Both the position numbers and the translations under genes were made by a program. Positions 1 through 29,003 of a stretch of DNA of 29,003 nucleotides are shown here, piece after piece. Within the stretch, counting starts at the first letter, position 1. Each line of letters starts with the position of its first letter. Under the pieces are notes generated by a model. The model worked only from the letters and a program-made list of their open reading frames with translations. It made no database searches and was not told the origin of the DNA. The stretch is from a virus, in IMG/VR virus record IMGVR_UViG_3300031772_000204, positions 1-29,003 of that record. One strand, 5' to 3'.

Positions 1-157
1 CGTTCGTGCACGAGGTTGTGACGTAGGCTGTGTCGGCCTCGAATGTGAAGCCCAGGTCGATGAGCTTCCGGAGAAGCTCCTTGGCAACTTCGGTGTCTTT
101 GACGTTGATAACGGCCTTGAAGCTGAGACGATGGACTAACGGGTTATTTTTTCTCAT
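1..157 (-). CDS. Hypothetical protein, N-terminal 52 codons (runs off left edge)
   Basis: Only the N-terminus is in the window. It begins MRKNNPLVHRLSFKAVI, and a lysine/leucine-rich helix (roughly residues 20-34) is followed by a predicted strand. No family is recognised. The ATG at 157 is chosen because a promoter on the minus strand (-35 TTGCCA 190-185, -10 TATAAT 168-163, 16-bp spacer) ends five bases before it, as for most genes here. No ribosome binding site is present, so the transcript is predicted to be leaderless. Confidence 0.75.
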   Translation of the reverse strand, partial: MRKNNPLVHRLSFKAVINVKDTEVAKELLRKLIDLGFTFEADTAYVTTSCTN

Positions 158-261
158 GACTTATTATACTTTATTTGCGGTGAATGGCAAGGTTATTCGA
201 CGCTAATTCTGCGGTGATTAATTAATCAATGGGAACGCACTGGTTTTCAGGATGTCCTCCA

Positions 262-465
262 TCAGAGCGGCGGATTCGGTAGCGCCATCCATGCGACGAT
301 GTAGTATCCGTCGGCTTCGATTGATTGTGCGTTGTGATCCACCCATTTTCCGAATCTCCACTTTGCGAGACTGTATCCCATGTGTCCCGAAGCCTTGCTC
401 CCCCACGATACTAGGATTTCAGCCGTTTTTGGTGCAGTTGAGATGTCACGCCAATGGATTTTCAT
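262..465 (-). CDS. DUF551-like small phage protein (67 aa)
   Basis: The protein opens with W-R-D-I-S-T-A-P-K near residues 5-13 and ends with W-M-A-L-P-N-P-P (59-66), with aromatic residues between. A W..IS.AP....ILV opening and a W.PLP.PP ending are typical of DUF551-type phage proteins, whose function is unknown. The start at 465 is fixed by a promoter (TTGACA 502-497, 17 bp, TATAAT 479-474) ending eight bases upstream. The family assignment is by pattern only. Confidence 0.8.
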   Translation of the reverse strand: MKIHWRDISTAPKTAEILVSWGSKASGHMGYSLAKWRFGKWVDHNAQSIEADGYYIVAWMALPNPPL

Positions 466-505
466 CGTGAGATATTATACTATTTGACAAGCGGATTGTC
501 AAGAG

Positions 506-871
506 TTACTTGAAGGTGTAGAAGCTGATTGTGTTGACGCCGGTGATTTCCTTTATCTTTGTCAATCCCTCGATGGTGTGAGGAACGACGCCGATGACTT
601 GCCAGACGCCTTCGATTCGCCGGCACGACTGATCGTGGTGGAATTCCAATTGGCGTGTTGTGGTGTAATCCTTCACGACGTTATCAGGATGAGCGCTGGT
701 GTGAACCACCATCATCTTCTTTGAATTCCAAATGTGTCGAACGACGATGTTGGTTTCCTTGTTGGATCCACTCCAGCAATCCCAGATTTTTCCGAACATG
801 GAGTTACCGGCGGTGTTGAGGTTGACCTTTCCGATTCCGAGGATGGCCATCGAACCGTAATTGTAATTCAT
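506..871 (-). CDS. Conserved-looking hypothetical protein (121 aa)
   Basis: I do not recognise a family. The sequence is mixed alpha/beta with a hydrophobic N-terminus (MAILGIGKV near residue 8) but no convincing signal peptide. The C-terminus (IEGVWQVIGVVPHTIEGL) looks like a beta-sheet core. The gene stands alone, with its own promoter (TTGACA 905-900, 16 bp, TATAAT 883-878) ending six bases before the ATG. No Shine-Dalgarno sequence is present. Confidence 0.8.
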   Translation of the reverse strand: MNYNYGSMAILGIGKVNLNTAGNSMFGKIWDCWSGSNKETNIVVRHIWNSKKMMVVHTSAHPDNVVKDYTTTRQLEFHHDQSCRRIEGVWQVIGVVPHTIEGLTKIKEITGVNTISFYTFK

Positions 872-911
872 ACCTTTATTATACTTTATTCTAGTTGATT
901 GTCAAACGATT

Positions 912-1109
912 TCAGTCAACAATCTTGTAAAGTTCTTTGAAGGAAGGGACTCGGCCGAGCTGTTTCTCCAGCTTGACCTTTTCGGTGTTCAGCTTTCGGA
1001 AGCGTCGATTGACTTCACTGCGAGGCAGTTCTCCGTCGCAGCAGAGGTTTTCAGGTGAGAGAGCACACTCAATAGAGGCGAGACGGTTGATGATGTCTTG
1101 TTCGTTCAT
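912..1109 (-). CDS. Small helical hypothetical protein (65 aa)
   Basis: The protein is almost entirely charged helix, with a central LSPENLCCDGELPRSEV segment (17-33) followed by an R/K/E-rich helix and LGRVPSFKEL. I have the impression that this SPENL..DGELPR pattern recurs in phage and plasmid proteins, but I know of no function. The promoter (TTGACA 1143-1138, 16 bp, TATAAT 1121-1116) ends six bases before the start codon. Confidence 0.8.
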   Translation of the reverse strand: MNEQDIINRLASIECALSPENLCCDGELPRSEVNRRFRKLNTEKVKLEKQLGRVPSFKELYKIVD

Positions 1110-1167
1110 GACGTTATTATACCTTATTCGATTCGATTGTCAAATCAATTCGGTGCTCGGTATGGTG

Positions 1168-1299
1168 TTACCAGAGTTTGGCGATGAAATGGAGGCCGAC
1201 GTAGATGACTCCGACGAACGCTGCAACAATCAGAAAGAGAACAGCGGTGATGACGGTTTCGATGGTTGTGTATCCACCGATTTCTTTGATTTTCTTCAT
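1168..1299 (-). CDS. 43-aa single-span membrane protein with a pilin-like N-terminus
   Basis: The frame runs from ATG 1299 to TAA 1168. Residues 1-7 are basic (MKKIKEI). They are followed by GGYTTIETVI and a long hydrophobic segment (about 14-37), then a short KLW tail. The G-aromatic-T-x-x-E arrangement directly before a membrane helix resembles the class III signal of type IV prepilins and pseudopilins. It could equally be an unrelated small membrane or holin-like protein. The promoter (TTGCCA 1334-1329, 17 bp, TATAAT 1311-1306) ends six bases from the ATG, which strongly supports a real gene despite its size. Confidence 0.75.
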   Translation of the reverse strand: MKKIKEIGGYTTIETVITAVLFLIVAAFVGVIYVGLHFIAKLW

Positions 1300-1337
1300 G
1301 GTGTTATTATACTATTTGACAAGTTAATTGGCAAGAG

Positions 1338-1619
1338 TTAGTTTCTGTCGGCGTCGTCGGGAATCTGGAGGTAGTCGTCAAACTCGGCCATGCGCTCGTC
1401 GTCGGGCTCGTCGTCCACCACTTCGGGTGACTCACAGTGTTGAGCCAGTGTTGCGACGAGGTGATTGTAATCTCCGCTCATGGCGTCATCAAGAACAAAC
1501 TTGATTTCTTCCCTCGTCCATCCCTCTCTACGAGCTTGATTCTGAAAGGCATCCATGAGGGAGAAGGCATTGTCGTCTAGTCCGACGAGTTGAAGTGAAA
1601 CTTTCTTTTCAATATTCAT
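1338..1619 (-). CDS. Conserved hypothetical protein (93 aa)
   Basis: The central helix FSLMDAFQNQARREGWTREE (19-38) and the following VLDDAMSGDYNHLVATLAQHC are a pattern I associate with a widespread small phage/plasmid protein of unknown role. The C-terminal third is strongly acidic (DDEPDDE). The start at 1619 follows the promoter TTGACA 1653-1648, 16 bp, TATAAT 1631-1626, with six bases between. It appears to be monocistronic. Confidence 0.82.
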   Translation of the reverse strand: MNIEKKVSLQLVGLDDNAFSLMDAFQNQARREGWTREEIKFVLDDAMSGDYNHLVATLAQHCESPEVVDDEPDDERMAEFDDYLQIPDDADRN

Positions 1620-1636
1620 TGTGTTATTATACTTTA

Positions 1637-1816
1637 TTAGGAGAGTTTGTCAAGAGCTGATTTGATTTTCTTAAAAGTTGTCTCTGCCGTGCCGATAGAC
1701 TCCACAACATTAAGTTGAATCCTCAAGATTTGTTTGGCAAAGCTTTTCTTGCCAATGCAGTGGTGGAGTTTAAACTCCCTGGCCCAATCGTCCGGCGTTT
1801 TAACATGCATGTTCAT
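1637..1816 (-). CDS. Small hypothetical protein (59 aa), translationally coupled
   Basis: The start ATG at 1816 overlaps the stop of the upstream membrane microprotein (shared ATGA, 1816-1813). It is preferred over an upstream in-frame TTG at 1834. The protein begins MNMHVKTPDDWAREFKLHHC and ends in a lysine-rich helix. No family is recognised. It has no promoter of its own, so expression probably depends on the promoter at 1957-1930 and on translational coupling. Confidence 0.75.
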   Translation of the reverse strand: MNMHVKTPDDWAREFKLHHCIGKKSFAKQILRIQLNVVESIGTAETTFKKIKSALDKLS

Positions 1817-1923
1817 TTCTTTCTCAAACACCAAAGATTGTAACTAGACCACGCGAATCCCAAGATGCCTCCGACTATGGCGAGGATACTTGTGGCGAGA
1901 CTGAAGTAGTCGGCTAATATCAT
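1813..1923 (-). CDS. 36-aa single-span membrane microprotein
   Basis: The protein is one hydrophobic helix (about residues 7-30) with a basic tail (LRKK), so it is probably an inner-membrane peptide with its C-terminus in the cytoplasm. A promoter (TTGCCA 1957-1952, 16 bp, TATAAT 1935-1930) ends six bases before the ATG, and the downstream gene overlaps its stop by four bases. Both support translation. Function is unknown; holin-like or superinfection-exclusion roles are only possibilities. Confidence 0.72.
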   Translation of the reverse strand: MILADYFSLATSILAIVGGILGFAWSSYNLWCLRKK

Positions 1924-1945
1924 GACGTTATTATACACCAGCAGG

Positions 1946-2038
1946 TTAATTTGGCAAACCAAAGACGAAAATTAATATAGCAAATAACACGAAGATCACT
2001 ATGATCACCATGTCTGTGTATTTGCCAAATTCGTGCAT
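1946..2038 (-). CDS. 30-aa membrane microprotein
   Basis: The frame from ATG 2038 encodes MHEFGKYTDM followed by an uninterrupted hydrophobic run of about 16 residues and the ending GLPN. It lies 14 bases after the stop of the gene at 2053-2274 and has no clear promoter, so it probably shares that transcript. Its last codons (LPN, TAA) coincide with the TTGCCA -35 box of the next gene (1957-1952), the same compaction seen throughout the window. Confidence 0.6.
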   Translation of the reverse strand: MHEFGKYTDMVIIVIFVLFAILIFVFGLPN

Positions 2039-2052
2039 TGTGGTTTACACTA

Positions 2053-2274
2053 TTACACCACCGCCGCTTTGGCGAGTGCCATCGCTTTCTTTCCGATGAC
2101 CCAGAGGATGGCATTGACGGTGTGAGTGTTCCAGCTGTAAGCCCGAGTGTCGGCGTCGAGGTTCATTCTGGTCGCCATGTCCATTTCGTCTGTGCCGCTG
2201 GTGAAGTTTTCAACAGCGACGCGTTTGGCTTTCGGATACTTGGTGAGGGCGGTTTCGATGAAGATGTCGTTCAT
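2053..2274 (-). CDS. Hypothetical protein (73 aa)
   Basis: The protein contains a charged N-terminal half (TKYPKAKRVAVENFTSGTDE), a TRMNLDADTRAYSWN segment and a hydrophobic C-terminal helix (IGKKAMALAKAAVV). It resembles small phage proteins of unknown role; I assign no function. The promoter (TTGACA 2309-2304, 17 bp, TATAAT 2286-2281) overlaps the last codons of the upstream gene and ends six bases before the ATG. Confidence 0.8.
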   Translation of the reverse strand: MNDIFIETALTKYPKAKRVAVENFTSGTDEMDMATRMNLDADTRAYSWNTHTVNAILWVIGKKAMALAKAAVV

Positions 2275-2288
2275 GAAGTTATTATATC

Positions 2289-2465
2289 TTATTCTCCGTA
2301 TTTTGTCAAGAGAAAAGCTACGACACCATCCGAATCATAATCCGGAGTTGCAAACTCGAAGCTTCCATGATTAAGAGGATGTGTATCAAAAAGGATTTGT
2401 GCTTCATCAGGCATCGATGTCAGGAAGGCTTTCCAATCAGCTACGGTCTTTAGTGGTTTGTTCAT
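2289..2465 (-). CDS. Hypothetical protein (58 aa)
   Basis: The frame from ATG 2465 to TAA 2289 encodes MNKPLKTVADWKAFLTSMPD and ends FLLTKYGE. The LLTK codons contain the TTGACA -35 box of the next gene, and the stop lies in that promoter's spacer. No family is recognised. There is no promoter directly upstream. Instead a GC-rich hairpin (2474-2493) ends eight bases before the ATG, so expression probably comes from the upstream gene's transcript. Confidence 0.7.
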   Translation of the reverse strand: MNKPLKTVADWKAFLTSMPDEAQILFDTHPLNHGSFEFATPDYDSDGVVAFLLTKYGE

Positions 2466-2473
2466 AAAGAAGT

Positions 2474-2493
2474 CAGGGGCATCCTTGCCCCTG
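2474..2493 (-). promoter_or_regulatory. Hairpin eight bases upstream of a start codon
   Basis: CAGGGGCA and TGCCCCTG form an 8-bp stem around a four-base AGGA loop, and the hairpin ends exactly eight bases before ATG 2465. It lacks a proper U-tract. It could be a weak intercistronic terminator, an RNA processing site or a structure affecting translation. A similar hairpin with the same 8-base spacing precedes the gene at 16346. Confidence 0.5.
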
Positions 2494-2497
2494 TTGT

Positions 2498-2734
2498 TTA
2501 CATCGACTGGTAGGTTTCGCTCTTGGACCAGTTCTCATACCATTCGCCACGATCCTCATAGACTTCGTTCAAGGGAACTTTCTTGATGGTAGTCTTTGAG
2601 TGGAAAATGTGGCCGAGGTTCACATGAGTCTTGAACTTGGCCTTGACTTCCATCCATCCATCCTTGTAACGGACGATGGAACCTTTCTCAACGGGGTATG
2701 GAACATTGACTGTCGGAATTGATTCGTTATTCAT
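2498..2734 (-). CDS. Conserved phage protein, small beta-barrel-like (78 aa)
   Basis: The N-terminal half (VEKGSIVRYKDGWMEVKAKF) reads like a small SH3/KOW-type beta barrel. The C-terminus EWYENWSKSETYQSM is a pattern I associate with recurrent phage proteins of unknown function. The promoter is TTGCCA 2768-2763, 16 bp, TAATAT 2746-2741, six bases before the ATG at 2734. Confidence 0.78.
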   Translation of the reverse strand: MNNESIPTVNVPYPVEKGSIVRYKDGWMEVKAKFKTHVNLGHIFHSKTTIKKVPLNEVYEDRGEWYENWSKSETYQSM

Positions 2735-2771
2735 ACCGATATATTATCATTGTTTGAACAAATGGCAAATC

Positions 2772-3203
2772 CTATCCGGAAGAATCGTATTCCCAAACGT
2801 CACCACACTTGTTACATTTACAGACATTATAACAGCTCCTCATTCCTTGGTTGCCAACCTCGACATAATTGTGGTAACAGGTTGTGAACTTGAAGTAACG
2901 AACCTTCTTGTCCCAATAGTCGTGGGCCATTCCGTAGTTGTCGCCATGATTCATGTAGAACAACGTGATGGAGAGCATTTCACGATTCTTTGGCTGTTTC
3001 AGAAGTTTCGACTCGCCAAAGTTACAAATTTGTCGGAATTCAATACCGAGCTTACACCACGTAAAGAATCCACTCTGAGCGAATTCCTCAGCAGTGATTT
3101 CGGTGAAACCGGGAGGAGCATCGTTGGACTTCCCCCACTTCGATTCATGGGCTTCACGTTGTTCTTTGGATTGAATCTCAAAATAGTCGATTTTATGAAT
3201 CAT
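2772..3203 (-). CDS. Hypothetical protein with C-terminal zinc-ribbon-like cluster (143 aa)
   Basis: The start at 3203 (MIHKIDYFEIQSKEQREAHE) is preferred to upstream codons because the promoter (TTGACA 3239-3234, 16 bp, TAAACT 3217-3212) ends eight bases before it. The body is aromatic-rich. The last 25 residues carry C-Y-N-V-C-K-C-N-K-C-G, a likely zinc-binding knuckle. It is the last leftward gene before the strand switch and diverges from the gene at 3288. The two start codons are 84 bp apart. Confidence 0.8.
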   Translation of the reverse strand: MIHKIDYFEIQSKEQREAHESKWGKSNDAPPGFTEITAEEFAQSGFFTWCKLGIEFRQICNFGESKLLKQPKNREMLSITLFYMNHGDNYGMAHDYWDKKVRYFKFTTCYHNYVEVGNQGMRSCYNVCKCNKCGDVWEYDSSG

Positions 3204-3287
3204 GTACACGGAGTTTATACTATTCCAATTGATTGTCAAGTCGAAAGATTTTATTTGACACGGATGTTATTTGTGATAAAATACTCC

Positions 3288-3716
3288 ATGACAAAAACTC
3301 CTTCTGAATGGTGCAGTCTGGCTCACGTTGACATTATCGACCCTGATGGTTGGGATCGTCAGAATTTCACCGTCGATTGGGCACGGCCGATTTCCTTCAT
3401 CGAATTCTGGAACAGGGCTGGTCGTTCGACTTGCCGTGGATTCACCGAACTTGCCAAGATGTGGCAAACGGTTGTCATCAACATGGATGTTAAAGTCGAA
3501 ACCAAAAATTTCGGCATGACCGTCAAAGCCACGATGGTCAATGGCGAGGTTCTGGTGTTCAACAATGTGACTGAGGTTCATTACTGTTACCCTTCGTCTG
3601 TCAGCAAGTCTCTGGCATTCGAGAGTGACATTCACGGAACCGGTTGCACCTATCGTGTCGAACTGGTAACCGAATTCGAGGTTCGTCCGGCGACCGAACT
3701 GGCTGACCAGTTTTAA
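3288..3716 (+). CDS. Hypothetical protein (142 aa)
   Basis: First gene of the rightward block. The ATG at 3288 follows TTGACA 3255-3260, 16 bp and TAAAAT 3277-3282 by five bases. The sequence is a mixed alpha/beta domain with several tryptophans in the first half and a beta-rich second half. No family is recognised. A longer open frame from 2676 exists but overlaps the minus-strand gene and has no promoter. Confidence 0.82.
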   Translation: MTKTPSEWCSLAHVDIIDPDGWDRQNFTVDWARPISFIEFWNRAGRSTCRGFTELAKMWQTVVINMDVKVETKNFGMTVKATMVNGEVLVFNNVTEVHYCYPSSVSKSLAFESDIHGTGCTYRVELVTEFEVRPATELADQF

Positions 3717-3754
3717 TTTGACAAACAAACAATAATAAAGTAAACTCCATCACT

Positions 3755-3991
3755 ATGAAAAACAGACTCTATCAGTTCAAGAATGTCGCCTACACCTTCG
3801 CTGGAAAGTGGAACTTCGTCGTCTCGTTGGAGAATGGAACCACGTTCCACTATCGGACGACTCTGCCGGGCGGACGTGAGACAGCCGACAAGGTTGCTCG
3901 TCAGGTCGCCGGCGCAGTTGCTCGTTCCGGCAAGCTGGACAATCTGGCTCGGGTCACCATCGACAAGATTCTCGCCTCAGTTGAGGCCTGA
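3755..3991 (+). CDS. Hypothetical protein (78 aa)
   Basis: The first half is beta-rich (MKNRLYQFKNVAYTFAGKWN). The second half is a long alanine/arginine helix (ADKVARQVAGAVARSGKLDN). The promoter TTGACA 3718-3723, 17 bp, TAAACT 3741-3746 ends eight bases before the ATG. GC content and codon use look somewhat higher in GC than in neighbouring genes. Function is unknown. Confidence 0.8.
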   Translation: MKNRLYQFKNVAYTFAGKWNFVVSLENGTTFHYRTTLPGGRETADKVARQVAGAVARSGKLDNLARVTIDKILASVEA

Positions 3992-4017
3992 AGGTTGACA
4001 GATTGAGTCTTAGAATG

Positions 4018-4102
4018 ATTTTGTGTGATAAATCGGGTTCAATTCCCGAAGGAATGGCGAAAGCCTCCCCTGGACGGTAAGGATCGTGACACAACTTTTT
4101 TC
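4018..4102 (+). ncRNA. Small structured RNA with a tRNA-like T-arm
   Basis: A TTGACA box lies at 3995-4000. The RNA ends are paired: TTGTGT 4021-4026 with ACACAA 4089-4094, extended by GAT/ATC. Inside is a perfect T-arm-like hairpin (TCGGG, loop TTCAATT, CCCGA, 4032-4048) and a GGC-GAAA-GCC hairpin (4056-4065). A T-tract (4096-4101) follows the closing stem and would act as an intrinsic terminator. I cannot assign an RNA class. No tRNA acceptor/CCA arrangement fits. Confidence 0.6.
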
Positions 4103-4135
4103 TTGCCAATTTGTTAAAACATTGTATCTTCCATC

Positions 4136-4420
4136 ATGAAAATGAAAATGTTTGGTATCCGAAATGCTGGAACGAAAGCTCCGATGGGTTACTCAATCTT
4201 CTCCAATGAGGGTGGTGAGTTTTGTAACTCCGTTGGCTGCCGGTTGGAGATGACGGCTGACAACGATCCGATCTGGCTGGTGAATAGCCGGTCGGAGGCT
4301 AATCTGACACTGAATGATAATTCAGAGTGGTACAACGCCAGCCGTGAACATCCGTGCTGGCCGATGATGTTCAATCCTGTTCACTTTGAAATTTTTGAAT
4401 GTGAGTTGACAATCTTTTAA
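4136..4420 (+). CDS. Hypothetical protein (94 aa)
   Basis: The protein starts MKMKMFGIRNAGTKAPMGYS and ends EIFECELTIF. It reads as a small beta-rich globular domain with no recognised family. The promoter TTGCCA 4103-4108, 16 bp, TATCTT 4125-4130 ends five bases before the ATG. The final codons contain the TTGACA -35 box of the next gene (4406-4411). Confidence 0.8.
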   Translation: MKMKMFGIRNAGTKAPMGYSIFSNEGGEFCNSVGCRLEMTADNDPIWLVNSRSEANLTLNDNSEWYNASREHPCWPMMFNPVHFEIFECELTIF

Positions 4421-4439
4421 TTCTACTGTAATCTCTACC

Positions 4440-4775
4440 ATGACAACCAAGCAAGTCGGGGAACTGTTGGGCGACACTCAGCACGTTAGCAAATACAAAG
4501 GTCAGTTCAAGTTATGGAAAAGTTATTTCTGGGGCATTACATCGAATGCCGACAAGCTCGTGGATCTTGTTAAGACCAAAATTCCAAACGTTAAAATCAC
4601 CGGCCATGGCAATCATCACCATTCCTTTGTAGGAGGAGCCAAGTCTGGTTCTGACAAGGATTCTTACCTTTGGGTAACGTTCACCATTCCGGAGAAATCC
4701 ATTGAGGTAGAACATAGGAACTTCGACCCTCACGAGGCCATTGGACAGAGCAACGAATCATTTGCCAAATCTTAA
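4440..4775 (+). CDS. Hypothetical protein (111 aa)
   Basis: Not recognised. It has an HHH stretch (GHGNHHHSF, near residue 56) and a C-terminal beta/charged region. The promoter TTGACA 4406-4411, 17 bp, TAATCT 4429-4434 ends five bases before the ATG. Its last codons include the TTGCCA -35 box of the next gene. Confidence 0.8.
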   Translation: MTTKQVGELLGDTQHVSKYKGQFKLWKSYFWGITSNADKLVDLVKTKIPNVKITGHGNHHHSFVGGAKSGSDKDSYLWVTFTIPEKSIEVEHRNFDPHEAIGQSNESFAKS

Positions 4776-4794
4776 TTTTCAAGTAAACTATCCC

Positions 4795-5094
4795 ATGAAT
4801 AAAAACCTCTGTGGAAAAACTAGAAAGATGGAACGTCCCTACGAAGTTTGGACTGGCGATGCTGGCGACCTTGGAACGATCACCTATCTCGTTCTGAAAA
4901 AGTATCAGTCTCCCGAAGATGAAGCCGGCAATCAATTCGCCCGATGGTTCGTGGCCGCCAAGAGTGACGCCACCTATGGAACCTTTGAAATGGGTGACAG
5001 TTACATCCACGAAATCAAGATGGTTGCCAGGCGCGTCTGGGTTGACGACGGCAACGAAATGCCGGCCGAAGTGAAACAACTTATCGCTGCCTAA
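4795..5094 (+). CDS. Hypothetical protein (99 aa)
   Basis: The ATG at 4795 (MNKNLCGKTRKMERPYEVWT) is chosen because the promoter TTGCCA 4762-4767, 16 bp, TAAACT 4784-4789 ends five bases upstream. The domain is alpha/beta with a conserved-looking aromatic core (ARWFVAAKSDATYGTFEMGD). Function is unknown. Confidence 0.8.
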   Translation: MNKNLCGKTRKMERPYEVWTGDAGDLGTITYLVLKKYQSPEDEAGNQFARWFVAAKSDATYGTFEMGDSYIHEIKMVARRVWVDDGNEMPAEVKQLIAA

Positions 5095-5098
5095 TATT

Positions 5099-5317
5099 AT
5101 GAACAGAGCTGTCACGATTTATTTCAAGGGAAAGTCTAATCCCGTCAACATCTTCATTTCCAATACGGATGCCACTGGTCTACAAAACAAGACCATGAGT
5201 GCATTCTATCAGAGCAATTTTAAATTCAACGTCTTCGTGGATAAATCAAGTGAAAGCGCCACAGCAACAATCGCGATTAACAGTTCTCAGGTTGTTGCTT
5301 TCGTTGTTTTCAATTAA
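5099..5317 (+). CDS. Hypothetical protein (72 aa)
   Basis: The ATG lies four bases after the upstream stop, so the gene is probably co-transcribed and perhaps translationally linked with 4795-5094. No separate promoter is clear. The sequence is beta-rich with many N, S and T residues and a hydrophobic C-terminus (VVAFVVFN). No family is recognised. Confidence 0.72.
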   Translation: MNRAVTIYFKGKSNPVNIFISNTDATGLQNKTMSAFYQSNFKFNVFVDKSSESATATIAINSSQVVAFVVFN

Positions 5318-5356
5318 TTTGCCAAACGTTTCAACTAAGGTATAGTCCACAACAAT

Positions 5357-5617
5357 ATGAGCACCGCATGGGAAACAACCGCCGAAGACATCCAACAGGT
5401 TTTGGATGCTCATGATCTCGACCTTAGTGCCGATGATATTCATGATGATCTGAATCATGATGACATCGAAGACGCTGCCCTTTTCGCTGATGAAATGGAT
5501 GACCAGCAACGTTACGCCTTGCAGGAAATCGAACACCAGTTAATCGGAATGGGCCATTTGCCTGAAGGAACATCCACCAAGTTTTCGGATGACTCCATGA
5601 ATGACGTTGAGGAATAA
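5357..5617 (+). CDS. Acidic conserved-looking phage protein (86 aa)
   Basis: A very acidic helical protein. Its opening MSTAWETTAEDIQQVLDAHD is a pattern I associate with small phage proteins of unknown function. An aspartate-rich central segment is followed by a helix with E and Q residues. The promoter TTGCCA 5319-5324, 16 bp, TATAGT 5341-5346 is ten bases before the ATG, at the long end of the range here. Confidence 0.8.
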   Translation: MSTAWETTAEDIQQVLDAHDLDLSADDIHDDLNHDDIEDAALFADEMDDQQRYALQEIEHQLIGMGHLPEGTSTKFSDDSMNDVEE

Positions 5618-5651
5618 TTTGCCATTATCTCCGGATAGTATATAATATCTC

Positions 5652-6002
5652 ATGTCTAACACGCCTTACATCGAGCTTCAACGTCAGAAACTTTCTAATG
5701 GAAAATGGGAAGGAATGTCCCGTGACTACGACGAACCAATCATGTTGAGCCGTTACCAATACGTCATCGAACAGACTGAATCCAAGTTCAACGCCAATTG
5801 GACAGGCTACACCGCAGTTCGGCTGTTTGATTTGGCAAACAGCGTGGTAATGTCGGAGAAAGTCTTTGAATCGGTTTCGCAATCGGCCGTGGCGCAGGGC
5901 GAGGTTTCGGAAGAGGCGGAAGCAAATCAGCCTGAACAGCCGGCGGCTCCGGCAAAGAAACGTGGCCGGCCGAAAAAAGTTGTTGACAACAACGCTGAAT
6001 AA
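5652..6002 (+). CDS. Hypothetical protein with C-terminal AT-hook tail (116 aa)
   Basis: A globular N-terminal domain (about 1-75) is followed by an alanine/glutamate/proline linker and the tail AKKRGRPKKVV, a textbook AT-hook (K-R-G-R-P-K-K) for minor-groove binding of AT-rich DNA. The gene at 8132-8569 ends with nearly the same tail. The promoter TTGCCA 5619-5624, 16 bp, TATAAT 5641-5646 ends five bases before the ATG. The -35 box of the next gene lies within the codons for the final residues. Confidence 0.82.
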   Translation: MSNTPYIELQRQKLSNGKWEGMSRDYDEPIMLSRYQYVIEQTESKFNANWTGYTAVRLFDLANSVVMSEKVFESVSQSAVAQGEVSEEAEANQPEQPAAPAKKRGRPKKVVDNNAE

Positions 6003-6016
6003 GGTATAATAACTTC

Positions 6017-6238
6017 ATGAATCAAAACACCCTAAACGGAATCATCTATGTTCGCAAGACACTCACCGGCTTTTGTTGGATATTCGTTTTTATCATGGTG
6101 ATGAATATTTTCATGTTAATACCAGAAACAAAATCTGACATTGCCTTGAGAATCAGTTCCCTCTTCTTCTCGGTTTTGTATATCACACGCAATGTCGTGG
6201 CATCCTTCATCGAAGGATACGAAGGAAAAAAGAATTGA
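6017..6238 (+). CDS. Small two-span membrane protein (73 aa)
   Basis: Two hydrophobic segments are evident, about residues 17-35 and 46-64, with a short loop and a charged C-terminus (EGYEGKKN). The promoter TTGACA 5983-5988, 16 bp, TATAAT 6005-6010 ends six bases before the ATG, and the stop TGA (6236-6238) lies inside the -35 box of the next gene. Function is unknown. Confidence 0.78.
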   Translation: MNQNTLNGIIYVRKTLTGFCWIFVFIMVMNIFMLIPETKSDIALRISSLFFSVLYITRNVVASFIEGYEGKKN

Positions 6239-6269
6239 CAACCGATGGTTTTCTGATATAATTCTGTCG

Positions 6270-6488
6270 ATGAAAGTCAAATTTCTTAAAAGTTCAACGG
6301 CGAAAATCAAGGATTCTCGCTGCTGTGGCGACGGTTGTTGCTCCTTCGATGAATGGATCGAAGACTTCTTTTCCACAGGCGAAGAAGTGGAAGCCGTAGC
6401 GGAACAGAGTAATTTTCTGCCAAATGGCACGGTTGTTCTCGACGGATTGAAGTTCAATGAAGACTTCATCATCACGGAATTTCCGTAA
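6270..6488 (+). CDS. Small cysteine-containing hypothetical protein (72 aa)
   Basis: The ATG at 6270 is set by TTGACA 6235-6240, 16 bp, TATAAT 6257-6262, with seven bases to the start. A C-C-G-D-G-C-C motif (residues 18-24) could bind a metal. The rest is acidic. The gene ends four bases before the tRNA-like gene at 6493, so the two probably share a transcript. Confidence 0.75.
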   Translation: MKVKFLKSSTAKIKDSRCCGDGCCSFDEWIEDFFSTGEEVEAVAEQSNFLPNGTVVLDGLKFNEDFIITEFP

Positions 6489-6492
6489 TAAT

Positions 6493-6573
6493 TGGCCCGA
6501 AGCTTAAATCTTTGTATAAGCAATCGACTCATAATCGATAGAAAGCCGGGACGAGTGCCGGCCGGGCCAACCA
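6493..6573 (+). tRNA. Divergent tRNA with CAU anticodon (Met or Ile2 type)
   Basis: All four stems pair perfectly: acceptor 6493-6499 with 6563-6569, D-stem GCTT/AAGC, anticodon stem ATCGA/TCGAT with loop CTCATAA, and T-stem GCCGG/CCGGC. The discriminator is A, and CCA is encoded (6571-6573). The D-loop (AAATCTTTGTAT) has no GG, and the eight-base T-loop GACGAGTG lacks TTC, so the usual D-loop/T-loop contacts are missing. It may be a divergent functional tRNA or a tRNA mimic. The D-stem C11-G24 pair is elongator-like. Confidence 0.7.
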
Positions 6574-6613
6574 ATTTCTCTTGACACAAAGATAAAATGT
6601 GTTAAACTTTAAT

Positions 6614-6919
6614 ATGCAAGATTCCGAAATTGACGCACAACACGATCTTCCCAAAGACCCGTGGGATCCGTTGAACCTCAACGTGATTGAAGCAGTCGGT
6701 GACTTTCAGGCGGATGCCGAATTCGATTACATTCCCGTTGGCGCAGCGTTGGCGAAGTATTCGAGTCTGTTGGAGGTTCTGTCATACAACAAGGAACGAT
6801 TGACGGCCGAACAAATGGCAGACATTCTGGCCGATGCCCATCAGCGAATGATTCGGAAGCTTCACCGTGTTGAACTGCACATGGAGTTGACGGGAACCAC
6901 TCCACGCTTGCCAAGATGA
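6614..6919 (+). CDS. Hypothetical protein (101 aa)
   Basis: An acidic N-terminus (MQDSEIDAQHDLPKDPWDPL) precedes a helical domain ending in an RKLHRVELHMEL helix. No family is recognised. The start at 6614 is five bases after TAAACT (6603-6608), with TTGACA at 6581-6586 and a 16-bp spacer, just downstream of the CAU tRNA. Confidence 0.78.
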   Translation: MQDSEIDAQHDLPKDPWDPLNLNVIEAVGDFQADAEFDYIPVGAALAKYSSLLEVLSYNKERLTAEQMADILADAHQRMIRKLHRVELHMELTGTTPRLPR

Positions 6920-6969
6920 TAAAAAGTGTTACAGTCTCACGTTACTTAAACTAAAAAACAAAATCAAAA

Positions 6970-7197
6970 ATGAAAATACTCGCAACAATCCTCGGTGGTA
7001 TCATCCTCGCCATTGGCATAGTGGTCCTCCTTGGACTTCTCTTCTCGTGGCCTGTTCTCCTTCTCTGGAACGGCTGTCTCGTTGGAACCGTTGCCGGCAT
7101 CTCGCCCCTCACTTCCATCTGGCATGCCTGGGGAATCCTGATTCTCTGTGGATTGCTCTTCAGGAGCAGCAGCGTCAGTTCCAAGTCGAAAGACTAA
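6970..7197 (+). CDS. Small two-span membrane protein (75 aa)
   Basis: The N-terminal 30 residues are hydrophobic (MKILATILGGIILAIGIVVL). A second hydrophobic stretch contains WHAWGILILCGLLFRS, a pattern I associate with small phage membrane proteins. The upstream promoter (TTGCCA 6908-6913, 16 bp, TACAGT 6930-6935) lies 34 bases before the ATG, so this transcript should have a leader of about 28 bases. The leader is A/C-rich and has no Shine-Dalgarno sequence. Confidence 0.78.
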   Translation: MKILATILGGIILAIGIVVLLGLLFSWPVLLLWNGCLVGTVAGISPLTSIWHAWGILILCGLLFRSSSVSSKSKD

Positions 7198-7235
7198 ACA
7201 CTTGACATTTCTATAAAAAGGAGTATCGTCGTCAA

Positions 7236-7508
7236 ATGGAAAATCCTAAATACGTCATTGTTGAAGAAATGGGATTGGAGTTGCCAATCATATTCAATGC
7301 CATTCTCAACCACTCCGATGTTGTGAGATTCCTTGTGGAATTTCAAGGCAAGAAAGTTGTTGCCGCCGGTGAGTGCACTCCACGATGCCTCAAGGGAGAC
7401 AAAATGGGTTGGGGATGTTGGGGGCAAAGCATAACGTTAGGCATAAAAAGCAGAAACGAAGTTGACGAGAAAGTTCTTGACAAACACTTCCGCCTTTACT
7501 CTGAATGA
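7236..7508 (+). CDS. Hypothetical protein (90 aa)
   Basis: Not recognised. It is alpha/beta with a G-W-G-C-W-G-Q segment near residue 65. The promoter TTGACA 7202-7207, 16 bp, TATCGT 7224-7229 ends six bases before the ATG. The next gene overlaps its stop by four bases (ATGA). Confidence 0.78.
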   Translation: MENPKYVIVEEMGLELPIIFNAILNHSDVVRFLVEFQGKKVVAAGECTPRCLKGDKMGWGCWGQSITLGIKSRNEVDEKVLDKHFRLYSE

Positions 7509-7729
7509 ATGATTTAGACCCAGGCGGTTTTGTCAGCACAGAATTGGATGCTTTGTTCAGACAAAGATTGCCATTCATCACCCATGAACAGGTTGAAAAT
7601 TGTGGTCTGATGTATATCCAAGATGTTGACCTGGCGCCTGAATATGCCCACGATTTGGCAACAAAAGACTACGCTCCGGCATACGATTATGTTGACGATG
7701 GAGTGAGATTTGTTAAACAAACTCCTTGA
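7505..7729 (+). CDS. Hypothetical protein (74 aa), translationally coupled
   Basis: The start overlaps the upstream stop (ATGA, 7505-7508), which implies co-expression of the pair. The sequence is rich in D and Y with no recognised domain. Its stop TGA (7727-7729) lies within the TTGACA of the promoter for the RNA at 7760. Confidence 0.75.
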   Translation: MNDLDPGGFVSTELDALFRQRLPFITHEQVENCGLMYIQDVDLAPEYAHDLATKDYAPAYDYVDDGVRFVKQTP

Positions 7730-7754
7730 CACTATAAAAATTCTGTGATACCTT
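7726..7754 (+). promoter_or_regulatory. Promoter of small RNA A
   Basis: TTGACA 7726-7731, 17-bp spacer, TACCTT 7749-7754. No start codon follows within 15 bases, unlike most promoters here, so the product is likely an untranslated RNA. Confidence 0.65.
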
Positions 7755-7759
7755 TCATC

Positions 7760-7832
7760 ACGAACCGAACAAAGGGGTAGGCAGTTACGCGACCTGTAAT
7801 TCCCGATTAGAAAATCGTCGATTATTATAGAA
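7760..7832 (+). ncRNA. Small RNA A, member of a four-copy family
   Basis: The 5' part (ACGAACCGAACAAAGGGG) closely matches the RNAs starting near 19094 and 20413 and more loosely the one near 15640. Each has its own promoter and lies directly upstream of another promoter. A can fold with GGG/CCC and CAG/CTG helices and a 3' CGATT-AGAA-AATCG hairpin (7804-7817). No known RNA class is recognised. The 3' end is estimated. Confidence 0.55.
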
Positions 7833-7871
7833 AAAGTTTGACAACAAGACAAATACTTAGTATATTCCACC

Positions 7872-8099
7872 ATGATTAAATTCAAATTTGATACTCAACT
7901 GGAAGTCGTGACGGATTTCGACGAGAAAACCGATAACATTACGGGCGTTGAAACCGAAACCTTCAAGGCTGGTGAAAGGGTGGATGCTGAAATCATCTCC
8001 GACCGTGAAGAGAAGGGCGACGTGTTTGTGGATATCCAATTTGGCGACGGTTCGGTTGCCTTTGGTGTTCAACATGATTCTTTTGAAGTAATCGCTTGA
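7872..8099 (+). CDS. Small beta-rich hypothetical protein (75 aa)
   Basis: Alternating hydrophobic and charged residues suggest a small beta barrel. There are no motifs. The promoter TTGACA 7838-7843, 17 bp, TATATT 7861-7866 ends five bases before the ATG. The stop TGA (8097-8099) is inside the next -35 box. Confidence 0.8.
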   Translation: MIKFKFDTQLEVVTDFDEKTDNITGVETETFKAGERVDAEIISDREEKGDVFVDIQFGDGSVAFGVQHDSFEVIA

Positions 8100-8131
8100 C
8101 ATTCACCAAGGAAATGTTAAAGTAACTCACT

Positions 8132-8569
8132 ATGAACGACGAAATCAAATTGTTGGAAGTTGACAAGATTTGGACCGGAGACGGTTTCGGTGCATCCGAT
8201 GCCATCCTCCTTCACCAAGTCAAACGTAAGGGAAACGTGGCAATCTATTCCGTTTCCAAGGAAAAGACACCGCACATGATTCGCGGTTACGAAGTGTTCC
8301 GATTCAAGACTGTGTTGAAGGGAACGCCGTTGCCTGGAAACCTGACTGTGGATCAGACCTACGAACAGTATCCTGGCTCGAACATGTTTGGAAAGACGGC
8401 ATGGGCCATCGGTGGTGAGCCTGAAGCCGCATTAAAGGCTGCTGGCTCCATGTTTGAACGATTGCTCAAGGAGGATGAAGTCAAAGCCGTTCAGACTGCC
8501 GATGACGCAGCCAACGGTATCGTGACGAAGCGCCGAGGCCGCCCAAAGAAAGTGGTTGCAGGCGCTTGA
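8132..8569 (+). CDS. Hypothetical protein with C-terminal AT-hook tail (145 aa)
   Basis: A globular domain of about 120 residues is followed by TKRRGRPKKVVAGA, an AT-hook tail nearly identical to that of 5652-6002. The protein probably contacts AT-rich DNA; whose DNA is unknown. The promoter TTGACA 8096-8101, 16 bp, TAAAGT 8118-8123 lies eight bases before the ATG. The stop is embedded in the next TTGACA (8566-8571). Confidence 0.8.
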   Translation: MNDEIKLLEVDKIWTGDGFGASDAILLHQVKRKGNVAIYSVSKEKTPHMIRGYEVFRFKTVLKGTPLPGNLTVDQTYEQYPGSNMFGKTAWAIGGEPEAALKAAGSMFERLLKEDEVKAVQTADDAANGIVTKRRGRPKKVVAGA

Positions 8570-8593
8570 CATTCTATAGGAATGTTGTAAATT
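8566..8593 (+). promoter_or_regulatory. Promoter of the 8600-8885 RNA locus
   Basis: TTGACA 8566-8571 (its TGA is the stop of the upstream gene), a 16-bp spacer and TAAATT 8588-8593. No open frame follows; the downstream 285 bases are structured RNA. Confidence 0.75.
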
Positions 8594-8599
8594 GAATCT

Positions 8600-8649
8600 C
8601 AGTCGAAAGACTGACAAAACCCGGTTGAGGGTCACATAGACGGTGAATG
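8600..8649 (+). ncRNA. 5' segment of the RNA locus with a GAAA-loop hairpin
   Basis: CAGTC-GAAA-GACTG (8600-8613) forms a stable tetraloop hairpin near the expected transcript start. ACCC/GGGT and CAC/GTG pairings are possible before the tRNA-like element begins at 8650. It may be a leader or a separate processed RNA. Confidence 0.45.
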
Positions 8650-8721
8650 GTTCTAATGATGTAACGGAAACATGGGGAGCCCGGAAGCCCCTCGATACAG
8701 GTTCGACTCCTGTTTAGAATG
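8650..8721 (+). tRNA. tRNA-like element (CGG-anticodon position, degenerate anticodon arm)
   Basis: The acceptor stem pairs over seven bases (GTTCTAA with TTAGAAT, G1-U72). The D-arm is ATGT-AACGGAA-ACAT with GG in the loop, and the T-arm is a canonical ACAGG-TTCGACT-CCTGT. Canonical spacing puts CGG at positions 34-36, but U33 is absent (C instead) and the two inner anticodon-stem pairs are mismatched. Neither CCA nor a normal anticodon loop is seen. It may be a degenerate tRNA-Pro or a tRNA mimic. Confidence 0.5.
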
Positions 8722-8772
8722 AAGTAGCCGGAACAACTGAGCGTAGGCTCCGTGAAATCGTGTTTTATTGAA

Positions 8773-8885
8773 AGCCGGGAGCAGATGTGCGGTCCATAGA
8801 GGCCGACGGTCCTAAAGACCGATGCAATCACATCACCAGTGAGTATTGCTAGTAACTGGAAAAGCTCCCGGCTATAATTTTTTAG
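8773..8885 (+). ncRNA. Compact RNA with interleaved helices and intrinsic terminator
   Basis: A perfect 10-bp closing stem pairs 8773-8782 with 8864-8873 and is followed by a T-tract (8878-8883), so it doubles as a terminator. Inside are GATGTG 8784-8789/CACATC 8829-8834, hairpins GGTC/GGCC and CGGTC/GACCG, GCAAT 8824-8828/ATTGC 8845-8849, and CCAGT 8836-8840/ACTGG 8855-8859. The last three long-range helices cross each other, giving a chain of pseudoknots. No known class is recognised. Confidence 0.65.
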
Positions 8886-8936
8886 AATAGCTATGTTTTT
8901 CTTGACAATCTCCGGCAATTTGATATAATTATCGGT

Positions 8937-9116
8937 ATGAAGAACATGAAACAAATCAGCGGCGTCTCTCAGAAACAGCAACTCGAAGGGATGACACAGC
9001 TCGAACTTATCAATGGTATTCGCCGGTCGATCCACCTTCCGACTCGGGTCATTCGTCCGGACAAAGGTGCTGGATATCGCCGGCCGCAGGGAAACTGGTC
9101 CAAATGGAATGATTAA
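8937..9116 (+). CDS. Small basic hypothetical protein (59 aa)
   Basis: It encodes MKNMKQISGVSQKQQLEGMT and a basic C-terminal half ending RRPQGNWSKWND. No family is recognised; the charge suggests nucleic-acid or acidic-protein binding. The promoter is one of the best in the window: TTGACA 8902-8907, 16 bp, TATAAT 8924-8929, seven bases before the ATG. Confidence 0.75.
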   Translation: MKNMKQISGVSQKQQLEGMTQLELINGIRRSIHLPTRVIRPDKGAGYRRPQGNWSKWND

Positions 9117-9154
9117 AGTTGCCAATCCACATGACGTGGAATATAATAACCACA

Positions 9155-9337
9155 ATGAAACTCATCGCCATCGTAAAATACGACAGCTGGAACGATAGAT
9201 TTTGGGCCGAACTTCGTGGTGGTGGATTCTTTGCCATTCCTTATGACCAGTGTGATGGTCTTGAGCATGGTCAGGAGATTTACATCACAATCTCCGAAGG
9301 TTACGAATACTGCAATGTTGTTCAGACAGCTGCTTGA
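9155..9337 (+). CDS. Small hypothetical protein (60 aa)
   Basis: The start at 9155 (MKLIAIVKYDSWNDRFWAEL) is seven bases after TATAAT (9142-9147), with TTGCCA at 9119-9124. A longer frame from 9119 has no promoter. The domain is beta-rich and aromatic. The stop TGA is inside the next TTGACA (9334-9339). Confidence 0.78.
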   Translation: MKLIAIVKYDSWNDRFWAELRGGGFFAIPYDQCDGLEHGQEIYITISEGYEYCNVVQTAA

Positions 9338-9366
9338 CATTTATGAAGGGAATGTTAGATTAAGTT

Positions 9367-9876
9367 ATGCAAGCTGATACAATGGTGAGTGACGAAATGG
9401 TTGCCCGAGTCTTGGCATTCGCAACGGATGCACATTGGCTTCGTGCCCAAAAGCCCGAGAATCGTTTTCGTAAGAACACCAACCCCGTTCGTCTCTATAT
9501 CACTCATCCGATTGAGGTTGCACAGATTGCCTTTGATTCTGTTCCACAGTGGGATGTTGATTCAAGGAAACTCCTCATGATGGTTGGATATCTCCACGAT
9601 GTTATTGAAGACACGACTGTTACATTGGCTGAACTTGACGCCTTTCTATTCGGCGTTGGTCTTTCAGTGAACAACGCTTCCATTGTCTCCGATGCTGTCA
9701 AGAGACTCACCAAGAATAAAGACGAGGATATCTTGGTGTATTTGTCAAGAGTTTACGAGACGGAATTTTCTCGACGTGTTAAACTGGCCGACCTTAAGCA
9801 TAATTCGAGTGACCTGAAGCCGGGGAATTTACTTGACAAATATAAACTTGCAGTCTATTATCTCGGCAAATTCTAA
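9367..9876 (+). CDS. HD-domain hydrolase, small-alarmone-hydrolase-like (169 aa)
   Basis: The HD-superfamily metal-binding pattern is in order: H23, H47 (THP), H77-D78 (LHDVIEDT) with E81-D82, and D142 (KLADLKHN) with N146. The order, spacing and length fit RelA/SpoT-type (p)ppGpp 3'-pyrophosphohydrolases of the small MESH1-like kind; no synthetase domain is present. A role in lowering the host alarmone or a related nucleotide signal during infection is inference, since other HD nucleotidases are possible. The promoter TTGACA 9334-9339, 16 bp, TAGATT 9356-9361 is five bases before the ATG. Confidence 0.85.
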   Translation: MQADTMVSDEMVARVLAFATDAHWLRAQKPENRFRKNTNPVRLYITHPIEVAQIAFDSVPQWDVDSRKLLMMVGYLHDVIEDTTVTLAELDAFLFGVGLSVNNASIVSDAVKRLTKNKDEDILVYLSRVYETEFSRRVKLADLKHNSSDLKPGNLLDKYKLAVYYLGKF

Positions 9877-9883
9877 CAATTTT

Positions 9884-10048
9884 ATGGGTAAAACATATAA
9901 AGAAAACAAAGATAAATACAAAAGGTTTGTCAAGAACAAACCGAACAAATTCAAAGGCGACAAGCCTCGTCATAACGATGAACCATCCGAAAAGGGATGG
10001 GAAAACTTGCCAAACGGTGGCCGTACGGGCGACGTTGAGCGGTATTAA
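9884..10048 (+). CDS. Small lysine-rich hypothetical protein (54 aa)
   Basis: The protein starts MGKTYKENKDKYKRFVKNKP and is very basic in its first half, so RNA or DNA binding is plausible. A promoter inside the end of the HD gene (TTGACA 9833-9838, 17 bp, TATTAT 9856-9861) would give a leader of about 15 bases. The tRNA-Leu begins seven bases after the stop codon and is probably in the same transcript. Confidence 0.68.
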   Translation: MGKTYKENKDKYKRFVKNKPNKFKGDKPRHNDEPSEKGWENLPNGGRTGDVERY

Positions 10049-10055
10049 CAAATTT

Positions 10056-10139
10056 GCCCGTGTGGCGGAATGGCAGACGCGATCGACTTAAGATCGATTG
10101 TCGAAAGGCTTGTAGGTTCGAGTCCTACCACGGGTACCA
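10056..10139 (+). tRNA. tRNA-Leu (UAA anticodon)
   Basis: A full cloverleaf: acceptor GCCCGTG/CACGGGT, a D-arm with GG, anticod stem ATCGA/TCGAT around CTTAAGA (anticodon TAA), a long class-II variable arm, T-arm GTAGG-TTCGAGT-CCTAC, A73 and an encoded CCA (10137-10139). The ATG of the next gene follows after only five T residues, so 3' processing of the tRNA would leave a nearly leaderless mRNA. Confidence 0.93.
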
Positions 10140-10144
10140 TTTTT

Positions 10145-10321
10145 ATGAAAAGTCAAGAAGAAATCAAGAAAGAAATTATTGAAGGTAATCTTGACAAAAT
10201 AGATAATTTGAGCGATATTGTAACGGTGCTCGAATCCTACCTTTCGATGCCATCACTTGACGGCAGGACAGCGAGACAAGGCTTGAGAAAACAGATGCAA
10301 GAGATGCTTGACAATCTTTGA
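10145..10321 (+). CDS. Small helical hypothetical protein directly behind tRNA-Leu (58 aa)
   Basis: It encodes MKSQEEIKKEIIEGNLDKID, then a helix-loop-helix ending MQEMLDNL. No family is recognised. The start is five bases after the tRNA CCA end; a frame running from inside the tRNA is implausible. It lacks its own promoter and is likely freed by tRNA processing. Its 3' codons include the TTGACA of the next promoter. Confidence 0.75.
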   Translation: MKSQEEIKKEIIEGNLDKIDNLSDIVTVLESYLSMPSLDGRTARQGLRKQMQEMLDNL

Positions 10322-10340
10322 TTTTTTGGTATATTCTCGT

Positions 10341-10718
10341 ATGAACGAAAAACAATCGGAACTGAAACTCTCTCCTTCCCTTCGTGTTACGACCAAGCGT
10401 GAACTGAACTGGAACACGAAGACGCCGGTGGATGGAAAGCCTCCTGTCACCATTCCTCAGGGAACACAGATTGAAGTTCATTTCTCTGAAACTGTTCCGA
10501 CTCGGCTGTTCCTCAAACATGGCGACAGGCTTCTCAGGATTCGCCTGGCCGACGCACACAAGGTTGTTACTGGTATCGGCAAGATGCCGAGTCTCAGAAC
10601 ACTGGAAAGGTATTCTATGGATGCCGAGGCGAAGACTCCGACCGGTCATCGCACTGAGCCAGATGGTTATGGTCCTGATGGTTCTCCGTCTTGGTTGTTG
10701 GTGATGGGCGTAATTTAA
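10341..10718 (+). CDS. Conserved-looking hypothetical protein (125 aa)
   Basis: The segments TKRELNWNTKTPVDGKPPVT, IPQGTQIEVHFSETVPTRLF and the C-terminal DGYGPDGSPSWLLVMGVI resemble a conserved protein found in phages and integrative elements. Its role is unknown to me. The promoter TTGACA 10308-10313, 16 bp, TATATT 10330-10335 ends five bases before the ATG. Confidence 0.82.
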   Translation: MNEKQSELKLSPSLRVTTKRELNWNTKTPVDGKPPVTIPQGTQIEVHFSETVPTRLFLKHGDRLLRIRLADAHKVVTGIGKMPSLRTLERYSMDAEAKTPTGHRTEPDGYGPDGSPSWLLVMGVI

Positions 10719-10726
10719 GAAATTCC

Positions 10727-10754
10727 TTGACAGATATAAAAAGTCTGTTATAGT
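10727..10754 (+). promoter_or_regulatory. Promoter of the 10761 RNA
   Basis: TTGACA 10727-10732, a 16-bp spacer and TATAGT 10749-10754. No open frame of useful length follows for 300 bases. Confidence 0.72.
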
Positions 10755-10760
10755 TGACAT

Positions 10761-11010
10761 GTTCTTTTGACAATTTGACGAAGTTTGTGAGTCATCCATG
10801 CTTACCTCACTACAAAGCGTAACTGACAGTCACGATGTTCATCTTCGATGTTCACTTTTCTAGGTTTTCTAGCTAGGAACCAAGAACGGACCACTCAAGA
10901 ACCTCTCTGAGTCTGCACTGCCTACTTTAGTTGATAGCCTCTGTGGCGATATCATTCCAAGTTCAGAACGGTTGGTGGGTCCCCGTGAGAGTTGAGCGCT
11001 CAACTCTTAA
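10761..11010 (+). ncRNA. About 250-nt structured RNA
   Basis: This gene-free stretch has its own promoter. GGACC-CAC pairs with GTG-G-GGTCC across about 80 bases near the 3' half. ACTCA/TGAGT and GGTT/AACC hairpins lie inside or just upstream. A direct repeat CGATGTTCA occurs twice in the first half. The element closes with a perfect 20-base palindrome (10988-11007) that folds to an 8-bp hairpin with a GCGC loop. No U-tract follows. It is not recognisable as tmRNA, 6S or RNase P RNA. Confidence 0.55.
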
Positions 11011-11063
11011 AAACCACACTAGATTTTATTTGACAAATATAAAAAATAAAGTAAACTACCACA

Positions 11064-11399
11064 ATGAAATTAACTCTGACACTCTCCGAAGCGACCGAAC
11101 TGATTCGTAAGGCTCTCAATCTTCCGAAGGATGAAATTCTCGTCGTTAACATTAACACCGATGTTCATCCCCTCGCTATCGCTCTCCGCCAGGTGTTGAA
11201 GGAGTTTCCTCTTTACGGAACCACTCAGAAAATCTCCGCCATTAAACGTTTTCGTGAGTTGGCGCCGCAGGTCGCTTCGTTGAACTATCATGGTCAGAAC
11301 ACGATGAGTTCCTGTATCGGCCTGGCCGACGCGAAGTGGGCAGTCGAAAATGTCGATTCCACATTTGCCAATCTCATTAGAAATGGTATTATCCACTAA
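11064..11399 (+). CDS. Hypothetical protein (111 aa)
   Basis: A helical protein starting MKLTLTLSEATELIRKALNL with a C-terminal GLADAKWAVENVDSTFANLI segment. No family is assigned. The promoter TTGACA 11030-11035, 16 bp, TAAACT 11052-11057 ends six bases before the ATG. Its last 12 codons contain the promoter of the next gene. Confidence 0.82.
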   Translation: MKLTLTLSEATELIRKALNLPKDEILVVNINTDVHPLAIALRQVLKEFPLYGTTQKISAIKRFRELAPQVASLNYHGQNTMSSCIGLADAKWAVENVDSTFANLIRNGIIH

Positions 11400-11403
11400 C
11401 AAT

Positions 11404-11700
11404 ATGGGTGCTTCAACATCATTTCTTAGATTTCCTGATTCTCAGACAAGGAAAGTCATTGAGTCAAATTGGGCTGAGTGTGTGGAACAAAGTCGATTCG
11501 AGAGTGGTAATTCGTATTCCGGAGAAATCGGAATGTTGGGAACGCAGATTGCTAAATGGCACGATTTGAATTTTCCAACCGCTAAAGGTGCATACGATTA
11601 CATCGAAACTAACCATAAGAAGTGGAATCACGGCATCGCCGTCTCGTGTCAATTCGACGGAGCGAAGTGGTGGATAATCGGTGGATGGTGTTCAAGTTAG
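11404..11700 (+). CDS. Hypothetical protein (98 aa)
   Basis: Begins MGASTSFLRFPDSQTRKVIE; a later NFPTAKGAYDYIETNHKKWN segment and a tryptophan-rich end (KWWIIGGWCSS) suggest a compact alpha/beta fold. The promoter (TTGCCA 11365-11370, 16 bp, TATTAT 11387-11392) lies inside the upstream gene, 11 bases before the ATG. The gene is flanked by near-identical promoter copies (see findings). Confidence 0.8.
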   Translation: MGASTSFLRFPDSQTRKVIESNWAECVEQSRFESGNSYSGEIGMLGTQIAKWHDLNFPTAKGAYDYIETNHKKWNHGIAVSCQFDGAKWWIIGGWCSS

Positions 11701-11755
11701 TTAGACTCAACGACTAACAATTCGCCAATCTCATTAAAAATGGTAAGATTCAATA

Positions 11756-12184
11756 ATGGTGATTGATAAAAGAAAACGTAGAGGAAAGGATTCGCCATTC
11801 TTCAAAGGGTATGGTGAGATACCTATGGATGTATTTAGCATCATCCGAAGAGGAGCAAAAGGCGGAGGAAAATTCAATCGAAAGAGAAAAGAATTTAACA
11901 TCACGATTAAATATCTTTGGAATATTTTCCTCAAACAAAATCGTAAATGTGCATTGACCGGACTCGAAATTGGTTTTGAAGGAACAGGGATGGAAAATAA
12001 ATGTAAAAAAACCAACAAACGAACCGCTTCACTCGATAGAATAAATTCAAACAAAGGATATGTCAAGGGAAATGTTCAATGGCTTCATAAGGATATAAAC
12101 ATTATGAAGAATGACCTTGACACAAAGACTTTTTTACGGTATTGTTCGTTGGTAAATGAAAATAAATCTAAAAGAAATAGATGA
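11756..12184 (+). CDS. HNH-type homing endonuclease (142 aa)
   Basis: A lysine-rich N-terminus precedes C-A-L-T-G-L-E-I and the core ASLDRINSNKGYVKGNVQWL, then H-K-D-I-N-I-M-K-N-D. The C..TG....SLDRI.S..GY..GN.QW.H form is typical of phage HNH homing nucleases, which nick DNA as free-standing mobile genes. The promoter is a copy of the preceding gene's (TCGCCA 11722-11727, TAAGAT 11744-11749). The RNA ligase start overlaps its end by 29 bases. Its AT-richness suggests recent insertion. Confidence 0.85.
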   Translation: MVIDKRKRRGKDSPFFKGYGEIPMDVFSIIRRGAKGGGKFNRKRKEFNITIKYLWNIFLKQNRKCALTGLEIGFEGTGMENKCKKTNKRTASLDRINSNKGYVKGNVQWLHKDINIMKNDLDTKTFLRYCSLVNENKSKRNR

Positions 12185-13247
12185 AACACAGTTCATGGTC
12201 CACGAACATATTCTGTGTGGAGAGGCCGTCTATTTGGTTCAGCCTCAACATATAGGATGTAAGTGGACACAGTCCAACAAACACTTTCGTTCTTCTGTAT
12301 GGAATTCCGAAGGCGAATTGATTTCTGCTGGCTTTCCAAAGTTTGTGAACTGGGGCGAGAACCCTGAACACTTTCCTGTTCCTACCAATATTCGTGATTG
12401 TGTCATCACTGAAAAGCTTGACGGATCCCTTCTCATTGTCTCGAAATACAAAGGAGAATTTGTTCTCCGAACCCGTGGAACTACGGATGCATCCACACTT
12501 AACAATGGACATGAATTGCAGATATTCAAATCAACTATTTTGCCAAAGTTAGCGGCGAACGACTCTACTGAAACTTGGGATTATTCCTATTTGTTTGAAT
12601 GGACTTCTCCGCTTCAGAGGATTGTTTTGAATTATGGCGATACGCCTGAGTGGCGTTTGGTTGGTGGTGTTGAACACAAAGACTACTCTCTTTGGCTTCA
12701 AATTGAATTAGATAACGTCGCGAAGGATTTTGGCATCAAGCGGCCTGAAACTTATACTTTCGGCTCCATTGATGACCTGCGAGACATTGACAACTGGAAG
12801 GGTAAAGAGGGCGTGGTTATCTATTCCAAAGAGGGCCAGGCCTTGCACAAAGTCAAATCGGCATGGTATCTCGCTCTTCATCACATGAAGTCGGAATTGG
12901 CTTCTTTCGACAAAGTGATTGACGTTTGGTTCACCATGAATCGTCCTGACTATCAGACTTTTTATACTCACGTTGCGAAACAATTCGACTTTGAATTGGC
13001 AAATCAGATTCAAGGTGACATGAGCCGTATCTGTGACGGTTACAAAGAAGTCAACAAGATTGTGGCGCACATGACCGAATTTGTTAATGAAGTTCGTTCC
13101 ATGTCAACTCGTCGTGACCAAGCTCAGAAGATTCTTTCTGCTTATGGCGAAACGAATCGCGGTTCTTTCTGTTTCAAGTTGCTTGACAACAAGCCACTCG
13201 CAGACGATGATCTGAAAAAACTCCTGTATCAAGTCTTAAAAAAATAA
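12156..13247 (+). CDS. RNA ligase, T4 Rnl1-like (363 aa)
   Basis: The nucleotidyltransferase motifs are in order: K87 in EKLDG (motif I, AMP acceptor), LFEW at 146-149 (motif IIIa), EGVVIY at 218-223 (motif IV) and HKVKS at 231-235 (motif V). The region FRSSVWNSEGELISAGFPKF upstream is typical of Rnl1. These enzymes seal RNA breaks with ATP; T4 Rnl1 repairs tRNA cut by host anticodon nucleases. Length matches the family. The start overlaps the HNH gene, so it is coupled or uses the upstream promoter. Rnl1 plus a phage tRNA-Lys fits tRNA repair. Confidence 0.92.
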   Translation: MKINLKEIDETQFMVHEHILCGEAVYLVQPQHIGCKWTQSNKHFRSSVWNSEGELISAGFPKFVNWGENPEHFPVPTNIRDCVITEKLDGSLLIVSKYKGEFVLRTRGTTDASTLNNGHELQIFKSTILPKLAANDSTETWDYSYLFEWTSPLQRIVLNYGDTPEWRLVGGVEHKDYSLWLQIELDNVAKDFGIKRPETYTFGSIDDLRDIDNWKGKEGVVIYSKEGQALHKVKSAWYLALHHMKSELASFDKVIDVWFTMNRPDYQTFYTHVAKQFDFELANQIQGDMSRICDGYKEVNKIVAHMTEFVNEVRSMSTRRDQAQKILSAYGETNRGSFCFKLLDNKPLADDDLKKLLYQVLKK

Positions 13248-13248
13248 A

Positions 13249-14010
13249 ATGAAAATTCAAATCGCAGCGTGGTTGTGTTTTTATGTTCTTCAGATATCGG
13301 CTTCTCCTCCGATGCCGCCGCTGAATGAACCTCGTTTCATCGGTGTCCCGATATTCGGTCCGAATTGGATTACCGATGCAAACACGTCGTCCACTCGTGC
13401 GTGGCAATTTGGCTGTTGCAGCCCGATTGATGGCGGCCAGACTGCCTTCACGTCACTCTCAATCCCTGGACCGGGTGTATCCTCAAGTCTCTGGGTCAAC
13501 GTCACAAATCATTTCTGGACGAATGGAATGCCCGTGCAACACAGTCTTAGGTTTCGCTGGGGCGCTTCCATGACGAGTGGAAACAACGTTATTTTTTATA
13601 TCAATGGTTCTCCTTACACCAATACATCCTTCGCGTCAAAGTGGACTGATGTAAAATTGTTGATTCCGCCGCTCGATGGTGCCACACTTCAATTCAAGTG
13701 GACGGCGAGGGATAACTCTACTTTTGCCGAGGGAGACTTGGTTGACCTTGATGCGGTCAAGTGGATTCCTATTTTTCCGGTTCCTATAAATTATATAGAA
13801 ACGAACTTCATGATTTCCGTGAATACCAGCAACACTTTTTTAATTAAATGGGCAACTAATTATCAAGGTTATGTATTAACCTCAAAAACAAATATAGAAA
13901 GTCCTACGTGGATTGTTGAGCCAGGCGTTGTTGTTTTCACGAACAACATGTTCAGAACCATCGTAACGAATTCCTTGCCAAGAAAATTCTTTAGGTTACG
14001 TTTTCCTTGA
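13249..14010 (+). CDS. Exported protein with a Verrucomicrobiota-type C-terminal domain (253 aa)
   Basis: A signal peptide is evident (MKIQIAAWLCFYVLQISA, cleavage near residue 18). The middle is a beta-rich, lectin-like domain with many N, T, W and aromatic residues. The last 45 residues (SKTNIESPTWIVEP ... RKFFRLRFP) match a pattern common in secreted Verrucomicrobiota proteins. It starts one base after the RNA ligase stop, so the two are co-transcribed. It is probably an acquired host gene or a surface/lysis-related phage protein; function is unknown. Confidence 0.78.
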   Translation: MKIQIAAWLCFYVLQISASPPMPPLNEPRFIGVPIFGPNWITDANTSSTRAWQFGCCSPIDGGQTAFTSLSIPGPGVSSSLWVNVTNHFWTNGMPVQHSLRFRWGASMTSGNNVIFYINGSPYTNTSFASKWTDVKLLIPPLDGATLQFKWTARDNSTFAEGDLVDLDAVKWIPIFPVPINYIETNFMISVNTSNTFLIKWATNYQGYVLTSKTNIESPTWIVEPGVVVFTNNMFRTIVTNSLPRKFFRLRFP

Positions 14011-14040
14011 CAGATCACTCTTTATAGACTAATATAAAAT

Positions 14041-14256
14041 ATGAACAGACACAAATTCTTGGTTTTGAATAAACGGGCTGAAGTTTACAACAGTTTCGAT
14101 GACATTGATTCCGTTTGTGGATTTCTTCTCCGAACAGGATATCTCAATAACAAAACCGTCATCGTCATCAAAGGCGACAAGGCCGGAGTGATTGAGGTTA
14201 TCACGGATGTTCTTGTTCTTCAAAAACAAATCCAAAAGATTCTTGAAACGTTGTGA
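14041..14256 (+). CDS. Small hypothetical protein (71 aa)
   Basis: Starts MNRHKFLVLNKRAEVYNSFD and is a mixed alpha/beta domain with no recognised family. The promoter TTGACA 14007-14012, 17 bp, TAATAT 14030-14035 ends five bases before the ATG. It is the first of four overlapping genes (14041-15236) that depend on this promoter. Confidence 0.8.
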   Translation: MNRHKFLVLNKRAEVYNSFDDIDSVCGFLLRTGYLNNKTVIVIKGDKAGVIEVITDVLVLQKQIQKILETL

Positions 14257-14480
14257 CTCTTATTCTTTCATTGCTGACAGTCATCATCACTCCATTGGGA
14301 ATTTGTTGGTCGTTAAACAATCTGTTCAATCTCCACATTTCATACAACATTGAATCATGGGTTGCAGTTGTTTTTCTAATCGCGGTGTTCCGCGTCTTGG
14401 TTTCAAGAATAGTTTTTATTCAACCTCTACCTCCTCCTAATAATGAGCCACAGAAAACACAAACTCCACCTTTGGAATAA
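14253..14480 (+). CDS. Two-span membrane protein with proline-rich tail (75 aa)
   Basis: The GTG start overlaps the previous stop by four bases (GTGA). Hydrophobic segments lie at about 2-20 and 36-55, followed by a proline-rich cytoplasmic tail (LPPPNNEPQKTQTPPLE). No family is recognised. It is translationally coupled to the gene before it and overlapped by the HNH gene after it. Confidence 0.75.
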   Translation: MTLILSLLTVIITPLGICWSLNNLFNLHISYNIESWVAVVFLIAVFRVLVSRIVFIQPLPPPNNEPQKTQTPPLE

Positions 14481-14874
14481 GAATCCCAAATGTCATTGGT
14501 GCGGAGAAGTAACACTCCTGACCAATGAAAAGGAAATCAAAGGAAATCCACAGCCTCTAATGGCGACGATAGATCATTTGATATCTCGTTATAATCCAAG
14601 TCGATGGTTACACAACCAATCAAACGAAAGGAGAAATGTATTGGCGTGTTTCGAGTGTAATCAAAAACGTCAAGCCGAGGAAACAAGAAAACTCTCCATC
14701 GAAGAAAGAAGAGCCAGGGGAGTAAATGCAGGCTTGACATTCAAGCCAAATAAGTCTCTAAAGTCACCGGTTAGATCCTTGGATGAATTAAAAAAACTAT
14801 TCGCTGACCAAGGAATTGATTTGGATATAAGTAATGGACCACCGAAGGTTGTTGGAGTATTGTGTAAGATATGA
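14443..14874 (+). CDS. HNH endonuclease (143 aa)
   Basis: Zinc-binding pairs CHWCG (residues 18-22) and CFECN (71-75) frame TIDHL (the D-H of the HNH core, about 44-48) and a later N (RRNVLAC). The order C-x2-C ... DH ... N ... C-x2-C-N is standard for HNH nucleases. The start overlaps the membrane protein gene by 38 bases and its stop shares ATGA with the next gene, so it is now embedded in an operon. Confidence 0.87.
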   Translation: MSHRKHKLHLWNKNPKCHWCGEVTLLTNEKEIKGNPQPLMATIDHLISRYNPSRWLHNQSNERRNVLACFECNQKRQAEETRKLSIEERRARGVNAGLTFKPNKSLKSPVRSLDELKKLFADQGIDLDISNGPPKVVGVLCKI

Positions 14875-15236
14875 TTAATCAGATTGACACAAATCCTTAT
14901 TATGATATGCTTTCGGCAGAACCGAAAGTCTGTAAAGAGCAAATAGAGTTTATGTCTGATAATGGATTTTACGCCACGAAACGTGACGAAAGTTGGGTGC
15001 TTTGGGAATTAAAGAAATGGCCAGAAATCAAAGTTTGGCTACAGTATTTTCAATCTGATTTGAGTCAACAATACATCTCCATGTTGATTTACAAAGCCGG
15101 CGTTGACACTGGCAAGATTTTTCAAGTGAATGAGATGCGATTGTCTCTTGGCATGCCGGCTCTTGTCGATGGTGACATTCAACGACTTGGTTCTTTTCGT
15201 TATCCTCTGTTGGCGATTGACCATCATCCTTCTTGA
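14871..15236 (+). CDS. Hypothetical protein (121 aa)
   Basis: The start overlaps the HNH stop by four bases (ATGA). It is helical at the N-terminus with a WVLWELKKWPEIKVWLQYFQ segment, then a C-terminal region with no known motif. It is the last gene of the four-gene coupled set. The stop TGA lies in the next TTGACA (15233-15238). Confidence 0.78.
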   Translation: MINQIDTNPYYDMLSAEPKVCKEQIEFMSDNGFYATKRDESWVLWELKKWPEIKVWLQYFQSDLSQQYISMLIYKAGVDTGKIFQVNEMRLSLGMPALVDGDIQRLGSFRYPLLAIDHHPS

Positions 15237-15267
15237 CATTCCTATAAATAGTGGTAAATTCTTCTTT

Positions 15268-15600
15268 GTGAAAGTTACCAAATTCCAAGATTTAGTTGAT
15301 AAAAAAGTGAAGTTTTACGGAGTATGCGACACTTGTTTCAAGATCAACAACACGATTTTTCAGGCAGTCGAAGATCCGGCCGATGGATATCGTTCCTACC
15401 TTGGTTCCGTGGAACTTGAATCCGATGTCAAGAATCTGATTTTCTTCCGTAAATCAATCGTTGATGTAACTATCAAGGATTCATACATCGGATATCAGTT
15501 TGTTGATGACTCCGGACATTGTTGGCTTCAGTTTGGAACGGAAGCAGCGAATGACTATTATCCCTATTTCGTCTTTCGATATACTCCAAAGAAATCATAA
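15268..15600 (+). CDS. Hypothetical protein with GTG start (110 aa)
   Basis: The GTG at 15268 (encoding VKVTKFQDLVDKKVKFYGVC) is chosen because TTGACA 15233-15238, 16 bp and TAAATT 15255-15260 end seven bases before it. A longer frame exists but has no promoter. Beta-rich with a C-D-T-C pair near residue 20. Function unknown. Confidence 0.75.
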   Translation: MKVTKFQDLVDKKVKFYGVCDTCFKINNTIFQAVEDPADGYRSYLGSVELESDVKNLIFFRKSIVDVTIKDSYIGYQFVDDSGHCWLQFGTEAANDYYPYFVFRYTPKKS

Positions 15601-15605
15601 TTCAT

Positions 15606-15633
15606 TTGACATTTCATCGGCATTTGTTATATT
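15606..15633 (+). promoter_or_regulatory. Promoter of small RNA C
   Basis: TTGACA 15606-15611, a 16-bp spacer and TATATT 15628-15633. It drives an untranslated or nearly untranslated RNA upstream of the next gene's promoter. Confidence 0.7.
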
Positions 15634-15639
15634 AACACG

Positions 15640-15726
15640 TTGATGAGACAGACCCGTAAAGGGCGTCAAGAGTAGGGTATCGGCACCACCACAAAAACGT
15701 TAACGATATAGATTTGTTAAAATAAT
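15640..15726 (+). ncRNA. Small RNA C, divergent member of the four-copy family
   Basis: It shares with the other copies a 5' CCC-GTAAA-GGG hairpin and a 3' AACGTTAACG palindrome followed by TTTGTTAAAATAATC, the latter nearly identical to copy D. An ATG nine bases behind the -10 box could start a 10-residue frame (MRQTRKGRQE). The conserved RNA features make a structural RNA more likely. Confidence 0.5.
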
Positions 15727-15771
15727 CCATCGATTTATTTGACAAATCATTTCAATATGTTAATATACTCC

Positions 15772-16098
15772 ATGACAAAGAACGAAATCAAGAACCTCTT
15801 CAAATCGAAACTCTCCACCAGCGCGACTTGGGCCGTCAAGGGAATGTTGAAAATCTACGAGTTCCAGACTGCCTCTGAACAGTCCGCTGGTGTCACTCAC
15901 GAGCACAACAAGGTTGGATTCTCCGGATGTGACGCGGAAATCCTCAGCTCCTTCTGTAAGCAGATTCTCAAGGGATACCGGATGAGCGACAAGCAGATGG
16001 TCATCGTGTTCAAGAAAATGCCTCGCTACTGGCGTCAGCTGTCGGAAATTTCCGACCAGGCCAAAGTCGAATCGATTGCCGAGAAAATGGCCGCTTGA
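15772..16098 (+). CDS. Hypothetical protein (108 aa)
   Basis: Starts MTKNEIKNLFKSKLSTSATW and is mostly basic helix, ending IAEKMAA. No family is recognised. The promoter TTGACA 15739-15744, 16 bp, TAATAT 15761-15766 is five bases before the ATG, and the stop TGA is inside the next -35 box (16095-16100). Confidence 0.8.
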   Translation: MTKNEIKNLFKSKLSTSATWAVKGMLKIYEFQTASEQSAGVTHEHNKVGFSGCDAEILSSFCKQILKGYRMSDKQMVIVFKKMPRYWRQLSEISDQAKVESIAEKMAA

Positions 16099-16156
16099 CA
16101 TTCAAGTAGAATCTGATAAGTTTCACCACAGTCAACAACAACAAATAAATAAAACC

Positions 16157-16312
16157 ATGACACGCAATCAAGCACTCCGTTGGCTCCATCTGAACGCCGG
16201 ACTTAATCAGAAGGGCATTTACTCCGTCACTCGCAAGGGCGAAACCCTCTCCAACAAGGATTGGAATCAGCTCCGCTCCAATTTCCTGGAACTTATCGCA
16301 CGAGTCGGCTAA
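16157..16312 (+). CDS. Small basic protein (51 aa) with a long A/C-rich leader
   Basis: Encodes MTRNQALRWLHLNAGLNQKG and ends LELIARVG. The promoter TTGACA 16095-16100, 16 bp, TAAGTT 16117-16122 lies 34 bases before the ATG, the same distance as for 6970. The leader consists largely of CAA/AAT repeats and has no Shine-Dalgarno site. Confidence 0.72.
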   Translation: MTRNQALRWLHLNAGLNQKGIYSVTRKGETLSNKDWNQLRSNFLELIARVG

Positions 16313-16318
16313 CACACA

Positions 16319-16337
16319 AAGGGGAATGAGTCCCCTT
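16319..16337 (+). promoter_or_regulatory. Hairpin eight bases upstream of a start codon
   Basis: AAGGGG 16319-16324 pairs with CCCCTT 16332-16337 around a seven-base loop. It sits between two genes with no promoter between them and ends eight bases before ATG 16346, the same position relative to the start as the hairpin at 2474-2493. Terminator, processing and translation-control roles are all possible. Confidence 0.5.
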
Positions 16338-16345
16338 AAATTTCT

Positions 16346-16660
16346 ATGACTTTTAATCTATCTAAACTCAGTGGCGAGTGGATAGGTCATTATCGTGCAT
16401 CATTCGATCAGGTTGTCAAGTTCACAATATGTTCTGACAACATTTTGACCGCCACCAAAATCACGGGTGATGAACATGTTCCCGGCGGCGAAATTACTTT
16501 CATCGTTGACCTTGAAACCATGATTGGAAAGGGGCGAGTGTCTGAAAAAGAATTCCGAAATCCTTGTTGGATTCCTGTTCAACTTTTTATAGAAAGCGAA
16601 GAGAGAGTATCGGCAGTTTTTCAGGACATGGGGCGGGTGGATTTTAGAAAAGATGATTGA
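16346..16660 (+). CDS. Hypothetical protein (104 aa)
   Basis: Starts MTFNLSKLSGEWIGHYRASF and is a beta-rich domain (GEWIGHY, GGEITFIVDL, VSAVFQDM) that could be a small barrel. No function is assigned. No promoter precedes it, so it is probably read from 16157's transcript through the hairpin. The stop TGA is inside the next TTGACA. Confidence 0.75.
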   Translation: MTFNLSKLSGEWIGHYRASFDQVVKFTICSDNILTATKITGDEHVPGGEITFIVDLETMIGKGRVSEKEFRNPCWIPVQLFIESEERVSAVFQDMGRVDFRKDD

Positions 16661-16690
16661 CATTGTTTGAAAAACTGTTACTCTACTACG

Positions 16691-17278
16691 ATGATAATTG
16701 TTGGCGACATACACGGGCGATATAAGGAGTTAAATAAAATCGCCCGTAATAATAAAGATCAAACCATTCTCCAAGTTGGAGACTTTGGTTTTGGCTTTGG
16801 TGAAATGTATGACTATGACCCATCTCTGATTGAGTCAAACATCCGTTTCTTTCGTGGAAACCATGATAGTCCTGAATTGTGTAATGCCCATCCTCAATGT
16901 CTTGGTGACTTTGGAGTTTTTGAAAACATTTTCTTTGTTGCTGGTGCAGATTCCATCGACAAGGATCAACGAATTGAAGGGCGTGACTGGTGGAGGAATG
17001 AGGAATTGACTCATCAACAATTCAACGATGCAATTGCTCTTTACGAAAAGACAAAGCCGGAAATCGTCGTAACTCACGATTGCCCACAATCAATCTGTGA
17101 AGGATACTTTTTGATTCATGACCGTTCCTTTACTCGAATGGGATTACAATCGTTGCTTGACATTCACAGGCCGAAGCTTTGGATTTTCGGGCATCATCAC
17201 AAACATTTTGTAAAGGATGACAGTGGAACTGTTTTTCGTTGTCTGCCTGAACTTCAGACTTATCAAATGCCACCATGA
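16691..17278 (+). CDS. Calcineurin-like metallophosphoesterase (195 aa)
   Basis: The metallophosphoesterase signature is complete: D6 and H8 in GDIHG, GD at 30-31, GNHD at 56-59, H129 (VVTHD) and the GHHH box at 167-170. These enzymes use two metal ions to cleave phosphoesters (nucleotides, proteins or RNA ends); the substrate is not visible. The start at 16691 is chosen over one 24 bases upstream because TACTCT (16679-16684) is six bases before it, with TTGACA at 16657-16662. Confidence 0.88.
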   Translation: MIIVGDIHGRYKELNKIARNNKDQTILQVGDFGFGFGEMYDYDPSLIESNIRFFRGNHDSPELCNAHPQCLGDFGVFENIFFVAGADSIDKDQRIEGRDWWRNEELTHQQFNDAIALYEKTKPEIVVTHDCPQSICEGYFLIHDRSFTRMGLQSLLDIHRPKLWIFGHHHKHFVKDDSGTVFRCLPELQTYQMPP

Positions 17279-17305
17279 TTATATTGGATATTTAGATTAA
17301 AAATT

Positions 17306-17566
17306 ATGAACATACACGTAACAATTCGTGACGGATTCATCCGGGCCGACACGATTAGAAAAGATGGAACGAACGGATTAAATCACTACCACTACACTGC
17401 CAATGCGTTCCAGACAGACGTGGCGAGGTTTTCGGCAGCTCTTGACCGTGTTATGTTCGACAACTCAGATACAGAAATCACGTTCACAACAGACTCGAAA
17501 TATCAGCCGGCTCTTGACACGGTTTTGGATGCCATCAAGAACGGAAAGGTTTTGGTTTCTTTGTAA
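17306..17566 (+). CDS. Hypothetical protein (86 aa)
   Basis: Starts MNIHVTIRDGFIRADTIRKD and is alpha/beta, ending in a helix and a short VLVSL strand. A TAGATT box (17293-17298) seven bases before the ATG may be a -10, but the -35 is poor. It may be co-transcribed with the phosphoesterase. Confidence 0.75.
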   Translation: MNIHVTIRDGFIRADTIRKDGTNGLNHYHYTANAFQTDVARFSAALDRVMFDNSDTEITFTTDSKYQPALDTVLDAIKNGKVLVSL

Positions 17567-17605
17567 AATCATTTGACTTCAACTTCCATTCCTGTATATT
17601 GTGTT

Positions 17606-18148
17606 ATGAATAACACCGTATCTGCCGACATTATCAAACGCGTCGAGGACAAGATTCTCGAAGTGATGACGATTCTCCAATCTCGTTATCCTCACGTCGT
17701 CATGACCATTCCTTCATATTCGTTCCGACAAATGGGGCGGAAAGGTGGATTGGCCTATTATTCTCTTGCCAAGATGGAATTTAATTCTGACTTCTTCAAG
17801 AATCACTGTGAAGACATGATCAACCAAACGATTCCTCACGAAATCGCTCACTGTATCGCATATCAAGTGTATGGCATGGCTGGAAAAGGTCACAACCGAT
17901 TGTGGAAAAACATCATGTATGCCTTGAGCTCCATCGGCGTCAAAGTCACCCGTTGTCATGAATACAGCCTTGAAGGTGTCAAGACTCGAAAGGTTCTTCG
18001 CCCTTTTATCTACGCGTGTAGTTGTCAGAAATTCACCTTCACGATGAACATCCACATCAAAATCCAAAAGGGTCGCCGATATACTTGTCGGAAGTGTCGC
18101 CACCCGATCGCTCTTCTTGGTTGTAATTTAATTTCACAAGCCGCTTGA
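17606..18148 (+). CDS. SprT-like zinc metalloprotease (180 aa)
   Basis: The HEIAH motif (78-82), which holds two zinc ligands and the catalytic glutamate, is followed by a third histidine (H96, GKGHNRLW). C-terminal cysteines C138/C140 and C161/C164 form a zinc-ribbon-like unit. This order and length match SprT/Spartan-family proteins, some of which act on DNA-protein crosslinks. The target here is unknown. Start 17606 follows TTGACT 17573-17578, 16 bp, TATATT 17595-17600 by five bases. Confidence 0.87.
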   Translation: MNNTVSADIIKRVEDKILEVMTILQSRYPHVVMTIPSYSFRQMGRKGGLAYYSLAKMEFNSDFFKNHCEDMINQTIPHEIAHCIAYQVYGMAGKGHNRLWKNIMYALSSIGVKVTRCHEYSLEGVKTRKVLRPFIYACSCQKFTFTMNIHIKIQKGRRYTCRKCRHPIALLGCNLISQAA

Positions 18149-18179
18149 CAAATCGATAACGACAAAGTATAATAACTCA

Positions 18180-18422
18180 ATGAAAGATCTCGAAACACCA
18201 TCAAACTCCAAGAAGAAAACCAACGGATACTCCAGCAACGTTCTCAAGCAGAAACGTCAACGGCGCCAGTATGATGCCGATGACCGCCTGGCCGCCTGGG
18301 ATTCCCTCTCTACTCAAGAGAAGTTGAACAGTCTTTCCGGTCGAAGGGGCGAGAGTAAGAGGCAGGTTGCCCGTTTGAAAGCTCAGACGCAGCCTCAACA
18401 GCAAGACAAGAAAAAGGCATGA
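18180..18422 (+). CDS. Basic, low-complexity hypothetical protein (80 aa)
   Basis: Rich in K, R, Q and S, with an N-terminal SKKKTNGYSSNVLKQKRQRR stretch and a QPQQQDKKKA tail. Disordered and probably nucleic-acid binding. No family is recognised. The promoter TTGACA 18145-18150, 17 bp, TATAAT 18168-18173 is six bases before the ATG, and the next gene overlaps its stop (ATGA). Confidence 0.8.
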   Translation: MKDLETPSNSKKKTNGYSSNVLKQKRQRRQYDADDRLAAWDSLSTQEKLNSLSGRRGESKRQVARLKAQTQPQQQDKKKA

Positions 18423-18610
18423 GGTTGCCGATTGCATACGACGTGAAGTGTCCGACTTGTGGCCGTCTTGGTTACATTCACACCAGAGATACAGCGGCCT
18501 ATTGGACTTCTGGCGCAACGTGGCGATGTTTCCATTGCAAGGATACCTCCACAACAGAACAGTTACAAGAGTCGAGTGGAGACACACCGAAAAATGTAAT
18601 TGATTCTTGA
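18419..18610 (+). CDS. Small zinc-ribbon protein (63 aa)
   Basis: CPTC (residues 10-13) and CFHC (37-40) form a clear zinc-ribbon pair. The rest is polar. It overlaps the preceding gene by four bases (ATGA) and its stop TGA lies in the next TTGACA (18607-18612). Function unknown; a nucleic-acid-binding adaptor is plausible. Confidence 0.78.
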   Translation: MRLPIAYDVKCPTCGRLGYIHTRDTAAYWTSGATWRCFHCKDTSTTEQLQESSGDTPKNVIDS

Positions 18611-18640
18611 CAATACTATAAATTATAGTAAACTGTTCGT

Positions 18641-19018
18641 ATGATTAATAACGAACTCGAACGTCAAGAACTTGAATCCGAAAACGATGGTTACGCTAAT
18701 GAGTTTCAACGGGCTCATGCTTGGGCTCGGATGACCACTCCAATCAAGAATGAACGTAAAAAAGCCATGGCCCTGGTTGCCGAAGGTAAAACGGTTGTTC
18801 TCTTTTGTAATCCGGTTTATTGTCGAATCACGGATGGCATCCTCGGCCAAGATGTTTCAATTGTATCCGTTGGTCACGATTATGAATCGGCTGTCGGGCC
18901 CGTTTTGAACGATATGGCCACCGAAGCTCAACTCGGGGATGGTCATTATGAAGTTTTGCCTCATCCTCCAATCGTTCGTGATGAACCGGTTTCCGCCAAC
19001 GACGATATTCCCTTCTGA
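18641..19018 (+). CDS. Hypothetical protein ending in an SSB-like tail (125 aa)
   Basis: The body (helical N-terminus, then VVLFCNPVYCRITDGILG) does not look like an OB-fold SSB. The protein ends SANDDIPF; acidic DDIPF is the tip of bacterial SSB that recruits DNA-repair and replication enzymes. This suggests binding to the SSB-interacting proteins of host or phage. The promoter TTGACA 18607-18612, 16 bp, TAAACT 18629-18634 ends six bases before the ATG. Confidence 0.8.
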   Translation: MINNELERQELESENDGYANEFQRAHAWARMTTPIKNERKKAMALVAEGKTVVLFCNPVYCRITDGILGQDVSIVSVGHDYESAVGPVLNDMATEAQLGDGHYEVLPHPPIVRDEPVSANDDIPF

Positions 19019-19039
19019 GATTCACACAACACACTAAAC

Positions 19040-19080
19040 GTCAAGAGGAAAGGATTTCTCTTGACTTCTTTTATTTTTCT
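19040..19080 (+). terminator. Terminator whose hairpin contains the next -35 box
   Basis: GTCAAGAGGAA pairs with TTTCTCTTGAC (19040-19065) in an 11-bp stem with an AGGA loop, followed by a T-rich run. The 3' arm includes TTGAC of the promoter at 19061-19088, so the hairpin and promoter share sequence. Confidence 0.75.
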
Positions 19081-19088
19081 GTTAAAAT
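19061..19088 (+). promoter_or_regulatory. Promoter of small RNA B
   Basis: TTGACT 19061-19066, a 16-bp spacer and TAAAAT 19083-19088, overlapping the terminator stem. Confidence 0.68.
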
Positions 19089-19093
19089 AAGTG

Positions 19094-19166
19094 GTGAGCC
19101 GAACAAAGGCGGAAGGTAGATACTACGAGACGGTTAAAACTTTAACGTTATAGTCAGTATAAAAAG
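19094..19166 (+). ncRNA. Small RNA B, member of the four-copy family
   Basis: The CCGAACAAAGG block matches copy A exactly; the AAAACTTTAACGTTA block (19136-19150) is shared with copy D. ATACT/AGTAT (19120-19124/19156-19160) can close the 3' half. A GTG five bases behind the -10 box opens a 19-residue frame (MSRTKAEGRYYETVKTLTL), so a leaderless micropeptide cannot be excluded. Confidence 0.5.
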
Positions 19167-19203
19167 TCACTTGACACTTAAAATAAATGGTGTAGGTTAA
19201 ACC

Positions 19204-19353
19204 ATGATTGCCTGTGCATTAGACGGTGGCCTTTGTATCCTGCTGTGGGCTCCTCTTGCCACGCTCATCGGTGGTGTTCTCACCCTTCTGAAAATCAAAT
19301 ATCGTCGAAACCGTTGCAAGTGTGATTGTTGCGAACATATAAAAAAGATTTGA
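19204..19353 (+). CDS. Small membrane protein with cysteine-rich tail (49 aa)
   Basis: A hydrophobic helix (about 8-30) is followed by a basic stretch and C-K-C-D-C-C-E (residues 38-44), which could bind zinc or iron. The promoter TTGACA 19171-19176, 16 bp, TAGGTT 19193-19198 ends five bases before the ATG, and the stop TGA lies in the next TTGACA. Function unknown. Confidence 0.72.
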   Translation: MIACALDGGLCILLWAPLATLIGGVLTLLKIKYRRNRCKCDCCEHIKKI

Positions 19354-19387
19354 CAAACAAAGTTTATAGTGTAAATTGATTCACAAT

Positions 19388-20008
19388 ATGAAAAACAACG
19401 TAACAGTAACTATCCGAAACCAAAACGAACTCGCCGGTTTCATCCGTTCCATCGGTACCGAATGCCAATTCGTTTCGATGATTACCGAAACCGAAGTCAA
19501 GATGCGCAAGACTGCCAATCCCTACGTGGGCGCCGTCAAACGTTCCTCCCGCAATGGATTGGTCAACATCAACTACGTCGCTGCTTGTCAGCGCAACCTT
19601 ACTGAAATCAACGGCGTCAAGACGGAATACGTTGCTGGTGCGACGTGGTATGTTCACGAGCTGACGGATGACGGCAAGAGCCTCGCCCTCTGTGTTCACA
19701 AGACTGATACGACGAAGTTCTATCTTCAGTACTTCCCTCACCGCACTCTCGGGAAGAACGAATTCTACTTGAACGGCGTGAAGATGTCCGCCGAGGAAGT
19801 GACGAAGATGAAGACGTTCATCACGGAGAAGGAAGAGTCCGCCTTCAAGCCTACCGTAATCACCCTCGCCATGTCGTCCATTCGTCGCCTGAAGGCTCGT
19901 AAGGTGACGATGAACAACAACACCGTCAGCAAGATTATGAATCGCCTGGCCTCGTTCAAGAACGTTCCGGCGAAGATTGATTCTACTCCGGTGCCGGTCG
20001 CTGCCTGA
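19388..20008 (+). CDS. Conserved-looking phage protein (206 aa)
   Basis: The segment TANPYVGAVKRSSRNGLVNI and the following NYVAACQRN resemble a phage protein family of unknown role. The middle (YFPHRTLGKNEFYLNGVKMS) is a mixed alpha/beta domain and the C-terminus is basic with an alanine/proline tail. Codon use is more GC-rich than in most neighbours, which may mean high expression. The promoter TTGACA 19350-19355, 16 bp, TAAATT 19372-19377 is ten bases before ATG 19388. Confidence 0.82.
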   Translation: MKNNVTVTIRNQNELAGFIRSIGTECQFVSMITETEVKMRKTANPYVGAVKRSSRNGLVNINYVAACQRNLTEINGVKTEYVAGATWYVHELTDDGKSLALCVHKTDTTKFYLQYFPHRTLGKNEFYLNGVKMSAEEVTKMKTFITEKEESAFKPTVITLAMSSIRRLKARKVTMNNNTVSKIMNRLASFKNVPAKIDSTPVPVAA

Positions 20009-20027
20009 AATCAGTTAGTTCGGTCTT

Positions 20028-20062
20028 CCCCCCGGCCATGATGGTCGGGGGCTTCTTTTTTA
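20028..20062 (+). terminator. Strong intrinsic terminator
   Basis: A GC-rich stem of nine base pairs around an ATGAT loop (20029-20051) is followed by a T-tract (CTTCTTTTTT). It ends the transcript of 19388-20008 and meets the stop codon of the convergent gene at 20060. Confidence 0.9.
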
Positions 20063-20347
20063 TACGAGGCCCAAAATCTGTTTATCCTCTACACTCAACT
20101 TAGCAAGAGCATCAATCCTCTTCTGAGCCTTAACCTGCGCCGCCACGATTGCGTCAGCCGCATCTTGTTTTTCTTTTGTATCATCGGCCAACCTTGAATT
20201 CAACTCATTGTATTTAATCAATAGAGCTGGTTCATTTGTGGCAATATTTACTAAAAGATTTTTTGCTAAAATCAATTTAGATTCGAGAACACGAGGATCT
20301 TCCGTTGTCTCAAATATGTCTCCGTTATTAAGGTTTTGTAGTTTCAT
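20060..20347 (-). CDS. Hypothetical protein, lone leftward gene (95 aa)
   Basis: Mostly helical, starting MKLQNLNNGDIFETTEDPRV with a long charged helix (KEKQDAADAIVAAQVKAQKR) that may form a coiled coil. No family is recognised. It is the only leftward gene between 3203 and 22741. Its promoter is unclear (a GATATT-like -10 nine bases before the ATG, no good -35). It diverges from small RNA D. Confidence 0.72.
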   Translation of the reverse strand: MKLQNLNNGDIFETTEDPRVLESKLILAKNLLVNIATNEPALLIKYNELNSRLADDTKEKQDAADAIVAAQVKAQKRIDALAKLSVEDKQILGLV

Positions 20348-20377
20348 TTGAACATAAATATCTCTGTCTTTTTCTTC

Positions 20378-20405
20378 TTGACTTTTTATATTGAAATGTT
20401 ATATT
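20378..20405 (+). promoter_or_regulatory. Promoter of small RNA D
   Basis: TTGACT 20378-20383, a 16-bp spacer and TATATT 20400-20405, with no start codon at the usual distance. Confidence 0.7.
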
Positions 20406-20412
20406 AGGGCAA

Positions 20413-20485
20413 CAGGTGACGAACCGAGGATAGGGGACCAGGGGTACCCCCAAAACTTTAACGTTACCGTAATTTGTTAAAAGAA
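20413..20485 (+). ncRNA. Small RNA D, member of the four-copy family
   Basis: GGTGACG 20415-20421 pairs with CGTTACC 20462-20468 over seven bases, enclosing ACGAACCGA (as in copy A), a GGGGTACCCC palindrome (20441-20450) and AAAACTTTAACGTTA (as in copy B). The 3' TTTGTTAAAAGAATC matches copy C. The closing stem gives this copy the clearest fold of the four. Confidence 0.55.
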
Positions 20486-20522
20486 TCATTTGACAAACAA
20501 TTTCTTTGTGATAATTTACGTC

Positions 20523-20750
20523 ATGAACATGAACGAAGATTCTCACCTTGACTCAATGATGGAAGCCCGTTTTGAGGTTGACATTCCTGAAGAAGATTGT
20601 TGCTTGGATGACCAGGCCAGCGACTTCAGCGACGGCGACAACCTGAGCGACGTGGAAGCCGATTCAATGACTCTGGCTTCTGCTGGTATGGGCATGGATG
20701 AAGATTACGAACACGGTACTCCGATGGAAGAATTTTTTGGTGGTGAATAG
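20523..20750 (+). CDS. Highly acidic hypothetical protein (75 aa)
   Basis: More than a third of the residues are D or E (for example PEEDCCLDDQASDFSDGDNL), with methionines and no basic clusters. Such acidic phage proteins are sometimes DNA mimics, but nothing here proves that. The promoter TTGACA 20490-20495, 16 bp, TAATTT 20512-20517 ends five bases before the ATG. Confidence 0.78.
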   Translation: MNMNEDSHLDSMMEARFEVDIPEEDCCLDDQASDFSDGDNLSDVEADSMTLASAGMGMDEDYEHGTPMEEFFGGE

Positions 20751-20787
20751 TATTTGACAATCACTCGCATCGTGATATAATAATCCA

Positions 20788-21624
20788 ATGAATACAACTC
20801 TCTCATTTGGAAAGGGTAACGCTAAGCTTGACGGATTCATTCAAACCCTTTCCCTTCCATCCGGATACACTTGTCCTGGCGCCGATGCTTGCTTGTCAAA
20901 GGCAAATCGTGACAGCGGAAAGATAACAGACGGGCCAAATTGCCAATTCCGATGTTTCTCCGCCAGTCAGGAATGCCTATTCCGTAACGTCCGCAATTCA
21001 CGATGGAATAACTTTGAACTTTTGAGGGCGGCTGGATCGTCGCAGGGAATGACCGATCTCATTCTAGCTTCCCTTCCTCAATCGCCATTTCAGGTGGTCG
21101 TACGGATTCATGTTAGCGGCGACTTTTTCAATCAATCCTACTTCGATGCCTGGGTGGCGGTGGCAAAGGCCCGGCCACATTTTCTTCTGTATGCCTACAC
21201 AAAGTCTCTTCCCTTCTGGGTGGCTCGTTTGAATAACATTCCCTCGAATCTTATTCTAACTGCCTCGTTTGGTGGAAAATTTGACAGCCTCATAGCACAA
21301 CACAATTTGCGTTACGCAAAGGTAGTTTATACGGAAGATGAAGCCAAGACTCTTGGCTTGGAAATCGATCACGACGATAGCCACGCGTATAAAAACGGGC
21401 CTAGCTTCGCTCTGTTACTTCATGGGACTCAACCTGCTGGAACGGAGTCAAACCTTGCCCTTCGACTTCTACGCAAGGCCGGCAAGGGTGGCTACGGTGG
21501 AACATACGATGTTCACAAGAAAGAAAAGATTAAAAAGTCGTATGGTGGTATTGCCAAAACAAAGGCTAGGGGTACTACCCCTCCCGTCGTAGGGGCAAAG
21601 AGTGTCAGCGCAGAAGCTGCTTGA
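20788..21624 (+). CDS. Gp88-family phage protein (278 aa)
   Basis: The sequence contains TCPGADACLSKANRDSGKIT, VVVRIHVSGDFFNQSYFDAW and a LLYAYTKSLPFW segment, all characteristic of the phage gene-product-88 family. Several cysteines in the N-terminal third suggest a metal or iron-sulfur site. The role of the family is not established. The C-terminus (RGTTPPVVGAK) is encoded over a palindromic repeat. The promoter TTGACA 20754-20759, 16 bp, TATAAT 20776-20781 is six bases before the ATG. Confidence 0.88.
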   Translation: MNTTLSFGKGNAKLDGFIQTLSLPSGYTCPGADACLSKANRDSGKITDGPNCQFRCFSASQECLFRNVRNSRWNNFELLRAAGSSQGMTDLILASLPQSPFQVVVRIHVSGDFFNQSYFDAWVAVAKARPHFLLYAYTKSLPFWVARLNNIPSNLILTASFGGKFDSLIAQHNLRYAKVVYTEDEAKTLGLEIDHDDSHAYKNGPSFALLLHGTQPAGTESNLALRLLRKAGKGGYGGTYDVHKKEKIKKSYGGIAKTKARGTTPPVVGAKSVSAEAA

Positions 21625-21658
21625 CATTCTCCAAAAATCGATTATCATATAAAATTCT

Positions 21659-21868
21659 ATGACAAAACAAACACTCGCTGGTTGCTATAACTGGGAAACT
21701 GAATCGCACGTGTTTCGATTCATTGATCCATTTCTAGCAATCGTTGCAAACTTACGAGCGTATCGTCATTGCGATGAAAAATTCTTTCGTGAACAATATA
21801 AACTTACTCCATCTGAATTCAGGGACCTTATTGGCAAGGCGGAGGAATACTGCGAACGAAACAATTGA
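21659..21868 (+). CDS. Hypothetical protein (69 aa)
   Basis: A helical protein with aromatic residues, starting MTKQTLAGCYNWETESHVFR. No family is recognised. The promoter TTGACA 21621-21626, 16 bp, TATCAT 21643-21648 lies ten bases before the ATG. An 87-base gap with a GGGGTACCCC palindrome (21873-21882) follows. Confidence 0.75.
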   Translation: MTKQTLAGCYNWETESHVFRFIDPFLAIVANLRAYRHCDEKFFREQYKLTPSEFRDLIGKAEEYCERNN

Positions 21869-21955
21869 CGCGGGGGTACCCCACCAGAAACCCGGCCCAT
21901 ATAGGGACTTGCCAAAAGACTTTTTATAGTCTATTGTTAAGGCGAAGAAAAATTT

Positions 21956-22645
21956 ATGAGTACAAAAAATGAAACCGTTGCAATTCTCATTGAGAATTCA
22001 AACATGGAAGTTAGGCGCAACGTTAATCCATTGCAGTATGCCCTTCTTGGGCTTGGTTACGAGTGGGCCCGGACCGCAGAATCCAACAATGTTATTTTGA
22101 ATTTCAACAATGGAAGCAAAGACTTAACGATTCTCTTGAATGTTAAAAACAAGATTTTAACATGGGATGATGGGGTGTTTCAGAAAAAGAATGCTTACGA
22201 ATGTCGGAGGTTGACGGAATCTAACCTCACTGAAATCGTGGAATTCTGTGAAGCTCCTCCTTCACCCAAAAATGAATTAATCGTTGAAGATAATGGAGTG
22301 AAGTTCATTGCTGACCTTGAAGAAAACACGGTAAAGATAATTCTTTTCAAGGGTGATACAGCCAAGATAACATTGGAGACATTACGACGTTTGACTGCCT
22401 CAATGACTCCAAAGACCGAACATCCAATCGTTGCATTTTGGTATCCTGATAGCAAGACAGGTGATGCCAAGAGACGTATTGTTAATGTCACAGATTACAG
22501 TCCAAGGTATTTGTGTGGATACGAAATTCGCGAAGACCTCCTCCGCCTCAACCACCTTTATAAAAAATTCTCCGTATCAAAAATGACCAGTGACGTGATG
22601 TTTCTTCCCAAGGATGAAGTCACTGGTAAGGTAGTCTTCCTGTAA
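21956..22645 (+). CDS. Hypothetical protein, possible C-terminal WYL-like beta domain (229 aa)
   Basis: Two halves are visible: an N-terminal alpha/beta region (to about 120) and a C-terminal beta-rich region (MTPKTEHPIVAFWYPDSKTG, then VNVTDYSPRYLCGYEIR) that loosely resembles WYL/SH3-like ligand domains. That assignment is tentative. The promoter (TTGCCA 21909-21914, 17 bp, TATTGT 21932-21937) lies 18 bases before the ATG, so a short leader containing AAGG is present. Confidence 0.8.
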   Translation: MSTKNETVAILIENSNMEVRRNVNPLQYALLGLGYEWARTAESNNVILNFNNGSKDLTILLNVKNKILTWDDGVFQKKNAYECRRLTESNLTEIVEFCEAPPSPKNELIVEDNGVKFIADLEENTVKIILFKGDTAKITLETLRRLTASMTPKTEHPIVAFWYPDSKTGDAKRRIVNVTDYSPRYLCGYEIREDLLRLNHLYKKFSVSKMTSDVMFLPKDEVTGKVVFL

Positions 22646-22650
22646 ATCTT

Positions 22651-22736
22651 CTGCTGGTGGTACCCTCTCCCCGTACGGGGGCATTGTTTTCACAAGAAAT
22701 AAATTCTGGTAGGGGTACTCCCTCCATAGAGAGGGT
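22651..22736 (+). repeat. Two degenerate copies of a CTGGT...GGTAC palindromic repeat
   Basis: CTGGTGGTACCCTC (about 22654-22667) and CTGGTAGGGGTACTCCCTC (about 22706-22724), each followed by a C/G palindrome, look like diverged copies of one element. Related GGGGTAC palindromes lie at 20441, 21569 and 21873. No gene occupies the stretch between 22645 and the leftward terminator. Confidence 0.5.
22669..22690 (+). terminator. Probable terminator after 22645
   Basis: CCCC-GTAC-GGGG (22669-22680) followed by GCATTGTTTT lies 24 bases after the last rightward stop codon. The stem is short, so termination may be partial. It belongs to the GGGGTAC palindrome cluster. Confidence 0.5.
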
Positions 22737-22740
22737 CAAT

Positions 22741-22773
22741 AAAAAAATGCCGGACATCTCGAAAGACATCCGG
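22741..22773 (-). terminator. Intrinsic terminator of the leftward tRNA/RNA cluster
   Basis: Read leftward, a 10-bp stem (22773-22764 with 22759-22750) with a TTCG loop is followed by CA and seven Ts. It marks the 3' end of the tRNA-Glu/tRNA-Gly-like transcript. Confidence 0.88.
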
Positions 22774-22804
22774 AGCTCTTTGGTCACATGGACCATGAGT
22801 TAAA

Positions 22805-22879
22805 TGGAGCGAATTCCGGGCAATGCTCACCGGACCTGACTCTGGAAAGAGCCCGTGATTCTCCTTTCACCAAATTCGC
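22805..22879 (-). tRNA. Divergent tRNA-Gly-like element (UCC-type loop)
   Basis: Acceptor GCGAATT/AATTCGC pairs perfectly. U8-G9, D-arm GTGA-AAGGAGAA-TCAC with GG, U73 and an encoded CCA (22807-22805) are present. G1-C72, C2-G71, G3-C70, U73 and CC in the loop are the known bacterial tRNA-Gly identity elements. The anticodon arm, however, is GGCTC/GAGTC with only a six-base loop TTTCCA, and the T-arm (CCGG/CCGG) lacks TTC. It may be a poorly folding tRNA-Gly(UCC) or a mimic. Confidence 0.6.
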
Positions 22880-22889
22880 ACTAAAGAAA

Positions 22890-22965
22890 TGGTAGCCCTG
22901 CGGGGAATTGAACCCGCGATCTGTAGGATGAAAGCCTACCGAATTAGCCATTATTCGACAGGGCC
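22890..22965 (-). tRNA. tRNA-Glu (UUC anticodon)
   Basis: 76 bases with canonical spacing: acceptor GGCCCTG/CAGGGCT, D-arm GAAT/ATTC with GG, anticodon stem GTAGG/CCTAC around CTTTCAT (anticodon TTC), a T-arm with TTCAATT, A73 and an encoded CCA. One C appears shifted in the T-stem (CCCCGC), giving an eight-base loop or two mismatches. Its own promoter lies at 23009-22982. Confidence 0.88.
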
Positions 22966-22981
22966 ACAATGACCGTAAATA

Positions 22982-23009
22982 ACTATACTCGACTTTCGAG
23001 AAATGTCAA
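22982..23009 (-). promoter_or_regulatory. Promoter of tRNA-Glu
   Basis: TTGACA 23009-23004, a 16-bp spacer and TATAGT 22987-22982, about 17 bases before the mature tRNA 5' end. Confidence 0.78.
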
Positions 23010-23019
23010 ATAAAATAAA

Positions 23020-23141
23020 TTCTTAGCAGGAGGGTGCCATCTCCTTTGTTGAATTACGATCCAACGGCCTCTGCAGAAGCCTGTCTCCGTCGAGACACCG
23101 GACGTTTTACGCCGGACCTACGTTCTTTTAATCGCTAAGAA
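23020..23141 (-). ncRNA. 122-nt multi-hairpin RNA with paired ends
   Basis: TTCTTAGC and GCTAAGAA (23027-23020 and 23141-23134) close an 8-bp terminal stem. Inside, in leftward order, are CCGG/CCGG, TGTCTC-GACG-GAGACA, a GGC...GCC stem, GTTG/CAAC and AGGAG/CTCCT hairpins, giving a radial structure. A good promoter (23207-23180) precedes it and no reading frame fits. The class is unknown. Confidence 0.6.
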
Positions 23142-23179
23142 ATGTCAATAATTGACTTTCATCTTTCATCAACATTATA

Positions 23180-23207
23180 ATTATACCACACCACAAACAT
23201 TTGTCAA
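23180..23207 (-). promoter_or_regulatory. Promoter of the 122-nt RNA
   Basis: TTGACA 23207-23202, a 16-bp spacer and TATAAT 23185-23180. The TGA of the -35 box is the stop codon of the HNH gene. Confidence 0.8.
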
Positions 23208-23632
23208 CTCTTGAACCAATTAAATTGTATTCCAGTTTTGATTCTATGACAGTTTGCACATCGAATATCACATTTACTTATTTCTTCCATTATAGTTTCC
23301 CAACTATATCTACAAATCATATTAGAAACATTAGTCTTTTTATCCTTGCCATTTTTGTGATCAAATTCTAATACTCTATAATCTTGTGTCTTACAATCAA
23401 GACAAGATTTACTTTTTAAAAATTCAATCATTTTTTGCCGGTTTAATACCGTTTGATTTTTATTAAAAGTTTTTGCCCTCTTTAGGTAAATGGGTTTATT
23501 TATTTTGTAATGGTGTTTAGCATAGACCATACAACAATCTATACATTTTGATTTGTGGATATTCTGTTCCTTGTTTTTGAAATAGAAAGAAGATTCTGGT
23601 TTTTCTATATTACATTTTGTGCATATTTTCAT
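23204..23632 (-). CDS. HNH homing endonuclease (142 aa)
   Basis: Starts MKICTKCNIEKPESSFYF; the C-T-K-C pair opens an N-terminal zinc finger. The HNH core follows with CLDC, VLEFDHKNGKDK, W and IRCANCHRIKT. This architecture is standard for phage HNH nucleases. The gene is strikingly AT-rich and sits between tRNA-Met and a structured RNA, a typical homing-gene insertion site. ATG 23632 is preferred to an upstream TTG. No strong promoter is seen. Confidence 0.9.
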   Translation of the reverse strand: MKICTKCNIEKPESSFYFKNKEQNIHKSKCIDCCMVYAKHHYKINKPIYLKRAKTFNKNQTVLNRQKMIEFLKSKSCLDCKTQDYRVLEFDHKNGKDKKTNVSNMICRYSWETIMEEISKCDIRCANCHRIKTGIQFNWFKS

Positions 23633-23689
23633 ACGCAAATATGTATTCTACTTGGAACTCAAAACACCAAAAAAGTTTCGAGTAATAAA

Positions 23690-23768
23690 TGGTAGCGGCG
23701 ATTGGATTCGAACCAATGTTCTTCGCGTTATGAGCACGACGAGATAGGCCAAGCTTCTCCACACCGCA
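23690..23768 (-). tRNA. tRNA-Met (CAU), initiator-like
   Basis: Full cloverleaf: D-arm GAGA/TCTC with GG, anticodon stem TCGTG/CGCGA around CTCATAA (anticodon CAT), T-arm ATTGG-TTCGAAT-CCAAT, A73 and an encoded CCA. The 1-72 pair is a U-U mismatch, and the D-stem has A11-U24; both are hallmarks of bacterial initiator tRNA. The three anticodon-stem pairs 29-31 are G-C, U-G, G-C rather than three G-C pairs. An initiator role is possible; tRNA-Met or Ile2 cannot be excluded. Confidence 0.88.
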
Positions 23769-23775
23769 ATTGATT

Positions 23776-23842
23776 GTTAGTTCTAAAGTGTGGCTACATC
23801 ACCCCACACAGATTAGACATTACTCGCCCGTCGTGAACTAAC
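23776..23842 (-). ncRNA. 67-nt two-hairpin RNA with paired ends
   Basis: GTTAGTTC/GAACTAAC (8 bp) closes an element with GAC...GTC and GTGTGG...CCACAC hairpins, directly upstream of tRNA-Met. It looks superficially like a truncated cloverleaf but has no T-arm. It may be processed from the same transcript as the tRNA. Confidence 0.45.
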
Positions 23843-23889
23843 GAAATTCAATTATGGATTCAAGAGCTGACATCATATAGTGTCTCGTC

Positions 23890-24012
23890 TCTCTTTTAAG
23901 TCTCCATCAGCGGGAGACTCCACAAAATTCAAGGCGGTTTTTGTTCTCGGCTTCTTAGGCCGAACCAGATTCCTATTCGGTCTGGTGGTTCATCCGCGAA
24001 CCATCTTCTATA
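23890..24012 (-). ncRNA. About 120-nt multi-hairpin RNA
   Basis: Behind its own promoter (24046-24019) lie four hairpins: TGGTTC/GAACCA, ACCAGA/TCTGGT, TCGGC/GCCGA with loop CTAAGAA, and a terminal AGTCTCC/GGAGACT 7-bp stem (23919-23899). There is no convincing reading frame. The 3' end is a guess at the last hairpin. Confidence 0.55.
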
Positions 24013-24018
24013 CTAATT

Positions 24019-24046
24019 ATTATATCACCAATTGCTCTGTTGTCAA
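24019..24046 (-). promoter_or_regulatory. Promoter of the 23890-24012 RNA
   Basis: TTGACA 24046-24041, a 16-bp spacer and TATAAT 24024-24019. Confidence 0.82.
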
Positions 24047-24053
24047 GTTCGAT

Positions 24054-24511
24054 GGCGGTGATAACAATTCAATTTACCATCGGCTGACTGTGGCTTTCAG
24101 CTTCTTAACACCAAGCTGCCCACCGCTCAGGGAAAACAGTGACTTACTAACGCTCTAGAACGTTACGGCTCAATTTACCATGAGTATCACAACCGAACGA
24201 GTTTTGCGGCGAATCGTCACGCCAATCACTTAGAGCACCTGAAACGACCTCCGGGGTATTATTCCCGTGACTAACAGGCTTCCGAGAACAATGTATTTCT
24301 ACATCAATTGACACTTGCCAAAGTCTCGACAGTTCTATGCCCTAAAAAAGCGCGGTGTTTGTGAAATAATCATCTTAGCTTCTACTGGCTACGTTAGTTA
24401 CCATAGGCTACTGGCCACAGGTCCGCCATCTGCTCCGATATTTACTTTATAAGTTTGAGACGGCTACCGATTTTTTATTAACCCAAACTTAAAGGCGGAT
24501 ACACCACCGCC
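24054..24511 (-). ncRNA. Large (about 458-nt) structured RNA with paired termini
   Basis: The 5' end GGCGGTGGTG (24511-24502) pairs with 3' TATCACCGCC (24063-24054) over ten bases, seven of them strong. The promoter lies just upstream (24545-24517). No reading frame covers the region. Inside are several hairpins (for example AAGTTTG/CAAACTT) and a repeated ATGGTAAATTGA motif. Size, paired ends and location beside phage tRNAs recall ROOL and GOLLD RNAs, which also occur in phages near tRNAs. I cannot confirm membership. Confidence 0.65.
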
Positions 24512-24516
24512 TGCTT

Positions 24517-24545
24517 ATTATACCATTTTTCTTATAAATCGGCAA
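24517..24545 (-). promoter_or_regulatory. Promoter of the large RNA
   Basis: TTGCCG 24545-24540, a 17-bp spacer and TATAAT 24522-24517, five bases before the paired 5' end of the RNA. Confidence 0.8.
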
Positions 24546-24589
24546 CTCCGACCTTCCATTTTCGCTTTCAACTTCCGTATCGTCGTCAC
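24518..24589 (-). CDS. Possible leaderless basic micropeptide (23 aa)
   Basis: A GTG at 24589 lies nine bases behind a promoter (TTGACG 24626-24621, 16 bp, TATAGT 24604-24599) and opens a 23-residue K/R-rich frame (MTTIRKLKAKMEGRSCRF...). Its stop TAA falls within the -10 box of the large RNA. The promoter may instead make an RNA leader, so translation is uncertain. Confidence 0.3.
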   Translation of the reverse strand: MTTIRKLKAKMEGRSCRFIRKMV

Positions 24590-24622
24590 CGATAAATAAC
24601 TATACCACAAGATATAAAAACG

Positions 24623-24802
24623 TCAAGTCTTTGGTAACAATCTTTTTCTTTGATCGCCCTTACCAACGATGTTGCCTTGACGGTCCCGAGTGGTATTGTC
24701 CGATTCAGAATACTTAGCGAGGATTCTACCGGTTCCATCACGCAGGATTTTGCCGTCATCCCTTCCGATGATATGGCCTGTTCTGTCTTTAATGTATTCC
24801 AT
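24623..24802 (-). CDS. Small repeat-like phage protein (59 aa)
   Basis: Repeats of a G-x-I-x-G-R-x-D/T pattern (KDRTGHIIGRDDGKILRDGT, then TRDRQGNIVGKGDQ) match a type of short beta-repeat protein seen in phages. Its role is unknown. It starts three bases after the stop of the upstream gene and shares that promoter. Its stop TGA lies in the -35 box at 24626-24621. Confidence 0.75.
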   Translation of the reverse strand: MEYIKDRTGHIIGRDDGKILRDGTGRILAKYSESDNTTRDRQGNIVGKGDQRKRLLPKT

Positions 24803-24805
24803 AAA

Positions 24806-25075
24806 TCAAGTGTGTTGTTGAAATCCGTGTTTAGAGATATAACCGCTTGGTCCATGACCAATACGTTGAACACTCTCACAACGATTGCCTCCGACTGTGG
24901 CAGACTTTTGACGCCATACGTTGTCACCGGCCACAGCAGGAACAATCTTGTGCCATCCACCACCCATGCGATCGCCCCTTGCGTCCAGATAGTTTTCGCA
25001 CTTGTGAATTTCATCCGTCATAATTGGATGCATTCTTTTCTTTGACTTACCGTAGAGGAGAGTGAATAGTTTCAT
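24806..25075 (-). CDS. Hypothetical protein (89 aa)
   Basis: Starts MKLFTLLYGKSKKRMHPIMT and is rich in H, G, R and K. No family is recognised. The promoter TTGACA 25110-25105, 16 bp, TAAACT 25088-25083 ends seven bases before the ATG. It heads the two-gene unit with 24623-24802. Longer overlapping frames on both strands have no promoter. Confidence 0.75.
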   Translation of the reverse strand: MKLFTLLYGKSKKRMHPIMTDEIHKCENYLDARGDRMGGGWHKIVPAVAGDNVWRQKSATVGGNRCESVQRIGHGPSGYISKHGFQQHT

Positions 25076-25117
25076 TGAAGATAGTTTACTTGACTTTTTA
25101 TATTTGTCAAGAGAAAA

Positions 25118-25192
25118 TGGTGGTCCCGGTGAGACTCGAACTCACAACCAACGGATTAAAAGTCCGCTGCTCTACCATTGAGCTACAAGACC
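25118..25192 (-). tRNA. tRNA-Lys (UUU anticodon)
   Basis: Acceptor GGTCTTG/CGGGACC, D-arm GCTC/GAGC with GG, anticodon stem GCGGA/TCCGT around CTTTTAA (anticodon TTT), T-arm GTGAG-TTCGAGT-CTCAC, A73 and an encoded CCA. It lies six bases downstream of tRNA-Arg and shares its promoter. Confidence 0.95.
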
Positions 25193-25198
25193 AAAAGC

Positions 25199-25275
25199 TG
25201 GTGCACCCGGAGGGACTCGAACCCCCAACCTTACGGGTAGAAACCGTTTGCGCTATCCAATTGCGCCACGAGTGC
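25199..25275 (-). tRNA. tRNA-Arg (UCU anticodon)
   Basis: Acceptor GCACTCG/CGGGTGC, D-arm GCGC/GCGC with GG, anticodon stem AACGG/CCGTA around TTTCTAC (anticodon TCT), T-arm with TTCGAGT, A73 and an encoded CCA. The promoter is at 25317-25290. Confidence 0.95.
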
Positions 25276-25289
25276 ATTACTGTATAAAT

Positions 25290-25317
25290 AGTGTATCACA
25301 ATCAGGAACATTGGCAA
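25290..25317 (-). promoter_or_regulatory. Promoter of the tRNA-Arg/tRNA-Lys pair
   Basis: TTGCCA 25317-25312 (inside the last codons of the upstream gene), a 16-bp spacer and TACACT 25295-25290. Confidence 0.72.
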
Positions 25318-25490
25318 GTTCCCCAATCGACGCAGCAATTGTTTGAATACATTTCACAACAGTTACACCACGTCATTCGACCACCACAACCTAAGTCACA
25401 AGACTTGGTTGCACTGCTTTCTTCAAAACGCCGGCGATTTCTATCAGCCTTGCGTTTCTTTCGCCGTTCTAATCTGGTTAGGTCTTTCAT
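25302..25490 (-). CDS. Small cysteine-rich protein (62 aa)
   Basis: A basic N-terminal half (MKDLTRLERRKKRKADRNRR) precedes a tail with ten cysteines (CDLGCGGRMTWCNCC, then CCVDWGTCQCS), probably metal-binding. The ATG lies 11 bases after the 3' end of the anticodon-less tRNA-like RNA and may be freed by its processing. The TTGCCA -35 box of the next promoter is within its final codons. Confidence 0.7.
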   Translation of the reverse strand: MKDLTRLERRKKRKADRNRRRFEESSATKSCDLGCGGRMTWCNCCEMYSNNCCVDWGTCQCS

Positions 25491-25501
25491 AACATTAAAA
25501 G

Positions 25502-25560
25502 TGGATGTGACAGGACTCGAACCTGCAATGCACTCGGCTCTGCCTTTGAGCTACACACCC
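25502..25560 (-). tRNA. tRNA-like RNA lacking an anticodon arm
   Basis: The acceptor stem (GGGTGTG/CACATCC), U8-A9, D-arm GCTC-AAAGGCA-GAGC and T-arm GCAGG-TTCGAGT-CCTGT are canonical. Only ten bases (CGAGTGCATT) separate D- and T-arms, where about 23 are normal, so there is no anticodon stem. No CCA is encoded. It starts one base after the stop of the upstream gene. It may be a deletion pseudogene or a tRNA-elbow mimic. Confidence 0.65.
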
Positions 25561-25561
25561 A

Positions 25562-25801
25562 CTAAATTGTGAAAATTGATTGATGAGGATGGTATGTCAC
25601 TTCATGCCTATCGTAATCCTTCTCGGGGTCGATATTGTTGAGTTCACAAACATACATCTTTCCACTGTGTTTGGCAAGAACATGTCCACCGTGTTTTAAA
25701 CCAACAAGAATGGATCGAATCTGATCTTTGACCGCCAAAAGGTTCTCGACATCAAGAAAGTCAAAGACATCCCGTTTTGCATCGGGACCAGAATTACTCA
25801 T
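25562..25801 (-). CDS. Hypothetical protein (79 aa)
   Basis: Starts MSNSGPDAKRDVFDFLDVEN. A leucine-rich helix precedes a beta region (GGHVLAKHSGKMYVCEL). The start overlaps the upstream nuclease gene by eight bases, so it is translationally coupled, and the tRNA-like RNA begins one base after the stop. No family is recognised. Confidence 0.78.
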   Translation of the reverse strand: MSNSGPDAKRDVFDFLDVENLLAVKDQIRSILVGLKHGGHVLAKHSGKMYVCELNNIDPEKDYDRHEVTYHPHQSIFTI

Positions 25802-26657
25802 CGAGTTTTGGTGAACCACTATCAATTGTATCGGTGTCATTCTGTGTGGAAGATACATCATTCTTTTTAATTGTCAAGACAAACTTAGGTTGTCCAACAC
25901 TAATTCTTTTAAAAACAATCAAGTCTGAATTGGTAGAATTTACAAGATAATATTTGCCATTACACACAATTACTATATTGTCATAGTTTTCCAAAACAGA
26001 TTTACGCATTGAATAAGCAAAAGAATCGAATGAGAATTGTTCCAGAAGAATTGTGTCCATCATCCATTTATCTAAAGCAAAGTCATTTGACTTGTCTCGT
26101 AACTTCAGAAAGAATGATTCAAGCTTTTTTAATTTTCCTTCACTCAATTCATTTGGCCTATCCATGATGCCTATCGTATTCCACTCATTTGTTAATTCGT
26201 GGGAAGAATGGTATTTAGAAAATCCACGGTCAAGGATATACAAATTCTTTCTAAGGTTGGTCAACAACTCAATCGTTCTGTTATTATTATGAAACCTCAA
26301 GTCGCCTCCAACCTGTTCTTTGAATTCAATTCGATTGGTTCCGATAATAATGTCACACTTATTGGCCTTGGAAGCTTTCTTAGCTATAGGAAGCGTCAAC
26401 GTGCACCACACTTCGCCACGACCGATTTGCGGACTCTTTATATGCCTATAGACAAATTCTTCGGCCGTTCCATGAATAGAATTTGTCTTCTCAATCATAT
26501 CATTGATATCAGAGAAGACAGGAAGCTCATTGATGCCTACCTTTCCCAAGTCATCCACAAGAAAATTGACATGTTCATTACGAGCATAGTTGAACTGTTC
26601 CGAAATCTTGTCGGAGATATATTTTATAAGTTCATCCTTACTCATCGTAAGGACCAT
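25794..26657 (-). CDS. PD-(D/E)XK-like nuclease (287 aa)
   Basis: The region GRGEVWCTLTLPIAKKASKA, then CDIIIGTNRIEFKEQVGG, gives E82, D102, E111 and K113, the D-Xn-E-X-K pattern of restriction-like nucleases. Phage proteins with this pattern are usually listed as predicted nucleases. The target is unknown. The start at 26657 is tentative (next ATG at 26645); it lies just after the helicase gene and is probably co-transcribed with it. Confidence 0.68.
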   Translation of the reverse strand: MVLTMSKDELIKYISDKISEQFNYARNEHVNFLVDDLGKVGINELPVFSDINDMIEKTNSIHGTAEEFVYRHIKSPQIGRGEVWCTLTLPIAKKASKANKCDIIIGTNRIEFKEQVGGDLRFHNNNRTIELLTNLRKNLYILDRGFSKYHSSHELTNEWNTIGIMDRPNELSEGKLKKLESFFLKLRDKSNDFALDKWMMDTILLEQFSFDSFAYSMRKSVLENYDNIVIVCNGKYYLVNSTNSDLIVFKRISVGQPKFVLTIKKNDVSSTQNDTDTIDSGSPKLDE

Positions 26658-26705
26658 GAACCTATAAAAATAAACAATCAATTTGTTATATCTAACAACC
26701 AATTC

Positions 26706-28130
26706 TTATATGCTTCTTCCACGGAGGAATTGGAAAAACTTCATTCCTTCAACCAAGTCGCCGTCGTTCAGAATGCTAAGGTTGGTTATTTTAGAATTCA
26801 ACCGGCAACAAATAGACTCTTCCCTAGTCCCTGCGGCGAAAAGAATTCTTTGATAACACTTACTCTTTCCACCTTGACGATGAATTCGGCCGAGAGTCTG
26901 CAACAGTTGGATAGCAGAATAATTCGGATTAATGATAGTTGCCCGAGGATGTTTCCCCGTCACGTCGTGCATATTAATCGACTGGCCACCAGCGGCGATG
27001 TTAGCAACGATAATACGTTTCTTGTCTGCGTTGAAGTCAGCAACGTCCTGAATTCTATCCTTCACGGATTGCCCACCGAACACAAGTCCAACCTTACCTT
27101 TGAACTTCTTATTAGAATTAAGACGACGAGCAATCAGTTCCACCGTATCGGTGAAATTGACAAACACTCCAATGGATTTGCCTTCATCAAAAAGATCCTC
27201 AATCATTTCGATGATGGTAGGAACCTTGAGCAATTCAATCTCACGACGGGCTTTGATAATGATAGCAAGGATATGTTGAGCGTAGTTATCAGTCTGTTCC
27301 TGCAATCTGGAAATCTCATTTTCCATCCAATCGTATTTCGATTGAATCTGATCGGAACCTTGCATTGCGTATGCCTTGACAACGATTTGATTCTCAGGAA
27401 ACAAATCACCCATGTCTTCCCTAGTGAGTCGAGAAGCAATCTTCTGAACGTTGAACAAGTTATGATGACACAGTTTCATTTTCGCCTGTGCCTCTTTGTC
27501 TTCGTTGTCGAAATACTGAGCGCCCCACTTACCTACCCATTGAGCACCGTAATCGATACAAAAATCTTTGAAGTCTTCCAGTTTGTGAAGGTTGACAGTG
27601 TAACCAAATGCCTTCATCTCAAGGGGATTGGTTGCTTGTGTGGCCGACAACAACAGAACACGATAACCTTGACGTTTCAATGCAATCATCAGGCCCGAGT
27701 TAAGACTCGTTTGACCTTTGCACTTATGAGATTCATCCAAGATGACCAAGGTGCCGGATGGAAATCGAATGTGCGCCGTAAGAAATTTCTCAATCTCTTT
27801 TTTCTTATTCGTCGAATATACGTGAACAGAACCAGCCTTTGGCTTTTTGTATTTCAGAAACTTTGTATTTCCACGGCAAAGCTTTTCGTAATTGATGATG
27901 ACTGAAGCCTTGACTCCGTAGTGAGCGAGTGTTGACTCCCAATCAGGAGCAACCATTTTCGGGCAGATAACGACGATTGGACAATTCATTCCACGAGCGA
28001 TACAAGCCGCTACGTGAGTCTTTCCAACGCCGGTATCACTCAAATCAGCAGCAATACCATTGAGGTACAGACTGTTAATCAGTTTGATTGCGTGAGGTTG
28101 TTGAGGACCGAGTAAACCAGAGGTGTTCAT
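26706..28130 (-). CDS. SF2 DNA helicase / translocase (474 aa)
   Basis: The motifs are in order: Walker A TGVGKT (33-38), DESH (132-135, motif II), SAT (162-164, motif III) and QTLGRIHRQG (411-420, motif VI), with two RecA-like halves. The DESH and QTLGRIHRQG forms resemble SNF2/UvsW-like superfamily 2 ATPases that move on duplex or branched DNA. The likely role is DNA repair or recombination. The promoter TTGACA 28168-28163, 16 bp, TATATT 28146-28141 is ten bases before the ATG. Confidence 0.92.
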   Translation of the reverse strand: MNTSGLLGPQQPHAIKLINSLYLNGIAADLSDTGVGKTHVAACIARGMNCPIVVICPKMVAPDWESTLAHYGVKASVIINYEKLCRGNTKFLKYKKPKAGSVHVYSTNKKKEIEKFLTAHIRFPSGTLVILDESHKCKGQTSLNSGLMIALKRQGYRVLLLSATQATNPLEMKAFGYTVNLHKLEDFKDFCIDYGAQWVGKWGAQYFDNEDKEAQAKMKLCHHNLFNVQKIASRLTREDMGDLFPENQIVVKAYAMQGSDQIQSKYDWMENEISRLQEQTDNYAQHILAIIIKARREIELLKVPTIIEMIEDLFDEGKSIGVFVNFTDTVELIARRLNSNKKFKGKVGLVFGGQSVKDRIQDVADFNADKKRIIVANIAAGGQSINMHDVTGKHPRATIINPNYSAIQLLQTLGRIHRQGGKSKCYQRILFAAGTREESICCRLNSKITNLSILNDGDLVEGMKFFQFLRGRSI

Positions 28131-28171
28131 TTAGTATGAGAATATACTCTACTATTTAATCTTGTCAAATT

Positions 28172-28414
28172 TTAATCGTTGAAGACTACACACTCGACTT
28201 CCACGCCAGCTACAGTTGTATTGTAAACCCATCCTTCGACTTCGTTCTCTTCGTGATTTCGTAATTCTCTTCCACGTCCGGCAGGAAATGAACGTTTCCA
28301 AGGGTCAGTCAATGGTTGACCTTTAAAATCCGATGCCTCCGTGGAATACCTGTTAGTGAGAAAGGTGTAATTCCAACGGGGATCTTTTGTTGGATATCTT
28401 ATATTAATGTTCAC
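28172..28414 (-). CDS. Hypothetical protein with GTG start (80 aa)
   Basis: A GTG at 28414, seven bases after the upstream stop, gives a beta-rich protein (VNINIRYPTKDPRWNYTFLT) without a known domain. A longer TTG-started frame overlaps the upstream gene and is less likely. It is probably co-transcribed with 28422-28604. Confidence 0.68.
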   Translation of the reverse strand: MNINIRYPTKDPRWNYTFLTNRYSTEASDFKGQPLTDPWKRSFPAGRGRELRNHEENEVEGWVYNTTVAGVEVECVVFND

Positions 28415-28421
28415 AATGGTA

Positions 28422-28604
28422 TCACTTTGAATCGGTAACTTCAACGTTCTCAATTGTCAAGTCTTGAACGTCGGCCTTTCCATTAAATCGACCGGATGAA
28501 CACGTCAATGCCAATTCTGAATTATCCAAATATTCCGAAATGTCAAGATCGGAATCAGCGTTCAGAATCAGATTGACCGTCAATGTGACGTAAACTTTTC
28601 GCAT
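28422..28604 (-). CDS. Hypothetical protein (60 aa)
   Basis: Starts MRKVYVTLTVNLILNADSDL and is beta-rich. ATG 28604 is chosen because the promoter TTGACA 28637-28632, 16 bp, TACCTT 28615-28610 ends five bases before it; upstream codons overlap the promoter. No family is recognised. Confidence 0.78.
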   Translation of the reverse strand: MRKVYVTLTVNLILNADSDLDISEYLDNSELALTCSSGRFNGKADVQDLTIENVEVTDSK

Positions 28605-28639
28605 ATCAAAAGGTATCAGAATTTTTATATATGTCAAGA

Positions 28640-28662
28640 GAAAAGAAGGAACACCATTCCTT
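28640..28662 (-). terminator. Terminator abutting the next promoter
   Basis: AAGGAA/TTCCTT with a five-base loop (28662-28646), followed by CTTTTC, ends the 28697 gene's transcript. The T-rich tail runs directly into CTCTTGACA of the promoter for 28604. Confidence 0.7.
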
Positions 28663-28696
28663 TGATGTCCCCTCTATCGGATGTATCCCCTTGGAA

Positions 28697-29003
28697 TTAC
28701 ACCGCGACGGCTTCAGGAGCGACGAGCACCGGAGTCGTGGCGACAACGGGCGTAGCAACCTTGCGAACCTTGAGGTTCTTCGCCGCGTTCCGGGTCGCGT
28801 CGTAGGCCGCCTTGGTCATGTAGCGGAACGAAGGGCGACCAACCTTACCGGTTTCCGTGGTGTCGGAGAGCTTCACGAGCGTCTTGCCCGCGATGGACTT
28901 ATCGACGTTGGTGCGAATCGTGAGCGGGCAGACATGAGGGTTGAGGGCGATCGCCATACCGATGGTGAATCCGCCACGAGGATACTTGACGGCCTTCGGA
29001 GGA
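28697..29003 (-). CDS. Hypothetical protein, C-terminal part (runs off right edge)
   Basis: The frame is open to the window edge (…YPRGGFTIGMAIALN…), and no promoter precedes the internal ATG at 28957, so the gene very likely starts outside the window. At least 101 residues are visible, with a VGRPSFRYMTKAAYDATR segment and an alanine/valine-rich tail. The G-R-P here is not a full AT-hook. Function unknown. Confidence 0.75.
   Translation of the reverse strand, partial: PPKAVKYPRGGFTIGMAIALNPHVCPLTIRTNVDKSIAGKTLVKLSDTTETGKVGRPSFRYMTKAAYDATRNAAKNLKVRKVATPVVATTPVLVAPEAVAV

Follow-up and report, generated by a model that had tools for sequence, protein, structure and literature searches.

A predicted noncoding RNA and its structured neighbours in the tRNA island of an uncultivated phage

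The conserved unit at the flagged locus

Does the stretch at positions 24511–24054 on the minus strand (458 nt) specify a large structured RNA, as its initial annotation proposed, and, if so, where would that RNA begin and end, and what might it do? The stretch lies within a 29-kb IMG/VR virus record from an uncultivated phage, the whole of which (29,003 nt) was analysed and is referred to here as the window. The minus strand was examined because the tRNAs around the stretch lie on it; those at 22891, 23690, 25118 and 25199 all share this strand, and the description of the stretch as adjoining phage tRNAs holds. It is also gene-free as described, inasmuch as no minus-strand ORF of at least 60 aa lies inside it; one plus-strand GTG frame (23880–24158) extends into it.

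All of the comparative results rest on three phages, namely, that of the window and two relatives, L002 (a 25.9-kb contig) and L003 (a 250.8-kb contig). The relatives were found via a neighbouring protein, in which they are 73% identical; we take it, by appearance alone, to be radical-SAM-like, and it falls in a PHROG family of unknown function. With the helicase as alignment query only L002 and L003 were recovered, and a bait search with the helicase found nothing. Both relatives share a large part of the window's right half, with its order kept, and L003 encodes a T4-type major capsid protein (Pfam Gp23, E 6.7e-64). Among the window's matches to L002 and L003, the best noncoding blocks (element A, the 3′ half of the core, and RNAs B, C and D, all described below) show ~80–92% identity, as against ~65–76% for the neighbouring coding DNA.

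A promoter does precede the stretch, as had been claimed (TTGCCG-17-TATAAT with an extended TG; 24545–24517, minus strand; 10/12), but it is confined to the window, there being no comparable hexamer pair in L002 or L003. Likewise, the ten bases at either end do pair (10 pairs, two of them G-U), although the ends had been picked to fit this pairing, and the helix is not a conserved one: its 5′ arm, GGCGGTGGTG, is missing from both relatives, as is the local hairpin that contains this arm in the window, GGCGGTGGTGTATCCGCC (24511–24494). The 3′ arm has two competitors, 24430–24423 (GATGGCGG) and a local hairpin at 24082–24050, the latter carrying a compensated pair. The repeated motif is genuine: the 12-mer ATGGTAAATTGA occurs both at 24181–24170, within a variable insert, and at 24080–24069, within hairpin H3, and is unlikely to have arisen by chance, as an exact repeat of that length is seen in only 7 of 1000 dinucleotide shuffles. 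Of the latter copy, L002 and L003 retain just GGTAAA.

What both relatives do keep is an upstream promoter, a hairpin and a core. The conserved unit begins at a different promoter, 81 bases upstream of the window-only one; this promoter, TTGACG-16-TATAGT (24626–24599), recurs in L002 (13151) and L003 (13662) at the corresponding position, with hexamers and spacing unchanged; transcription is predicted to start at ~24592, and a conserved TTATTTAnCGGT follows the promoter in all three phages. Element A (24593–24538) is a 5′-end hairpin with a purine-rich conserved loop, GGAAGTTGAAAGCGAAGATGGAAG, and is 85% identical to L003 over 129 nt, including the promoter. As its three-row alignment was poor, the stem was taken by eye, the arms in the three phages being CGGTGAC/GTTGCCG, CGGTGAA/GTCACCG and CGGTAAG/CTTACTA (fold z −2.0).

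The core itself is divided in two. Its 5′ half (24431–24351), which runs GATGGCGGACC...AACGTAGCCAGTnGAA...CTTT and includes hairpin H1 (24408–24388), is conserved in L002 and L003 and falls within a cmsearch match at 24431–24287. Its 3′ half (24134–24049), also conserved in both, comprises CCTGAGCGGTGGGCA, hairpin H2 (24118–24098), GCCACAGTCA and hairpin H3 (24082–24050), and is directly followed by the promoter of RNA B (24046). Between them lies the variable insert (24350–24141), which accounts for about half of the 458 nt and splits the core at one fixed point; it is ~210 nt long in the window, 93 nt in L003 and 0 nt in L002, and the window and L003 versions have no similarity to each other. 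Together, element A and the core (hereafter A+core) span ~340–550 nt. The covariance model of the core, R3, matches the window as two separate hits (24431–24287 and 24227–24049) flanking the insert; the notion of a duplicated core, suggested by this pair of hits, was rejected, since each hit corresponds to one half of a single core.

At the flagged locus the relatives have stops in all frames and frame-breaking indels of lengths not divisible by three, which speaks against a conserved protein. A variant in which small peptides are encoded, such that the conservation would be that of coding sequence, could point to an open frame from ATGGAAGGTCGAGTC in L003, where 43 codons run from the GATGGAAG motif; this frame has 13 codons in the window and is out of register in L002, and single-base indels occur within the conserved blocks, such that we hold this reading to be very improbable. 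As far as comparison of the three phages can show it, the locus is noncoding: the promoter is shared, the core ends are conserved, the insert has a fixed position, there is no frame and the gene order is kept. The initial annotation was accurate as a description, and its noncoding RNA locus beside tRNAs stands; its boundaries, promoter and closing helix, on the other hand, are not what evolution has kept. There is, in our estimation, about an even chance that the flagged stretch belongs to an A+core RNA, noncoding and transcribed from the promoter at 24626–24599, that serves as an early stable RNA acting in trans.

Structural support and comparison with known families

Several hairpins can indeed be drawn in the flagged stretch, but its single-sequence folding energy is ordinary (z −0.64 for the minus strand and −1.44 for the plus strand), and the longer transcript gives a z of −0.25. 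In the core, each of the three sequences can form H1, H2 and H3 in full (100% of cells), and there are two compensated pairs, one in H2 and one in H3; however, 61 of 500 shuffles reach as many. The z of the core is −2.2 against column shuffles of a two-sequence alignment, and a long-range helix between 24430–24423 and 24058–24051 has zero compensated pairs. Covariation, which the initial annotation had named as the check on its proposal, is thus weak in the core and clear in the neighbouring RNAs. The sequence of the core is conserved, and its structure has moderate support; its neighbours B, C and D are much better supported as structured RNAs. The ordinary folding energy and the unconserved middle would also suit a neutral spacer with chance hairpins, whose conserved ends mark only promoters and tRNA flanks. 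Yet at each end of the core >80 nt are conserved in both relatives, partly at ≥80% identity, outside promoters and tRNAs, and this, together with the two compensated pairs, makes a neutral spacer improbable.

The whole window was searched with Rfam at gathering score and yielded no family except tRNA; at permissive thresholds, the island in the window, L002 and L003 gave only tRNAs and sub-threshold chance matches. There was no covariance-model or ARAGORN match to tmRNA or RNase P RNA, and cmscan with gathering and permissive E-values found no ROOL or GOLLD in the window, L002 or L003, in keeping with the earlier remark that neither could be recognized. That remark had nonetheless raised these families as candidates, and the location of A+core would suit them: both ROOL and GOLLD have been found in phages near tRNA islands, and one GOLLD lies just downstream of tRNA-Met (PMC12286853). 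Like GOLLD, in which the 3′ part is conserved and the 5′ part varies (PMC12286853), A+core combines conserved and variable parts, and like ROOL it contains no protein gene. Size, however, sets them apart, the ROOL studied being 659 nt and many GOLLD RNAs exceeding 800, and from three sequences no elaborate consensus structure is derivable for A+core of the kind known for ROOL. A homo-oligomeric RNA cage is a further mark of the two families; A+core was compared with them by covariance model, size and location. Given its smaller size and the lack of an Rfam match of substance in any of the three phages, membership of A+core in either family is extremely unlikely, and ROOL and GOLLD may better be regarded as its analogues in place.

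The RNAs and promoters of the island

On the minus strand of the window, the island runs in the order A, core, RNA B, tRNA-Met, HNH endonuclease, RNA D, tRNA-Glu, RNA C and a terminator-like hairpin (22773–22750, of the intrinsic type by its sequence), the order A, core, B, tRNA-Met being common to all three phages. The gene for tRNA-Met (CAT; 23768–23690) is called by both ARAGORN and Rfam, and that for tRNA-Glu (TTC; 22966–22891) by ARAGORN. The HNH endonuclease gene (23638–23204; PHROG HNH match, E 7e-31) lies between tRNA-Met and RNA D, and no HNH reading frame occurs at the same place in L002 or L003. In L003, ~500 nt without an HNH frame separate tRNA-Met from RNA D (12424–12924). The tRNA-Glu gene and RNA C are swapped in both relatives, where the predicted transcription start coincides with the first bases of RNA C. 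Elsewhere in the window, on the opposite strand, ARAGORN calls a tRNA but assigns it no anticodon (8650–8721, plus; folding z −0.25).

The island promoters, with spacings of 16–17 nt, are of the same TTGACA-16-TATAAT class as those of the protein genes. Outside the island, ten promoters of the strict TTGACA-16/17-TATAAT type have an ATG 6–8 nt past the −10 box, at the expected start of transcription, and eight of them begin a listed ORF (starts matched by hand); behind the promoters of A, B and C there is no conserved ATG. These eight, apparent starts of leaderless mRNAs as are the other two, lie at 465–502, 871–905, 1109–1143, 1619–1653 and 2274–2309 on the minus strand, and at 5983–6017, 18145–18180 and 20754–20788 on the plus strand.

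This arrangement bears on the main rival to a role in trans, a cis role within the tRNA transcript. As a leader or processing spacer, A+core would through its structure guide nuclease cutting or protect the downstream tRNA-Met and would have no role of its own. It shares a strand with the tRNAs, no terminator lies between 24592 and tRNA-Met, the order is kept in the three phages, and in L002 and L003 RNA B leads almost straight into tRNA-Met. Conversely, in all three phages RNA B and tRNA-Met have a 12/12 promoter of their own at 24046, so that they do not need the A+core transcript, which weakens the case for a cis role; the conservation of A and the core ends, moreover, exceeds what a spacer needs. 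We consider a cis role fairly unlikely.

RNA B (24008–23932) consists of three consecutive hairpins upstream of tRNA-Met and has four compensated pairs and a z of −4.7 (z-values for B, C and D are from three-sequence alignments against column shuffles). Its promoter, TTGACA-16-TATAAT with an extended −10 (24046–24019), is unchanged in hexamers and spacing in both relatives. In L002 alone, an additional ~80 nt separate this promoter from RNA B (12656–12736) and contain a GAAGCAAG/CTTGCTTC helix.

RNA D (23140–23022), five hairpins closed by CTTAGC/GCTAAG, is the best supported of the window's new predicted structured RNAs. It is 92% identical to L002 and has a z of −7.5, and nine pairs are changed on both sides, a number reached in 0 of 500 shuffles, most of them coming from one 6-bp helix that is replaced whole in L003. 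The RNA D promoter (23207–23180; 12/12) is matched by an 11/12 promoter at the same place in L003 and by none in L002, where RNA D follows close behind tRNA-Met without a promoter of its own.

RNA C (22881–22805) shares a unit with tRNA-Glu, served by an 11/12 promoter (22982–23009, minus strand; hexamer match). It forms a tRNA-like cloverleaf ending in CCA, with the acceptor, D and T stems of tRNA topology, and has a z of −2.8 and seven compensated pairs, which 0 of 500 shuffles equal. In place of the anticodon loop there is a 4-nt loop, UUCC/AUCC, and in place of the T loop a 10-nt loop, UGAGCRUUGC; the canonical 7-nt anticodon and T loops are absent from RNA C, and neither ARAGORN nor Rfam calls it a tRNA. 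By its sequence, RNA C looks unable to decode. The sole match of its covariance model, R2, outside this lineage is a true tRNA-Arg, which fits a descent of RNA C from tRNA. A further Rfam tRNA match, at 25502–25560 on the minus strand (41.5 bits), has acceptor, D and T arms with 6 nt in the anticodon region against 18 expected, and may be a second non-decoding tRNA.

Hairpin 1 of RNA B (UGGUUC-GCGGAU-GAACCA) may recall a CsrA/RsmE site, and an invariant loop of RNA C contains GGA, features that could suggest a sponge that binds a CsrA/RsmA-type protein through GGA motifs in hairpin loops. GGA is, however, not enriched (5 in the core stretch against 6.0 expected, and 23 in the whole island against 29.1 expected); these motif counts led us to reject a sponge of the CsrB/RsmZ type, and sequestration of such a protein is a highly unlikely function for the locus.

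Searches for further homologues returned this lineage. Among 50,697 phage records there was no significant match except for tRNAs and one HNH-annotated stretch, and a BLAST search of phage records with the 458-nt stretch gave no match. The L002 core did hit 45 Klebsiella/Raoultella phage records over 35 nt (E 2), hits that we judged to be chance; the two records inspected had them in the T4 frd region, away from tRNAs. The BLAST matches of RNA D in phage records were also chance. When IMG/VR was scanned for patterns drawn from the core and from B, C and D, L002 and L003 were the only true matches, the others being chance where inspected, and two genome-contig scans for RNA D gave none that were true, with one chance match in Bordetella. 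Covariance models R1 and R2 were run over 82 loci and 44 whole records, and R3 was run over 50 loci as well as the two relatives; apart from the tRNA-Arg (R2) and a 14-bit chance match (R3), all matches were within this lineage. None of the three models matched L102, the T4 tRNA region, nor did RNA D, RNA C or the core match it in sequence. RNAs B, C and D would represent three unnamed RNA families with covariation support, and the core is a fourth candidate.

Possible function and significance

The closest known RNAs are RNAC and RNAD of T4, the likeness being one of setting and not of sequence or covariance model. RNAC (species 1, 139 nt) and RNAD (species 2, 119 nt) are noncoding and lie in the tRNA cluster, on the tRNA strand, as here, and in both systems a homing endonuclease gene adjoins the RNAs (segB in T4, the HNH gene here). 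A+core is two to four times longer, and whereas RNAC and RNAD are classed as late and have been validated by Northern blot (PMC9697503), the island promoters look early. The roles of RNAC and RNAD are stated to be unknown (PMC3014915). Phage K, which belongs to a different phage group and has a Staphylococcus host, offers a parallel by location only: its lnc001 and lnc002 are abundant RNAs beside tRNA genes, one having its own early promoter (PMC9241854).

In the explanation that we favour, A+core has an early-type sigma-70 promoter, and the host polymerase would transcribe it along with the tRNAs at an early stage of infection. As no terminator separates the units, we infer that host tRNA-processing nucleases would trim the transcript into stable RNAs, and these might act in trans, as is presumed for RNAC and RNAD. 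Because the tRNA-like, seemingly non-decoding RNA C shares the island, the likeliest targets, by association, may be components of the translation or RNA-processing machinery. As for the variable insert, it would form a peripheral domain in which replacement is tolerated. The compensated pairs on which this explanation draws number nine in D, seven in C, four in B and two in the core. A bolder form of it, which we think doubtful, makes the island an RNA-based takeover module, in which A+core, B, D and C would jointly act on host translation or tRNA processing early in infection, with the core as a scaffold whose insert is swapped between phages.

The island represents a second set of predicted tRNA-cluster RNAs, unrelated to those of T4, in a lineage of larger phages whose capsid is of the T4 type. 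The T4 tRNA-cluster RNAs are still without a known role, and to them the island adds three predicted RNA families (B, C and D), plus the core. These noncoding RNAs surpass the adjacent coding DNA in conservation, and one of them is tRNA-like yet seemingly unable to decode; this suggests that RNAs of the kind recur in the tRNA islands of phages.
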